Assembly (NCBI RefSeq): GCF_000186865.1
Contig: NW_008705568.1
Coordinates: forward strand, 831,513-895,512
Direction of reading: 5' to 3'
DNA from: Aureococcus anophagefferens
Lineage: Eukaryota; Sar; Pelagophyceae; Pelagomonadales; Pelagomonadaceae
DNA length: 64,000 nucleotides
Position 1 is the first letter of the stretch. Each line of letters begins with the position of its first letter. Shown piece by piece: positions 1 through 64,000 of this stretch. The notes under the pieces are model-generated. The model was given only the letters and a program-made list of their open reading frames with translations, was not told where the DNA came from and made no database searches. A program made the translations under genes and the position numbers.

Positions 1-562
1 CGCCGTAGCGCGCGTGGAGCTCGAAGGCGACCATGGCGCAGCAGAGCTTCGAGAGGCTGTAGGCGCGGTGGTCGCTCCAGCGGTGTTCGCATTGGAGGTC
101 GCCGAGCGCGTCCGGGCAGCCCATGGACATGGACGACGTGACGAGCAGCCGCGCCGCGGGCGCCGCGCGGACGTTGTCGAGGAGCAACGCCGTCAATAGG
201 AACGGCGCGAGCACGTTCACCGCGAGCGAGTACTCGTTGCCGTCGGCCGTGACTTTGCGCTCGCCCGAGTAGTCGCCGGCGAACGTGCCCGCGTTGTTCA
301 GCAGGCCGTCGATGACGGGGAATTTCTCCTTGATCTCCGCGCCGAGCGCGCGCACGTCGTCGAGGCGCGACAGGTCCGCGACGACGCCCGCGCCGGACCC
401 GCCGGCGGCGTCGACCTCGCGGCAGACCTCGTCGACCTTGGCGCGGCTCCGGCCGTGGACGACGACCGTGTGGCCGTCGCTGCCGAGCTTCTGGGCCGTC
501 AGGCGGCCGATGCCGTCCGTGGCGCCCGTGACGACGTAGACGAGCGGGCCGGCGACGCGCAT
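1..562 (-). CDS. Short-chain dehydrogenase/reductase, 3' end cut by window edge
   Basis: NAD(P)-dependent oxidoreductase of the classical SDR fold, closest in feel to retinol-dehydrogenase-like members; the substrate cannot be told. The frame read leftwards from ATG at 560-562 has no stop before base 1 (187 codons visible). It shows the cofactor motif TGATDGIG near residue 13, the structural NNAG motif near residue 92, the serine of the LVTSSMS strand near residue 147, and the catalytic YSLSK (YxxxK) near residue 175. The C-terminal substrate-binding third lies outside the window. It is divergent from the GYF-domain gene, with a 230-bp gap that holds a 45-bp tandem repeat. Family assignment is secure; enzyme identity is open. 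Confidence 0.88.
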   Translation of the reverse strand, partial: MRVAGPLVYVVTGATDGIGRLTAQKLGSDGHTVVVHGRSRAKVDEVCREVDAAGGSGAGVVADLSRLDDVRALGAEIKEKFPVIDGLLNNAGTFAGDYSGERKVTADGNEYSLAVNVLAPFLLTALLLDNVRAAPAARLLVTSSMSMGCPDALGDLQCEHRWSDHRAYSLSKLCCAMVAFELHARYG

Positions 563-580
563 GGTGCTGCGAGAGGCTGT

Positions 581-715
581 GCGACAGCACGACGATGCGT
601 CGAAGCGGAGCACAAGCAAGCTGGTGCGACAGCACGACGATGCGTCGAGGCGGAGCACGAAGCAAGCTGTGCGACAGCACGACGATGCGTCGAGGCGGAG
701 CACAAGAGCTCAAGC
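581..715. repeat. Three tandem 45-bp repeats in a divergent promoter
   Basis: A unit starting GCGACAGCACGACGATGCGT begins at 581, 626 and 671, so the period is exactly 45 bp and the copies are nearly identical. The third copy decays after about 715. The array lies between the start of the SDR gene (562, minus strand) and the GYF gene (793, plus strand). It is a candidate control element or a recent slippage product. Open frames through it in all directions come from its 45-bp (3n) period and are not taken as coding. Confidence 0.85.
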
Positions 716-792
716 AAGGCTGCTGCGGCACGCATGCGGCATTTGCCACTGCAGTACTGGCGAGCACCATCGACCTCCCGCCGGCGCACAAC

Positions 793-1359
793 ATGGCCGA
801 GCAAAAGTCAGCCGCCGACGTCCTCTTCGGCGAGGAGAAGCCCGCGGAGGAGAAGCCCGCGGAGGAGGAGCCGCCGAAGAAGAAGAAGAAGGAGGAGGCG
901 GCGGAACCGCCGGCCGAGCCGGCGGCGGCGCCGCTGCCGAAGCAATGGCGCAAGAAGGCGCCCGGCGGCGCCATGCTCTGGTTCTACAAAGACCGCGAGG
1001 GCGGGCGCCAGGGCCCCTTCTACCCGGGCCAGATGCGCCAGTGGTACGTGAGCGGCTTCTTCCCCGCGTCCCAGCTCGTCGCGCCGTCCTTCAAGGGCGA
1101 GATCCCGCGCGACTACGCGCGCCTCGACGCGTTTTACACGAACGCGACGGAGCGCGAGGCCGCCTTCGTCGCCATGGAGGGCGTCGCCCTCTGGCCCACG
1201 GCGCGCGCGGCGCCGGACGCGCCGGCCGACGACGAGCGAAACGACGCCGGCGGCGAGGACCGGCGGCCGCAGTGGCTCGAGGACAGCATCCGCCGGCAGC
1301 GCGCGGGCATCAAGCGCAAGATGATCTACGGCCCCGTCGAGCGCGAGAACTATAACTAG
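793..1359 (+). CDS. GYF-domain protein
   Basis: Predicted 188-residue protein with a GYF domain, an adaptor that binds proline-rich ligands and is common in splicing and mRNA-decay factors. The domain spans about residues 57-100 and has the signature order W-F-Y-K-D, G-R-Q-G-P-F, M-x-x-W-Y, G-F-F. The preceding 50 residues are Lys/Glu/Pro-rich repeats (EEKPAEEKPAEE) followed by a lysine run that could be a nuclear localisation signal. The C-terminus is basic (IRRQRAGIKRKMIYG). The start at 793 is preferred over the in-frame 595 because the upstream part is the 45-bp promoter repeat. It ends 24 bp from the stop of the convergent coiled-coil gene. CD2BP2-like is possible but unproven. Confidence 0.8.
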   Translation: MAEQKSAADVLFGEEKPAEEKPAEEEPPKKKKKEEAAEPPAEPAAAPLPKQWRKKAPGGAMLWFYKDREGGRQGPFYPGQMRQWYVSGFFPASQLVAPSFKGEIPRDYARLDAFYTNATEREAAFVAMEGVALWPTARAAPDAPADDERNDAGGEDRRPQWLEDSIRRQRAGIKRKMIYGPVERENYN

Positions 1360-1383
1360 CCGGGTCGCTCTAGGATCGCTCCC

Positions 1384-4300
1384 TTAGTTCGCGCCGTCCC
1401 AGGACGCCGGGTCGAGGCCGTCGTCGTCGCGGCGGCCGATCGGCGCGCGCGCGATCGTCTTCCGCGACAGCGACACGCGCATGACGTCCTCGGCCGCGCC
1501 GTAGTCGTCGGGCACCTGGGCCGCGCTCGGCGCGCGCTGGAGCGCGCGGAGCGCGCCCGGCCGGCCGTTCGGGTAGGACGCCAAGATGAGCTGGTTCGGC
1601 GGCGTGACGTACGTCTGCTTCGTGAGCGGCGCGCCGTTCGGCGCGGGCTTGAGGTCCGGCTGGTTCGCCGGGAAGGACGGCCGGCCGCGCTGCTTCACGT
1701 GGAGCGGGTGGAGGAGCGGGCCGCCGGGCTCGCCGAGCGCCGCGGGCGGCGCCGCGAGGCCCGCGATGGAGTCGAGGCTCAGGCCCATGACCGCCGCGGC
1801 GGCCGCGGCCGCGGCCCAGCGCGCGGCCTCCTGCTTCGACACGAAGTCGCGGTTCGAGCCCGGCGTCATCGCGCGGCGGTGCTTCTCCTGGAGCGACGCG
1901 GCGGTTTCGGGCTGGAGGTTCGTCGTGTGCGGGCCCGTGTGCGGCGGGCTCCGCGGCGGCTCGCCGCCCGGGTACGGCGGGTCCGGCATGCCCGCGCCGT
2001 CGAGGTGCAGCAGCGGCGAGACGCCGGCGGCGTTCGCGTCGGCCCGCGCGTCGCCCGGCGACTGCGACCGCGGGGCCGCCGACCGCGGCGGCCCCGGCGC
2101 GCCGTCGAACTTGAAGAGCTTCATGATCTGGTGGCCGATGGCCGCGAAGATGTGCTTCGCCGGGTCCGCGGCGCCGCCGCCCTGCATGTTGCCCAGGGCC
2201 GTCGCCGCCGCGCCGACGAGGGCGCCGTCCGACGACAGCGGCCGCGGGTCCGCGCCGTGCGGCAGCGGCGGCACGCCCTTCTTCGACCCCGGGCCGTAGG
2301 CCGCGTCGCGCGCGCCGAGCGCCGCGACGCGCGCCAGGCGCCCCTCGGCGCCCTCGACGGCGACGTTGATGAGGCGGATCACGTCGCGGCGCCCGACCTT
2401 GCGCGTGAGCTCGCCGTGGATGCGCTCCACGAGCACGGCGAGCGCCGCGCCGTCGCCGCAGTGGATCCGTAGATTCGCGTCGAGCTGGCGCATCATCGCC
2501 CGCACCTGGGACTCGCTCGGCTTCTCGTCGACGGCGGACGCGATGCGGCTCAGCCGCTCCTCGTACCAGCCGCTCCGCTGGAGGTGCGCCTGCACGAAGT
2601 CCCAGATCTCGCGCTCCCGCCGTTTCTGCTCCTCGATGAGCAGCGGCACGCCCGCGGACACGCTCCGCAGCTTCTTGTCGAGGTCGCCCGCCGTCGCCTC
2701 GACCTCCCGCAGCCGCCCCTCGAGGGCGCCGGAGCCCCCGGCCAGCAGGTCCTTCATGTTCGCGAGCGCGGCGCGAACGGCGGCGTCGATGTGCGCGGCC
2801 GCGGCGCCCGCGGCCTCCGCGACGGCCGCGCCGCCCGCGGCCGCCGCCGCCGCGCGCGCGTGGTCCCGGAGCTTGTCGGCGTCGTCGCGCCGCGCGGCCT
2901 CGAGGGCCGCGACGCCGCCCTCGTAGACCGCGGCGTCGACTTTCGTGGCCGCGTAGCCGTCGAGCCGCTCGCCGAGTTCCGCGAGCGCCGCGGCGAGGCC
3001 CCGGGCGTACTCGTCGAGGGCCGCGAGCTTCTCGCGCGCCTCGGCGTCGGCCGTCGCCTCCTTGCTCTTCTCCAGCAGGCCCCGGAGCTCGTCGGACATG
3101 CGGAAGCCGTCGTCGTCCTCGCGGAGCAGCCGCAGCGTCGCGAGGCGCTGGCAGACCTGCTTCTCGACCTTCCGCGGGTCGACGCCCGGCGGGCCGCCGC
3201 CGCCGGCGTTGCCCGAACTCGCCGGCACGAAGGACGCCGCGTTCTCCGCGAGGTAGTCCAGCAAGTTCTCGCAGAACGCGCGCGACCCCCGGACGCCGAC
3301 CAACCCCCGGATGGCCTTCTCGTTCTTCTCGATGCGCTCCTCGAGCGCCGCCGCCGCCGCCGCGGCGCCCGCCGCGGCCTGCTCCGCGCCCGCCACGCGC
3401 AAAACGAGGGGCCCGTCGTCGTAGGCGACGCCCGGCGCGGCCGCGGGCGCCGCGGCCGCGGGCTCGGGGATCTTCCGCTGCTTGAGCTCGCGCATGCCCT
3501 CCTCCAAGGCCTCGAGGCGGTTGTTCAGGGACATCTTGGCGTCGGCGATGCGCTGGCGCGTCAGGTTGGCCATGGCCGACATGCGCCGGATCGCCGACTG
3601 GGCCATGAGGTAGGCCTTGAGCTTCCGCCGGAGTCGCGCGCGCTTCGCGGCCTTCTCCTCCTCCGTGGGCACGTGGTCCGGCGGCACGGGCTTGTCCTTG
3701 CGGTAGAGCTTCTCGCACCGGAGCATGGGCGCGTCGTCGCCGGCGGCGCTCTGGTCCCGCGTGTCGTCCAACTTCTCCTCGCAGGCCCACGCGCGGAGCG
3801 GGTCGTCGAAGACGACCAGAGCCAGCCGCGTCTCGCGCGCGGCGGCCCAGCGCACGGCCGCGGGCGCCGCGCCGGCGGCCTGCTTGGCGACCTCCTCGAG
3901 GACGCTCAGCGCCGTCGGCGAGCCCACGTTGCGCACGAGCACGGCCCCCGCGGGGATGGCCGGCGACGGGATCGTCGCCTGGGCGGCGCAAGGGTGATTC
4001 AACGTCGCTTCAACGTGAGTGTTCCGCGCGCGCGCGTTCCGGGAAAAGCATCCACGCGTCGAGACCGTTCCGAGAGATGATCGCTCGTCCAAAAATCAGC
4101 CGAAACGAGTGGAAAACGGCCGAGAGAGGAGCCTTTGAAGTTGGGAATTTCGCTCTCTTGTGCCGCCCCGATCGTCGCCGCGGACTGGAGCTGGCGCACC
4201 TCCTTGGCGAGCGCCGCGGCGACGTGGCCCAGGAGCGGCGCGACGCTTAAGGTGCCGCCCGTGTCTTCTCGGTGGAGCGACCCGTAGAGCACGGCGGGGC

Positions 4301-5840
4301 TCCGGCCGTGGAACTCGGACACGAGGCCTAAAGCCGCCTCCGGCGAGTCGCAGCGTAAAACACAAAAGCCCCAGTCCTCCGTGCGCTTGCCGAGGCCCGA
4401 CACCTCGTAGCCGTCCAGCGTCTCCCGCAGCGTCTCCTCGAACTCGCCCGCGTCGCTGGAAGCCGACGCGGGCGGCAGCGGGCCCGAGACCAGGACCGAC
4501 GACGTCTCCTTGACGTACGACTCGGCCAACAACCGGCCGTCCGCGCCCCGGAACTTGGCCAGGGCGCCGGACCGCGGCGATTTCTCCAGGTCCTCGTCGC
4601 CGAACTCGTCGAGCTCCTCGAGCTTCTCCTGGAGCGCCTCGAGCTCGGCTTTCGCGACCTCGAGGTCCACGTAGCGCGCGAGCGCCAGAGCGCGGTCCCA
4701 CGCGGGCCGCGCGACCAATTCGACCCTGTCGGCGCCGGGGAAGGCGAGCGCGACGTCGGCCTCGGACGGCCCGCCCTCGTTCGCCGGCGCCAGGCGCCCG
4801 AGGTAGACGAACTGGTACGCCAAACTGTCCAGATACGCCTTCGCGGCCTTGGCCGCGTCCGCGGCGGCCGCGCGGTCCTTTTCCAGCAACGCCGCGGCCT
4901 CGCGCGCGGCCTCGGCGTCCTTGGCGGCGCTGGCCGCGGCGTCGGCGGCGCGGCGCTCCTTGTCCAGCGCCGCGAGCCGCGCGGCCTCGCGGCGCTTCGC
5001 CTCCGCCTCGGCCTCGGCGTCCGCGAGACCCGCGAGGCGCTCGCGCTCCAGCGCCGCGAGCCGGTCCCGCTCGAGCTGCGCCAGGCGCTCGCGCTCCAGG
5101 CGCTCCCGCTCCAACCGCTCGCGCTCCGCGAGCTCGCGGGCCAGGCGGTCGCGCTCCGCGGCGTCGTCCGCGCTGCTGTTCTTCGCGTCTCTCCCCGCCT
5201 GCTCCGCGGATTTCAGCGCCGCCTCGGCGGCGCGCCGCGCCTCCTCCAAAGCTCTGGCGGCCTCGAGGCGCTGCGCCTCCATGCGCGCGCGCTCCGCCGC
5301 CGCCGCGGCCTCGGCCGCGTCGCGCGCGTTCCGCTCGCGCTCCGCGGCTTCTCTCGCCAATTGGTCCGCGCGCGTCTTCGCGTCCTCCTCGATGCCCAGC
5401 AGGTTGTACTGGAGCGTGGCCATGGCCTCGTTCTGGGCGTCGATCTGGGACTGCATCTTGTGCTCCAGGGCCGCCAGGAGGCTCTTGAACTCCGTGGTCA
5501 GTTCGATCTTGGCCGTCGTGAGCTCGAAGTCCGCCCGCTGCCTCTGGGCCTCCAGCGCGAGCTCGAGGAGGTCGCCGAGCTGCTGGCTCGACTTCTGGAA
5601 CATGCGGTTCACGCGCTTCTGGGCCTTGGTCCGCACGGCGCCGTCGACGTCCAGCAGGACGCTCAGCTTGTCGAGGGACTCGTCGGCGTCGCCGAGGAGC
5701 GCGCCGACGTCGACGGACATGGAGCTCGACGCGACGCTCCGCGCCGACGCCGGCGGGGGCTCGCCGGACATGTCGTAGCCGCCCCCGGCCTCGAGGGGCG
5801 AGAGCACCTCCATGGGTCGCGCGAGCTCCTTATGGGGCAC
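1384..5840 (-). CDS. Large coiled-coil protein, two exons split by an introner
   Basis: Predicted 1,418-residue protein; exon 1 is 5840-4179, exon 2 is 3978-1384, phase 0. Residues about 60-330 are a long Ala/Glu/Arg heptad region (repeats such as ERERLERERLERERL), typical of a cytoskeletal or scaffold coiled coil. Further short coiled stretches lie in exon 2. The last 300 residues are Pro/Gly/Ala-rich and probably disordered. No enzymatic motif was recognised. Joining the exons at the 8-bp duplication gives an uninterrupted frame (SA|ATIPSP), whereas without splicing both frames stop inside the element. The start at 5840 is the first ATG of the open frame; a second in-frame ATG follows 27 bases downstream. 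Function unknown. Confidence 0.72.
3979..4170 (-). mobile_element. Introner element A1 (intron 3979-4178)
   Basis: A 192-bp insertion flanked by the 8-bp duplication ATCGTCGC at 3971-3978 and 4171-4178. In the gene sense the ends are CGGGGCGGCACAAG and CTTGCGCCGCCCAG, nearly perfect inverted repeats. The intron starts with GC from one duplication copy and ends with the AG of the element. It contains the core TCGTCCAAAAATCAGCC shared by all copies in this window. Confidence 0.9.
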
Positions 5841-5909
5841 GCATCGGCGCTTCGGCCGCGCTGTTGGATGGGCAAGTAAAAGATACGCAGGTCCGCGTTT
5901 ACCCTCGAC

Positions 5910-7296
5910 TCACAGGTCGCCCTCGGCCTTCTTCGCCTTCTTCTTCTTCTTCTTCTTCTTCGTCTTCTTCTCCGCGGCGGCCTGGGCCTCGGGCACGTCG
6001 GGGAACTCGGACGGCACGTCGACGGGGTCCCAGGCCGGGTCCGCGGCGTCCTTGGGGATGTCCGCGTCGATCTGCTTGTAGGCCCACTCGAGCTTCCTGT
6101 CGAGGTCCTCGATGTCGAGCTTGACGCGCGCCTGCTCCTTCGTCGCGCGCTCGCGGGCCTCCTCGACGAGCTTCTCCTTGGCCTGCTGCGTCGTCGAGTG
6201 CGCGAGCTTCTTCCGCTTGTCGCTCCGCTTCACCGCGGACGTGAAGGGCGACCGGTCGTTCTTGTCGGACTTGAGGTTGTCGTCCTGGGGCGCCTCGCCG
6301 CCGCCCGCCTCGGGCGCCTCGTCGGCGCCCATGTCCTCGCGCTTCGCCTGCTCGACCTCCGCGTCCGCGGCGGCGGCCGTCTTCTTCTTCTTCATGGCCT
6401 CGAGCTTCGACGCGAGGCCCTTGGGCGCGCCCTTGGCCTTCTCCTGCTTCTGGACCTCCTCCTTCTCCTTGTCGTAGAGCTCCTGCTTGTCCCACCAGAC
6501 GCCCTGGTTCGGCGGCTTCGCCTTGTCCTTGTTGAGCCGCGGCCACCACTCGCGCTGCGACGACGCCTTCTTCAGCGTGATGGTCATGCGGCCCACGGAC
6601 GCCGTCACGTAGGACGACGCCGCGGGGTCGATCTCGCGCAGCAGCGGCACCTCGAGCACGAAGCGCTTCTCGGCCTTGGACGCCTTGACGACGACCTGGG
6701 CAGCAAAAGGGTGATTCAACGTCGCTTCAACGTGAGTGTTCCGCGCGCGCGCGTTCCGGAAAAGCATCTACGCTTCGAGACCGTTCCGAGAGATGATCGC
6801 TCGTCCAAAAATCAGCCGAAACGAGTGGAAAACGGCCGAGATATGAGCCTTTGAAGTTGGGAATTTCGCTCTCTTTTGCTGCCCTGACGACGACCTTCTC
6901 GGCTTCGAAGGCCACGTCCTCGATGTCCTCGGCGCTCACCAGGGTCGCCGGCGCGTCCCACTTGTGGGCGAACTTGACGCTCAGGAAGATCTCGCCGCCG
7001 GACTGGGCCCACTGGTGCGCCGGGGCCATGAATTTCGTCGGGTCGTGCTGGGTCGCCTTGACCGCGTCTTTGATTTCCTTCACGCGGCCCTCGACGGAGC
7101 GCAGGCCCATCATGACCTCGTTGACGTTGACGTCGACGCCCACGGCCTTGATCAACGAGAGGGCGCATTTGAAGTCGTCGGTCTCCAGGGCGGCGACGAT
7201 GCCTTTCGTGCTCGGCTCGCCGCAGAACTCGCCGGCGGGCGGCTCCGCCGCGGCGTAGACCGCGGCGGCGAGGACGAGCACCGCTCGTCGCAGCAT
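5910..7296 (-). CDS. Secreted/ER CS-domain (p23-like) protein, two exons
   Basis: Predicted 395-residue protein; exon 1 7296-6895, exon 2 6695-5910, phase 0. The N-terminus (RRAVLVLAAAVYAAAE) looks like a cleavable signal peptide. Residues about 100-190 form a CS domain: strands around IFLSVKF, FEAEKVVVK, FVLEVPLLREID and MTITLKK, then the REWWPRLNKD motif typical of CS/p23/NudC-type domains. The rest is charged coiled coil with a poly-lysine tail ending KKAEGDL. CS proteins are normally cytosolic co-chaperones, so a signal peptide suggests an ER-lumen role (inference). The introner falls inside the CS domain, and splicing restores EK|VVVKAS. Confidence 0.8.
6696..6886 (-). mobile_element. 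Introner element A2 (intron 6696-6894)
   Basis: A 191-bp insertion with the 8-bp duplication ACGACGAC at 6688-6695 and 6887-6894. Gene-sense ends are CAGGGCAGCAAAAG and CTTTTGCTGCCCAG. The splice sites are AAG|GTCGTCGT (in the duplication) and CCCAG| (in the element), so this is a GT-AG intron of 199 nt. It is very close in sequence to A1 but has different terminal repeats. Confidence 0.92.
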
Positions 7297-7550
7297 GGCG
7301 GGCAGCGTCGCGGCCGGCTTTCGGACCGCAACGACGCCACGCGTCGGAGAGGCTCGGAGGCGCCCGGGCAGCTAGGATGCCGTGCAATAAAAAAGGAAGC
7401 ATCTCTGAAGAGCCAACCTTGCCGTGAGGACGAGGTGGAGGCGAGCTCAGCCGCGACGTCGCTCCGCGCGACACCCTCCGCCAGCGCCGCGCCGCGCCCC
7501 GCCGCGACCTCCCGCCCCGAAGCGCTCCGCGCGAGGCCCTGCGAGGCGCC

Positions 7551-7904
7551 ATGGGCCGCTTCGGCGACGGCAAGCGCCTGCTCGAGGTGCTCTTCCCCCT
7601 GGCGAACTACGGCGTCGGGAGCCGCGTGACGCGGTCGACGTGGCACAGCCCGAACTGCTTCTGGGAGGTCACGCGCGTCAAGTACAACAAGCGCGCGGCG
7701 AAGGACGACGGCGCGATCGGCGTCGGGAAGGCCTGGGGCACGCTGCACTGGAACGGCGAGCCCCGGGGCAGGCCGGACCGGAAGATCCCCGCGCCGGCCA
7801 AGGCGCGGTGGCAGCTCTTCGGCGACGCGCCGCCGCCGCCGACGGACGCCGAGCGCCCGCCGCTCGCGACGCGGCTCCACAAGAAGTACTTCGTCGTCGC
7901 CTAA
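7551..7904 (+). CDS. MRPS34: Mitochondrial small-subunit ribosomal protein mS34-like
   Basis: Predicted 117-residue protein resembling the conserved core of mitoribosomal protein mS34. Matching features are the N-terminal LFPLANYGVGSRVTRSTW segment, then CFWEVTRV, and the GKAWGTLHWNGEP block, which lines up with the GKAWG region known in animal mS34. It is shorter than the roughly 218-residue human protein and lacks the animal N-terminal extension. The start at 7551 is the first ATG that includes the conserved block. The stop lies 8 bp from the stop of the convergent SGNH gene. Confidence 0.72.
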   Translation: MGRFGDGKRLLEVLFPLANYGVGSRVTRSTWHSPNCFWEVTRVKYNKRAAKDDGAIGVGKAWGTLHWNGEPRGRPDRKIPAPAKARWQLFGDAPPPPTDAERPPLATRLHKKYFVVA

Positions 7905-7912
7905 TTCGGTTT

Positions 7913-10049
7913 TTATTCGAGGAGCGGCGCCCGCGCGGGGTCGCCGTAGGTCCGGCAGGCGCGGATGTCCTTCGCCGGGGCGCCGACCTCGGGGCGGTCC
8001 TTGGCGCGGCCGCGCCAGGCCGCCGCGTAGACCGCGGCGACGAGGCCGACGGCCGCGGCGCCCTGGGCGACCAGGGCCCACTGCCACGAGGCCAGCAGCT
8101 CGTCGTCGTCGTCGTCGCCGGCGTCGTCGTCGTCGCCGACGTAGGCCGCGCCGCGGCCGGGCCCCGCCTGGTAGCGCGCGATAAAGGACGCGACCAAGAC
8201 GCCCAGAAACCGCTTGCCGACGTCGGAGAAGTGGACGCCGTCGTTCTGCAGACGCGGGCAGTCGCACGTGTCCGGGTAGCAGGCGCTCGCCGCGTAGGCC
8301 CGGCAGTTGCCGACGACGGCGTTGTAGAGGTCGTCGACGCGGACGCTATCGTGCAGGCCCGTCGGGCCGAAGAGGTCGAGCAACGCCGCGTTGATGGAGA
8401 GGACGTCGGCGTTGACGCGCTCGCGGGACGGGTAGGTGGGCGGCACGGGCGTCGTCGTCGCGAAGACGACCGTGCCGTTGGCCGGCAGCGCCGCTCGAAT
8501 CTTCTCGTAGAGCCGGGACATGTGCGCCGCGTACGTCGCCGTCGACACCTGGGCCACGAAAAGGTGCGAAGTTCCCAACTTCAAAGGCTCCTCTCTCGGC
8601 CGTTTTCCACTCGTTTCGGCTGATTTTGGGACGAGCGATCATCTCTCGGAGCGCTCTCGAAGCGAGGATGCTTTCTTTTGAAACGCGCGCGCGCGGAACA
8701 CTCACGTTGAATCACCCTTTCGTGGCCCTGGTCGACGCGTAGGCGTAGCTCCACGTGTCGATGTCGTGGAGCCCCCAATTGACGTGCACGGTCGTCCAGT
8801 TGGACGCGCCGAGCCAGGCGTCGACGCAGGCGAGGAGGCCGTAGGACGTGCCGCAGAAGCCCGAGCCGCCGTACTCGTCCATGCGGAGGACGGTCGCGAG
8901 CTCTTGCCGTTTCAACAGTTCCGCGACCGCGTCCGAGTACTGGCCCGACACGGAGTCGCCGATGAGCAGGGCGTCGTAGGCCGACGCGTTCCAGGGCACG
9001 GCGGGGCACTGGGGCGCGCAGTCGACCTGCGACTCCGTCGACTCCGCGCCGTAGTGCACGGCCAAGACGACCGCGGAGAAGACGGCGAACAAGAGCAGCA
9101 GCCCCGCGGCGACGCGGAGCACGCCCCGCCGCGGGGGCACGTCGCCGGCCAGCGCCTTGACGATCCTCGTGAGGTGCCGCTGGAGCCGCGTGTCGCAGGC
9201 CGCGCAGCGGATGGCGACGATCATGAGCGCCTCGAGGAAGACGACGAACCCCGCGTCCAAAATCCACGCCAACTTCCAGCTCGACACGCCGTCGCCGCTG
9301 CTGTCGGCGGCGTCCTCGACGATGTTCGACGTGTCCGCCTCGGACCCCGCCGACGCGTGGAACGCGACGACCTCCGCGGCGACGGCGAGGCCGAGCACGC
9401 GGCGGCCGCGCGCCGTCCACGCGGTCGCCGAGGACCCCTGCAATCGCGGGCAGCCGCAGGTCTTCGGGTAGCACGCGGAGCCCAGCGCCTTGCGGCAGTT
9501 GTCGACCACGACGCCGTACAGGTCGTCGACGCGAACGTCGGCGCGCGCGCCGCCGGCGCCGAAGAGGTCGCGGAGCGCCGCGTTGTAGGCCGCGACGTCG
9601 CCGTCGAGGATCGCCGACGACGGCGGCGCGGGCGTCGTCGTCGCGAAGACCGTGGCGTTCGTGCGGTTGCCCAAGACGCCGTGGAGCGCCGCGAGGCGCG
9701 CCGCGTAGGTCGCCGTCGAGACGCCGGCCGCGAGGTCCGCGATTCCGACGCCGACGTGGACGACGGCCCAGCCGACGGCCAGCCAGCCCGGGACGCAGGC
9801 GAGGACGCCGAAGCTCCCGGCGCAGGCGCCGCCGCCGCCCACGGCGCCCATCTTGACCACGCGCGACAGGTTGCCGTAGGCGAGCACCTCGTCGACGACG
9901 GGCGCGTAGGCCGCCGCGACGTCGTCGCCGATGAGCAGCGCATCGTAGAGGCTCAAGTTCGTCGGCACAGTCGGGCACTCGCAGGTCTGGGACGCGGCGA
10001 CGCGGAGCAGCGCGCTCGCGATGAGGAGGAGGAACCGCATGGCTTTCAC
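7913..10049 (-). CDS. Membrane protein with two SGNH-hydrolase-like domains
   Basis: Predicted 648-residue protein; exon 1 10049-8739, exon 2 8548-7913. A signal peptide (FLLLIASALLRVAAS) precedes domain 1, then a membrane region near residues 235-335, domain 2, an Asp-rich linker and a last membrane span (LVAQGAAAVGLVAAVYAAAW). Domain 2 has the GDSL/SGNH blocks: LLIGDSVSGQY (nucleophile Ser), NWGLHD, and DGVHFSDVGKRF (catalytic Asp and His). Domain 1 is a clear paralogue (both share STATYAA and VFATTTP), but its nucleophile is Asp (LLIGDDV) and the DxxH block is lost (TAWTARGRR), so it is probably inactive. The C-terminal domain looks like an esterase or acetyl-transfer enzyme acting outside the cytosol; the substrate is unknown. 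Confidence 0.8.
8549..8730 (-). mobile_element. Introner element A3, reverse orientation (intron 8549-8738)
   Basis: A 182-bp insertion with duplication copies GTCGACAC (8541-8548) and GTCGACGC (8731-8738). It lies in the opposite orientation relative to its host gene from all other family A copies here. Its ends still supply the 3' splice site (GTGGCCCAG|). Gene-sense ends are CAGGGCCACGAAAG and CTTTTCGTGGCCCAG. Only a GC-AG splice (TAC|GCGTCGAC) keeps frame, giving SYAY|VSTATYA. Confidence 0.86.
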
Positions 10050-10328
10050 GCTGCCCGCCGATGGTACGCCATCATCGTTCGAGACGTCTGAAACAAAATT
10101 GAGGTCGGCAGTGCAGCTTGTGTGACGCGGCGCAGAGAGCTCGAGAATCTGGGGCCGGGTCGTGCCTGTGCGCAGTTGCCTCGAGCCTCAGCGCGCGCCG
10201 GTCTGCCCGCGTGATCGAAGAGACGTCGCCCGAGCGCGAGCGCGCCGCGTTGTTCGCCCGGCCGCGTTGCTCGCCCGAGCCCGAGCGCGCCGCGCTGCTC
10301 GCCGCGTTCTAGCCGAAGACGCGCCGCG
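10050..10328. other. 279-bp divergent promoter region
   Basis: This region lies between the start of the SGNH gene (minus) and the orphan gene at 10329 (plus). Bases 10228-10305 hold an imperfect direct repeat of GAGCGCGCCGCG followed by TTGTTCGCCC or CTGCTCGCC. No TATA box or other recognisable site was seen. Short open frames here look accidental. Confidence 0.5.
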
Positions 10329-11180
10329 ATGGCTCTCGAGACGCTCCCGGATAGTCTGCTCGACTTTGTGGTGGAACTGGCGGGGTGGAACCACGGATGG
10401 CGGCTGGAGGTCGCGTCGCCGGCGCTGCGCGCGGCGTCGGCGGTGTGCGTCGCGCGTCGTCTGGGAACCTGTCGGTGGACGGGGGAGCGCGGCACGGCCG
10501 TGTTCCTGCCCCGCTGGCGGCACTGCGCCGTCGCCAAGCGCTGCGGACCCTACCTCCTACAGCCCGGCAACCGCAGCGTAAGCGACATCCTCGGTGAGAC
10601 CGGCAACGGCAGCGGTGACGATCGGTATGTGACATTTAAAGATTCCGGCAACCGCAGCGGTATCGATCGGTATGCGACAATTAATGACTACGCGCATACA
10701 AATCTTTTTGAAGCGGTGTTCTTGACGCGCAGCGAGGCCGAAAGATTCATGGTTGAGCGCGTACCTGGCTCGACCGACGGCCGTATTCTTTCTCTTCAGC
10801 GCCGTATGAGTCCTACAAGTGCTTATAGGGGCGAAGAAGTATTGAGCATATGTTCGCAAACAAGAGGGGGAATCGGTTCACTGTGTTTGATCAGCTTTGA
10901 ATATGACCTTCCGGAGAATATGACCTTGGACGGCCGCGCAACTCGCTCTCAGCACTTCCGTACTCAGTGGCTATTGCACTGTGAATGTCGCACGTCACAT
11001 CTGCCATTTCGTCGGGCCATGAATGTTTTACACTTTTCTGATGAGCCGCGTCGAGGCAATAGAGTGATGTTCGACGTTGGCCCAAATCGGTTCCGTAGCC
11101 ACGTCCCGCACTGGGAGCTCCTCCCCGCCGCGCTCCCCGAAGACGAGATGTTCTTCGAGTTCGAACACCCCCAGCTCTAG
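10329..11180 (+). CDS. Orphan protein, possible F-box-like N-terminus, lower GC
   Basis: Predicted 283-residue protein with no family recognised. The first 60 residues (LPDSLLDFVVELAG, then a Trp/Arg-rich helix) resemble the start of F-box-like proteins, but this is weak. From about 10560 to 11100 the base composition is visibly more AT-rich than in neighbouring genes. Bases 10571-10680 contain short direct repeats giving the peptide pattern GNRS/GNGSGDDRY/GNRSGIDRY. The stop is 36 bp from the stop of the convergent ferlin gene. It may be a young or fast-evolving gene. The start is the first ATG in the frame. Confidence 0.55.
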   Translation: MALETLPDSLLDFVVELAGWNHGWRLEVASPALRAASAVCVARRLGTCRWTGERGTAVFLPRWRHCAVAKRCGPYLLQPGNRSVSDILGETGNGSGDDRYVTFKDSGNRSGIDRYATINDYAHTNLFEAVFLTRSEAERFMVERVPGSTDGRILSLQRRMSPTSAYRGEEVLSICSQTRGGIGSLCLISFEYDLPENMTLDGRATRSQHFRTQWLLHCECRTSHLPFRRAMNVLHFSDEPRRGNRVMFDVGPNRFRSHVPHWELLPAALPEDEMFFEFEHPQL

Positions 11181-11216
11181 TCCCCCCGCCCCCGTAGTCT
11201 CTATACACGCCCACCG

Positions 11217-14200
11217 TTAGTCCGTCGTCGTCGAGGAGGAGGACCCGCCGGTGAGCCCCAGGGACTGCATGAGCGTGTAGAAGGACGTGAAGTACATGCC
11301 GAGGAAGCCGATGGCGACGAGGATGAGGATGCAGCAGAGGCAGCAGATGATCTGGAAGGCGAGCTTGGGCCCCAGCAGCGCCGAGCAGATGGCCAGCGGG
11401 TTGTAGGAGAAGGACATGCGGCCCGTCGTCGGCGGCAGGTACGGGTTCGCGTTCGGCTCGGTCCGGCCGTGGCCCGCGGGCCGGTCGCCCGCCTCGTCCT
11501 CGGGCAGGATCTCGATGGTGATGGCGAGGCTCCCCCGCGTGAGGAGCCGCTTCCGCTTGCGGTCGTTGATGGTCATCTTGATCCACTGGGCCGTGTCGTC
11601 GATCTCGCCGAGGCCGATGAAGTCCTTGAACTGCTTCACAAAGTACGCGGCGTCCTTGTCGCCGGCGTCCACGGGCTTGGGCCCGTCGTCCTTGTCGTCG
11701 TCCTCTTTCTCGTCCTTGTCCTCCTTCTTCTTCGCCTCGTCGAGCAGGGGCTTCTCCTCGCCCTCCTCCTTCTCGGCCTCGTCTCCCTCCGGTTTCTCCT
11801 CCTTCGTCTCCTCGCCGTCGCCGCCGCCGCCGTCGCCGTCGTCGCCCTCCGCGCCCTCCTCCTCGCCCTCGGACGACCCCTCGTCGTCGTCGCCGCCGTC
11901 GTCGTCGTCGTCGTCCTCGAGGTCCGACTCCGTCGCGAGGCCCATCTCCTCGGCCTTCTTGCGCTCGATGGCCTCGTTGATGGCCTTGAAGACGTTGACG
12001 CTCCGCTTCTCGTGGTAGGCCTTGAGGAACCAGCGGTAGAGGTCGACCTGGCACTCGCCGATGACGTCGTTCCACTTGATGATGTCCTGGTCCCAGAGCT
12101 GGATGTTGAGGCGCCCCATCTCCGGCGAGTCGAGCGGCAGCTCGACGGGGATCTTGACGCGCCAGTTCCAGCTCGCCTTGCCGTTGCGGCACCGCCAGTG
12201 GACGTCCGTCTTCTGCTTGCGGGACTGGCCGATCCAGAACTCGGCGAAGTAGTCGCCCATCTCGAAGGGCACGTCCTTGGACTTCCAGCAGATGACGCGG
12301 ACCTCGAACTTCATCTTCTCGGGGCCCTCGAGGTGCACGGCCGGCTCGCGCCGCGTCTCGTGCTCGGGCCGGATCTCCAGCCACATGTGGACCTGGCCCT
12401 GGGCGACGGGGTTCGTGTCCGTGCGCAGGCCCCGCACCTCGATGGGCTTCAGCGGGTTCGTCGTGCCCTCCTTCTTCTCGTCCAGCGACTGCCACTCGCG
12501 GTGGAACCACCGGTCCTCGAGGTCGATTTTGGTCTCGCCGAGGAGCTCGTGGATGGGGTAGAAGCGGTTCCAGTCCTTGACCTGGACCTTCAAAGTCGCC
12601 GGCCCGGGCAGCACCGTGCGGAACTCGAAGGTCTCGTAGAAGTCGGGCTTCAACGTCCGCGGCCGGTGGGTCTTCGACCGGTCGTCGACCTCGCTGCCGA
12701 GCTTCACGCGGAGGTAGGGGTCCGCGGACACGCCCTCGGCGGGCTGGAGGTTGACGCCGCGGATCACGTAGACGCGCACCGTGTAGGGCGTCGCGCGCAG
12801 CAGCTTCATGGGGAAGAAGGGCTCCTCCTCGAACGCCGGGTCGCTGTCGAGCACGCGGATGATGCCCTTGAAGAGGCCCACGGGCCGCCGCGTCGACTTG
12901 GACGGGTTCGGGTGGTACTTGCCGCGGTAGACGGGGTAGGTCTCGAAGGGCTTGGTCTTGAGGTAGTTCTCGAGCTCTGTGCCGCCGCGGTCGTCCATCC
13001 ACCACTCGCGGCCCGCGATGTAGTCCGCGGCCGCCCACTGGTTCGGGAAGGCGATGGGCAGCTCGCTCATCTTGTAGTGGACGTCGCCGTCGACGAGGGC
13101 GTTGACGTCCGTCGCGTTGGCGAGGCGCGCCTCGACCATGTCGAGGAACGTGATCTCGTTGTCCGCGGCCGCGTCCTGCGCCGCGAGCTCCTGCGCCAGC
13201 CGCTCCTGCTCCTCCTCGTAGAGCAGATCCTCGTAGATCATGGGCAGGTCGCTCAGCGCCATGGGGTCGAAGGCGCCCGTGCCCGGGTCGTGCGTCGGCG
13301 CGGGCGCCGCGCCCTTGGCCTCGACGAGGCCCCTTCTTTCCAACTCGTGCTGGTCGACGTCCTCGCCGTCGTTGAGGTCGTCGTCCTCCTCGTTGGCGTC
13401 GCCGTCGTCGCCGCCCCCGAAGGAGATGCCCACGGACCCGGCGCCCGCGCCGCCGTCGTTCTCCTCCTCCTCGTCTTCCGCGTCCGCGGCGGCCGCCTTG
13501 GCCCGCTCCTCCTCCTCGCGCTCGTCCGCGCGCCGCTTCGCGTCCGAGTCCTCGAAGAGCTCCATCTGGGGCGGCACGTAGCCCTCGCCGTTCCAGGACA
13601 TCTTCGTCGACAGGTCCACGGACGTCGCGCCGAGCAACGGCGACTGGAGGCCCGTCGTGAGGCCGACGCGCGCGTCGTAGACCCGCAAATCCATGCACTG
13701 CGCGAAGACGGCGTTCTCGGGCATCTCCACGGACATGACGTGGCGGCTCAGGAAGTTGGCGTTGCGGCCCGACGGCTGCCGCGACGCCTTGGTCTTGAAC
13801 GTGCCGCCGCCGTCGTCGGGCGCCGGCACGTCGCAGCGCACGTAGGGCTCGCGCGGCGTCCGGAGCCGGTGCGTCTTCAGCTGGCGCACGCCGACGCAGG
13901 TCACCTCGACCCAGGCGACGCGCATCTGGGGCACGATGGACATGGGCCGGTCGAACTTCTCGTTGAGGTCGCGCTTCTCGATGAGCGCCGCGGCGACCAA
14001 AAGCTCCGCGCCGACGTCCTCGCCGTTGATGTCCGTCAGGACGTGCCACTTCGGCGTCGGCGGCCTAGCGCTCTCCGTCGACAACAAAGCACAATCCACG
14101 AGGGGCAGCCGCATGAGGGCCATGGCCGTGTTCGACGCGAACGTGTCCTTGTCCCAGACCTGGAGGACGACGTCCGGCCCGAACTTGGGGTCCGACGGCA

Positions 14201-16700
14201 GCATCTCGTGGAACTGGAGCGTCTCGTACCAGAGGGGCGCCGTCGTCATGGCCTGGGACTTGGTCTTCTCCTTCTTGCCGCAGAAGCGCACCTTGACGTA
14301 GGGGTCGAGGAGCCCGTTCTCGTCCGACGCCGGCAGGTTCCGCGCCTGGTAGACGTAGACCCGCAAACAATAGGGCTTGAGCGTCTCCGCCTTCTTCAGC
14401 AGGGGCGCCTCCTGCCAGTTCATGTTCAGGTCCGGGTCCACGGCGTCCTCCGAGAGGCCGAGGCCCAGCTGCAGGAGCACCGCGCCGGGGTTCGCGGTCA
14501 AAGCCACGCCGCCGTGGTTCTTCGACCGCGCGGCGTCGGGCTTGAGCAGCTCCCACCTCGGGTCGCTCTTGAGCTGCTCCTTGAGCAGGCGCGCCGCGGG
14601 GATGCGCGCGTAGCAGACCGTGACCACCTTCGGCGGGCCCCGGACGAGGTAGAGGCAGACGTCGGGGATCTCCTCCAGAAATACCGGTAAATCGACGCCC
14701 CGGAGCGACTGGAGCGCGTTCCACGTCACGACGCCGCGCCTGTTCGGCTCGAAGGCGAAGTCGAGGCGGTGGTTGCCGATGGCCACGACGAGCTTCATCT
14801 TCGCCGTGCCCCCGAAGCCCGCGGACCGGAACGTCGGGATTTCGGTCCCCATGACCGCGAGCGCCAGCAAATGGTAGCGCGCCGTCGCGGGCTTCAACCC
14901 CGGCGTCGGCTTGAAGTGGAAGTTCTTCCGGTGGGACACGGTCTTCTCCCGCGACGACGGCCGCGTCATGAGCTCCATGGACAGGAGCACGCGGCCCCGG
15001 TACGTCGTCGCCTCGTTGCCGTAGCGGTTCTGCAGCGCGCCGCGCCGGCCCTGGATGCCCAGGGGCGCGCCGTACAGGTTGTGCCAGCGGGGCCGCGGGC
15101 CCGTGTATTTCGCGCCCTTGAACAGGGACGTCGTCCAGGAGCTCGACGACGGCTTGTCGTCCTTGCGCTTCACCTCGCCGAGGTCGAAGTAGACGTGCGC
15201 CACGGGCCGGTCCTTCGTGAACGTGCTGTAGTCCCAGAGCCCCACCGTAATACGCTTCGCCTCCGTGGGCTCCGTGACGGGCAGCCAGAGCTCCTCGCGG
15301 AACTCGGGCGCGAGGTTGCCCTTGCCGCGGACGCGGACCGCCGACGTCGAGCACCGGCTCCCCGCGGCGTCGACGCGCACGTAGGCCTCGATGCCCCCCG
15401 CGGAGAAGATGGACGCGTGCATGGGGGGCAGATCCTCGGCCTCCCAGACGTAGACCACGAGGAACGTGAGCTTCGAGTCCACGGACGGGCCGCTGAGCGC
15501 CATGCCGCCCAGTTCGCCCTCGTCCATCTCCGCGTCGAGCTCCCGCTGGTACTCCGCGTCGAGGTCGTGGGCCTTCTGGTCGTCGCCGGGGCCCAACACG
15601 GTCACGGAGAGCTTCAGGAAGCCCTGGTAGCCGTTGTCGCCCGTGTCGAGGTTGTCCACCAAACCGACCCATTGCCGGTAGTACTCGTGCGCCTCCAAAT
15701 CGTGGATCTTCTTCGCGTCGAAGGACGCCATGCCGATCAAATCGTGGGCGCTGAAGACGTCAAAGTCGTAGACCATGACGTCGATGGTCGCCTCCTCGAT
15801 GGCCGACCGCGAGAGATCCTTGAAGTTGAAGTAGAACGTGTCGTCGAAGACGCACGACGTGCACTTCTTGACGACGCGCGACTTCTTCACGCGGCCCAGC
15901 ACCTTGATGCGCACGTAGGGGTCGCTCAGCCCGTTCAAATCCTCGCCCTTGAGGTCGCGGCACTCGATAATGTGAACCTGGACCTGGTAGTTGCCCGGGC
16001 GCATCGCGGAGTCGCGCTCGCGCTCGAGCTCGTCCATGCGGCGGTCCGCCATCATGACGCCGGCCTCGCGCCGCTCCTCCAGCTCCTCCTGCTCCTTGGA
16101 GCTCAGCTTCAGCGGCGCGAACTCCTCGTCGGCGGTCATCCACGCGTTCTCCTCGTCGCGGTCCGTCGCTTTTTCGCGCGGCGCCTGCGTCTTCCGCGAC
16201 ATCTCCAGGCCCGCGCCCGCGAGGGACCCGATGCCGCCGATGACGGAGCCGACGCCGGACACCAGGGCCCCCGCGCCGCTCAGGAGGCGGCTCAGCGACC
16301 GCGCGTACTTCGCGTCGTAGCGCCACGCCAATATGACCTCGACGTCGCCGCGGTTGCCGTCGCCCACGAGGCCGTGGGGCCCGTCCAGGCGGCACCAGCG
16401 CGTGTAGCCCGGCTCGCCGTGGGCCGCGACCTCGACCATGGGCACGACGCAGCCGCCGATGAGGCGGTTCCCGAGCACGCCCTTGTTCTTGACCTTTAAC
16501 GAGATCGACAGCGACCCGTCGGAGACGGGGAGCTTGAACTGCTGGTCCCAGTGGGGCCCGTTGTTGCGCCGCACGACGGACGTGTGGGCCTTGTGGGCCC
16601 CGATCTTCACCGTCGCGTAGGCGTCGACGAGATCGCGGCCCTCGACCTCGAGGTGGCGGCCGCGGACGATCGTGCCGACCAACATGTTCGGGCTCCGGTC

Positions 16701-16731
<31 letters not shown>

Positions 16732-17156
16732 GACGGCAGCACGTCGTCGCCCTCGGAGACGAAGTAGGTCATCTCGACGCGCACGCGGCCCGTCGCGGGC
16801 TGGTCCATGCCCGGCGCCCGCTGGAGCGCGTACCACTCGTCGGTCTCGATGCCCGGCGAGAGGATCGCGGTCCGCAGGTCGACGATGGCGGCGCCGAGGT
16901 CCACGTCGGCCTGGGCGCTCAGGTTCTTGTGCATGACGTTGAGCACGATGTGGTCCACGTCGTTCTCCGCGATGTCGACGAAGATCATCGTCGACGACTG
17001 CCACTCGGGGTCCGTCGTCCGGTTCGCGACCAGCGTCTGGCCGAACTCGGAGCCGCAGCGCGCGACGGCGAAGGGGTTGCACTCGCCGCCCTCGACCTCG
17101 CTGAGCGACCGGGCCGACACGACCTTGACCTCGAGGCGGTCGCTGATGTCGGCCAT
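11217..17156 (-). CDS. Ferlin-family protein, multiple C2 domains and C-terminal membrane anchor
   Basis: Single-exon gene for a 1,979-residue ferlin, a tail-anchored protein that drives Ca2+-dependent membrane fusion and repair. C2-like domains can be seen starting near residues 7, 157, 393, 567, 925, 1080, 1500 and 1640. Good examples are VHIIECRDLKGEDLNGLSDP, VYVYQARNLPASDENGLLDP and VYVIRGVNLQPAEGVSADP. The last two domains (KFEVRVICWKSKDVPFEMGD, then FAEFWIG) are typical ferlin C2E/C2F blocks. A hydrophobic span (IICCLCCILILVAIGFLGMY) lies about 25 residues from the C-terminus. Acidic low-complexity inserts lie near residues 1200-1260 and 1790-1860. The length matches animal ferlins of about 2,000 residues. 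No introner is present. Confidence 0.93.
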
Positions 17157-17588
17157 GGTCTAGCGTTTCGGCGGCGGGTTCGTCGGTTGTTTCGCGTGTT
17201 TTCGCGCTGAGAAAAACGCGGGGCGCGCGCCCGAGGCGCGCCGGGGTGCGTGCGGCGGTCTCGGCGCGTCGAGGGCGGACGGCGGCCTACGCCGAGCCCA
17301 TATTTTGATGATGATGCGCCTCTCTGGTTGTTTCGATGAAGTCTGCCTCGAAACCTCGATCAGCCAAAATTGCCACAGCCTGCGAGGGGCTGATGCGCTC
17401 TGCCACTCTGCCACTACAGCTCTACCGCAATTCGCGACAACACCCCGCTCGACGCCGCGCTGCGACCACGCAAAACCGCCGCTCGACACCGCACCGCGCG
17501 AGATCCATCCGGAACTGCTGCCGCTCCACGCCCGCAGCCTCGCGCGCCGCAGCGCTGCGCAAGCCGCCGCGCTCGCGACCGTCGAGCC
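17157..17588. other. 432-bp intergenic region
   Basis: This is the divergent interval between the ferlin start (minus) and the small membrane protein at 17589 (plus). Bases 17280-17340 are relatively AT-rich (around TATTTTGATGATGATG) and could hold core promoter signals. No gene, RNA or repeat was recognised. Confidence 0.4.
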
Positions 17589-17990
17589 ATGGGCCTGCGC
17601 GACGCGCTCATCTTCGTCCTCACGGCGCCGTGGCTCGCGCTGGGCCCGGCGAACGTGTACAAGATCTCCATGATCAACCGCGGATCGCCGATGGCGAAGT
17701 ACATCGTCGTGCCGCCGGCGGAGGAGTGCCAGGCGGCCTGCAACATCGCGCGCATGTGGGGCTGCCTCTTCTGGGGCCTGCAGGCCGTCGTCGCCGGCGG
17801 CATCGTCGCCGGCGGCGTCGGCGACCGCACGGCCGCGGCCGCGAAGCTCTACGTCGGCGCCGCGCTCGCCGTCGCGTACAAGGAGGACGTCGTCCGCGAG
17901 GTCGTCGCCGCCGGCGCCGCCGTGGAGATCGTCGTCGCGCTCCTCCTGCTCTCGCGCGCGGCCGCCGCGCCGCGGCCGAAGACCGCGTGA
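17589..17990 (+). CDS. Small hydrophobic membrane protein
   Basis: Predicted 133-residue protein of unknown family. Hydrophobic segments are at residues about 5-20 (possible signal anchor), 57-77 (GCLFWGLQAVVAGGIVAGG) and 105-123 (VVAAGAAVEIVVALLLLSRA). A cysteine-containing stretch (EECQAACNIARMWGC) separates the first two. This gives three probable membrane spans and a short basic C-terminus (PRPKTA). The start is the first ATG of the frame. Codon use matches neighbours, so it is accepted as a gene despite its size. Confidence 0.6.
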   Translation: MGLRDALIFVLTAPWLALGPANVYKISMINRGSPMAKYIVVPPAEECQAACNIARMWGCLFWGLQAVVAGGIVAGGVGDRTAAAAKLYVGAALAVAYKEDVVREVVAAGAAVEIVVALLLLSRAAAAPRPKTA

Positions 17991-18442
17991 CGACGCCCGG
18001 GGCGGCCGCTCTCGCGCAGACGAAGAGGCTAGCGCGTGAGCCGGAGAAATTACACGACGTCGATTTCGGCGAGCTCGATCTCGGCGTCGATGTCGTGGCG
18101 ATCGGGGGTGTCGATAACCCCGCGCTCGGCGCGGCCGGAGGCCTCGTAAGCCTTGCTTCGGATGGGATAGCCGACCACGACCGTGACGGCACCGTGACTG
18201 CCACACATGGTCACGACTTCTCACGAGCCTCAATCGCACGTCGGGCGACTTTCACGGACGGCCTAGCTAAGCCGCGTACGTTCGGTGTGCTTCGGACGGC
18301 GCAGGAGCCGCCGACTGGGGCGAGCCTCGGACGAGCCTCGGACGGGTCGCTGAGTTAGCGATTCTGCCACAGCTAGGGCGTCGCTCTCGGTCATCGAGCC
18401 ACGCCCGCCCCGCTCGCCGCTCGCGAAAACGACCAGGGCTTT
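17991..18442. other. 452-bp intergenic region
   Basis: This gap lies between the small membrane protein and the deaminase-like gene, both on the plus strand. Nothing recognisable was seen apart from less GC-extreme sequence around 18020-18120. No repeat, RNA gene or conserved frame is supported. Confidence 0.4.
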
Positions 18443-19825
18443 ATGGCGACGAAGGAGCCCAAACGCGAGCGCGAGAGCAGCGAGGAGAGCAGCGAGGACG
18501 ATCAGGACGACGAGGTCCTCGTCGAGGACGACGATTTACACCCGCTCGATCGGCCGATCAAGCTCGAACTCACCACGCCCCCGCGCTGCGCTTTCTACTG
18601 CGAACCGGTCTCCGAGGCGGACGCGGCGAATCTCGCGAGAGAATGCGCAGAAGTTGGGCGGGGGCTCCCCGCGGGAGCTCTTCGCGCCGCGGGTCCATTC
18701 TCGTTCGGCGTGGGCGTGATCCCGCGCGGGGTGCTAGAGAGCGAGACGCGCCTCGACGGCGACCACTCCGTGGTCAAGGCAGCGGGAGCGTACTTTAACA
18801 AGAATGAGAAGTACTTGGAGAATGAGAGGAAGAAGATCCGCGTCCTCCATGGCGCGGACGTGGATCCGCAGGCGCCAGTGTCCGCGCGTAGGGGGGGGGT
18901 CCTGTTAGGATGATCGGACCGCGGCGAGCGCGGCGTGTCTCCGACGAGGGGACACCGAAGGGGTCGGGGTTGGTCGTGGTCGCGGGTCGTGGTGCGCGCG
19001 GGCGGCGTGCCGTCCGCGCGGCTTCGGGGCGCTCGGTCCTTGTCCCACGCGCGTACGAAACCACGACCCTCGCGCCATCGCAGGCGCGCGTGCCACTTCG
19101 AGGAGAACTTCACCTGCCTGTGCCTCACGTCGGAAGGCGCTACGTACAGCCCGGCCAAGGACACGCTCGCGGCCAAGGCCGCGTGCTTGCGCGCTGCCTG
19201 TGTGGAAATCAAATCTTCAATCCGACTTCAATGTGCGTGTATGCGACCATTTCGACGCGAGATCTTCCGCCGTGCTTCGAGAACTCGACGAGAGCAATCG
19301 ATTCGTCCAAAAATCAGCCAAAACGACTTCGATTTGACGGAGCTCGAGAGGTTTGAAGAAACAAAAATTCCTCATAGGCTCAAAGTGCTCAAGGAGTTCT
19401 CCCTTCAGCCGGAGGGGGACCTGGCAAGTAGACTAGCGGAGACTCTCGAGCAACATGAACCGGCGGAACTCGCGCGCTTCCTCGAGGGCGCGGTGCGCGT
19501 CGCCAGAGAGATCCTCTACCTGACTTCAGCGAATAGAGAGTACGCGGCGAGAGTTTTCAAGAACACGCGCGCGAACCACAGCGAGATCAAGGCCTTCTTC
19601 GACTGCGCGCTCAAGGGCCTGCCCTTCGACCTCGCGCTCCGGACGACGATCCGGGCCTGCCCGCGGTGCACGATGTTCTTCAACCTCATCAAGGCCTCCG
19701 TCCAAGCCCACGTCCCGGCCCCCGCGCGGCTCTGCCCTGAGGTGCCCCCCGCCTGCGACCACCCGTCCGTGACGACGGCCGAGGGCCTCATCGTCCTCGC
19801 GAAGTGGCCCCCGCGGCCCATCTAG
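18443..19825 (+). CDS. Deaminase-like protein A (HSE...CPRC zinc signature), three exons
   Basis: Predicted 325-residue protein; proposed exons 18443-18873, 19084-19182 and 19378-19825, joined by phase. The N-terminus is acidic (ESSEESSEDDQDDEVLVEDDD). The C-terminal region has HSE, 24 residues, then CPRC, the spacing of the zinc site in the cytidine-deaminase fold (H/C-x-E ... C-x2-C). Upstream, FTCLCLTSEG followed by an Ala/Lys helix matches YCVSTFDSHH plus helix in the convergent neighbour, so the two are probably paralogues. The stops of the two genes are only 5 bp apart. Substrate (DNA, RNA or free base) cannot be told. Intron 1 (GC-AG) is less certain than intron 2 (GT-AG, containing a decayed introner). 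Confidence 0.62.
19198..19377 (+). mobile_element. Degraded introner element B1 (intron about 19183-19377)
   Basis: It begins CTGTGTGGAAATCAAATC and carries the family B core (GTGCTTCGAGAACTCGACGA, then TCGTCCAAAAATCAGCC), but the right third and right inverted end are missing or diverged. The reading frame is open through it, so naive gene callers would translate it. Splicing GC|GTGCTT to CATAG|GCTC gives a better match to the paralogous gene (KAALKVLKEF against MAALHFALDE). Confidence 0.7.
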
Positions 19826-19830
19826 GCTGT

Positions 19831-21840
19831 TTAGCAGCGCACGTAATAGAGCGCCGGCGCGTCTCTCCCGAGGGGCATGCCCGGGGGCGACAGGCAACGG
19901 GGCACGATGATGTTCTGGTGGACCTGCCCGATCGCGCCCATAAACCCTCGGCAAAACGTGCAGTCCGGCAAAGTCGTCATCATGACGATGTCCACCGCGT
20001 CGAGGTTGTCGAACTTGATGTGGATCAGGCACTTGATCTCGGCGTGATGCCGGGTGAAGAGCGTCGCGGCGACGATGCGCCGCGCGGCCGCGCGGTCACG
20101 GTCGCCCTTGAGGATGGCAGCCTCGAGCACGCGCACGACGCGGAGCGCCTTGTCGGAGCGCAGCAGCTCTTGAGCGCGCGCCTCGCAGGCCAGGGCCTGG
20201 AGGCACAGGTCGCGGCGCACGTCGGCGTCGCACGGCCGCTTCTCGTCGAGCGCGAAGTGGAGCGCGGCCATGACGCCGCGGGCGACGTCGGCGGCCGCGT
20301 CGTCCTTGTTGCTATCGTAGTGATGGGAATCAAACGTGGAGACGCAGTAGCAGGTGCGGCCCGGGTCTTGCTGCTCTTTCCAGTCCGCGTCCTCGAGCGC
20401 GTTGGCCGCCGCGCGGCGCGCGGCGGCCGTCGCGGACGCGTCTTGCCAGCGGCGCACGAGCTCGCGGGATTTCAAATTGTCGACGAGCTCCGGGGCGGCG
20501 TCTTGCAGGAACGTGACCTCTGGGCCGGGTGGGGGCTGGGGCAGCGGCGGCGGACCCAGGAGTCGAGGTCGCTTGGCGCGATTCGCCGCGGAGCCGTCGT
20601 CGCCCGCGCCCTCGTCGCCGCCCGCGCCGTCGTCGCCGCCGCCGTCGTCGCCGCCCTCGTCGCCGGCCGCGGAGCCGTCGTCGCCCGCGCCGTCGTCGCC
20701 GGCCGCGGCGCCGTCGCCGTCGTCGCCCGCGCCGTCGTCGTCGGCCGCGGCGCCGTCGCCGTCGTCGCCGCCCGCGCCCGCGACGTCGCCGCCCTCGTCG
20801 CCGCCGCCCGCGCCCGCGCCGTCCCACGCGCGGCCTTCCGCGATCGCGTCGATGTGGGCCGCGAGGTAGGTCCTGACGTCGCGGGCGTGTGTGTTTTTGC
20901 CTTTGCCGATCTTCGGCCGCAGCACTTTCTCGAAGGGGAGGCCTTTGAACGAGTGCGCCTTCGTCAGCTGCGGGTACCGCGCCACCGCCGTCGCCGCCGT
21001 GTAGCGCGCACCGCTTTCGACCTCGCGCCAGCGCGAGTCGACGGGTTCCGGCGCGGCCTGGCGGTCGTCCCACGCGCGGCCTTCCGCGATCGCGTCGACG
21101 TGGGCGGCGAGGTAGGTCTTGACCTCGCGGGCGTGTGTGTTTTGGCCGATCTTCGGCTGCCGAATTTTCTCGAAGGGGAGGCCTTTGAACGAGTGCGCCT
21201 TCGTCAGCTGCGGGTACCGCGCCACCGCCGTCGCCGCCGTGTAGCGCGCACCGCTTTCGACCTCGCGCCAGCGCGAGTCGACGGGTTCCGGCGCGGCCTG
21301 GCGAGCGACGAGCTTCTCGATGTCGGAAACGGAGTAGGTCCTGACTTCTTGGGCGCGATTGGCTTCACCGATCTTCGGCTTCAGCACTTTCTCGACGGGG
21401 AGGTCCTCGAAGTAATGCATTTTCAGCTGTGGGTAGCGCTGCATGGCCGTCTTCACGGTGAGCCGCGCGCCCGCCTCGACCTCGAGCCAGCGCGGGTCGA
21501 CCTTCTCCTCCTCGGCGAGGCGCGCGGCGAGGCGCGCGGCGAGCGCGTCGACGTCGGCGGCGAGGTAGGTCTGGACGTCGCGTGCGTATCTTTCGCTGCT
21601 GCCCTTTGGCCTCCGCGCGATCTTGATCGGCAGGCCCGTGAGGTCACGCCCAGAATGATGGAGCTGTGGGTACTTCGCCAAGGCCGCCGCGCGCGTGTAG
21701 CGCGCGCCCGTCTCGACCTCGCGCCAGCGCGCCACCTTCGCCTCCTCCGTCTCCTCGAGCGACTGCTCGATCTCGTCGCCGCGCGCCTGGGCGGCCTCGT
21801 GCCGCTCGAGGGCGGCCTCCTGCTGCTCGAGAGCGTCCAT
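19831..21840 (-). CDS. Deaminase-like protein B with four N-terminal repeats
   Basis: Predicted 669-residue protein. After a coiled N-terminus (MDALEQQEAALERHEAAQ) come four repeats of 65-82 residues with the pattern W-x-EVE-x-GAR-x-T ... YPQL ... GLP-x-EK ... PKIG ... V-x-TYL; repeats 3 and 4 are nearly identical. A Gly/Asp/Ala linker follows (bases about 20600-20815). The C-terminal domain has HAE, 25 residues, then DCTFC, a zinc-dependent cytidine-deaminase-like signature, shared with the convergent gene. The repeats may bind nucleic acid, but no known family was recognised. The start at 21840 is chosen because the longer frame would run through the divergent ELMO gene. It may act as a targeted editor or mutator, or be a bacterial-toxin-type deaminase relative (inference). 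Confidence 0.7.
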   Translation of the reverse strand: MDALEQQEAALERHEAAQARGDEIEQSLEETEEAKVARWREVETGARYTRAAALAKYPQLHHSGRDLTGLPIKIARRPKGSSERYARDVQTYLAADVDALAARLAARLAEEEKVDPRWLEVEAGARLTVKTAMQRYPQLKMHYFEDLPVEKVLKPKIGEANRAQEVRTYSVSDIEKLVARQAAPEPVDSRWREVESGARYTAATAVARYPQLTKAHSFKGLPFEKIRQPKIGQNTHAREVKTYLAAHVDAIAEGRAWDDRQAAPEPVDSRWREVESGARYTAATAVARYPQLTKAHSFKGLPFEKVLRPKIGKGKNTHARDVRTYLAAHIDAIAEGRAWDGAGAGGGDEGGDVAGAGGDDGDGAAADDDGAGDDGDGAAAGDDGAGDDGSAAGDEGGDDGGGDDGAGGDEGAGDDGSAANRAKRPRLLGPPPLPQPPPGPEVTFLQDAAPELVDNLKSRELVRRWQDASATAAARRAAANALEDADWKEQQDPGRTCYCVSTFDSHHYDSNKDDAAADVARGVMAALHFALDEKRPCDADVRRDLCLQALACEARAQELLRSDKALRVVRVLEAAILKGDRDRAAARRIVAATLFTRHHAEIKCLIHIKFDNLDAVDIVMMTTLPDCTFCRGFMGAIGQVHQNIIVPRCLSPPGMPLGRDAPALYYVRC
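20821..21312 (-). repeat. Recent 246-bp tandem duplication inside the deaminase B gene
   Basis: The sequence starting at 20821 recurs at 21067 almost unchanged, giving protein repeats 3 and 4. The only indel is the short lysine/glycine insert (KGKN) in one copy. The period of 246 bp is 82 codons, so the frame is preserved. This suggests that the repeat array is still changing in number. Confidence 0.85.
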
Positions 21841-21966
21841 CGCGAGGTCGAGGTCAGCGAGGCCAAGGAGACGCCAAGGTGCTGTCGAAAATCGCCTTCT
21901 CGGCGCCACTGTGAGGTGCGTGCGCGGGCAGACATCGTCCGGCGCTGCCGGCCCAGCAGCACGACC

Positions 21967-23601
21967 ATGAACTTCCTCCGCAACACGATGGACGCGGCGT
22001 TGAGCCTGAACGGCCATAACAAAAACGAACACGAAATGTCCGACGCCGCGCGGGCCCGCCTCGAGGTGCTGCGGAGCCTGCTGCGAACGCCCGTGCGAGT
22101 GGGCGACGACGAGTACGAGGGCCTGCTGTCGCGCGTCTACGAGAGCGCCATGGCCCTCGTCGAGGCCGACGCGCTGGCGCCGGAGGTGGGGACACCAAAG
22201 CGCGACCATCACTGCAAGACATCACGCGCGGGGTGGGAGGCCATCGGCGACGCGCCGGCGCCGGAGGTGGGCACGCCGAAGCGCGACCATCGCTGCGAGG
22301 CGTCGCGCGCGGGGTGGGAGGCCATCGGCTTCCAGGCGGCGGCGCCGGACCGCGAGTTCCGGGGCGCGGGCATGCTCGGGCTGCACTGCCTGATCTACGC
22401 GCTGGAGCACCGGCCCGAGGCCTGCGAGGCGTCGCTCCGGGGGCCGTTCCCGTTCGCGGCGGCGTCGATCAACATGACCCTGGTGGCCGCGCGGCTCGCG
22501 GGCGTCGTCGAGGAGGGCACGGACGACGACGTGGCGGTGGATCCCTTCGCGCTCGGCGACGACGGCGTGTCCGAGTCCGCGCGGCGCGCGGCGCTGCGGC
22601 ACTCGTCGCTACGGGTGTCGCATCTCCTGGGGTCGTCGCACGAGGGCTTCTTCGAGCTCCACGTCGCGGCGCTGGAGGCCCTGGAGCGCGCGCGGCGCGA
22701 CGTCGACGCGGGCCCCATGGACTTCGCGGGCTGCGCGGCGGCCGCGCGCGACGAGGTCGGCGTCCTCGCGGCGCACGAACCCAGGGACGTCGCGTCGTTG
22801 AAGCGGCTCGTCGCGTCCGTGCCGCGGCGCAAGAGCGGGTTCCTGGACGCGCGGCGCATCAGCGCGCCGCGGTCCGGGGGCTGGCGCTTCGGCAAGCAGA
22901 CGGGCCGCAAGTGGTTCGCGCTCTCGACGGGCACGCTGACGTGGTACGACGAGGCCGACGTCCACAGCCACGGCAAGCGGGGCACGGCGGCGACGCTGCT
23001 GAGCCCGGGCAAGCCCGCGGGCGTGCTGCGGCTCAAGGCGGGCATGACCGTCAAGTTCCGCCACGAGGCGCGGTCGTTCTCCGTCATCGGCGGCCCGGGC
23101 CAGGACGCGCTGCTCTGGCTCGACGCCAAGGAGGACCGGGAGATGGAGCAGTGGTGCATCGCGCTGACGGAGCACATCGCCCTGGCGGCGCTGGACTCGG
23201 CGGCGCTGGCGCTCAAGGCGCGCGACGTCGCCGCGACGATCTCGTCCGAGGAACTGGACGCGTACTTCAAGGTCGCGGACTCCGTGGGCATCTACGTGCG
23301 CAGCGCGCCGGACGTCGCCGCGACGCGCACGGGCCGCGCGCTCATGCCCGGCGGCCGCGTGCGCGTCCTCGAGCGGCGCCGCGTCGCGGACCCGAAGGCG
23401 GAGCCGCTCGGCCGCGCGTTCCTCCGCCTCGCGCCGGAGGCCGGCGGCGACGGCGACGCGGCCGTGGGCTGGGTCATGGAGCACCACCCGACGTCCTTCG
23501 AGGCCATCCTCGTCCGCGACGACGCCTACGTCCCGCCGGGGGACGCCCTGGGGGACGCGTCGGACCGCGCGTCCGAGTCGGGCACTGGCAGCGAGATCTA
23601 A
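21967..23601 (+). CDS. ELMO-domain and PH-domain protein
   Basis: Predicted 544-residue protein. The ELMO domain runs about residues 75-300 and includes GWEAIGFQ ... DREFRGAGMLGLHCLIYAL, the family's most conserved block; the PH domain is about residues 295-395 (GFLDAR, RKWFALSTGTLTWYDE, FSVIGG, the terminal helix with W). ELMO proteins work with DOCK-type factors or as GAPs for Arf-like GTPases. The C-terminal 100 residues could be an SH3-like fold (IYVRSAPDVAATRTGRALMPGGRVRV). An 81-bp tandem duplication at 22176-22337 repeats the entry to the ELMO domain. The ATG at 21967 is chosen because upstream frame is antisense to the deaminase gene. The 126-bp gap to that gene is a shared promoter. 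Confidence 0.85.
   Translation: MNFLRNTMDAALSLNGHNKNEHEMSDAARARLEVLRSLLRTPVRVGDDEYEGLLSRVYESAMALVEADALAPEVGTPKRDHHCKTSRAGWEAIGDAPAPEVGTPKRDHRCEASRAGWEAIGFQAAAPDREFRGAGMLGLHCLIYALEHRPEACEASLRGPFPFAAASINMTLVAARLAGVVEEGTDDDVAVDPFALGDDGVSESARRAALRHSSLRVSHLLGSSHEGFFELHVAALEALERARRDVDAGPMDFAGCAAAARDEVGVLAAHEPRDVASLKRLVASVPRRKSGFLDARRISAPRSGGWRFGKQTGRKWFALSTGTLTWYDEADVHSHGKRGTAATLLSPGKPAGVLRLKAGMTVKFRHEARSFSVIGGPGQDALLWLDAKEDREMEQWCIALTEHIALAALDSAALALKARDVAATISSEELDAYFKVADSVGIYVRSAPDVAATRTGRALMPGGRVRVLERRRVADPKAEPLGRAFLRLAPEAGGDGDAAVGWVMEHHPTSFEAILVRDDAYVPPGDALGDASDRASESGTGSEI
22176..22337 (+). repeat. 81-bp in-frame tandem duplication in the ELMO gene
   Basis: GGCGCCGGAGGTGGG starts at 22176 and again at 22257. 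Each unit encodes 27 residues (APEVGTPKRDH ... RAGWEAIG). The second copy leads into the conserved ELMO motif; the first is an added duplicate with a few changes. Confidence 0.85.
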
Positions 23602-23726
23602 AACCCCCGAACGTTTCCCTGCGAGATGAGCGGGCAGCCCGCAATCGACGGGCGTTGCCGCTGTGCGAGTTTGTGCCCAGCCCCCGGCAGCGTCGCGCAG
23701 CGCGTCGCCCTCCCGGGTTCCGCGCC

Positions 23727-25032
23727 ATGGGCGAGGAGGACGGCGGCGACGAGGACATCGAGAAGCACGTGAAGCGGCGCTTCGAGATCTGCCAGCGCCT
23801 GGGCAAAGGTGCGCCGGGGCAGCCCCCGCCTTGCAACGGACCCGCCCATAGCGCGCGGCGGCGCGGGCGCGCGCGCGCACGCGTGACCCGCTGTAGGCGC
23901 CTACGGCATCGTCTGGAAGGCCGTGGAGAAGCGGAGCCACAACGTCATCGCTTTGAAGAAGTGCTTCGACGCGTTCCGCAATTCGACCGACGCGCAGCGG
24001 ACGTTCCGCGAGATCATGTACCTCCAGAAGCTCAGCGGCCACGAGAACATCATCCGGCTCCAGCACATCATCAAGGCCGAGAACGACCGCGACATCTACC
24101 TGACCTTCGACCACATGGAGACGGACCTGCACGCGGTCATCCGCGCGGCGATCCTCGAGGACATCCACAAGAAGTACATCATCTACCAGCTGCTCAAGGC
24201 GCTCAAGTACATGCACAGCGGCGACCTGCTCCACCGCGACATCAAGCCGTCGAATTTATTGCTGAACAGCGACTGCCACGTGAAGCTCTGCGACTTCGGG
24301 CTCTGCCGGTCGGTGGCGGAGGTCGAGGGCCCGAGCCCCGTGCTCACGGACTACGTGGCGACGCGCTGGTACCGCGCGCCGGAGATCCTGCTGGGCAGCC
24401 CCGTCTACACGAAGGGCGTCGACATGTGGGCCGTGGGCTGCATCCTGGGGGAGATGCTCAACGGGAAGCCCATCTTCCCGGGCACGTCGACGGTGAACCA
24501 GCTCGAGAAGGTGCTGGAGCTCACGGGCAAGCCGTCGAAGGAGGACGTCGACGCCGTCGGGTCGCCCTACGCGGCCCAGATGCTCGACAGCATCGGCAAC
24601 GTCACGCGCGTGCCGCTCGACCTGGGGACGACGACGGGCGACCCCAAGGGCCCGTCCGTGCTCCACTCGACGCTCAAGTTCAACCCGGCGAACCGCGTCT
24701 CCGCCGTCGACGCCCTCAACGACGCCTGGGTCGCCGAGTTCCACAAGAGCGAGGAGGAGCCCGACTACCCGGGCGGGCCCATCAAGATCGTCATCGACGA
24801 CAACACGAAGCTCACGGCCCAGGACTACCGCAACAACCTCTACATGCAGATCTCCCAGATCAAGAAGGACGCGCGCCGGCGCGACCAGGCGCGCGGCGCC
24901 AACGCCGAGAACGCGAAGCCCGCCGAGAACGCGAACGCGGACCCGAACGCCGCGCCGCCGCAGGCCGCGGCCGCGGCGACCGCGCCGCCCGCGGCGGCCG
25001 CCGCCAAGGCCGCGGCGCCCGCGGCGCAATAG
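23727..25032 (+). CDS. MAP kinase, ERK7/MAPK15-like, TDY activation loop
   Basis: Predicted 405-residue Ser/Thr kinase; exon 1 23727-23808, intron 23809-23896 (GT-AG, 88 nt), exon 2 23897-25032. It has the Gly loop GKGAYGIVWKA (split by the intron), the VIALKK lysine, catalytic LLHRDIKPSN, CDFGL, the activation motif TDY before VATRWYRAPE, and the GVDMWAVGCILGEML helix. PIFPGTSTVNQLE is typical of the ERK7/8 (MAPK15) group, although animal members carry TEY. The tail after residue 350 is Ala/Asn/Pro-rich and probably disordered. ERK7 kinases act at basal bodies and in autophagy control in other eukaryotes. Confidence 0.9.
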
Positions 25033-25071
25033 GGCGGCGTCGCGCTTCAGGTAATCGGCTCTTCGGAGGTG

Positions 25072-26514
25072 TTAGCTGACGAAGCTAGGGTCTGCCCAGT
25101 GGGCGCCGCAGCGGGCGTGCCACCAGACCTGCTCCTGGTCAGCCCGCTCGCAGACACCGCCGAGGACAATTCGGAGCTCTGGGAGCGCGAAGGAGATGGA
25201 GTAGAGCTCGTGATTGCGTCGCAAGATCTCCTCATTAGGCACATCACCAAGGCTCGTCTTTTGGCCATCAACCAGGAGATGCGCAGTTCTCTCGCGGAAG
25301 CCACAGATGAAAGGCGACGCCAATGAGGTCCAGTTCAGATGGAGGACTCGGAGTGTCGACACTTGCCGGAGCGAGACCGGCAGCGCCCGGAGCGATTCGT
25401 TCGCTGACACATTGAGCACCACGAGCGGCAGCTCACCGAGAAAGTCCGGCAGTTCCGTGAGGCCACACATTTCCAAATTGAGAAACCGGAGTCTCAGCGG
25501 CCGCAACGACTCGGGAACGCGGTGCATCCTCTGGCCGTGCACGTCGAGCTCACGGATCGTCATGCCACACGTGGATCCAGGCCCGACCATCTCCTCCAAT
25601 GCAACCTCGAATTCCGACAGTAAGATTCCAGGATCGTCGATGTCGAATGTGACGCTCTCGAGGCGCATCTGACGCAACGTCGACGCCCAAGCAGGCAGGT
25701 AATTCATGTAGGACCAAAACCGCCGAAGCTGCCCCATGTCGGCGATGAACCAGTTCGGCGGCGAAACGTGGTAGGCCCCGATCTCAATCTCACGGAGTGA
25801 CAGCCGTCGCACGTGCTCCAGGCTGTGAAGGTCCGTGCAGGCGCTGTGTCGGAGTACGCGCAGCGACTCCGGGAAAACGCGCTCGTCGATCTCCCAGGGA
25901 CAGTCTTTGTAGTCGGACGATCGATAGCCCATCACGAGCGTCTCGAGCGGAATGTCCCGGAACCAGGGCGGGAATGACACCTTGTACACAGTGAACATGA
26001 GCGCCCGGAGCCGCGGCAGGTCGCGGAACACGGACGGGACCGTGCCCTCGTCGAGAACAGGCCCGCCGTGCCCATACACAACTAGGCTCTCGCAGCCTGG
26101 GAATGTCGTGCCAAAGTCCGCGGGAAGCCCTGAGAACCACCTCGGCGAGAGGCGGAGCTGGCGGAGCGTCGCGTACGAGACGGAGTTGCGGAAAGCGCGG
26201 CACACCGTTCGGAAATCTCGTAGCTGGAGCAGGCGCGCGCGCTCTGTCACAGGGCGGATTTCCTTGCTGAACTGCGTCCTCTCAAGGTCCGGTAGCGTGT
26301 CGTCCTCGCAGGCGCTAAGATGTGCCTCCAGTCCATTGGCGTCGTTCGTTTCGAGACGGTGGACAGCGTTTTCGACCAGGAACTCCGACACGACGCCCCA
26401 GAGATCACCGCCGAGCTGCGCGAGCAATTTCTGGCGCGCGACAGCGCGCGCGCGTCGAGTGCGCATCGCGCGGCTCCAAACCAGCGCGCTCGTTGACCTG
26501 CAAGTGACCTGCAT
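25072..26514 (-). CDS. Leucine-rich-repeat protein, possible F-box start
   Basis: Predicted 480-residue protein. The N-terminal helix (LLAQLGGDLWGVVSEFLVENAV) is F-box-like. From about residue 105 to 420 there are irregular leucine-rich repeats: LRQLRLSPRWFSGLP, LRALMF, LETLVMG, LRVLRH, LRFLNLEMCGLTELP, LVVLNVSANESLRALP, LRVLHLNWTS. It has no membrane span or signal peptide. An F-box plus LRR layout would make it a substrate adaptor of an SCF ubiquitin ligase (inference). Composition is less GC-rich than in neighbours. A second in-frame ATG is at 26466. It lies 47 bp downstream of the TRP-like gene on the same strand. Confidence 0.7.
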   Translation of the reverse strand: MQVTCRSTSALVWSRAMRTRRARAVARQKLLAQLGGDLWGVVSEFLVENAVHRLETNDANGLEAHLSACEDDTLPDLERTQFSKEIRPVTERARLLQLRDFRTVCRAFRNSVSYATLRQLRLSPRWFSGLPADFGTTFPGCESLVVYGHGGPVLDEGTVPSVFRDLPRLRALMFTVYKVSFPPWFRDIPLETLVMGYRSSDYKDCPWEIDERVFPESLRVLRHSACTDLHSLEHVRRLSLREIEIGAYHVSPPNWFIADMGQLRRFWSYMNYLPAWASTLRQMRLESVTFDIDDPGILLSEFEVALEEMVGPGSTCGMTIRELDVHGQRMHRVPESLRPLRLRFLNLEMCGLTELPDFLGELPLVVLNVSANESLRALPVSLRQVSTLRVLHLNWTSLASPFICGFRERTAHLLVDGQKTSLGDVPNEEILRRNHELYSISFALPELRIVLGGVCERADQEQVWWHARCGAHWADPSFVS

Positions 26515-26561
26515 CGTGTAGGCATCGCATGGTCCGGGCGAAACCCTCTAGTCGTCCGCTC

Positions 26562-29500
26562 TTACACGTCCTCGGCCGCGGGCAGCAGCGGCGCGACGTG
26601 CGTCGCGACGAGGATGAAGTGCATGATGTCGCGCGCCGCGTGCGACTCGAGGTGGCGGAAGCCGTCGTTCGCGACGCCGTCGAGCTCCGCGGCGAAGATG
26701 AGGTTGAACACGCGACTCCGATTGCATCGGAAGTTCTGCGAGGCCTCGGCCAACTCCACGAGCAGCGCGCTCGCGGCCGTGGCGACGTGCTCCGCGACCT
26801 TGGTCGCCCTCCGGCCGCCGATGGAGCCGCCGTCGCTCTTGAGCAGGGCCGTCGCGGACTCGCGCGGCGCGCGCTGGCAGACCTTGCGGGCGATGCGGTG
26901 CGCGATCTGGAGCGCGTTGAACGGCCGCGGGAGCGTGAGCTGCGACGAGTAGTGCACGATCTTCGCCTGCGAGAATTTCGTGGTTTCGGAGGCTGGGGGA
27001 AGTTTTTTTCTGGACGCGGACGCGCGTACCCGTAGAAATTTTCCCTCGATCTCCGCGTCTTCGGTCACGCGGTCGTAGGTGCTCGACATCATGGCGATCA
27101 AGAGATTCAAAAGCATGACGTTCGAGATCACGATGGACGCGCAGTAGAAGATGCGCACGAAGACCGTCCGCTTCGGGTCCATGTTCAGGCACGCGAAGCT
27201 AAAGTCGTACTCTCCGAGCGCCGCCTGGAAGATCACGAAGATGCTCCGACCGAGGCCGCCGTCCATCCACCCGCCCTTGCCCAGCCGCGCGAACGTCGAC
27301 GACTCGCACTCGGGGTCCTCGTCGTCGTCGAAGCTCTCCTCGCGCTTCACGAGCACGTAGAGCCCCGCGCCGTTGCCGACGACCAGCAACGTCATGATGA
27401 CGCAGAAGTTGATCACGTCCTTCACCATGAGCTGGGCGATGCGCAGGATCGGCCCCATCTGCGGGAAGATGATGGGGATGAAGTACAGAAGCCGCGTGAA
27501 CTCCGTCGTCAGCGACACGGCCGCCGCGTAGGCGAACGCGTGCGTCGACTCGCTCCCGAAGCGCAGCAGCGCCAGCACCTGGGTCATCGACAGGATCGAC
27601 GCGACGTCGATGAGGTTCCAGGGGTCCGAGCAGTACTCCCAGACGCGGCCGTCGCTCCGCACGATGAGGTCGTCGAGCTCCGCGGCGTACTTGGAGAAGA
27701 GCATCGCGCACAAAAAGACGAAGGACGCGCCGCTCGCCGCCGAGTAGGTCCGGGACGCCGGCAGCAGCGTCGTCATGTAGACCGCCAGGAAGACGACGTC
27801 CGACGTGACGTCGTAGAGGAACTGGCTCTGCGGCGTCACGGACCGCGACTTGAAGTACGCGAGCTTCTGCGCGAGCTTCGGCGCCGCGGGCAGGCGCCGC
27901 GGCGTCGACACGACGCGCATCTTCGGCGACGAGAGCTTCGACAGCAAGGTCGGGATCGACGACGCCGCGCGGGGCTGCTTGGCCGTGCGGTGCGCGCCGT
28001 GGAGGATGCAGACGTCTCCGTTCCAGATCGCGTCGACGACGGAGACGACGCCCGGGTGCGCGATGAAGCGCTTGTCGTTGGACTCCATGGCGACGTCGAG
28101 CGCCGACGCCTGGACCTCCTGGAGATCGTCGACGTTCAGCAGCGCGAACATCGTCTCCGAGACGCCGGAGCCCAAATGCTGGTCGTTCAGCGACGCGAGG
28201 AGCGCGTGCTCGCTCTCGTTCTCGGGCTCGTACTTCAATTCGCAGAGCGCCGACGCGAGCGCGGACATGGACGCGGCCAAGACGTCGAGCGCGCGGGCCC
28301 AGGCCACGGGCGGGTCCGCGGCCGCGTCCCTCAGATCCGCGGCGGCCTGCAGCGCCGTCACCGTCGGGTTCACGGAGCTCAGGATCTTCAGCTTCAGGAA
28401 CGCGACGAGCTGCCGCGCCTTGCCCTTGAGCGGGTCCAGCGCCGACGCGGTGCCGTAGAGCAGGTGGCGCAGCGCGCGCCGCGTCGGCAGCGCGGACGCG
28501 GGCGTGTCGCCCGCGCCGTTCTTGCGGAGCGCCGCGCCGCGATGGAGGAGCTCGAGGCAGAGCGCCGCGTAGTCGAACCAGACGGGCTCGTGGTCGAGCA
28601 CGGCCTCCGTCGAGAGGAGCCGCGCGACGACGTGCAGGGCCGTGTCGCCGGCGCCGCACGCGACGTCGACGTCGCCGTCCGCGATGGCCCTGGCGACGCG
28701 CCCGTAGGCCCGCGTCTCGACGGCCCGGTGGAGCTCCGGCGCCGCCTCCGGGAGCGCCGGCGCGCCCTCGAGGACGTGGCAGCCGCCGATGGACACGAGG
28801 TCCAGGTACTCGACGGGCGGCTCCGGCGAGCAGCGGTCGTAACTCGCGAGGTACGCGCGCGTGTGCCGCCGGCCCGGGTCGCCGAGGTCCAGGTCGCCGC
28901 GCGCCGCCGCGGCCTTGAGGAACTCGGGGTAGCGCGCGTCGCGGAGCTGGACGACGGCCCGGATCTGCTCGAAGACGAAGGCCGCGAGGTGGCGGCGGCC
29001 GTGCGCCTCGACGAAGACGGGCAGCGCCACGGCGAAGACCGCCTCGAGCTGGGCCAGGGTCGCGCCGAGCGACAGCGCCCGGAGCAGGCCCGCGGCGACG
29101 AGGAGCAGGGCCGCCGCGCAGTCCTCGCCCAGCGACTCGGGCACGTCGTCCTCGGAGCTGCCCGCGGGGTCGTAGGTGCCCTCGCCGGGCAGGTAGACGA
29201 GCCGCGGGCAGCCGCCGCGGCTCACGATGACGACGGAGCTCCAGTTGATGCCCCAGCGCTCGCGGCACTGCGCCACCGCCGTCAGCGCCTGGTCGCCCGG
29301 CGGCGCCGCGACCCTGAAGGCGCACGCGGCGCGCGGCGACGCGCCGGCCTCGCGGTAGTGAAAACTAAAATCGCGCGTCGCCGCCGACCAGGTGAAGCAG
29401 TTGGGCACGACGAGGTCGCCGGCGGGCGCGCCGAGGTCGCCCAGGAGCTCGTCGAAGGTCAGCCCGGCGGGGAAGGCGAGCGACGCCTCGAGCGGGTAGG

Positions 29501-29717
29501 GGCTCGCGGCGACGGACGACCGCGGCGTGTCCGGGTCCGTCGCCACGCGGTGCCGCAGGAGCGCCGGCGCCCAGCCCGCGGTCAGCACCGGCGTCGCGAC
29601 GGCGTCGTCGACGGGCCGCGCGACCTCGCAGTCCTCGTCCGCGAGCGGATTGATGCGCAGCTCGCCGCTCGGGAACCCGAAGCTGATGCGCTTGCGCGGC
29701 GAGCGGCGCTCGACCAT
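26562..29717 (-). CDS. TRP-like cation channel with ankyrin-like N-terminus
   Basis: Predicted 1,030-residue channel; exon 1 29717-27030, intron 27029-26967 (GTACGC...CGCAG, 63 nt), exon 2 26966-26562. The N-terminal half has a few degenerate ankyrin-like stretches (VDVACGAGDTALHVVA). Six membrane segments lie about residues 640-900, with a pore-like segment IFVIFQAALGEYDFSF. The last helix runs into MLLNLLIAMMSSTYDRVTEDAEIE, the TRP/TRPM-type S6 plus TRP-box pattern. Removing the intron yields KFLR|AKIVHYSSQLTLPRPFN, matching the charged helix and TLPxPFN found after S6 in TRP channels. The start at 29717 is the first ATG; the frame extends upstream only from a non-ATG codon. Ion and stimulus unknown. 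Confidence 0.85.
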   Translation of the reverse strand: MVERRSPRKRISFGFPSGELRINPLADEDCEVARPVDDAVATPVLTAGWAPALLRHRVATDPDTPRSSVAASPYPLEASLAFPAGLTFDELLGDLGAPAGDLVVPNCFTWSAATRDFSFHYREAGASPRAACAFRVAAPPGDQALTAVAQCRERWGINWSSVVIVSRGGCPRLVYLPGEGTYDPAGSSEDDVPESLGEDCAAALLLVAAGLLRALSLGATLAQLEAVFAVALPVFVEAHGRRHLAAFVFEQIRAVVQLRDARYPEFLKAAAARGDLDLGDPGRRHTRAYLASYDRCSPEPPVEYLDLVSIGGCHVLEGAPALPEAAPELHRAVETRAYGRVARAIADGDVDVACGAGDTALHVVARLLSTEAVLDHEPVWFDYAALCLELLHRGAALRKNGAGDTPASALPTRRALRHLLYGTASALDPLKGKARQLVAFLKLKILSSVNPTVTALQAAADLRDAAADPPVAWARALDVLAASMSALASALCELKYEPENESEHALLASLNDQHLGSGVSETMFALLNVDDLQEVQASALDVAMESNDKRFIAHPGVVSVVDAIWNGDVCILHGAHRTAKQPRAASSIPTLLSKLSSPKMRVVSTPRRLPAAPKLAQKLAYFKSRSVTPQSQFLYDVTSDVVFLAVYMTTLLPASRTYSAASGASFVFLCAMLFSKYAAELDDLIVRSDGRVWEYCSDPWNLIDVASILSMTQVLALLRFGSESTHAFAYAAAVSLTTEFTRLLYFIPIIFPQMGPILRIAQLMVKDVINFCVIMTLLVVGNGAGLYVLVKREESFDDDEDPECESSTFARLGKGGWMDGGLGRSIFVIFQAALGEYDFSFACLNMDPKRTVFVRIFYCASIVISNVMLLNLLIAMMSSTYDRVTEDAEIEGKFLRVRASASRKKLPPASETTKFSQAKIVHYSSQLTLPRPFNALQIAHRIARKVCQRAPRESATALLKSDGGSIGGRRATKVAEHVATAASALLVELAEASQNFRCNRSRVFNLIFAAELDGVANDGFRHLESHAARDIMHFILVATHVAPLLPAAEDV

Positions 29718-29953
29718 TGCTCTAATGACCCCGCGCTTCGACTCACACTGGAACAAGGAGACCGGGGTGAGTGTGAGTCGACGATCGGTGCTGCCGGCAG
29801 CCGTAGACAGCCGTCGAGGTGCGACGCTCTCTCAAACTGAGGCAGCCCAGAACCTGCTCAACGGTTCAACCAGCAGATACGGTGCCGACCTTGCAGAGAT
29901 CTTGCAGGCTCTCGCCGGCTCTGCGGCGACCTCGTCGACGCGCACTCTTCGCG

Positions 29954-31162
29954 ATGCCCAAAGCCTCAAAACGTGCCCGGGGCGACGACGACGAGGACGG
30001 GGGAGGCCCGGCGACGCGCACTCGGCGTCAACGCGACATCACGGAGCATTCGGAGAAGCCGGAGAGCGAGAAACAGCCGGAGGAGAAACGGTGCCCGATA
30101 TGCCTCGAGGACTGGTTCAATTGCGACCGCGGCGCTCCTAAAATCTTCCAGACCTGTTGCGGCGGTCGCATCTGCGGAACGTGCGACGAACATATCGCGG
30201 AAGAGCACGACGACCAGACGGCGTACCACGTCTACATGGCCGGCGGCGAGGGCGATCCGCGCGCGTACGACTTCTTCGGCAACTTCCTGTTTCCGCAGAA
30301 ATGCCCGCTCTGCCGGGCGCCGGTGGCGGTGACCCTCGCCACGGAGGAGCGCCAGTTACGCGAGCACGTGGAGCGGAACTCGCCCGCGGCCATCTTCGAG
30401 CTCGGGAGACGCACGCTCGAGCCCTACGACGAGGCCGCGCCCGGGTCCCTGCGCGAGAACTCCACCTGGCGCGAGGGCATGGATCACATCGAACGCGCGG
30501 TGCGGCTGGGCTGCATCGACGCGATGCTCGCCTTGGCGAGCTGGCTCGACGAAGAACGATTCGGCCTGCGCGGCGATGATTCGAGGGGGCTGGCGTTGTG
30601 TCGCCGCGCGTCTGATCTCGGGAGCGTCGCCGGTCACTACTCGCTTGCGTCTCGCCTCTTGTTTGAACCGGGAAAGCGGCAGGAGGCCATCGACCTTCTG
30701 AAGCTCGCCGTTTCCAAAGGGATGCACTGCGCCATGGTGAAGCTCGCCTTTCATTATCAGCGAGAAGGCCAGAATAGGAAGGGCGCCGAATTGATGTACC
30801 AAGCCGCAAAGCAGGGCAGCGCGCTCGCCATGTGCGAGGTGGGCCGGATGCTCGAGGTCGGAACCTACTTCAAAAAGGACGTCGTCAAGGCCTACAGGTG
30901 GTTCAAAAAGGCCAAGGCCGCGGAGCCTTGGCTCCACATGGCTCGAGCGGGCGTCCAGCGCCTCGCGCCGCTGCAACCGCCGCCGCGGCCCGCCGCGCCC
31001 GCGCCGCGGCCCGCCGCCGCGCCGCGGCCGGCGGCGCCTCGGCCCGCGCCCGCGCCTCGACGACCCGCCGCGCGCGCGCCTCGGCCGGCCGCGGCGCCGC
31101 GGACCCCGTCCGCGGGCGACCTGCCGAGCTTCTCCAACGGCGGCTACTGCGCGATCGCCTAA
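29954..31162 (+). CDS. RING-finger protein with Sel1-like repeats
   Basis: Predicted 402-residue protein, probably an E3 ubiquitin ligase. It has a basic/acidic N-terminus with a likely nuclear signal (KASKRARGDDDED). The RING-type finger is about residues 45-115 (CPICLEDW ... CCGGRICGTCDEHI ... CPLCRAP). About five Sel1-like repeats follow at residues 150-320 (ALASWLDEERFG, AGHYSLASRLLFEPG, AMVKLAFHYQREG, AMCEVGRMLEVG, each with the A-x-x-L-G/A pattern). The tail is a low-complexity Pro/Ala/Arg run. RING plus Sel1 is a common pairing in stramenopile genomes. The ATG at 29954 is chosen because the upstream frame is low-complexity and unsupported. It is divergent from the TRP gene with a 236-bp gap. 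Confidence 0.82.
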   Translation: MPKASKRARGDDDEDGGGPATRTRRQRDITEHSEKPESEKQPEEKRCPICLEDWFNCDRGAPKIFQTCCGGRICGTCDEHIAEEHDDQTAYHVYMAGGEGDPRAYDFFGNFLFPQKCPLCRAPVAVTLATEERQLREHVERNSPAAIFELGRRTLEPYDEAAPGSLRENSTWREGMDHIERAVRLGCIDAMLALASWLDEERFGLRGDDSRGLALCRRASDLGSVAGHYSLASRLLFEPGKRQEAIDLLKLAVSKGMHCAMVKLAFHYQREGQNRKGAELMYQAAKQGSALAMCEVGRMLEVGTYFKKDVVKAYRWFKKAKAAEPWLHMARAGVQRLAPLQPPPRPAAPAPRPAAAPRPAAPRPAPAPRRPAARAPRPAAAPRTPSAGDLPSFSNGGYCAIA

Positions 31163-31211
31163 GAAGTGAGGGGGGGACGGTCATCTTACTTTGGGCCGCG
31201 GGTGGCCGCGA

Positions 31212-34200
31212 CTAGTACTTGGCGGCGAAGGCCTTCGCCGCGGCGAGCGCGGCGTCGATCTTGTCGGCGCCGGCGGCGAGGACGACCATGTTGGAGCCGT
31301 TGGGCTTGCCGCCGCCCTTGCCGCCGCCCGCGGCGTCGCCCGCGGCCGCGCACCACGCGCGGCAGTCGAGGCCCGCGTCGACGTGCGCCTGGCACGCGGC
31401 CGCGTAGATGGCGATCTTGTCGCCGGCGTCGGAGACGACGAGGAAGGAGCCCGCCGGCGCGACCTTGGCGAGCGTCGACTTCTGGAGCTTCTGCCAGAGC
31501 TTGGCGTCCGCGCCGAAGTCGACGCGCGCGGCGACCGCGCCCGACGCGTTCGACTCCGCCAAGGCCTGGAAGGCCCCCACGGCGGCGTCGGCCTTCTTCT
31601 TCGCGTCGGCCTTCTGGGCCGCCTTGAGGGGCCCTGCGATGAGCTTCTGCACCTCCTCGCGCGCGGCCATCTTCTCGTGCTGCGGCATCGTCGCCGCGTC
31701 CACATCCAACTTCAGCGCCTTGACGGTCTCGCCGACGGCCGCGATGTGGTCCGGCGTCGCCAGGGGCATGGCGCCGAGCATGGCCAGCCGCTCGCGGATC
31801 TCCGTCGCCGCCGCGTGGGCCGCCGCGGCCTTCTCGCGCGTCGCGGCGACGACGCGGCGCACGCCCTTGGCGATGCCGTTCTCCTCGAGCAGCGCGAAGC
31901 CCACGGCGTCCTTCGTGTTGCGCACGTGCGTGCCGCCGCAGAGCTCGACGGACATGCCCCGCCAGGCGGCGCCGCAGGGCGCCGCGACGACGTCCGCGAC
32001 GGGCGCGCCGACGGCGACGACGCGGACGGGATCCGGGTACGCCTCGCCCTTCATCGCGCGGAGGCCTGTGTGCAAATCAAATCTTCAACCCGACTTCAAT
32101 GTGCGCGTATTCGAATGTTTTGACGCGAGACTTTCTGCCGTGCTTCGAGAACTCGACGAGAGCGATCGATTCGTCCAAAAATCAGCCAAATCGACTTCGA
32201 TTTGACCGAGCTAGAGAATTCTGAAGTTTGGCCCCGACGTCCCAGCTCACTGGTTGATTTGCACACAGGCGCAAACTCTCGACGGCCATGGCCGCGTCCA
32301 AAGGCGTCTCCACGGCGTCGACGACCAAGCCCGCGGCGATGGTCTCGTTGACGATGGCCTCGACGGCCTTGAGCTGGTCCGCCGTCAGCGGCGCGTCCCA
32401 CGCGAAGTCGAAGCGGAGCCGCTCGTCGTCGACGTAGGACCCGCGCTGCGCGCAGCGGTCCACGCCCGTCTTCTCCGCGTCGGCCTTGGCGCCCTCGCTG
32501 CCGCCCAGCAGCACCTCGCGCAGCGCGAAGTTGAGCACGTGCGTCATCGTGTGGTTCGGGGCCACGCGGACGCGCCGGTCGTAGTCGACCGCGCAGGCGA
32601 CGTCGTCGCCGACCTTCAGCGGCCCCAACGGCGCGCCGACGTGGACGACGTAGCCGCCGTAGACCTGGACGTCCTCGACGTCGAGGATCTTCGCGTCGTC
32701 CTTCAAGAGCGCGCCCGTGTCGTAGACCTGGCCGCCCATTTCGGCGTAGAACGACGTCGCGTCGAGGACCGCGCCGGCCACGGCGTGCTTCGACGGGTCC
32801 ACGGCGTCCACCAAGCCGTCGCCCTTGGGCCCGCCGCCCTTGCCGACGTAGAGCGCGACGACCTTGGCCGCCGGGCGCGCGTTCCAGACGTACTTGCCCT
32901 CGGACTCCGTCTTGGGCGCGCCCGCGGCCGCGAGCGCGGCCGTCTGCTCCGCCGCGCAGGTCATGTCGGCGCCCGCGGACCGCGCGGCCTTGCGCTTCGC
33001 GAGCGCCGCCGCGTTCTTGTCCTGCTCCTCCTTTAAAGCCGCGTGGTAGCCCGCGACGTCCACCGTCATGCCGCGCTCCTCGGCCATGATCTCGCACAGG
33101 TCCAGCGGGAAGCCCAGGGACCCGGAGAGCACGAAGGCGTCGGACCCGGGGAAGGGCGCCCCCTTGGGCAGCTTCTCCGCCTGCTTGTTGAAGAACCGCG
33201 CACCCTTGTCGATGGTCCGGTTGAAGTCGCGCTCCTCGCCCTCCAACACGGCCATGACCGTGTCCTTGGCCTTGACGATCTCGGGGAAGGCCTCGCCCAG
33301 GACCTCGCAGAGCTTGGGCACGAGCTTGTACACGAAGCCCTTGGGCGCGCCGAGGAAGTGCTGGCCGTACCAGACCGCGCGGCGCAGCACGCGCCGGAGC
33401 ACGTAGCCGCGGCCCTGCGTGTCGGGCACGGCGCCGTCAGTGATGGCGAAGGTCAGCGTGCGCACGTGGTCCGCGACGACGCGGTAGGCCATGTCCTTGG
33501 TCTCTTTGTCCTCGTCGCCGATCTTGCCCGCGTAGGCGACGGGGCAGCCGGAAACCGCTTGGATCTCCGCGAAGAGCGGCGTGAAGATGTCGGTGTCGTA
33601 GTTGGACATCTGGCCCTGGAGGATGGACGCGAGGCGCTCGAAGCCCATGCCCGTGTCGACGTGCTGCGCCGGCAGCTCCTTGAGGCCGAACTTGTCGCGG
33701 TTGTACTGGATGAAGACGTTGTTCCAGATCTCGATGACGTCCGGGTCGTCCATGTTCACGAGCGCCGCGGCGTCGCGCCCGCCGACGCGGTCGTAGTGGA
33801 TCTCCGTGCAGGGGCCGCAGGGGCCCGTGTCGCCCATCTCCCAGAAGTTGTCGCCCGCGTCGAAGGGCAGCACGCGCTCCGCGGGGACGTACTTGAGCCA
33901 TATCTGCCGCGTCTCCTCGTCGCTCGGCACGCCCGGCGCCTTGAGCGCGTCGCCCCCGAAGTAGGTCACGTAGAGGCGGTCCGGGTCGAGCTGGAACTCG
34001 ACCGTGAGGCACTCCCAGGCCATGCGGATCGCCTCCTCCTTGAAGTAGTCGCCGAAGGACCAATTGCCCAACATCTCGAAGAACGTGTGGTGGTAGAGGT
34101 CCTTGCCCACGTCGTCGAGGTCGTTGTGCTTGCCGCCGGCGCGGATGCACTTCTGCGAGTTGCACGCGCGCTTGAGCGTCGCCATCTTCGTCTTCGGGTC

Positions 34201-34684
34201 GATCGTGCCTATAGCGGCAACGCGTCGCGCGGCGGCGCGCGCGGGGCCGCGGGCGCGCGCGAGGGGCGGGGGGACCCGTCAGCCAGAAATCTCATGTAGT
34301 GTGGTTCTCTCTCCACCGCCGAAGCTCGGAATAGGTAAGGGTGTGTTGTAATCATCCGGAGTCGCCCGTCTCCGTTTTCGGCGCGGCGCGAGGCCGAGGA
34401 AGATGCTCTTGTACTGGTTCATGCCCGCGTTGGCGAAGAGCAGCGTCGGGTCCTCGTGCGGCACGACGCTGCTCGACGGCCAGTGCGTGTGCTGCTGGCC
34501 CACGAAGTACCTGCGGTCCGGCGAGCGTCGCGCGCGGCGCGCGCGGGACGCCTCGGGCGCCGCCGGCGCGCTGGACGAAGGTGTCGCGGATCTTCTTCGC
34601 GGGCCAGCCCTGCGGCGTGTTCGGCACGCGCGCCACCTTGAGGCCCGCGGCCTTCTTCGCGAGCTCGTCCACTTGCGACGCCAT
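31212..34684 (-). CDS. Alanyl-tRNA synthetase, four exons
   Basis: Predicted 1,004-residue enzyme that charges tRNA-Ala. Exons: 34684-34572, 34510-34395, 34208-32277, 32064/5-31212; the last junction places exon 4 at 32065. The catalytic core shows [51 protein letters not shown] and [11 protein letters not shown]. The editing domain has NHTMTHVLN and CGGTH (zinc/tRNA-editing motif). The C-Ala domain ends in [12 protein letters not shown]. Introns 1 (61 nt) and 2 (186 nt) fit only as GC-AG: FVQ|YFVGQQ and [10 protein letters not shown]. Intron 3 is an introner in the linker before CGGTH, restoring ESLRAMKGE. Length matches eukaryotic AlaRS. The cytosolic versus organelle form cannot be decided; no clear transit peptide. 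Confidence 0.93.
32066..32268 (-). mobile_element. Introner element B2 (intron 32066-32276)
   Basis: A 203-bp family B element with perfect ends CTGTGTGCAAATCAA and TTGATTTGCACACAG. The flanking 8-mers in gene sense are GTTTGCGC and GCCTCCGC, matching at only 5 of 8 positions, so the duplication has decayed. The intron uses GAGA|GTTTGC and CACAG|GCC. It is nearly identical to B5, including the subfamily block CAGCTCACTGGTT / CCCCGACGTC. Confidence 0.9.
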
Positions 34685-34857
34685 GATGGCTCCCTCTCCG
34701 CCTCCTTCTCGCGTCGAGACTGGCGACCTCGAGGATGCTTGATCGCTGCTCCGAAGCTGCTCGAACCCTTGCCAATTGATGTTGACGCGAAGTTGGCGCC
34801 GAGCCTGTGCCGCACGAGAAGTCGCACGAGGGCGCCCTAGGTATGCCCCACCTGTGA

Positions 34858-35928
34858 TTACCAGAGGTCGTAGCGGTCGCGGTCGAAGTAGGCGGCGGCG
34901 TAGTCGAGGGTCCGCTGGGGCTGCTCCGCGTGGAGCCAGTGGCCCGCGTCCCGGACGGTCTGCAGCGTGAACGTCGGGAAGTTCGCCGCGATCTCCGGGA
35001 TGTGGCAGCTGCGGACGTAGCGGCTCTTCGAGCCCTTCAAAAAGAGCGCGTCGCCGGGGAACGCGCCCGCCGCGGGCTCCCAGGACGCGATGGCGTCGAG
35101 GTGGGCGACGATGGCCTCGAGGTCGCAGCCCCAGCGGAGGCCGTCGGGCGTCTCGACCAGATTCGTCAGCGCGAAGCCCCGCAGGGCCGGGTCGGCGACG
35201 GCCGCCGCGAGCCTTTCGTCCGCGGCCCGCTTGTCCGCGAGGTCCGCGAGGGGTAGGCCGTGCAGCGCGTCGATGAGCTCGCGGTTCTGCCGCCACGACG
35301 CGCAGTCGACCGTCGAGTAGGTCGTCGGCGCGATGTCGAGCACGCACAGCTCGCGGACGCGCGCCGGGTCGCGGAGCGCGAGGCGCATGGCGACCTTGCC
35401 GCCCATGGAGTGGCCGAGGACCGCGCAGTCCGCCAACCCGAGGCCGTCGAGCGTCCGCTCGACGTCCGCGGCCATGGCCTCGTAGCCCATGCCCGCGGCC
35501 CCGCCGAAGGAGTCGCCGTGGGCGCGGAGGTCGAGGCAGAAGATGCGGCGCTTGTGCGATAGGGCCCGCGAGAGCTGCGCGGCCCAGCTCCGGAAGTTGC
35601 GCTTCGAGCCGAGGAGCCCGTGGAGGACGACGATCGGCCGCCGGTCCGGCTGGACGACCTCGTCGTCGCCGCCGTAGCCGTAGACGTTGTCGATGGTGGC
35701 TTTTGTGATTGGTGTTTCTCGGCAGGCGAGCAGGCCCGGGGGGGGCGCGGCGGGGACCTGCGTTTCCTTGGCCACGGCGTAGGCGCTCTTGGCGGCCGCG
35801 CCCTCGATGGCGCTCGCGGACAATTTCGTCGGTGGGTGACCGGAGCGCGTCGAGGGTAGTCTCGCGTGCAGCGCCGCGCCACGCTCTAAGCAGAGCGCGC
35901 ACAGGGCGAGCAAAAGACGACGCGCCAT
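34858..35928 (-). CDS. Alpha/beta hydrolase, ABHD11-like
   Basis: Predicted 356-residue serine hydrolase. It shows oxyanion block VLHGLLGSKRNF, the nucleophile elbow GHSMGGKVAM, DIAPTTY, FLKGSKSRYV and the catalytic His block DAGHWLHAEQP, as in ABHD11 (a mitochondrial hydrolase that protects lipoylated enzymes in animals) and bacterial YbfF-type esterases. The N-terminal 70 residues (ARRLLLALCALCLERGAA) look like a signal or transit peptide, so organelle import is likely. The ATG at 35928 is preferred because it starts with this leader; the frame extends to 36159 without support. The next gene on the same strand starts 173 bp downstream. Confidence 0.83.
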   Translation of the reverse strand: MARRLLLALCALCLERGAALHARLPSTRSGHPPTKLSASAIEGAAAKSAYAVAKETQVPAAPPPGLLACRETPITKATIDNVYGYGGDDEVVQPDRRPIVVLHGLLGSKRNFRSWAAQLSRALSHKRRIFCLDLRAHGDSFGGAAGMGYEAMAADVERTLDGLGLADCAVLGHSMGGKVAMRLALRDPARVRELCVLDIAPTTYSTVDCASWRQNRELIDALHGLPLADLADKRAADERLAAAVADPALRGFALTNLVETPDGLRWGCDLEAIVAHLDAIASWEPAAGAFPGDALFLKGSKSRYVRSCHIPEIAANFPTFTLQTVRDAGHWLHAEQPQRTLDYAAAYFDRDRYDLW

Positions 35929-36244
35929 GCTACTCGTGAGACCACGCTGGGACATGCTCATCGCGAGACGTCGCGTCATCCGCCGCGGACCCCCGGCCAA
36001 GCGCTCGCGCTCGGTCCAATGGACGAAGCCTGGGACGAAGGTCGGCCCGCAGGCGGGTGGCGTCATCTCTCTCTCTCCAGCCGGCATCCATGGGCCGCGC
36101 CGCTCGCACAATGTCACACTGAGCTGTCGAGCGGCTGGAGCGCCCGTATATGCCGGCATCGCCGGCGTCGGTCGCGTCGGGGTGCTCTCTCTCTCCCGAT
36201 ACAGATACAGGGCCGCCGGTCCCCGACGCCGACGTCGAGGCGAC
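35929..36244. other. 316-bp intergenic region
   Basis: This is a same-strand gap between the GT31 gene end and the ABHD11-like start. It holds short CT-rich tracts (CTCTCTCTC around 36068 and 36188) that may be part of a promoter on the minus strand. No gene is supported; open frames on both strands here are accidental. Confidence 0.4.
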
Positions 36245-37654
36245 TTACCGCAGCTCCGCGCGCGCGGTCTCCTCCGTGAGCCTGAAGCGGGGCACCTTGA
36301 CCCAGGCGAGCTCCTCGTAGCCGTCGCAGTCCGGCCGCCCCGCGCCGCGGTTCGCGTGCATGGCCCGGATGCCGCGCGCGGTCAGGTCCGCGACGGACAC
36401 CGCGCCCTCCATACACCCGAAGAGCCGCGCGTTGATGAACTGCTCGCTGTGCTGCGGGTGGACCTGGAGCGCGAGGAGCCAGAGCGCCACGGAGACGTCC
36501 TCGAGCGTGCCGACGCCCGCGAGCACCTCGAGGTTCGCGTCGATGAACGCGGCGCAGTCCATGGACATGAGGTAGTGGGGCCCGATGGCGAAGGGCGGCA
36601 GCTGGCTCATGGGGTAGGTCGCCTCCGGCAGGAAGTTGCGGTGCGACGGGTCGCGCTGGGGCAGCTTCGGCTGGTTGAAGTGCGTCGCCCAGACCTGGCC
36701 CGCGTAGAACCGCGACCGCGGCAGCGCGGGCTGCTCGGCGTCGCCGCCGCGCACGGCGGCCAGAAGCTTCGGGAGGTCGACGAGCACGTCGTCGTCGACG
36801 AGCATGACGAAGGCCGCCTCGGGGAAGGTACGGTGCGCGAAGCGCGCGAACGCCTTCGTCTTGGGCACCAGGGACGTGTAGCCGTCCTCGAGGTCGAGGC
36901 CCGTCTCGGGGATGAGCAGGTCGCCGTACGTGGCCTGCTCCCGGCGGAGCCGCGCGGCCACGGCGCCGTCCGCCGCGCGCCCGACGACGAAGCGCGCCTG
37001 GACCTCGCCCGGCGGCGCGTCGGAAAACCACGTCCGCCGCATGGCGTCGCGCTGCTCCAGGGCGCCGGCGGCGCACTTGACGCCGACGACGAGGAGCGCA
37101 CCGCCCGACGGCGGCGCCGCCCAGGGGGCGAAGTCGCCGCGCGGGCGCCAGGGCGGCGCGGCCTCGTCGCCGCGCCACCATCGCCGGAGCGCCTCGTTCT
37201 GCCCGCGGTCCTCGTAGTAGAGCTCGACGAGCCGCGCGCCCTCGGCCGTCTCCTCCGCCGTCGCGACGACGGTCCAGCGCGTCGACGCCGGCGCGTCGGG
37301 CACGAGCAGCGACGCGCCCGTCGTGAAGTCGAGGAGCTCGCACGTCAGCTCGTGGGCCCCGAGCGGCAGCCGCTTCGGCAGCGGGATGCGCGTCGAGTCG
37401 AGGGAGTCGCAGCCGATGCTCGCGCCGTCCAGGTCGCAGCAGATCTGCGCCGTCGCGCCGTAGGCCGCCATCCAGCCCCGGTGGTCGTCGACCCAGAGAT
37501 CGATCTCCGGCTCGACGAGGGACAGCGTCGTGCCGCCGTCCTTGGGCACGCGGAAGCTCAGGCGGCAGTCGCCGAAGGCGTGGTCCGCCGGCGGCTGCTT
37601 CGTCCGCTGCGCCGCGGCGACGGCCGCGACGACGACGGCGCGCCCGTCGACCAT
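36245..37654 (-). CDS. GT31 beta-1,3-galactosyltransferase-like glycosyltransferase
   Basis: Predicted 469-residue glycosyltransferase. The C-terminal 270 residues show the Galactosyl_T (GT31) pattern: QRDAMRRTWF, ARFVVG, the YGDLLIPE ... DLEDGYTSLVPKTKAF stretch, the metal-binding DDDVLVD, FYAGQVW, ATYPMSQLPPFAIGPHYLMS and GTLEDVSVALW. The N-terminal 190 residues are a beta-rich, Asp-rich region without known family. The leader (VDGRAVVVAAVAAAQ) is hydrophobic enough for a signal anchor, as expected for a Golgi enzyme. The start at 37654 is divergent from the cyclic-nucleotide-binding gene, with a 192-bp shared promoter. Donor and acceptor sugars cannot be inferred. Confidence 0.82.
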   Translation of the reverse strand: MVDGRAVVVAAVAAAQRTKQPPADHAFGDCRLSFRVPKDGGTTLSLVEPEIDLWVDDHRGWMAAYGATAQICCDLDGASIGCDSLDSTRIPLPKRLPLGAHELTCELLDFTTGASLLVPDAPASTRWTVVATAEETAEGARLVELYYEDRGQNEALRRWWRGDEAAPPWRPRGDFAPWAAPPSGGALLVVGVKCAAGALEQRDAMRRTWFSDAPPGEVQARFVVGRAADGAVAARLRREQATYGDLLIPETGLDLEDGYTSLVPKTKAFARFAHRTFPEAAFVMLVDDDVLVDLPKLLAAVRGGDAEQPALPRSRFYAGQVWATHFNQPKLPQRDPSHRNFLPEATYPMSQLPPFAIGPHYLMSMDCAAFIDANLEVLAGVGTLEDVSVALWLLALQVHPQHSEQFINARLFGCMEGAVSVADLTARGIRAMHANRGAGRPDCDGYEELAWVKVPRFRLTEETARAELR

Positions 37655-37846
37655 GGTGGGCGCGGCGGCGCCGACAAGCTTCACGAAAGCGCTAATTGAA
37701 GTTGCAAATCTTGCTTCGTTCGGAGAGCGTCTCCGCGTTGGAGGCTGCCCGCAGGCGCCGTCGCAGGCGCGCCGCCGCCCCGTCGCAGTGGACCCGCGCG
37801 CCGACGACCGTCGTTCCACCGCTCCGCGGCGGCGTCGCGCGCCGCC

Positions 37847-40278
37847 ATGGCCGGCGAGCCGCGCCCGAAGACGGTCGTCGGCGGCGAGGGCGCGTTCCTG
37901 CGGCGCGCGGACGCCGACAGCCACCTCGTGGGCGACGACGACGACATCAACACCTTCGGCAGCGGCGAGTCCGGCGAGTCCCACTTCATCGAGCACACCT
38001 TCGAGAGCCCGGCGATGCAGCGCGTCGCCGCGGCCGTGCGGCGGCGGCCGTCCTTCGACGGCACGGCGCGCTACACGAGCGACCGCGTCTACCCCGGCTG
38101 GATCCTGGATCATCGCCACTTCGAGGAGGCGAAGCACCTCGTCAAGGAGAACCGGCTGCGCGACGCGCTGCAGAACTCGCCCAAGGAGCGCACGGACGAG
38201 GACGTCGAGGTGCTGACGATGTTCTTGATGGCCGTGTGGCCGACGACGCTGCGGCTGGGCGAGGCGCGCGTCAACGAGATCGCGCGCTGCGCGAACCTGC
38301 GGCGGTTCCACCAGGGCCAGTACATCGTCACGGAGGGCGAGGTGGGCCTCACGTTCTACATCATCGTCTCCGGCGCCGCGGACGTCGAGAAGCACGGCGA
38401 GTACCTCGCGACGCTCAAGATGGGCCGCTCCTTCGGCGAGGCGTCGCTGGGCGCCGGCGCGCCGCCGCGGAACGCGTCCTGCATCGCGTCTTCGGCGACG
38501 ACGGAGTTGTTGGAGCTGCGGAAGACGGACTACGACAAGATCATGAAGTCGTACCAGGACGCGGAGCAGCGCCGCGCGTTCCGGTGCCTCAAGTCCGTGC
38601 CCATGTTCCGCAACTGGGCCAAGAGCCGCCTGACGCGCCTGTGCGGGCTCGTGCGGCGCGTCGACTTCAAGGCCGGGGCCCTCATCATCAAGCAGAACGA
38701 CCCGCCGGACAACGTCTACTTCGTGCTCGAGGGCGCCGTCGCGGTCGTGAAGACGATCGAGATCCGCACGTTCAACCGCTGGCCCAGCGGCAAGGACGGC
38801 GGCCACGAGACCGTGGCGCGCTGCGCCCACAAGCTCGTGCCCTTGGTGGAGCTCGGCCCGGGGTCCTGCTTCGGCGAGCGGGGCATCTTGTACGGCGAGC
38901 TGCGCAAGGCGACGGTGACCGCGGCGACGGACGTGACGCTTCTAGCGCTCGACAAGGTCGAGTTCGAGAGCCTGCTCCAGCGCACCCACGCCCAGGCGGG
39001 CAAGGGCTCGTCCGCGCCCCACAGCGAGCACCGCCACCACCTCACGGACGACGAGATCGCGGCCGCGCTCGCGTCCGTCCCCGCGTGGCATTCAAATCTT
39101 CGACCCGACGTCAATGTGCGCGTATGCGACAACTTCGACGCAAGCTCTTCGGCCGTGCTTCGAAAACTCGACGAGAGCAATCGATTCGTCCAAAAATCAG
39201 CCGAATCGACGTCGATGTGACCGAGCGAGAGAATTCTGAAGCTTGGTCAGAACCACCCAAACCAGTGGTGGAATTCCACGCAGGTCCGTCCACGGCGAGG
39301 CGCACCCGGAGCCGCGCGCGCTCGTCGGCCAGGGCCGGTCCTCGGCGAAGCGGTCGAACCAGACGGCGGCGGACATCGCCAAGCTCATGCCTGTGCCGAA
39401 TTCAACCACTGGTTTGGGTGGTCCTGACCAAACTTGAGAATTCTCTAGCTCGGTCAAATCGAAGTCGATTCGGCTGATTTTTGGACGAATCGATCGCTCT
39501 CATCGAGTTCTCGAAGTACAGCCGAAGAGATTGCGTCGAAACTGTCGCATATGCGCACATTGAAGTCGGGTTGAAGATTTGAATTCGGCACAGGCTCACG
39601 CAGCACGACGACGACACGTCGACGAACGCGGAGACGACGTCGACGGCCGTCGCGGAGCCGTACCTCGACCACAAGGCGGACCTCGACCGGCGCCTCGCGC
39701 TCTTCCGCGCGGAGTCCGAGCGCGCGGCGGGCGCCGCGGAGGCGGCGCGGCTGCGGCGGTTGCGCCGGCGGCCGCGGCCCGCGCGGCCCCGGAGTAGCCG
39801 CGGGTGGTCCTCGCGGGGCCTCCACGACGCCGAGGCGCCGGCCGTCGTCGCGCGGCGGTGCCTCCGGACGCGCGCGATGTCGAGCCACGCGCCCGTCGCG
39901 CGGCCCGCGCTGCCGGCGCTCGCCGAGTTCGCGCTGACGAGGCCCTCGGGCGGGTCCGCGGAGCTCCTGGGGCGGCCCGTGACGGCGCCCGCGCGCGGGT
40001 CAGCGGCCGCGGGCCGGTCCTGCGACATGCGGTTCCGCGAGTTCCCGCGGAAGCCGCCGCCCTGGGTCGACCCGCGGACGCGGCCGCCGGGCGTGCCGCC
40101 GGGCGGCGCGGCGCTCCTCGACATGATCATCCTCCAGGGCGCGGAGCAGGGCGGCGCGCTCGCGCGGCCGTCCAGCTCCCTGTCGCCGCTCGCGGAGGCG
40201 GGCCACTCCGTCTCCGGCACGGCCCACCCGTCGGTCTTCACAAACGGCGGCGCGACGACCATACCCACGCGCGCGTGA
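37847..40278 (+). CDS. Protein with two cyclic-nucleotide-binding domains, three exons
   Basis: Predicted 669-residue protein; exons 37847-39072, 39284-39382, 39594-40278. CNBD1 is about residues 150-245 (FHQGQYIVTEGEVGLTFYII ... the phosphate-binding cassette FGEASLGAGAPPRNAS). CNBD2 is about residues 255-380 (GALIIKQNDPPDNVYFVLEG ... CFGERGILYGELRKATV). CNBD1 keeps the Glu and Arg that bind cyclic nucleotide in PKA-R-type cassettes; CNBD2 is more divergent. No kinase, channel or GEF domain follows; the last 230 residues are Arg/Pro-rich. Both introns are introners with a 99-nt exon between them. It may be a cAMP/cGMP-responsive scaffold, for example of flagellar or PKA-regulatory type (inference). 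Frame closes exactly only with both elements removed. Confidence 0.85.
39081..39283 (+). mobile_element. Introner element B3 (intron 39073-39283)
   Basis: A 203-bp insertion with the perfect 8-bp duplication GTCCGTCC at 39073-39080 and 39284-39291. Ends are CCGCGTGGCATTC and GAATTCCACGCAG. GT-AG intron of 211 nt. The inner right block (GGTCAGAACCACCCAAACCA) pairs as an inverted copy with the left block of B4. Confidence 0.93.
39391..39593 (+). mobile_element. Introner element B4, opposite orientation to B3 (intron 39383-39593)
   Basis: A 203-bp insertion with duplications GCTCATGC (39383-39390) and GCTCACGC (39594-39601). Ends are CTGTGCCGAATTC and GAATTCGGCACAG, a perfect inverted repeat. 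GC-AG intron of 211 nt (AA|GCTCATGC). The element reads in the reverse direction compared with B3, only 100 bp upstream. Confidence 0.93.
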
Positions 40279-40308
40279 GTCTCTTGGGGGGCCCTCCGCG
40301 TCGTCTAC

Positions 40309-40323
40309 GGGGGGGGGGGGGGG
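40309..40323 (+). repeat. Run of 15 G
   Basis: A homopolymer tract lies in the 87-bp gap between the convergent CNBD and PARP-receptor genes. It could form a G-quadruplex or reflect sequence error. Confidence 0.7.
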
Positions 40324-40365
40324 TGGACTCGTGCGAAGCTCGTCGTCGGCGGTCGTCTGCGAATT

Positions 40366-43300
40366 CTAGTAGGCCACGGTGATGGTCTGGCCCGGCGCGA
40401 CGCCCGGCGGCACCTTGACGACGAGCATCTGGCCCGTCGCGTTGACGCGGACCTGCATGCGCTCGCCGGGCGCGACGTTCGGCGGCACCTGGATCATCAT
40501 CCGCCGCGCGCCGGCCGCCGGCGGCGCGGCCTGCTGGCGCGGGGGCTGCTGCGGCGCGCTCTGGCTGTAGGCGCCGCGCATGTGCTCCACGCCCTCCTGC
40601 CGGAACTTGATGAGGTACTCGGGGTAGGCCTGCGCGTCGTGGTACGTGACGAAGATGGACGGGTCCGCGACGTTGTTCACCGTCGTGTCGTAGAGGTTGA
40701 GGCCCTCGCGGACGTCGGGCGTCAGCGCGTCCTTGACGCCCTTGCAGTACTCGCCGACGGTGACGCGCACGTAGAACATGTGCTGGACGCCGTTCTGGTC
40801 CGGGACCGCGTAGGTCTTGTTCGTGGAGTAGGACGCGTCGCGCGCGAAGTAGACGCCCTTGCCGTAGAACGTCGCGTTCTTGCCGCAGAAGGAGCGGTTG
40901 AAGCCCTGCTGGACGATCTTCTCCAGCACCTCGATGTTCGTGCCGTGCCAGAGGTGGCGCTCGAAGCGCGCCGCGCGCCGGCTCTCGTCCTTCTCGCGGA
41001 CGAAGACCGACTCGCGCTTCACGGCGAAGGACTGCCACGCGCCCACGTTCTGGATGCGCTCGACGGCGACGATGGTGAACCGCGACGCGTCGAGCGTGCT
41101 CAGAAAGTTCTTGACGACGTTGGCCTTCTCCTCGCCGTCGCGCAGCGGGAAGTACTGCGCGACGAGGGGATCCTTGACCTCCTCCCAGCTGTCCGGCGGC
41201 TTGAGCCCGCCGGACCCGCCGAGCGCGTCCTGGAGCTTCGAGAGCTGCTCCACGGACGGCACGTCCGTGCACTCCAGCGGGAACCAGCCCGTGGACAGCG
41301 AGACGCCGTCCTGGACGTAGGCCCGGTCCGCGGCCTCGTCGCCGCCGTGCAGCACGACGGAGCCGTAGGCCCAGCCGTCGGGGCGCGTCTTCGAGACCTG
41401 GAGCACGGAGCCCGCGCGGAGCAACAGCGCGTCCTCGCCCAGGAGCTCCTCGGGCCGCCGGTCCGTGTTCGCGCCCGGCGCCGCCGGGTGGACCTGGGCA
41501 GGAAAAGAGTGATTAAAGTTCGCTTCAACCTGAGTGTTCCGCGAGCGCGCGTTCCGGCAAAAGCATCCATGCTTCGAGACCGTTCCGAGAGATGATCGCT
41601 CGTCCAAAAATGAGCCGAAACGAGTGGAAAACGACCCGAGAAAGGAGCCTTTGAAGTTGGGAATTTCGCACTCTTGTCCTGCCCGGGGGTGCACCTTGGC
41701 CGAGCCCGTCCGCTTCGGCGCCGCGCCGGCCGCCGCCGGCGGCGGCGGCGCGGCCGCGACGTCGCGGAGCACGTCGCGCTCGTAGTTCGTGCGCTCGTTG
41801 ACCTGCTTCATGGTCGCGACGTCGACCTTGTAGGGCCCGCCCGTCGCGACGACCTTGGACGCGCCGGCGTCGCCGTACGCCCGCTCGAGCGCCGCGGCGA
41901 CGCCGTCGTCGTAGGCGACCCAGTGGGGCGACTTGACCTTCGCCGGGTCGTGGCTCCCGAGCCTCGCCTGCTCCTCGCGCCAGTACCAGCGCGCGGCCGC
42001 CGGCGCGCCCGCGACGGCCGCGACGACGGCGCCGCCGGCCTCGGCCTCGTACTTGGCGTTCGCGTCGTCGCCGGCGACGTCGACGGACACGGCCTCGGGG
42101 ACGTAGTCCTGGACGGCGACCTTGAAGCCGACGACGGAGTCCTTGAAGTCCTGGAGCTCCGCCTCGAGCGACGCCAGGTTGCCCTTGAGCGAGTCGAGCG
42201 ACTTGACGACCTGGCGCCGGTAGTAGAAGAAGACGGCGCCCAGCGCGGCGACGATGATCGCGACGACGAGCAGGATGAGGCCGACGTCGACCGCGGCGCC
42301 GCCCGAGCTCGACGACGGCGGCGCGCAGACCATGCCGCTGCACGCGTAGCCGTCGCCGCAGGCCCAGTCGTCGTCGCAGTAGTCCGCGAAGGTGCCGTCG
42401 CCCTCGCCCCAGAGCGGCGCGTAGCGGAGCGCGAAGCCGGAGTAGGGCGCGGGGTTGTTCTTGTCGCTCGCGAACTTCACGGCGACGCGGACGGGGTTCG
42501 CGGCGTCGGCCGCGTAGCCGGGGAACTCGAGGTCGAAGGCCGCCCCCACGTCGTAGAGGCCGACGGCGAAGTCGTCCGCGGAGATGGTCGCGAGGAGCGT
42601 CGCGCTCCCGAGCTCGACGCTCTCCGCGACGAGGTCCTCGGGGGCGACGTCGCGGGGCGCCGACCCGTCCTGGAGCCAGATCTCGACGCGGTCCGTCGTC
42701 GACGCGAGCGCGTAGGTCGCGTCCTCGCCCTCGAGGTCGAAGGCATCGAAGCGGAGCCGGACGCCGGCGGCGGAGAACGCGCCGCGGGGCATGACGGGGA
42801 AGGACCAGAGGCACGTCGTCGACGGCGGGTAGTCCGCGCCCGCGCCGCTCAGGACGAGCCCCGCGTAGCGCGGCGACGCGTAGCCGCCGCTCGCGGACGT
42901 CGTGACGAGGTCGTAGCCGACGTCGACGATCTCGCCGACGCAGTGGTCGAAGTCGCAGTTCTCGCCGTAGTAGCCCGGAGCGCACTCGCACGCCCAGTCG
43001 TCGCGGAAGCAGCCGCTCGCGGCGCCCAGGCTCTCGCACCGCGTCTCGGTCGTGGACAGCTCGTTTCCGCCGCCGAAGACCCAGGCGCAGGTGCCGCCGT
43101 TTTTGCAGTCGACGGCGTCGTTGCAGTCGCCCTCGTCGGCGACGAACGACACGTCGATGTCCACGAGGGACCAGCCTATCTCGAAGCCGCCGTCGGCCGC
43201 GAGGCCGTCGCCGTCGACGGCGGACCCGACGAGGCCGTCGCTCTCGAAGGCGACGAAGACGCTGCCCTTGACCAGCAGGCGCGAGGGGCCCGTCGCGCCC

Positions 43301-45871
43301 GTCGCGGAGTACTCGTAGTCGTCGAAGGTCCGCGTGGAGCCCGCCGCGTAGCCCTCGGGGATGCCCGCCTTGTAGACGCGGACGAAGTCGAAGCCGTCCT
43401 CGAGGGCCAGGGACGTGAAGGCGAGGTCGACGTGGCTGTAGGCCGCCGGGAGCTGGATCCGCCAGCCGCACGTCGACCAGGCCGCGTACGTCTGCTCGCC
43501 CGGCGCGGTCGCCCGCAGCGTGCCGCTGAACTCGCCGTCGGGGTTCGCCACGACGACGCCGTTGCAGCGCGGCTCGTCGCAGGCCGCGCCGCTCCAGCCG
43601 GCGTCGCAGACGCACGCGCACGACGCCGTGCCGTAGACGCCCGCGAGCGACTCGCCGTGCGACCCGCAGCCGCACAGGTCCGAGGGGCCGACGGCCGTCG
43701 CCGTCACGGAGAACCCGACGGCGTCGAACTTGCCGATGGCGTGCTCGCTGTAGGCGTCCGTCGCCCAGCGGAGGTAGAGCCCGACGCCGCGCACCGTCGC
43801 CGCGGAGAACGTCGGCGTCGAGACGAGCCCGGCGAGCTCGCCGGCGACCGCCCGCTGGAAGTCGTCGCTCGCGTCGTAGTCGCCGCAGAATTTCAGGGTC
43901 GGGATCGACGCGCCGTGGCGCCCCGTCCAGCGCGCGACGAGGAAGCCCGCGTGGTCGTAGGCCTCCAGGACGTCGTTCGGCGCCTCGGCCGCCAAGAAAT
44001 CGACGGAGAGCTCGAGGCAGCCCTCGTCGCTCTCGAGGGCCCAGACGCAGGTCGCGTTCGAGCTGTAGGCCGACGTGCCCGTGTTGCCGCTCGCGAAGAC
44101 GGCGGACCCGGAGACGGTCGTATGCGTCAGCGGCGCGCACTTCTCGGAATCGTCCGCGATCTGCTCCTCGATCTCGACGCGCTCGCGCATGCCCTTGATG
44201 CCCACGGACTCCGTGCCCAGCGCGCCCAGGAGGCTCGTGTTGTCGACCTTGGAGCGGTAGTAGGCCACGGCGTCGTCGAGCGGGTTGTTCGCCAGGGCCT
44301 TTTGGTAGTAGAGGAACGTCGCCTGGTCCCTGGTCATCGTTTCGAGCGAGAACGCGAGCTGCTCCGCGACCGACAGGTATTCGAAGGCCGCGGTGCGGCC
44401 CGCGACGTCGTCGCGCACGTGGAGGTCGTCGTTGGGGACGCCGTCGACCCAGTGGGGCGTCGCGCCCGTGACGTCCGTGAGGTAGACGAAGTCGTCGACG
44501 TACGCCATGTAGTCCGCGCCCGCGTCCCACAAGCCGCTGAGCTGGTTGTTGGTGTAGTCGTAGGTCGCCTGGGCGAACTTCTCGACGATGGTCGCGACGA
44601 GCGCCGGGTCCGACGCGAGGAACGCGTCGGAGACGCCGAGCACGTTGCCCGTGTCGTAGCCCCACTGCGCGACCGTCGCGGCGTCGACCATCGCCCGGCC
44701 CGCGTCGCCCGTCGCGCCTGGGCAGGAACAGGGTGATTCAACGTCGCTTCAACGTGAGCGTTCCGCTTCCAGAAAAGCATCCGCGCTTCGAGACCGTTCC
44801 GAGAGATGGTCGCTCGTCCAAAAGTCAGCCGAAACGAGTGGGGAACGGCCGAGATAGGAGCCTTTGAAGTTGGGAATTTCGCACGCTTTTCCCGCCCTGC
44901 GTCGCGCCGTGGGGGTTGTCGAGGAGGTAGGCCATGGTGTTGCCCCAGCAGGCCGCGCCGTCGATGGTCCCCGCGTCCCAGGCCGCGACGATGGCCGCCG
45001 GCGACCGCGTCTCCAGCGTCAGGTCCGACACGTCGATGCCCATCTGCGACATCGCCGCCAGGAGGATGTAGTGCGTCGTCGACACGTAGGGCGTCCAGAG
45101 GATCTTGCCCCGGAGGTTCACGGGCCCCGTGAGGTCGGACCGCGTGACCAGCGCCTGCGCCGCGCCCTTGAGGTGGAGCACGCTCACGGCGCTCAGCGCC
45201 GCGCGCCGCGCGGCCGCGGCGGCGAACGGCGTCGAGCCGAGCATCGCGACGTCGAGGTCGCCGTTCTCGAGGTGGGCGATGCTCCGCCCGCCGGACGTCT
45301 GGCGGTAGAAGGCCCAGCAGGCCGTCGACGAGTCGAGCCACTTGGACATGACCGCCGCCGTGTAGGGGTTCGCCTCGTCGAACGTGCCGACCTTGATCGT
45401 CCGGGAGCAGCCGACCGTCGGCGACGGCGTCGGCGCGGGCGTCGGCGCGGCGACGGCGGCGACGGCCTCGCAGGTCAGGTGGATGTCCTCGTAGTGGTTG
45501 CAGTTCTCGGAGCCCCAGGCGCTCGCGGCGCAGAGGGACAGCGACGGCTCCGCGCCGGCGCAGGCGACGTCGTCCATGTAGATGGGCACGGTGTTGGACA
45601 CGGCCTCGAACTCGGGGGCGTAGTCGTCGTAGCTCACGGCGGCCGTGCCGAAGAGCTCGTCGCAGGCGACGTCCGCGTTCCGCTCGTAGTAGTTCCAGTA
45701 GTCGTCGCAGACCGTGCCCCAGGTCGTCGACGACGGCGGGTTCCGCACCTCGAGGCGGCCCGTCTGGGACACGCTGCCGTCCATGACGGCGCCGTACTGG
45801 TCCACGAGCCGCATCTCGAAGGCCGCGCGCGCCGCCGCGAGGCCGAGCGCGGCGGCGAGAGCATTCCTCAT
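40366..45871 (-). CDS. Predicted receptor: SRCR-TauA-CUB/EGF-TM-WWE-SH3-PARP fusion
   Basis: Predicted 1,704-residue type I membrane protein; exons 45871-44908, 44717-41695, 41493-40366. Order: signal peptide; SRCR domain (about 20-125: GRLEVRNP, WGTVCDDYW, SLSLCAASAWG); TauA-like sulfonate-binding protein (145-400: IKVGTF, NGDLDVAMLGSTPFA, GKILWTPYVSTTHYILLAA); CUB (514-665), EGF-like (CVCDAGWSGAACD), CUB, EGF-like (CECAPGYYGENCD), CUB-like; membrane span about 1131-1155 (VGLILLVVAIIVAALGAVFFYY); WWE domain (1232-1305: RWYWREEQARLG ... ATMKQVNERTNYERD); SH3-like domain (1348-1407, ending STGWFPLECT); PARP catalytic domain (1467-1625: HGT, YGKGVYFARDASYS, AYPEYLIKF); tail with VPPNVAPG / VPPGVAPG repeats. 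The catalytic Glu position is Ile (PSIFVTY), so mono-ADP-ribosylation is predicted. Start at the first ATG before the leader. Confidence 0.85.
41494..41686 (-). mobile_element. Introner element A4, open in frame (intron 41494-41694)
   Basis: A 193-bp insertion with duplications GGGTGGAC (41486-41493) and GGGTGCAC (41687-41694), one mismatch. Ends in gene sense are CCGGGCAGGACAAG and CTTTTCCTGCCCAG. GT-AG intron AAG|GTGCAC ... CCCAG|GTCCAC, 201 nt, divisible by three and free of stops in the host frame, so retention would add 67 residues between the WWE and SH3-like domains. Confidence 0.9.
44718..44899 (-). mobile_element. Introner element A5 (intron 44718-44907)
   Basis: A 182-bp insertion with the perfect duplication CGTCGCGC at 44710-44717 and 44900-44907. 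GC-AG intron CACG|GCGCGACG ... CCCAG|GCG, 190 nt, splitting the TauA-like domain and restoring PHGATGDAGRA. Its two ends match each other less well (GGGCGGGAAAAG against GGGCAGGAACAG). Confidence 0.9.
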
Positions 45872-45979
45872 GCTGAGCGTTGCTGCCCGCACTGCTCGCG
45901 CTGCCTGCGCTTCGCGCTAGCCCGCCCCTCAAGATCTTGCAGAGGTAAGTGTAGTGCTGTTGCAGTCTTGACGCCGCCG

Positions 45980-46894
45980 ATGTCGACGCCGGAGAGCGGA
46001 ATTCAAATTCACACACCGAGTCGCAGCATGTCGCAGTCGGGCCGACGGATTCGGCACCGCGCGCCGCTGTCGCAGGCCGAAATCGAACTCGGGATGACGC
46101 TGGTGAGCGCATTCCTCCAGCCGGGGCGCGGTCCTCCAGCCGGAGCGCACTCCAGGCAGAGCGTTCTTCAGTCAGACCTCGACGCGCTGCGCACGTGCTC
46201 CCGGGCGATGAAGGAGGTCGCGACGGCGGATGCGGTGTGGTCCGCGCACACGAGGCGAGTGTTCCCATGGGCACGGAATTTTTCGACGGTGGGCGGTGCG
46301 AGCGCTATCACTGGACGACGCGAATACTTGCGGATGAAATGCCTATCGTGGAGGGTAGGTTTAAGAAAGCCCGCCCACAAAATCCCTGGAGTCGATGCAT
46401 ACTCGGCGCTGGTCGTCGTCAAGTACAAGGGTGACATCATCGTCGACGGGCTCTTTGACATGGTTCCAGATGACGCGCCGGATGGTTACGGGCCTGCGGT
46501 CGTGGATGTCGCGCCCGCAGGGTCACTTCTAAAACACAGCATCGCGTTTGAAAATTTATTTTCGGATGTTTCGATCAGCGTCGTCGTGGTGCGAAAAGCT
46601 GACGGTAAGGCCATGGAATTTTTTTACGATGCGAAAGCAGAACCATGGGAATCATTTGACGGAGACGAGGGCGTCGTTGAGATCCACGGTTGTGCTTTCA
46701 ATGACGGCTTACAAGATCCGGACGAGGATTCCCCATTCCAACTGATGATGAATGGGATGTCTTGGGCAGAGAGAGACGAAGTCCCCGAGAGCCCAATCTT
46801 GACCGGCTGGCGTTCGCTTGCGATCGAGCGGTTTTGCGGGGATTCTTTGCACAGCATCCTCCGATTATGGGACCGCAGTAAGTTGTGGATCTAG
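45980..46894 (+). CDS. Orphan protein, possible F-box-like motif, lower GC
   Basis: Predicted 304-residue protein of unknown family. Residues about 55-85 (DLDALRTCSRAMKEVATADAVW) have the look of an F-box-like helix pair ending in Trp. The rest is a beta-rich domain with blocks YSALVVVKYKGDIIVDG and SDVSISVVVVRKADGKAMEFF. The base composition of 46280-46860 is visibly less GC-rich than in flanking genes, as for the orphan gene at 10329. The ATG at 45980 follows a 108-bp shared promoter with the PARP receptor. The stop is 14 bp from the stop of the convergent C2CD3-like gene. Confidence 0.58.
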   Translation: MSTPESGIQIHTPSRSMSQSGRRIRHRAPLSQAEIELGMTLVSAFLQPGRGPPAGAHSRQSVLQSDLDALRTCSRAMKEVATADAVWSAHTRRVFPWARNFSTVGGASAITGRREYLRMKCLSWRVGLRKPAHKIPGVDAYSALVVVKYKGDIIVDGLFDMVPDDAPDGYGPAVVDVAPAGSLLKHSIAFENLFSDVSISVVVVRKADGKAMEFFYDAKAEPWESFDGDEGVVEIHGCAFNDGLQDPDEDSPFQLMMNGMSWAERDEVPESPILTGWRSLAIERFCGDSLHSILRLWDRSKLWI

Positions 46895-46908
46895 AGGGGC
46901 GCACCATC

Positions 46909-49900
46909 TTACCCGGGGGCGGCCCAGCCCCCCCGCATGATGCGCGCGATGCGCTCCGTCTCCGCGGTCGCGAAGGCCGCGCGGCGCGGCGCGGTCCGGC
47001 CGGACGCGTCGGACGTCGAGACGGCGTCCGAGGACGACGTCGACGCGCGGAGGCCCGTCGCGGCGGGCCGCGCGGCGAGGCTCGGGAGGCCGCTGGGGAG
47101 GCCCTCGGCGGCGTCGCTCGGGCGGCCCGCGGGCTCGGGCACCGCGGCCGCCGCGGCGCGGAGCTCCGCCGCGGCTTTGAGGGCCGCGTCCTCGGCGTCG
47201 CGCAGCGCGCGGTCGCGGTCCGCGGCGGCGGCCGCCGCGGCGTGCTCCGCGGCGTCGGCGGCGAGGGCGCCGAGGTGGCGCGCGGCCGCGTCCGCGGCGG
47301 CGGCCGCGGCCGCGCGGTCGCGGTCCGCGTCGCGCGCGGCCGCGGCGGCCCGGGCCTCGTCGAGCTCGCGCCGGAGCGCCGCGCGCTCGGCCTCGACGAG
47401 GGCCCGCGCCTCGCGCGCGGCCGCGGCCTGCGCCGCGGCGGACGCCGCGCGCTCCGCGGCGAGCCGCTCGGCCGCGCGGTCCCTGTCGTGGCGCAGCTCG
47501 TCCGCGAGGCGCTCCGCGTCCCGCCGGAGCTCCGCGGCGGCGTCGCGCGCGGCGGCGGACGCCGCCGCGTCGGCGGCGGCCCGGGCGGCGTCGGACGCCG
47601 CGGCCCAGGCCGTCGCGGCCGCGTCCTCGGCGTCCGCGGCGGCGCTCCCCGCGCCGACGGGCGGGGCGGCCGCGCCTTCCCGCGCGCCGACGGGCGAGAA
47701 CGGCGGCCGGCGCCGCGGCGGCGGCGCGAGGTCCGCCAGGGACACGACGGGCGGCGGCGGCCCGCGGGGCGCCGCCGGCGGCGCGTCGCCCCCGAGCCGG
47801 CGGAGGTGCGCGCCGACGGCGTCCAACCCCGCGACGACGCCCGCGAGGTCCGCCAACGACACGCCGCCCGCGTCGAGCGCGCGCGCGCGCGCCTCGAGGT
47901 GGTCCGCGCGAACACCCTCGCGCCGGCGGCCCGGGCTCTCGGGCCCCTCGGGCGCCGGCACGAAGACGACCGCGTCCTCGACCTCGGCGACGCAGGGACC
48001 GGGCGCCGCCAGCCGCGGCGGGTCCGGCCGCGCGGCCGCGACGACGGGCGCCGCGCGCGGCGCGGCGACGAACCGCGCGCCCGCGATCTCCGGGGCGCCG
48101 GCGGCCGCGCCGATCTTCAGGCGCAGCGCGCCGCGGTCGCGCCGGAAGTCGTCGGACAACTGGTAGCTGCCGTCGAGCCGCGTCATGCCGCACGCGAGCA
48201 GCCCCAGATCCACGGTCACGGACCCGAGCTTCGCGGCGTTCGGCGCGTGCTTCGCGCGCACGAGCACGTCGAAGGCCAGCGCGCCGTCGCGGAGCGCGGC
48301 GACGGGCAGCTCCGCGGCGAACTCCGCGGCCCACGCCACGGCGAACAAACCGTCGGGCCGGAGCGCCCCGGCGGCCGGCGCCGTGTCGCCGGCGTGGCGC
48401 CCGTCTAAAGACCGCCAGGACACGGACCAGCGCCAGTCCTCCGTCGGCGTCTCGGGCCGGAAGGGCGGCACGGACAGCCGCTCCGCGGCGTCGACGACGA
48501 CCGTGAGGAGCGCCAGTCCTCCGCGCGGCGCGGCCGCGGCGACGGACCGCGGCGGCGCCGGCGGCGGCGCGGCGGCGGCGGCGCGGAGGAGGGGCCGCGC
48601 GTCGCCCGCCGGCGGCAGCTCCAGGGACTCGGCGACGGCCGTCGCGGCGTCGCGCGTCGCGGGCCGCCTCGGCGGCGGAACCGCCGCGGCGGCGGACGCG
48701 AGCGCGCAGGTCACGTGCACGGCCCCGTTGGTCACGGAGAAGACGTCGTCGCCGGCCGCGTCGTCGACGTCGGGCTTGAGCGCGAGCCAGCCGCCGACGT
48801 CGCGCTCGTCGACGGCGAGCGGCGCGGAGCACCGCGCCAGCGGCACGCCGAGCGGCCCGTCGACGGCCGCGGTGCCCGCGTCGCCCACGCGCACGTCCAG
48901 GAGCCGCAGCACGACGTCGAGCCGCACGGGGGTGCGGCCCGCGCGGAGGGCCACGACCTCGTCGACGAGGTCCCCGGGCGCGTCGTCGTGGCGGTCCTCC
49001 GCCACGAACGCGAAGGGCTTCGACCGGAACTCGAGCGCGCCCCCGTCGCCGAAGACGAGCACGGCCTCGACCTCGGCGACGAAGGACACGCCCCGCTCGG
49101 GCCGCTCGGCCAGGGGGAACGTGCCGGAGCCCGCGCCCTGCGCGCGCCACGCGCGGAGCACGCCCCCCAGGCCCCGCAGCTCGCCGATCCTCACCGCGAG
49201 CCGCTCCGCGGGCGGCGCCGCGCGCCGCGCGCGGGTCCGCAGCACCCCCGCGGGCTCGCGGCGGTAGGCGACGGCCAGCGCGAGGTCGCCGCCGCGGAGG
49301 CCGGACGCGTCCGCGAGCGGTATTCTCACGACTTCGCGCGCGGCGGCCGCCGCGACAAGCCGCTTCACGTCGCGGACCGCGAGCACGGCCTCGAAGGCCG
49401 CGCCGCCGCCGTCGGGCGCCACCGTGAACGCGACGCCGCCGCGGCCCCGGAGCAGCGCCGCCGCGGCCGCGGGCGCGGCGGCGGAGGACGTCGTCTCGAA
49501 GTCGTGGCGGCTGCGCGAGTTGAGCCGCGGGCTGTCGCCGTCCCACCAGAGGCTCGCGGGCTCGCCGCCGAGGACGGCGTAGGACACGGTGGCGCCGCCG
49601 CGCGCGCCGGGCAGGCGGCAGGGCCCGACGGCGGCGACCTCGAGCACGTGGCGCACCGCCGCGGCGCCGAAGGCGACGTCCGCGGGGTCCTCGTAAGCGA
49701 TGGCGCCGTCGTCGGGCGCCGCGCCGTCGTAGTTGGACAGCGCCGAGACGTCGTCGTCGAGGAGCCCCGCGTCGTCGAGCGCGTCGACGAAGGCCGCGAG
49801 GGGCGCGCCCGCGGGCGCGGCGGGCGGCGCCGGCGGCGGCGGCGGCGGCGGCGCCGGCCGGCGCCGCGCGGCGCGCGCGCGCAGCAGGGACTGGATCTTC

Positions 49901-52002
49901 GCCGCCTTGTCGAAGGCCCGCGCGTCCTCGAGGGCCGCGAGCTGGCTCGGCGTGCCCAGCGCCAGCGTCGCGTCGACGGCGCCGCGGCGCAGCTGCGACA
50001 GCGGGTCGACCAACGCCGCGGTAAAGTCCGCGACGACCGCGCGGCCGCCGTCGAGGAGCCACTCGTCGAGGCGCGCGTCGGCGCCCGCGGCGACGTCGAA
50101 GAGGCGCTGGGCGCGGACCACGCGGCGCCGCTCGCGGTCCAGCGCGGCCGCGAGCTCTTCCCCCCGGAGCTTCGCCAGGCCGATCAACCGCTCCGACGCG
50201 CCGTCGGGCGCCTCGGCCCAGACCTCGACGACCTGGACGGCGCGGCCGACGCGGAAGGCGTCGTCGACGGCGAAGGGCGCCGCGCAGTCGTAGGGGCCCA
50301 GCGCGTAGGCGCCGCGGGCGCCGTCGGCGGGCCGCGACCCGAACTTGCCGTCGCGCCGCGGCGGCCGCTCCGGCGCGTTCGGCAGCGACCAGCGGTGCGC
50401 GACGCGCGCCCGGCCGCAGGTCGCCGCCGTGCCCCGGTCCAGGCGCAGGCCCCGGACGCGCAGCAAGCAGCGCAGCGCGCGCGGGTCCGGCGGCGCCGGC
50501 GCGGCGGCCGCGGCGGCGACGGGCGCCTCGGGCTCGCGCCGGGCCGGCGGCGGCGGCGCGGCCGGCGCCGGCGCCTCGTCGGCGGCGCGCGCCTCCCGCG
50601 GGTTCAGGTCCGGGTCCTGGAGCAGCTGCTCGACGATGTCGTCGTCCGCGTGCGCGAGCAGCGCCGTGTCGTCGAGCTCGGAAGCGAGGCTCGCGGCCCG
50701 TCTTTGCAGCGCGACCATGCCCCCCGTCGCGCGCGTCGCCGGCGCCGTGGCGAAGGCCCGGCCCTCGTCGCGGTCCTCGTCGTCCGAAAGCTCCGACTCG
50801 CTCTCGGGCGGCGGCGGTCTCGTCGGCGGCGGCCGCGTCGCCGCGTCCAGTTCCGCGTCCACGAACGCCGCGACCGCGTCGTCGCCGCGCGACGGCGTCG
50901 AGTACTCCGCGCGCGCGATCTGCTCCCGCAGCGCCTCGCCGCGGCGCAGCAGGCCCTCGAGCACGGCCTCCTCGCGCTCCTCCGCCGCGTCGTCCTCGAC
51001 GGTCCACCGCGCGTGCGCGTCGTCCTCGGCCGCCTCGCGCGGCGGCGGCGCGGTCATGTCGCCCTCGACGAAGCGCTCCACTTCATCGACGGGCGGCGCG
51101 ACTTCCGCCGTCGCCGCCGCCGCGTCCGGCTCGTCGTCGTCGTCCGACCCGGGGCCCCAGGGGTTCGCCGTCGGTTTTGGCTGTCGGTACGTCGCGGCGA
51201 GCGGCGGCTTTTTCCGGCGCTTCGCGGCGCCGAGCGTGCCCGCCGTGCCGACGGGCAGGGCGACGCCCGTCGCCTCCGGGTCCTTGTAGAACTTGGACTT
51301 GAGGCCGACCTTGGGGATCGTCGACGCGAGCGCGGCGGGCTTCCTCGCGGCGGTTTCGCGCGGCGGCCCCGCGGCCGCGGCCGCGGGCCCGTCGAAGGAG
51401 CCCACGAGGGCGCCCCGGGGCTTCAGCGCCGACCGCACGCGGCTCTTGGACCGCATGCGGACGACGAGGCGCACGCGCGCGGAGCCGAGCACCTTGCGCG
51501 GCGCCGCCGAATGGCTCGTCGTCTTCGGCGGGTTCGACACGGCGGAGAAGCGCGCGTCGACGAGGCCCAGCTCGCCGTCGCCGGGCACGCGGCCCAGGGG
51601 CGCCTTCGTGAGGGGCACCTTGAGCGCGCCGACGACGCGGCCGTGCGCGACGACGTCGAAGCGCAAGAGCCGCGCGTCGCGGAGGTACCGGCCGAGGCCG
51701 TGCTCGTCGACGCGCACGGGGAAGAGGCACGAGTTCTCGCCGCGCCGCGGGTTCTTCCGGCTCGCCTCGAAGACGACGCCCGCCTGCGGCGCGTCGCCCT
51801 CGCCCCACCAGCGCAGCACCAGCGACAGGGCCTCGGCGCCGCGGCACTCGGACACGGCGACCTCGACCTCGCCCAGCGCCTCGCCGGAGACGCGCGGCGG
51901 CAGCGACGCGCCGACGCGGTCCGCGGGCCGGTGCTGCGTCTTCGTGTGGGTCGGCTTCGACGCCATGGCGCTCACCGATTGCTCGGGCGCGAAGCTCTCC
52001 AT
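46909..52002 (-). CDS. C2CD3-like centriolar C2-domain protein
   Basis: Predicted 1,697-residue single-exon protein. The N-terminal domain (SLPPRVSGEA ... LVLRWWGEG ... ENSCLFPVRV ... LRDARLLRFDVV) resembles the first C2 domain of C2CD3, with LRWWGE a hallmark. C2CD3 sits at the distal centriole and is needed for appendages and ciliogenesis in animals. Additional C2-like regions are near residues 530-660 and 840-1350 (LRVRGLRLDRG, LTVVVDAAERLSVPPF). The C-terminal 250 residues are an Ala/Arg/Glu coiled coil. The start at 52002 (MESFAPEQS) lies in a 102-bp duplication, and 51966 is an alternative ATG. Assignment rests mainly on the N-terminal block. Confidence 0.68.
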   Translation of the reverse strand: MESFAPEQSVSAMASKPTHTKTQHRPADRVGASLPPRVSGEALGEVEVAVSECRGAEALSLVLRWWGEGDAPQAGVVFEASRKNPRRGENSCLFPVRVDEHGLGRYLRDARLLRFDVVAHGRVVGALKVPLTKAPLGRVPGDGELGLVDARFSAVSNPPKTTSHSAAPRKVLGSARVRLVVRMRSKSRVRSALKPRGALVGSFDGPAAAAAGPPRETAARKPAALASTIPKVGLKSKFYKDPEATGVALPVGTAGTLGAAKRRKKPPLAATYRQPKPTANPWGPGSDDDDEPDAAAATAEVAPPVDEVERFVEGDMTAPPPREAAEDDAHARWTVEDDAAEEREEAVLEGLLRRGEALREQIARAEYSTPSRGDDAVAAFVDAELDAATRPPPTRPPPPESESELSDDEDRDEGRAFATAPATRATGGMVALQRRAASLASELDDTALLAHADDDIVEQLLQDPDLNPREARAADEAPAPAAPPPPARREPEAPVAAAAAAPAPPDPRALRCLLRVRGLRLDRGTAATCGRARVAHRWSLPNAPERPPRRDGKFGSRPADGARGAYALGPYDCAAPFAVDDAFRVGRAVQVVEVWAEAPDGASERLIGLAKLRGEELAAALDRERRRVVRAQRLFDVAAGADARLDEWLLDGGRAVVADFTAALVDPLSQLRRGAVDATLALGTPSQLAALEDARAFDKAAKIQSLLRARAARRRPAPPPPPPPAPPAAPAGAPLAAFVDALDDAGLLDDDVSALSNYDGAAPDDGAIAYEDPADVAFGAAAVRHVLEVAAVGPCRLPGARGGATVSYAVLGGEPASLWWDGDSPRLNSRSRHDFETTSSAAAPAAAAALLRGRGGVAFTVAPDGGGAAFEAVLAVRDVKRLVAAAAAREVVRIPLADASGLRGGDLALAVAYRREPAGVLRTRARRAAPPAERLAVRIGELRGLGGVLRAWRAQGAGSGTFPLAERPERGVSFVAEVEAVLVFGDGGALEFRSKPFAFVAEDRHDDAPGDLVDEVVALRAGRTPVRLDVVLRLLDVRVGDAGTAAVDGPLGVPLARCSAPLAVDERDVGGWLALKPDVDDAAGDDVFSVTNGAVHVTCALASAAAAVPPPRRPATRDAATAVAESLELPPAGDARPLLRAAAAAPPPAPPRSVAAAAPRGGLALLTVVVDAAERLSVPPFRPETPTEDWRWSVSWRSLDGRHAGDTAPAAGALRPDGLFAVAWAAEFAAELPVAALRDGALAFDVLVRAKHAPNAAKLGSVTVDLGLLACGMTRLDGSYQLSDDFRRDRGALRLKIGAAAGAPEIAGARFVAAPRAAPVVAAARPDPPRLAAPGPCVAEVEDAVVFVPAPEGPESPGRRREGVRADHLEARARALDAGGVSLADLAGVVAGLDAVGAHLRRLGGDAPPAAPRGPPPPVVSLADLAPPPRRRPPFSPVGAREGAAAPPVGAGSAAADAEDAAATAWAAASDAARAAADAAASAAARDAAAELRRDAERLADELRHDRDRAAERLAAERAASAAAQAAAAREARALVEAERAALRRELDEARAAAAARDADRDRAAAAAAADAAARHLGALAADAAEHAAAAAAADRDRALRDAEDAALKAAAELRAAAAAVPEPAGRPSDAAEGLPSGLPSLAARPAATGLRASTSSSDAVSTSDASGRTAPRRAAFATAETERIARIMRGGWAAPG

Positions 52003-52104
52003 CAGCGACGCGCCGACGCGGTCCGCGGGCCGGTGCTGCGTCTTCGTGTGGGTCGGGTTAGAGGAATTGGCGCTCACCGATCGGGCGCGAAGCCATGCGC
52101 TTGA
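51901..52104 (-). repeat. 102-bp tandem duplication spanning the C2CD3-like start
   Basis: The sequence CAGCGACGCGCCGACGCGGT appears at about 51901 and again at 52003, with about 50 bp nearly identical (through GTCTTCGTGTGGGTCGG) and weaker similarity beyond. Protein copies read PTHTKTQHRPADRVGAS. The upstream copy contains an in-frame stop in another frame, and the choice of start codon is therefore unclear. Confidence 0.8.
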
Positions 52105-53372
52105 ATTGCTCCACGCCTAGCTGGCCGGGGGTAAATTGGGGTAAATGGCCCGAACGCCGTAGTCCGCTTAGGTACATATGTACAGCCGGCGCAGCCTCGA
52201 CGACCAGCTACAACAGGGCGATGTCGACGGCCTTGGTGCCGGCCGGCGACGTCGACGCCCCAGCGGAAGGAGACGAAGTCGTCGGGCTCGAGGCCGCGCG
52301 CGTGGAGGTCGTCGCGCAGGTCGTCGCGGTGGAAGAAGACGACCGGGCCCCCGTCGACGGGCTTGATGAAGCCGAAGGAGGCGTTGAAGGAGACGACGGA
52401 GCCCGCCTCGCGAGCGCCGGGCTTGACGGGGCTCCGCGGCGGCGCGGCGCGGCGCGGTTCGGCGGCCGGCGCGACCTCGACGTTCACGGCCTTGGGGCGG
52501 CCGCGGAAGGGCGCCACGCTGTAGGTCACGCGGTCGCCGCGCTTGAGCTCGCGGCGGCCGCGGACGTCCGCGATGTGGACGAACATCTCGCCGCCGGCGT
52601 CCTCGGCGATGAAGCCGTAGACCTTGTCGAAAGATTTCACCATGCCCGCGCGGCGGTCGAGGCGCGGCGCCGGCGCGTCGCGGCGCGGCGCCGGCGGCGC
52701 GGCGCGCGGCGGCGCCTCGACGCGCGGCGGCGCGGCGCGCGGCGCGACCCGCGCTTCCGGGCGCGGCGGCGGCGGCGGCGGCGCGCCCGGCGGCCGGGAC
52801 GGCGCGAGGGCCGCGTAGCGCGGGTCCGCGCGGATCGCGGCGCGGAGCGCGTCGTCGGGCACGAGGATCTTGGACTCGAGGACGAGGTTCGTCGCGGGGC
52901 TCGTGTCGTGCTTCGACAGCCAAGCCGCGATGAACGCGCGGTCGTAGGTCGTGCCGTCCGCGGCCGTGACGGGGTCGCGCATGACCTCGTAGGAGATGGG
53001 GCAGACGAAGCTGTCCGGCGGCTCGTCGTCCTCGGCGGCGCCGCGCGCCGTCGCGAGGACCTTCTCGGCGTCGGCGCGCGGGATCAGGTCTTCCCAGGAG
53101 TCCGGCGGCCCGTCCGCCGCGGCGTCCCGCGGCGCCGCGTCGGCCGCGGCGTCCCGCGGCGGCCCGTCCGCCGCGCGGGGCTGCGCCGCGCCGCCGCGCG
53201 CCGCCCCGAGGATCTTCTCGGCGTCGGCGCGCGGGATCAGGCCGGCGAGGTCGTCCAAGGTCAGGATGTCGTCGCGCAGCAAGTCGACGTCCACCTCCTC
53301 GGCGTGGAGCTTCGCGTAGTGCTGCGGGAGGCCGCAGGCCCCGAGAAGCGTGTGCAGGGTACACGACGCCAT
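52074..53372 (-). CDS. SAM-like, U-box and two cold-shock domains, probable C-terminal frameshift
   Basis: Predicted protein of about 390-430 residues. A SAM-like segment (about 1-50: HTLLGACGLPQHYAKLHAEE), a partial copy of its last helix (LIPRADAEKVL), a U-box (about 120-190: FVCPISYEVMRDPVTAADGT ... YDRAFIAAWL), a Pro/Arg linker, CSD1 (about 245-300: GMVKSFDKVYGFI, FVHIADV, GDRVTYSV, KAVNVEV) and CSD2 (about 325-385: VVSFNASFGFIKP, VVFFHRDDL, DFVSFRW). U-boxes recruit E2 enzymes; cold-shock domains bind single-stranded RNA/DNA. The open frame runs on to 52074 as unlikely sequence. A 4-bp tandem repeat (GCCGGCCGGC, 52237-52246) shifts frame; without it the protein would end KAVDIALL at 52207. 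Start at 53372. Confidence 0.75.
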   Translation of the reverse strand: MASCTLHTLLGACGLPQHYAKLHAEEVDVDLLRDDILTLDDLAGLIPRADAEKILGAARGGAAQPRAADGPPRDAAADAAPRDAAADGPPDSWEDLIPRADAEKVLATARGAAEDDEPPDSFVCPISYEVMRDPVTAADGTTYDRAFIAAWLSKHDTSPATNLVLESKILVPDDALRAAIRADPRYAALAPSRPPGAPPPPPPRPEARVAPRAAPPRVEAPPRAAPPAPRRDAPAPRLDRRAGMVKSFDKVYGFIAEDAGGEMFVHIADVRGRRELKRGDRVTYSVAPFRGRPKAVNVEVAPAAEPRRAAPPRSPVKPGAREAGSVVSFNASFGFIKPVDGGPVVFFHRDDLRDDLHARGLEPDDFVSFRWGVDVAGRHQGRRHRPVVAGRRGCAGCTYVPKRTTAFGPFTPIYPRPARRGAIQAHGFAPDR

Positions 53373-53476
53373 CACGCGGGTCGTCGGTCTCGGAAGCCCG
53401 ATCGAGGCTCGGATCAATCCTGTCTGTCGGCACCATTTACCGCACCAGAAACTTTTCATATTCTGAACTCGCTGCG

Positions 53477-56247
53477 ATGATCATCGAGCTCGCCGCCCTC
53501 GTTTCGGCGGCCGCGGCATCGCCCGTGGGCCTCTGGACGTCCATCCCGGCGAACGCCACGGGCGCACTGCCGCGCCACGACGCGCTGCGCGTGTCCACGG
53601 GCCTCGGCCACGCCCTCGACGTGCGCTGCGAACACGGCGGCTGGTCAAACCTCAGCGTCCTCGCCTGCGCCTTCGACGCGGCGACGCTCGCGACCGACAA
53701 CGCCACCGAGGTCACCCTCGAGACACCGACGACGACCGTCCGCGGGCGCTACGCGGCCGAGAGCGCCGACTGCGCGTGGACCGACGAGGAGGCCGGCGAG
53801 TACTGGGACGGCGCGGGCGAATACAAGCGGCCCTTCTACCCGCGCTGCGAGCGCATCGACTGGGGCGACGGCGAGGCCTGGATCAAGCTCCGCAGCGTGA
53901 AAAAGGTCCACGTGGTCTCCATGTCGCACCTCGACGTCGGCTACACGGGATCCATCGCGTTCACGTTGAACTCGTACTTCGCGGACTTCTTCCCCAAGGC
54001 CATCGAGGTCCAGGCGGCGCTGCAGGGCGACCCGAACGCGACGCTCCACTACCTCACGCACCCCTGGCTCGTCTACAACTTCCTGCGCTGCGACGAGCTC
54101 GAGGAAGAGATGGGCGCCGCGCTCGACGCGCCTCTACAATGCCCGAACGCGACGACGCTCGAGGCCTTCAACGCGTCCGTGCGCAGGGGCACCATCGCCT
54201 GGCGCGCCCCGGCGCCGGAAGCGAGAGTGCGCCCGAAAAAAACGAACGAAACCGTAGGCACGCGGGCCCCATGAACATGCAGGCCGAGTTCATGACCGCG
54301 GGCGTCTTCTCCGCGGGCGTCGAGCTCGGCCACCACCTCGACGACGCCTTCGACCTCCCGCGCAAGGCCGTGCTCAGCCAGCGCGACGTGCCGGGCATGA
54401 CGCGCGGCGTCGTGCCGCTGCTGAACGCCGCGAACGTCACGGGCGTCACCGTCGGCGTCAACGGCTGTGTGCAAATCAACCAGTGAGCTGGGACGTCGGG
54501 GCCAAACTTCAGAATTCTCTAGCTCGGTCAAATCGAAGTCGATTCGGCTGATTTTTGGACGAATCGATTGCTCTCAAGCGAGTTCTCGAAGCACGGCGGA
54601 AGTGCTCGTGTCAAAACATTCGAATACGCGCACATTGAAGTCGGGTTGAAGATTTGATTTGCACACAGGTCAACGGCGGCGTCTGCCCGCCCTGGGTGCC
54701 GACGATGTTCAAATGGCGCGTCGGCGGCGCCGAGGTCGTGGGCGGCTGGCACCCGGGGGGCTACCCGGACATGTACGCGTGCCCCGAGTCGTCGATGTTG
54801 CGGTGCACGGAGCAGCGCGCGGGGACGTTGGCCCGGAAGGAGTGCATGGTCGCCGGCGAGGAGGCGTTCTGCTTCGCGTTCCGCACGGACAACACGGGCC
54901 CGCCGCGGTCCGCCGAGGAGGTGCGGCGGGGCTTCGAGGTCGCGCGGTCCCAGTTCCCGGGCGCGGACGTCGTCGCGGGCGATTTGGACAAGTTCTACGC
55001 GGCCGCGGCGGCCGACGAGACGCTGCCCGTGGTCACGCAGCGAGGGACCGGCGTCTCGCTCGCAAAGACTCGAGAGATTGGAAAAAACACACCCGTTGCG
55101 TAGGGAGATCGGCGACGTCTGGATCCCCGGCGTCGCGTCGGACCCCTGGAAGGCCGCCGTGACGCGGCGCATGCAGCGGGCCTACGACGCGCACGCGAGC
55201 GGCGGCGGCGACGGGAGCGGCGACGCGCTGCGGAACGCCGCGTCCTACCTCCTCAAGCTCTCGGAGCACACGTGGGGCCTGAGCGACCTCTACAACAAGA
55301 GCGCGAACTGGACGAACGCGGAGCTGGACCGCCAGTACGCGGCGGGCGACTTCGACTACAATTTGAGGGATTGGCGCGCGCAGCGCGACTTCGCGCGGCT
55401 GGCGGCGGCGGCGCTCCCGGCGGGCCACGCGCTGCGCGCGGCGTGGGAGGCGATCCTCAAAGAGAAGGACGCCGGGGCCCGGCGCCCGGCGCTCGACGGT
55501 CTGACGAAGACGGCGGAGCGGTCCTTCTCGTGCCGCGGCGAACCGCTCCGCGTCGACGACGCGGGCTCGCTCCGCTTCCGGGGCATGTCCGTCGGCGGCG
55601 TCGCCTACGAGGCCCTCGGCGAGGACGTCTACAACACGTCGGCGTTCGTCTGCGACCAGGTCTTCGGCGGCAAGCCCGGGTCCTCGGCCTACGCCGGCGG
55701 CGAGACGCGACGATCGACGGGCGAGCTGGAGGCGCTCTACGCCGGCGAGTGCGTCCTCGTCGCCCGGGTCGCGGTGACGGGCGTCGGCGCGCCGGCCGAG
55801 GTCTGGACGACCTATAACGTGTCGCGCGACGCGCTCGACGTCGACGTCGTCGTCTTGGGCAAGCGGCCGACGCGTTTTAACGAGGCCGCGTGGGTGCGCT
55901 TCGAGGGCCCCGGCGACTGGTCCATGACGAAGCTCGGCGCGCCGGTCTCCTTCGACGACGTCGTGCGCGGCGGGAGCTCGGGCGTCCACGCGGCCGACGA
56001 CGCGCGGTGCGAGACGGGCGACGCGCGTTTCGTCGTCGACTCGCTCGACGCGCCGGTGCTCGCGCCGATCGCGAAGCGGCCGCCGAGCGTGCTGCTCAAC
56101 TGGCAGCAGGAGGCCGCGGCGGGCGTCCACGGCGTCGCGTTCAACCTCTGGAACAACGCGTGGTCCACGAACTACATGTTCTTCTACCCCTACCTCCCCG
56201 AGGACGCGAACGCGAGCTACCACTTCACCGTGACGCGGGCCGCCTAA
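53477..56247 (+). CDS. Secreted DUF5054 / GH38-like glycoside hydrolase, four exons
   Basis: Predicted 812-residue protein; exons 53477-54201, 54258-54456, 54669-55039, 55104-56247. It has a signal peptide (IIELAALVSAAAASP), multiple N-glycosylation sequons, and the block VHVVSMSHLDVGYTGS, the HxD start of the GH38 alpha-mannosidase-type barrel. WHAGPMNM, DVWIPGVASDP and QEIGDVW are like plant DUF5054 proteins. Introns 1 (56 nt) and 3 (64 nt) fit as GC-AG (AW|HAGPMN; VTQ|EIGDVW); intron 2 is an introner. It is probably a lumenal or extracellular glycosidase of unknown specificity. The start overlaps a 104-bp shared promoter with the U-box gene. Confidence 0.82.
54465..54668 (+). mobile_element. 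Introner element B5 (intron 54457-54668)
   Basis: A 204-bp insertion with the perfect 8-bp duplication GTCAACGG at 54457-54464 and 54669-54676. Ends are CTGTGTGCAAATCAA and TTGATTTGCACACAG (perfect). GT-AG intron GGC|GTCAAC ... CACAG|GTC, 212 nt. It is nearly identical to B2 in AlaRS, but in the opposite orientation relative to its host gene (gene sense here starts ACCAGTGAGCTGGGACG; there too the same end comes first). Confidence 0.92.
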
Positions 56248-56277
56248 AGCAAGCTCCGCAGGCCGTCTATTTAGAGC

Positions 56278-56739
56278 TTACTTCCCCTTCTTCTTGGGCT
56301 TCTTCTTCTTCGTCGCCGTCGCGGCGCCGTCGCCGAGCGCGATGTCGCCGAGCTCGTCGACGAGCGCGTCCTCGGCCTTCCGCCGCTCGGCCTCTGCGCG
56401 TTTCGCGGCCTCGGCGTCCGCGGCGGCCCTGCGGTCCTCGGCCGCGTCGTCGTAGGCCTCGACCTCCTCGTCCGTCGCCGGCCGCGTGCGCGCGAGCAGC
56501 GTCTGCCGCTCCCGGCCGGCCTCGTCGGCGACGGTGATGTACATCTCCTCCGGGTCGTCGCGGTGCACCTTGACGACGGTCGCGAGCGACTCGGCGCCGT
56601 TCTTGCTCACGAAGCATCTCCGGCCCTTGTACATCGTGTCCGCCATGTCCGCCATCTTGCGCATCTTCTGCCGCCGCTCCTTCTCCTTCTTCTGCTGGCT
56701 CTTGGAGAGCGGCGGCGCGGCGGCGGCGAGGACGGCCAT
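56278..56739 (-). CDS. Small basic protein with Tudor/KOW-like core
   Basis: Predicted 153-residue protein. The N-terminus is a charged helix (SKSQQKKEKERRQKMRKMAD). Residues about 36-75 (YKGRRCFV ... ATVVKVHRDDPEEMYITVAD) look like a small beta-barrel of the Tudor/KOW type, a pattern common in stramenopile proteins, where a V-x-VH-x-DD strand is followed by Y-T/I-x and a charged turn. The C-terminus is a Lys-rich run (KKKKPKKKGK), a likely nuclear or nucleolar signal. The real start is the ATG at 56739; longer frames extend into the intergenic region. Function unknown. Confidence 0.65.
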   Translation of the reverse strand: MAVLAAAAPPLSKSQQKKEKERRQKMRKMADMADTMYKGRRCFVSKNGAESLATVVKVHRDDPEEMYITVADEAGRERQTLLARTRPATDEEVEAYDDAAEDRRAAADAEAAKRAEAERRKAEDALVDELGDIALGDGAATATKKKKPKKKGK

Positions 56740-56963
56740 GATTGCTGGTGTGTTGGCTTGCGATGCGCGCGTGCGCGTATGCTTTGCGTTGGTGTGGGGT
56801 TGTGCGTGCACGCGCGTCGTGCAGGCTCGCGAGGGCAGGTCGCGCCTCGCTGAGTCGCTGCTCGTCTGGGGCATGTTTGCCGGAAGCTGAAGGGCGCAAG
56901 AGGCGACAAGGCTCGCGCGACCCCAGCGGCGTGTGTTCGAGATCAATGGCTCGGTGAAACGCC

Positions 56964-57992
56964 TTACATGTCGTGCAACTTGTCCGCGATGGGCCGGAGC
57001 AGGCAGTAGAGGTACTCGAGCGGCGTCGAGCGGTCTTGGACGCCGAGGATGTGGACGAGACCGAAGGCGGTCGGCGGCGGGATTTCGTCGACCTTGTTCT
57101 CCTGCAGGAGCTTCATAATCAGGTCCACGCCCGCGGCGTCGAGGTCGTCGTGGCTCTCGAGCTGGAAACGAAGGAGCCCGGAGCAAACCGCGAGATTCAC
57201 GAGCGCGCGCTTGTAGGGCCGCTGGGACGCGTTCGGCCTCGTCACGGTGAGGTTCCCCACCTTGACGGCCACGACGCGCTGTCCGGAATGGAGTTTGACC
57301 ATGGCGCGGCCCGTGCGCGCGTCGACGGCTTTCACGACGGAGCCCGTCTCGCCGTTCAGCTCCGCGGCGGAGAGACCGCGGAGCGTCACGCGGGCGCCCT
57401 CGTGGCAGGCCGCGAAGGCGTCGTAGCCGATCTCGACGCCGTCGCAGACGATGACTTCGCGGCGAAAGAAGTCGCGGGCCGCGGTGTCGGCCGGCGGCGG
57501 AAGCGCCTCGCGAGAGCGCGCGACGAGGTCGTTCATCCAATCGACGACCTCGCCCGGCGTGGCGCCACTTGGATCCTTGATGTGCCCCGTCACGACCAAA
57601 CGCTTGCCCGCCTCGACGAGAGCGAGACCGAAGCAGCCGCCGCGCGACATGATCGTCTCGATAGGACGCATACGGATGCCCTGGGCGCGCCCCTCCTTCT
57701 GTTGCTTCTTGAGCGACTTGCGGAACTCGGCGTCGTTGGCGACCTCGAAGCGGACGTCCCAATCCATCTGGAACCGATAGAACTTGGGGCCCATGATGCG
57801 GGCGTTGATCATGAGCGGAAGCTTCCATGCCGCCATAAGTGGGCATTCATTCCGACGGGCCCAGGCCACGCGAAACATCTGGGTCGCAGGATGCTCATTG
57901 TCTGGCACTCCGTTACGGGTAGCGTCGCGACACTCATGTTTGAAGCTTAACATTTCGGCAAGGTTTTCAGAGAGAGTCGCCTTGCCCTCCAT
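56964..57992 (-). CDS. Uncharacterised 342-residue protein
   Basis: Predicted 342-residue protein; no family recognised. Notable segments are a Trp/Arg-rich N-terminal region (FRVAWARRNECPLMAAWKLP), YRFQMDWDVRFEVAN, a conserved-looking Gly/Cys patch (MSRGGCFGLALVEAGKRL) and a central SH3/KOW-like strand set (GARVTLRGL ... GSVVKAVDARTGRAMVKLHSG), then a helical C-terminus (LVNLAVCSGLLRFQLESHDD). The GARVxLxGL...G-x-V pattern is often seen in ankyrin/MYND-associated proteins of stramenopiles that contain a small beta-barrel. It lies in the same strand as the flanking small protein, 224 bp upstream. Composition is slightly less GC-rich than neighbours. Confidence 0.6.
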   Translation of the reverse strand: MEGKATLSENLAEMLSFKHECRDATRNGVPDNEHPATQMFRVAWARRNECPLMAAWKLPLMINARIMGPKFYRFQMDWDVRFEVANDAEFRKSLKKQQKEGRAQGIRMRPIETIMSRGGCFGLALVEAGKRLVVTGHIKDPSGATPGEVVDWMNDLVARSREALPPPADTAARDFFRREVIVCDGVEIGYDAFAACHEGARVTLRGLSAAELNGETGSVVKAVDARTGRAMVKLHSGQRVVAVKVGNLTVTRPNASQRPYKRALVNLAVCSGLLRFQLESHDDLDAAGVDLIMKLLQENKVDEIPPPTAFGLVHILGVQDRSTPLEYLYCLLRPIADKLHDM

Positions 57993-58218
57993 CGCAGCGC
58001 TCCTCCTCCTCTTTGCTGAGGCAAAATCGCAATTCGGCGACTCTCACGACCCTTTGGTACATTTAACCCTCCTCGCTCTCCCCTCGAGGAGCTCATTGCG
58101 ACCGTCGAGAGGGTGTAACGACGCCGTCCGGAAGATGTCGGCCGCGGTCGACGGCCTCGCGACGCGCGAACGCGGGCGCCGAGGACGCGCGCCCCAAAAC
58201 GCCTCCCCGCGCCGCGCA

Positions 58219-58845
58219 TCATCCGTACTTACGCACCGCGGGCTGCTGGCGCTTGAACGTGTAGCCGCCCGCCTGCGTGCCCGTGACGTCGCGGATGATG
58301 GCCTCGACGAGGTCCGCCTCCGACGCGTCCGCGGTCCCCAGCACCCGCAGCGCGTGGATGAAGTGCTCGACGTCGTCGCCGCCGTAGCGCTTGTCGCCGC
58401 AGATGTCGACGCCGTCGATGCCCTCGGCGAAGAAGGCCGCGGCGATCTTCTCCGTCGCGTGGACGCGGAGGTACTTCCGGAGGTCGCGCGCGGTCCAGCG
58501 CGGCGCCTCGGCGCGCAGGGCCCGCTTGAGCGCCGCCTCGCAGCCCGCGTCCGTGGCCAGCACTTTGGACGCGCGGAGCACCTGCTGGAGCCGCGCGCCG
58601 TCGCCGTCGCCGTCCGCGGTGTCGGGATGGCACCGGAAGATCTCCGCCTTCGCGACCCGTTTCACGTGGCGCCGGCGCTTGTCGCTGGACCAGAATCGGA
58701 AGCGCCGCGAGTCCACGCCGAGCACACTGAACGGACTTTCCTCTTCGACGGCGGCGGCGGCGAGCGGCGAACAGCGGCGTTTTGGCGGTTGCGGGCTCTG
58801 GAAGGCCGCCGCCGCGGCGGCGAGCAGGAAAATGGGTGGTCTCAT
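58219..58845 (-). CDS. Plastid-targeted J-domain-like protein
   Basis: Predicted 208-residue protein. The leader RPPIFLLAAAAAAFQSPQPP is a signal peptide ending in A-F, with a following Ser/Pro/Lys-rich stretch; an aromatic residue at this site is the hallmark of bipartite plastid targeting in algae with red secondary plastids. Residues about 35-100 resemble a J domain: FSVLGVDS, a basic helix II (RRHVKRVAKAEIFRCHPDTA) with the essential HPD tripeptide, then a helix (QQVLRASKVLATD). The C-terminal half is unassigned. A J-domain cochaperone of the stromal Hsp70 is the best guess. Start at 58845; upstream frame lacks support. Confidence 0.66.
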   Translation of the reverse strand: MRPPIFLLAAAAAAFQSPQPPKRRCSPLAAAAVEEESPFSVLGVDSRRFRFWSSDKRRRHVKRVAKAEIFRCHPDTADGDGDGARLQQVLRASKVLATDAGCEAALKRALRAEAPRWTARDLRKYLRVHATEKIAAAFFAEGIDGVDICGDKRYGGDDVEHFIHALRVLGTADASEADLVEAIIRDVTGTQAGGYTFKRQQPAVRKYG

Positions 58846-59078
58846 GGGCGCGCGATGACTGGATGGAGCTCTTGTGGTTTTGCGACCACTCGGCCGCCGT
58901 GGATCCTTTGCTAGCGGCCACTGCGGATGCCGAAGGTCGGAGCACGCTCCGGGGCGGTGAGGCGCGGAGATCAAAAAGCGTCAAGGCCGACCTCGAAGAT
59001 CTTCATGATGCCGTGCGACCTCGACCGGAGTTGGCGGCTAGACCCGCCGGCCTCGTCGCGCGCGCGCCGCGCAAGACC

Positions 59079-59945
59079 ATGGCCGAGCTCGCCCAGCCGC
59101 CGGACCACTTCGCCTGCCCGCTGACCTTCGAGCTCATGGTGGACCCCGTCGTGGACCCGACGAGCGGCACGACCTACGAGAAGGCCGCCATCGTCGAGTG
59201 GCTCACGAAGAACGCGACGTCGCCCGTGAGCGGCGCGGCGCTCAGGCCGTCGCAGCTCGTGCCGAACCTCGCGCTTCGCAACGCCATCGACGAGTGGCGC
59301 GAGGCGCACGGCGTGCCCGCGCCGCCGCGGGTCGTGGAAGCGACGGCGGCGGCGGAGGCCGTCGAGGTCGTCGACGTCGACGCGATCGAGGGATTGCCGG
59401 AGGCGGAGGCGACGCCCATCGACCTCACGGCGCCGGACGCCATCGACCTCACGTCGCCGCCGCGGCCCGCGCGCGCCGCGGCCGCCGGGAGCGGCGGCGG
59501 CGGCGGAAGCGGCGGCCGCTGGGAGTTCCGCGGCGACGACGGCGCCTGGCAGCCCTTCGACGCCGACGCGAGCGAGGCCGTCGAGCAGGCCTTTGGCTCG
59601 AACCCGCGCGGCGCCGTCGGCTACCGCGCGCGCGGCAACGAGTACCACGTCGACTTTTCCGACATGACGCAGACCAACACCGCGTCGTCCGTGGAGCGGC
59701 GCATCCGCCGCGTCGACCCGTCGGCGGCGGCCAGCGCGCCGGTCTGGGAGTTCGAGGACGGCCCGTCGGGCTCGGGCGCGTGGCGCCGCTTCGACGCGGA
59801 CGGCGCGGCGCAGGCCGAGTCCGCGCGCGGCGGCCAGTTCTGCTTCGGCCGCGGCTCCGGCACCTACTTCGTCGACACGGGCGCCATGACCCAGACGAAC
59901 GTCGAGACGTCCGTGTCGCGCCGCATCCGCCGCCGCCTCGCGTAA
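59079..59945 (+). CDS. U-box E3 ligase with two WWE domains
   Basis: Predicted 288-residue protein. The U-box is residues about 10-80 (FACPLTFELMVDPVVDPTSG ... YEKAAIVEWLTKNATSPVSG ... LVPNLALRNAI). A linker rich in Asp/Ile (VDVDAIEGLPEAEATPIDLT) contains two IDLT repeats that look like SUMO-interaction motifs. Two WWE domains follow, about 145-205 (RWEFRGDDGAWQPFDADAS ... YHVDFSDMTQTN) and 220-285 (VWEFEDGP ... YFVDTGAMTQTN). WWE domains bind (iso-)ADP-ribose in RNF146-type ligases and in PARPs, so this protein may ubiquitinate ADP-ribosylated targets (inference). Start at 59079 because the upstream frame is antisense to the J-domain gene and lacks motifs. Confidence 0.84.
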   Translation: MAELAQPPDHFACPLTFELMVDPVVDPTSGTTYEKAAIVEWLTKNATSPVSGAALRPSQLVPNLALRNAIDEWREAHGVPAPPRVVEATAAAEAVEVVDVDAIEGLPEAEATPIDLTAPDAIDLTSPPRPARAAAAGSGGGGGSGGRWEFRGDDGAWQPFDADASEAVEQAFGSNPRGAVGYRARGNEYHVDFSDMTQTNTASSVERRIRRVDPSAAASAPVWEFEDGPSGSGAWRRFDADGAAQAESARGGQFCFGRGSGTYFVDTGAMTQTNVETSVSRRIRRRLA

Positions 59946-60109
59946 GCACCTTTTTCCGCCACCGGACTCGTTCAAAAAAGGGGTCTTCAACATCGGGAGG
60001 CTTTCAGTGCGGCAGCCCGGGCGCGCGCACCGGCAACACCGCGCGCACCAACCCGGGCAGCTTCACGAGCCTGTCGTCGAAGGTCCCGTCGTAGAAGAGC
60101 CTGTAAACG

Positions 60110-61968
60110 ATGGGCGCGTCGCAGTCCGTCGGCACCGGCGCGGAGGAGGGCGCGGAGCTCGCGCGCGTGCTCGACGCCTTCTTCAAAGCGCCGCCGGAGG
60201 AGCAGCGGAAGGCCGCCGAGGCGGGCCTGGCCGAGGTCGCGCGCCTGCGGCGCCAGGTCTCGGACCTCGAGCGGGAAGTCACGAAGGCGCGGCTCACGCG
60301 CCAGGACGCGGAGCATCTGACGACGAACCGGAACGACGCGAGCCTCGTCGAGGCCGCGCACGAGGCGGAACGGCGCGCGGACACGGCCGTCGTCCTCGCG
60401 GCCGTCGCCGACGAGAAGCTCGGCATGGGCGACGGCTACACGAATCCGTCCGTCATGCTCCAGATCTGCGAGGGCGCGACGCCGGCGTCCTTGTTCGAGA
60501 GAACGCGGCTCGTCCGGAAACGGGACGAGACGACGCGCGCGCGCACTCGCGAAACGCGCAGGCGCGCTGGCCCAGATCGCGCCGCGCACGGAGCAGATCC
60601 GCCACCTCCGGGACCAGCTCGCGGAGCAGACCCTCATGCGGGAGCAGTGCGTCAAGATGGGCGTCAAGGACAAGTCCGTGCTCTCGATGATCGCCGTGTC
60701 CGCGGACAAGACGAGGAAGGCGCTCGCGTCCGCCGAGCAGCGCCTCGTCGCCGCGGAGGCGCACGTCGACGAGGTCACGTGCATGACGGCGACCTCCATC
60801 GCGTCGCGGCTCGTCGCGGATCGCCACGGCTACCAGGCCGCGCTCGACCGCCTCGACGCGGCGGAGCCCGGCGTCCTCGACCGCGTCGGCGTCGCCGCGG
60901 CGACGGCGGCGCCGCGGGACAACCTGCGGCCGGGCGCGGTCGTCGGCGCGGTGCTGTTGCCCGAGGAGATGGACCGCGAGCGCGAGGAGGAGTACGACGA
61001 GCACCACTTCGCGCACAAGGCCAAGATCCTCGCGAAGACGGCCCGCGGCTTCAACGTCGTCATGCACAACAAGGAGCAGACGGCGAACACGGAGTACCGC
61101 GAGGGCTTCGGCAAGGACGCCGGCGTCAAGCACTACGAGCACGACCTGCCCCCCGAGCGCGTCGTCTGCCACGACTCGGGCCACGTCCTCCAGGCCATCT
61201 CCGCGTATCAGAAGGACCGCCAGAGCGTCGACCACCTCGCACCCGAGTTCCTCGTGCGGCTCTACGCGGACGCGGAGCGGACGCTGCCCCTCCTGTCCGC
61301 GCTCGCCGACGACGTCAAGGCGAAGGTCGGGACCGTGAAGGTCTTCGTCGCGCCGCTCAAGACCTACGGCCGCGCGATCCAGAAGGCGCTCGAGAAGTAC
61401 CGCGGCGACTTCCGCCGGCTCACGGACCTCTGCCGCATGACCGTCGAGTGCGGCGCGCTCTCGGACGTCGAGCGAGTCCTGGGAGCGCTGTCGGGCCGCG
61501 CGGACTTCAAGGTCGCCTTCGTCAAGGACCGGCTGGCGCGCCACTACGACGCGTCGTCCCTCGGCGGCTACCGCGACATGCTCATCAACCTCCGCTGCGC
61601 GACGACGGGCCACGTCTGCGAGCTCCAGATCTCCGTCGCGGACCTGCTGGCGCTGAAGCACGGCGGCGGCCACGCGACCTACAAACTGGCGCGGACGCTG
61701 GGCCTCTTCGACGTTGCAGAACGCGAACCTCGCGGGGCCCGTGCCGCCCGAGATCGGCCGCTGCGCGAAGCTCACGAACCTGCAGATCTGGGGCAACCAG
61801 TTCTCCGGCCCGCTGCCGCGCGAGCTCGCGAACTGCGCCCTGCTCGCGAGCCTCGGCGGCGTCGAGAACGGGCGCATGAAGGGCATCGTCGGGCCCTGCC
61901 CGGCCGAGATCCTCGCCATGCCCCGCCTCACGCAGGCCGCGCGGGACGGCCTCGCGCGGCTGTCCTAG
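60110..61968 (+). CDS. RelA/SpoT-like domain protein with C-terminal LRR, reading frame broken
   Basis: Predicted protein of about 590 residues. The N-terminus MGASQS fits an N-myristoylation site. A coiled coil (about 40-75) follows. Proposed intron 60474-60561 (GC-AG, 88 nt; ICEG|ALAQIAP) joins the first frame to the next, which holds DLCRMTVEC, SSLGGYRDMLINLR, HVCELQIS and GGGH, similar to RelA/SpoT-type nucleotidyltransferase-fold domains found in protist proteins. The frame then shifts near 61715 into a plant-type LRR (LQNANLAGPVPPEIGRCAKL ... LQIWGNQFSGPLP) ending at 61968. No room for a normal intron exists at that point, so either an indel error, a very short intron or a pseudogene is likely. 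(p)ppGpp synthesis is not implied: the key residues were not all identified. Confidence 0.6.
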
Positions 61969-62012
61969 GTCGAGTTACGAAGAGAGGAGCATCGCCCCGC
62001 CGCGGCCGGGGC

Positions 62013-62663
62013 CTAGGCCTCGATGGCGCCGGCCTCGGGCTTCTTCTCGTCCCGTCGCCGCTTGACGTCGTAGTTGAAGACGCGGGCCATGTTGACCTCG
62101 ACGGTGATGATCTGGTCGCGGAGCATGTCGAGGTCCTCGTCGCAGATGTCCTTGCGGAGCTTGGCGTTCTTCAGCGACAGCGTGAGGATGTCGAGGGCCT
62201 CGTCGTAGGGGTACTCGACCATGACGTTCGCGCCGAGCCAGAGGCAGACGTTGCCGGTCGGCGTGATCGTCGCGCGGCCGTAGATCATCTCGCTCAGCGA
62301 GTAGTGGCTCATGAAGTCCTCCTCGGCCTCGTGCTTCGCCTTGAGGTGCTCGACGAGCTGGAGCGTCTTGGTGATCTCCGGGATCTTCTGCTTCATCGAC
62401 ATCTTCGTCCGCGCCTTGTGGCCCTCGAGGATCTTGAACTTCTGGTGCAGCTCGTTGAACGCGCCGATGAGCGTCTCCACCGTGCCGTCCGTCGTCGCCG
62501 CGAGCGTCGACTCGACGGAGTCGATGAACGCGACGTGGGGGATGCCGCGCGGGTTCGTGTTGCCGGACAAAATCGTCGCCATCTTCACGTCCGTGAACTG
62601 GCTCGACACGTCCTCGGTCACGGCGCCCTTCTTCGCGAGCTCGCTCGCGACCTGCTCCGACAT
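62013..62663 (-). CDS. PFDN3: Prefoldin subunit 3 (VBP1-like)
   Basis: Predicted 216-residue alpha-type prefoldin subunit, part of the hexameric chaperone that delivers nascent actin and tubulin to the chaperonin CCT. It shows the family layout: GIPHVAFIDSVES near residue 40, a long N-terminal coiled-coil helix (NELHQKFKILEGHKARTKMS), MKQKIPEITKTLQLVEHLK, the beta-hairpin block ATITPTGNVCLWLGANVMVE, and the C-terminal helix DEDLDMLRDQIITVEVNMAR followed by VFNYDVKRRR. The VCLWLGANVM...Y and EVNMARV blocks are diagnostic. Length is typical. Start at 62663; it is divergent from VPS35L with a 252-bp shared promoter. Confidence 0.92.
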   Translation of the reverse strand: MSEQVASELAKKGAVTEDVSSQFTDVKMATILSGNTNPRGIPHVAFIDSVESTLAATTDGTVETLIGAFNELHQKFKILEGHKARTKMSMKQKIPEITKTLQLVEHLKAKHEAEEDFMSHYSLSEMIYGRATITPTGNVCLWLGANVMVEYPYDEALDILTLSLKNAKLRKDICDEDLDMLRDQIITVEVNMARVFNYDVKRRRDEKKPEAGAIEA

Positions 62664-62915
62664 CCTGCCGCGCGCGCGTGGACGCGGTCGTCGCGTTCGG
62701 CGCGGCGTGCGCTGCGGGCGTCGCGAGGCGGCGGCTGTGACAGGCAGCGAAGCGGCTGGAGCGAGTTTGTGGAGCACCGGAGATGCACCGGAGGCTGCCC
62801 CGCAGCCAGGCACTCTCGGACGCCGCCGTCGGCCGCGGCTCCGAGCGCCGCGGGCGCCCGCCTCTCGAAAGACGCGTCGCCGAGCCCCCGCGGCGCCCCA
62901 CCGAGAAAAGGAGCC

Positions 62916-64000
62916 ATGACGGACGTCGCCGAGTGGGTCTTCGCGACGCGGGACTACGCCGCCGAGCGGAGCCGCCTGCGGTGCCGGGGCGTCGACGCCG
63001 CCGGCGAGCACCCGCTCGTCCCGTCCCAGGCGAAGCGCAGCTCCGTCGTCAAGAAGGCGGCGCCGGACGCGAGGGACGAGCCCGCGGCGCCCGACGACCC
63101 GCTGTCCGCGATGCTCGACCCCGCGCCGCGAAAAAAGGCCTTGGTCGACGCGGCCGACGACCCGCTGTCGATGATCTCCGGCGGCGCGGCGCCGCCGCCG
63201 CCGCCCGAGCGCGCGAGCTTCCTCGCCCCCGAGGGCGGGCCCGCGTCGTCGTCCGGCGCGGAGACGGAGCGCCTCGGCTGGGCGGCCTTCAAGCAAAGCA
63301 TCACGCGCGAGTTCACCGGGTCCGGCTCCATGCGCATCGCCTTGCCGTCGACGGCCTACCCGTCGAGCGCCAAGGGCGCCAAGGACGGGCGCGACGTCAT
63401 GGACGACGGCGAGCACGAGCAGTCCATCCTCGCGCCCAAGGCCGTGGACAAGGCCGCCGCCGGGGCGGGAAACGAGCGCGACATGCCCAACTTCAAAGGC
63501 TCCGATCTCGGTCGTTTTCCCCTCGTTTCGGCTGATTTTTGGACGAGCGATCATCCCTCGGAGCGCTCTCGAAGCATGGATGCTTTGAGCGGCACGCGCG
63601 CGCGCGGAACGCCCACGTTGAAGCGACGTTGAATCACTTCTTTCCCGCCCAGGCCGCCGCGCGGCTCCAGCAGCTCGAGCAGCAGGCCGCGGGCGTCGCG
63701 AATTCGACCGTCGCGTCCATCTCCTCCGAGGAGTACGTCCAGCACCTCGAGCGGCTGCGGGCCCAGCTCAAGAAGGCCTGGGCCAACGACGAGCGCGTGC
63801 TGGCGCTGAAGATCGCCATCCAGGCCGCGAAGCTCCTCGGCGAGACGGCCGCGCCTGCTTTCTACCCGGCCATGTTCGTGCTCACGTCCGAGCTGCTCGA
63901 CCTCTTCGGCAAGCTCGTCTACGACCGCATCCGCGCCAAGGCCGACGCCGCGGCGCCGGGCCGGCGGGGCCTCGGGGCGGCCTTCGCGTCGCGCGACGTC
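62916..64000 (+). CDS. VPS35L: VPS35L (Commander/Retriever subunit), 5' part
   Basis: N-terminal 295 residues; the gene runs past the window end. Exon 1 62916-63452, exon 2 63653 onward. Features match human VPS35L (C16orf62): DPLSAMLDP and DDPLSMI low-complexity region, then EEYVQHLERLRAQLKKAW, VLALKIAIQAAKLL, and FYPAMFVLTSELLDLFGKLV. VPS35L is the Retriever scaffold and recycles membrane proteins from endosomes with the CCC complex. The introner sits before the coiled region; splicing gives VDKAAARLQQ. The start is the first ATG of the frame. Confidence 0.85.
63461..63652 (+). mobile_element. Introner element A6 (intron 63453-63652)
   Basis: A 192-bp insertion with the perfect 8-bp duplication GCCGCCGC at 63453-63460 and 63653-63660. 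Ends are CGGGGCGGGAAACG and CTTTCCCGCCCAG. GC-AG intron AAG|GCCGCC ... CCCAG|GCC, 200 nt. Same orientation relative to its host as A1, A2, A4 and A5. Confidence 0.92.

What the first reader, a model, noticed from the sequence alone, without database searches (positions are those of the whole stretch)
40366..45871. A membrane receptor that ends in an ADP-ribosyltransferase
Seen: one spliced frame of 1,704 codons links a signal peptide, SRCR, TauA-like sulfonate-binding, CUB and EGF-like domains, one membrane span, then WWE, SH3-like and PARP catalytic domains. Known: PARP enzymes are normally soluble, and TauA is a bacterial periplasmic taurine-binding protein. Inference: an outside ligand such as taurine or another sulfonate could control ADP-ribosylation in the cytosol. 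The catalytic Glu is Ile, as in mono-ADP-ribosyltransferases. I know of no described receptor with this layout.
Basis: partly seen in the sequence, partly recalled or inferred. Interest (0 to 1): 0.92.

Follow-up and report, generated by a model that had tools for sequence, protein, structure and literature searches.

The report
Algal receptors with an ADP-ribosyltransferase tail
A marine alga carries what look like cell-surface receptors whose outer part is a bacterial-type nutrient-binding protein and whose inner part is an enzyme that tags proteins with ADP-ribose, and diatoms carry many relatives with swapped outer parts, which points to a kind of signalling that I did not find described.

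Summary
On the minus strand, window 45871-40366, three exons split by two GC-AG introners encode a 1,712-codon protein: SRCR, TauA-type binding domain, CUB/EGF-like stalk, one transmembrane helix, WWE, doubtful SH3-like segment, PARP. Public relatives without the introners read through each junction and lack exactly the 4 residues each insertion adds; a paralogue in the same genome runs from TauA to PARP in one intronless frame. Two genes are very unlikely. It is not a one-off: pelagophytes, diatoms and marine metagenomes hold many single-pass proteins with the same WWE-PARP module under TauA, ANF/LIVBP, PstS-like, Bmp, Cache or LRR ectodomains, and a PARP tree needs repeated sensor swaps. The PARP domain is closest to PARP15/14, triad H-Y-I, a mono-ADP-ribosyltransferase signature. 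The TauA fold is clear, but both carboxylates that hold taurine's amine in E. coli TauA are changed (to Gln and Asn) while the sulfonate cradle is kept, so a sulfonate other than taurine is the better guess. I propose a class of receptor ADP-ribosyltransferases. Ligand binding, activity, location and gating are inferred, not shown.

The parts
44896..45871 (-). Exon 1: start codon, short hydrophobic N-terminus, SRCR domain, first half of TauA-like domain
   Evidence: introner-free relative P0095 reads on into exon 2
44718..44895 (-). Intron 1: 178-nt introner, GC-AG, flanked by GCGCGACG repeats (likely target-site duplication)
   Evidence: sequence, splice; P0095 lacks exactly the 4 added residues
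41683..44717 (-). Exon 2: second half of TauA-like domain, CUB/EGF-like stalk, TM helix, juxtamembrane segment, WWE
41494..41682 (-). Intron 2: 189-nt introner, GC-AG, happens to stay open in frame
   Evidence: P0010 lacks exactly VHPR at this junction
40366..41493 (-). Exon 3: SH3-like segment, PARP catalytic domain, C-terminal tail, stop
45467..45781 (-). SRCR domain (residues 31-135)
   Evidence: Pfam PF00530 7.5e-19; also ahead of the TauA start in P0095 and P0107
44254..45406 (-). TauA-like periplasmic-binding domain (residues ~156-480, spans intron 1)
   Evidence: model of paralogue L019 best matches E. coli TauA, TM 0.90 to target
42364..44136 (-). Cys-rich stalk: CUB and EGF-like modules (residues ~520-1110)
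   Evidence: CUB 3e-8, two stretches; Cys 3.14% of residues 20-1135 against 0.54% of 1156-1712
42220..42285 (-). Single transmembrane helix (residues ~1137-1158)
42094..42216 (-). Juxtamembrane segment with FKDSVVG motif (motif residues 1183-1189)
   Evidence: motif in 59 of 132 non-animal PARP rows, 0 of 19 rows taken as animal; helix in the paralogue model
41764..41991 (-). WWE domain (residues ~1235-1310)
   Evidence: PF02825 1.8e-7 on residues 1255-1310
41260..41457 (-). SH3-like segment (residues ~1350-1415), doubtful
   Evidence: no Pfam hit in the window protein; paralogue segment SH3_2 E 0.0018, below cut-off
40600..41193 (-). PARP catalytic domain (residues ~1438-1635), triad H1520-Y1552-I1617
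40369..40503 (-). C-terminal tail with two VPP.VAPG repeats, role unknown
   Evidence: sequence

Best explanation
A single-pass cell-surface receptor enzyme. Shown by sequence or model: one gene; a TauA-type Venus-flytrap domain with SRCR and CUB/EGF-like modules on one side of a single helix; a WWE-PARP15-like module on the other, with intact H and Y and Ile in the third place. Inferred: the flytrap lies outside the cell and closes on an anionic small molecule, most likely a sulfonate such as dihydroxypropanesulfonate, isethionate or sulfolactate rather than taurine; closure is passed through the stalk, the helix and a conserved juxtamembrane helix (probably by dimer rearrangement); this switches mono-ADP-ribosylation of cytosolic proteins on or off; the WWE domain binds the ADP-ribose product or holds substrates. 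The same cytosolic engine is reused under other sensors in diatoms and pelagophytes, as cytosolic enzymes are reused under different ectodomains in other receptor enzymes.
Against: No binding, activity, localisation or expression data for the window gene. 21 of 132 rows show no internal helix by the crude scale and 4 show two or three; truncation or soluble members are possible. The rows were gathered by likeness to receptor PARPs, so they are no census. In the diatom members P0022 and P0023 Pfam finds no NMT1/TauA family at E 0.001; their TauA-type region rests on phmmer/BLAST to the window domain (about 33% identity). dN/dS between L019 and L020 is 0.61 overall, TauA 0.50, WWE 0.42, PARP 0.77, SH3-like 1.06: weak or no sign of constraint, in a genome with near-fixed GC3. 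The window's PARP branches deeply, apart from L019/L020. Structures are of the paralogue. NCBI models of orthologues split the gene at introner 1 (P0105/P0012) and place the second junction differently (P0011, P0012). Gln and Asn are conservative replacements, so weak taurine binding is not excluded.
Confidence: 0.72

Rival explanations
1. Membrane-anchored PARP without ligand gating: the ectodomain serves adhesion, capture or trafficking (or faces an endomembrane lumen), and the enzyme is controlled from inside by WWE, NAD+ or substrates.
For: SRCR, CUB and EGF-like modules are common adhesion modules (general knowledge); the taurine-binding carboxylates are changed; PARP16 is a membrane PARP (PMC4245714 passages).
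Against: Repeated replacement of the sensor by other small-molecule-binding folds (TauA, ANF/LIVBP, PstS-like, Bmp, Cache) over the same engine fits ligand sensing; the anion cradle is kept in 17 of 17 rows.
Confidence: 0.15
2. The PARP domain is catalytically silent or nearly so and acts as an NAD+/ADP-ribose-binding scaffold (pseudo-ART).
For: Third triad residue is Ile, not Glu; PARP13 and RCD1 are inactive family members (recalled; RCD1 also in PMC4245714 passages).
Against: H and Y are intact and 110 of 152 aligned rows keep HYI, the pattern of PARP10-type active mono-ARTs (recalled).
Confidence: 0.08
3. Two genes or an assembly chimera: a secreted SRCR-TauA-CUB protein beside a WWE-PARP enzyme.
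Against: That cut falls inside the TauA domain. Intronless L019 frame; introner-free relatives over both junctions; TauA match, TM and PARP in one protein in 16 of 75 scanned.
Confidence: 0.03

Closest known systems
PARP15/PARP14/PARP10 (ARTD7/8/10) mono-ADP-ribosyltransferases
   Different: 18 of the 19 rows taken as animal PARP10/14-type (P0073-P0091) have no 19-residue stretch of mean Kyte-Doolittle 1.9 or more; the coral row P0078 reaches 2.36. Here the enzyme is the inner end of a single-pass protein with a small-molecule-binding fold outside
E. coli TauA / SsuA sulfonate-binding proteins
   Same: Class II binding-protein fold (paralogue model to 6ssy E 1.2e-22); S60, G61, G79, T132 and W176 kept in the window
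   Different: Part of a membrane protein; E106 is Gln and D205 is Asn in the window
Receptor guanylyl cyclases (ANF receptors) and receptor kinases (recalled)
   Same: Works like them: extracellular sensor, one helix, cytosolic enzyme; some relatives carry the ANF_receptor fold itself
   Different: Output would be ADP-ribosyl transfer, not cGMP or phosphate; no sequence kinship of the enzyme
PARP16 and scattered TM-bearing PARPs (sponge PARP12-like, rice Clade 2, Rhizaria Clade 3)
   Same: PARP with a membrane span
   Different: PARP16 has a C-terminal TM; the passages read describe no flytrap ectodomain in any of them, though H_lectin is named among Rhizaria Clade 3 domains (PMC4245714)

Membership tests
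PARP/ARTD mono-ADP-ribosyltransferases (PARP10-15 type) | PARP catalytic domain | tested here: met
   PF00644 9.1e-24; PARP15 3.6e-42
PARP/ARTD mono-ADP-ribosyltransferases (PARP10-15 type) | H-Y kept, third residue not Glu | tested here: met
   H1520, Y1552, I1617; alignment
PARP/ARTD mono-ADP-ribosyltransferases (PARP10-15 type) | ADP-ribosyl transfer from NAD+ | not testable with these tools
   needs biochemistry
TauA taurine-binding proteins | Class II SBP fold nearest TauA | tested here: met
   taurine_ABC_bnd 2.5e-25 on exon 1; paralogue model to 6ssy
TauA taurine-binding proteins | Carboxylates E106 and D205 that hold the taurine amine | tested here: not met
   Q239 and N350 in the window; D205 kept in 0 of 17 rows, E106 in 3 of 17
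TauA taurine-binding proteins | NCBIfam equivalog cut-off (304 bits) | tested here: not met
   89.5 bits, on exon 1 only
TauA taurine-binding proteins | Gln30 side chain to sulfonate | not tested
   the residue lies before the aligned part of the E. coli chain
Single-pass receptor enzymes (as a working type) | Sensor fold, one TM, enzyme domain in one chain | tested here: met
Single-pass receptor enzymes (as a working type) | Ligand-controlled activity | not testable with these tools
   needs biochemistry
Receptor guanylyl cyclases | Cyclase domain | tested here: not met
   no cyclase family among the 10 Pfam families at E up to 1 in the spliced protein

The most novel reading that the evidence does not exclude
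Receptor ADP-ribosyltransferases are a separate, modular class of receptor enzymes in ochrophyte algae: a conserved juxtamembrane-WWE-PARP engine fitted repeatedly with prokaryote-type small-molecule sensors, so that dissolved sulfonates, amino-acid-like ligands, phosphate-like ligands and Cache ligands outside the cell are turned into NAD+-dependent protein marking inside. ADP-ribosylation would then be a primary transmembrane signal, read out in part by WWE-bearing ubiquitin ligases such as the one about 13 kb away in this window.
Probability: 0.5. Interest if true: 0.94.

Novelty: new variant of a known kind. Interest (0 to 1): 0.87.

Why it matters
ADP-ribosylation is usually studied as a response to events inside the cell (DNA damage, stress, infection; general knowledge). 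A receptor whose own inner domain is a PARP would make it a direct transmembrane signal, which my searches did not find described. It would give diatoms and pelagophytes, major marine primary producers, a way to sense dissolved small molecules, possibly the organosulfonates that algae and bacteria exchange, with binding folds otherwise typical of bacterial importers. The sensor swaps make the class testable: one engine, several predicted ligand types. A 2010 survey (PMC2964712, passages) listed Aureococcus anophagefferens and two diatoms among species with no identifiable PARP gene; public A. anophagefferens proteins now carry PARP domains (P0001 and others), and the window's assembly gives 12 PARP matches at E 0.001, 10 of them over the Pfam cut-off (matches are exon by exon, and the two on C41 and C86 have the same score).

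Tried and rejected
Two separate genes: rejected. Chance open frame: rejected; GC3 0.97-1.00 in 17 blocks and strong domain hits. Taurine as the ligand: lowered, not excluded. Soluble bacterial-type TauA in this genome: 6 TauA matches; 3 are the PARP receptors (window, L019, L020), 2 (L021, L022) sit in frames with Ephrin-receptor-like repeats and hydrophobic tails, L022 with a TRP-like match; the sixth (L018, within L024) was read only in part. ANF-type PARP receptors in this genome: 8 ANF_receptor matches, none near a PARP match (the one shared contig, C11, has them over 400 kb apart); their frames were not read. Bacterial donor of the TauA domain: not resolved; none of the 16 hits carries a bacterial name, but 13 have no name at all and only the 7,997 candidates sharing most words were scored. 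P0021 pairs the TauA ectodomain and one TM with a tail lacking PARP that looks TIR-like to the eye; no Pfam TIR hit at E up to 1, so not claimed. Fold of the SH3-like part: the structure lists are filled by the PARP domain, so it remains untested by structure. dN/dS: weak, and none for the SH3-like part. Other own-genome PARP matches (C41/C86, C5, C11, C12, C10, C17) were not resolved: one search read the plus strand of minus-strand loci, and one search recovered frames for only L001 and L009 of the 8 loci asked for.

Full report
What is there. The frame lies on the minus strand: exon 1 45871-44896, exon 2 44717-41683, exon 3 41493-40366. The two introns are introner copies with GC-AG borders; the second stays open in frame, so exons 2 and 3 also lie in one 1,460-codon open frame. 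A paper on introners states that those of Aureococcus sp. carry both splice sites and add 12 nt to the transcript (passages of PMC9860276).

One gene, not two. Three lines agree. First, P0095, a public protein 95% identical to the window over residues 1-403, reads from SRCR through the TauA domain and lacks exactly 4 residues at junction 1; after that point its sequence no longer matches, so it is a partial or mis-framed model. Second, P0010, 96% identical over 396-1712, lacks exactly VHPR at junction 2. I take both as introner-free alleles or close orthologues. Third, paralogue L019 in the same assembly is a single intronless open frame of 1,478 codons from TauA to PARP (Pfam), and L020 has the same parts in two overlapping frames. 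The name they carry, 'platelet-activating factor acetyltransferase', does not fit the domains.

Catalytic site. The triad in window, L019 and L020 is H-Y-I; HYI holds in 110 of 152 aligned rows, animal rows included; most of the others have Leu, Met, Val or a gap in the third place. The assembly also has a frame with PARP that keeps a Glu at the third place and looks WGR-PARP1-like (L001) and one that looks like macrodomain plus PARP (L009) (these two labels are my reading, not a scan).

Pocket. Using the residues reported for E. coli TauA (passages of PMC6906117), I compared 17 rows: window, L019-L022 and 12 public proteins, some nearly identical to each other. Eight of the eleven positions that I looked up carry the letter the paper gives (S60, G61, G79, E106, T132, W176, L204, D205); 55, 84 and 109 do not, which would be explained if the paper prints those three in mature numbering (my inference), so I use only the eight. 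S60, G61, G79 and T132 are kept in 17 of 17 and W176 in 16. E106, whose change to Ala abolished taurine binding in the paper, is Gln in 14 and Glu in 3 (L021, L022, P0007). D205, absent from SsuA and credited with taurine selectivity, is kept in none (Asn in 10); its change to Ala weakened but did not abolish binding in the paper. The anion site is kept and the ammonium site is altered. This points to sulfonates without an amine, or with another second group. It is an inference from an alignment.

The class. A search with L019 gave 91 hits; one with the cytosolic part of a Seminavis ANF-type protein gave 425, of which 120 were listed. In both only the roughly 8,000 candidates sharing most words were scored, so this is no census. 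Of 132 non-animal rows with PARP taken from these lists plus window and L019, 107 have exactly one internal hydrophobic helix ahead of PARP, 21 none and 4 two or three; of the 90 with at least 600 residues ahead of PARP, 80 have one. In 106 of the 107 the C-terminal flank is more positive. The motif F[RKQ][DEN]S[VI][VILM]G occurs in 59 of 132, a median of 26 residues after the helix, and in 0 of 19 rows taken as animal (P0073-P0091, two of them unnamed); 1 of those 19 has an internal hydrophobic stretch. Ectodomains that I scanned myself: ANF_receptor (P0016, P0042, P0046, P0057, P0069, P0166), PBP_like_2 (P0051, P0059), dCache/sCache (P0055, P0163), Bmp (P0149), LRR with HRM just below its cut-off (P0062), LRR (P0065); no sensor family was found in P0045 and P0064. 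Named sources include Cylindrotheca closterium, Nitzschia inconspicua, Seminavis robusta, Stauroneis constricta and Aureococcus anophagefferens. Two transcriptome-labelled members are P0023 (TauA-type) and P0166 (ANF-type).

Swapping. A maximum-likelihood tree of the PARP domain (85 rows extracted, 2 under 150 residues dropped, 83 used; labels from precomputed Pfam and my own matches, not all rescanned) needs 9 changes of the TauA label, at least 6 forced by well-supported branches, and 16 of the ANF label, at least 10 forced. Labels are still clustered beyond chance (20 changes for all groups against a shuffled mean of 35.1). Supported mixed sets include P0009 (TauA) with P0025 (ANF) at 100/100 and P0008 (TauA) with P0019/P0020 (ANF) at 100/100. 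Separation of the receptor rows from animals is only moderately supported (86/65), and L001, L009 and several animal rows sit on long branches. The window and P0010 form a deep branch of their own.

Conversely, the TauA-type ectodomain is used with other tails: frames L021 and L022 in this genome, L022 with a TRP-like match of 1.8e-7.

Mechanism. Shown: layout, domain identity, intact H-Y. Inferred: outside location, sulfonate-type ligand, closure-driven rearrangement of the helix, regulation of mono-ADP-ribosylation, WWE as reader. My confidence in this as a whole is 0.72; in a sulfonate-type ligand it is lower, about 0.4.

Literature. Ten searches of the open-access library were made; eight of them bear on this question and their listings showed no receptor of this kind. 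Six exact phrases such as 'transmembrane PARP' gave no paper. The lists were capped (20 of 27; 25 of 352; 10 of 17; 10 of 88), and I saw titles and abstract starts only. I read passages, not whole texts, of PMC4245714, PMC2964712, PMC6906117 and PMC9860276. PMC2964712 lists Aureococcus anophagefferens, Phaeodactylum tricornutum and Thalassiosira pseudonana among organisms with no identifiable PARP gene. PMC4245714 reports at least two PARPs in T. oceanica and TM-bearing PARPs elsewhere. Most subscription papers and all bioRxiv-only preprints were outside the library.

Verdict. As a working type it is a receptor enzyme, hence 'new variant of a known kind'; the output is new as far as I could search. 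The species of the window is inferred as Aureococcus from named orthologues (P0012 is identical over residues 335-480, P0011 95% over 500-1712).

Noticed in passing
window 58731-59945 (+): 404-codon frame with a U-box (5.3e-20) and two tandem WWE domains (2.2e-25): a predicted ubiquitin ligase that could read ADP-ribose, about 13 kb from the receptor gene.
   Followed up: partly
L021 and L022 (G000 C4:360000-369900 and C8:1207500-1217400): TauA-type domain with Ephrin-receptor-like repeats and a hydrophobic, apparently multi-TM tail; L022 with a TRP-channel-like match (1.8e-7): a second receptor type using the same sensor.
   Followed up: partly
P0021 residues ~1050-1200: TauA-CUB-EGF protein with one TM whose tail lacks PARP and looks TIR-like by eye, another NAD+-linked fold; no Pfam support.
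   Followed up: partly
window 40369-40503 (-): C-terminal tail with two VPP.VAPG repeats, covered by the alignments to P0010-P0012, P0014 and P0019/P0020; role unknown.
   Followed up: no
window 36245-38941 (-): Neighbouring frame with a Galactosyl_T domain (1.4e-27).
   Followed up: no
public NCBI records behind P0001, P0002, P0004, P0005, P0011, P0012, P0098, P0105: Aureococcus proteins of this family are named 'platelet-activating factor acetyltransferase', which their listed domains do not support; the gene behind P0105/P0012 is cut at an introner.
   Followed up: partly
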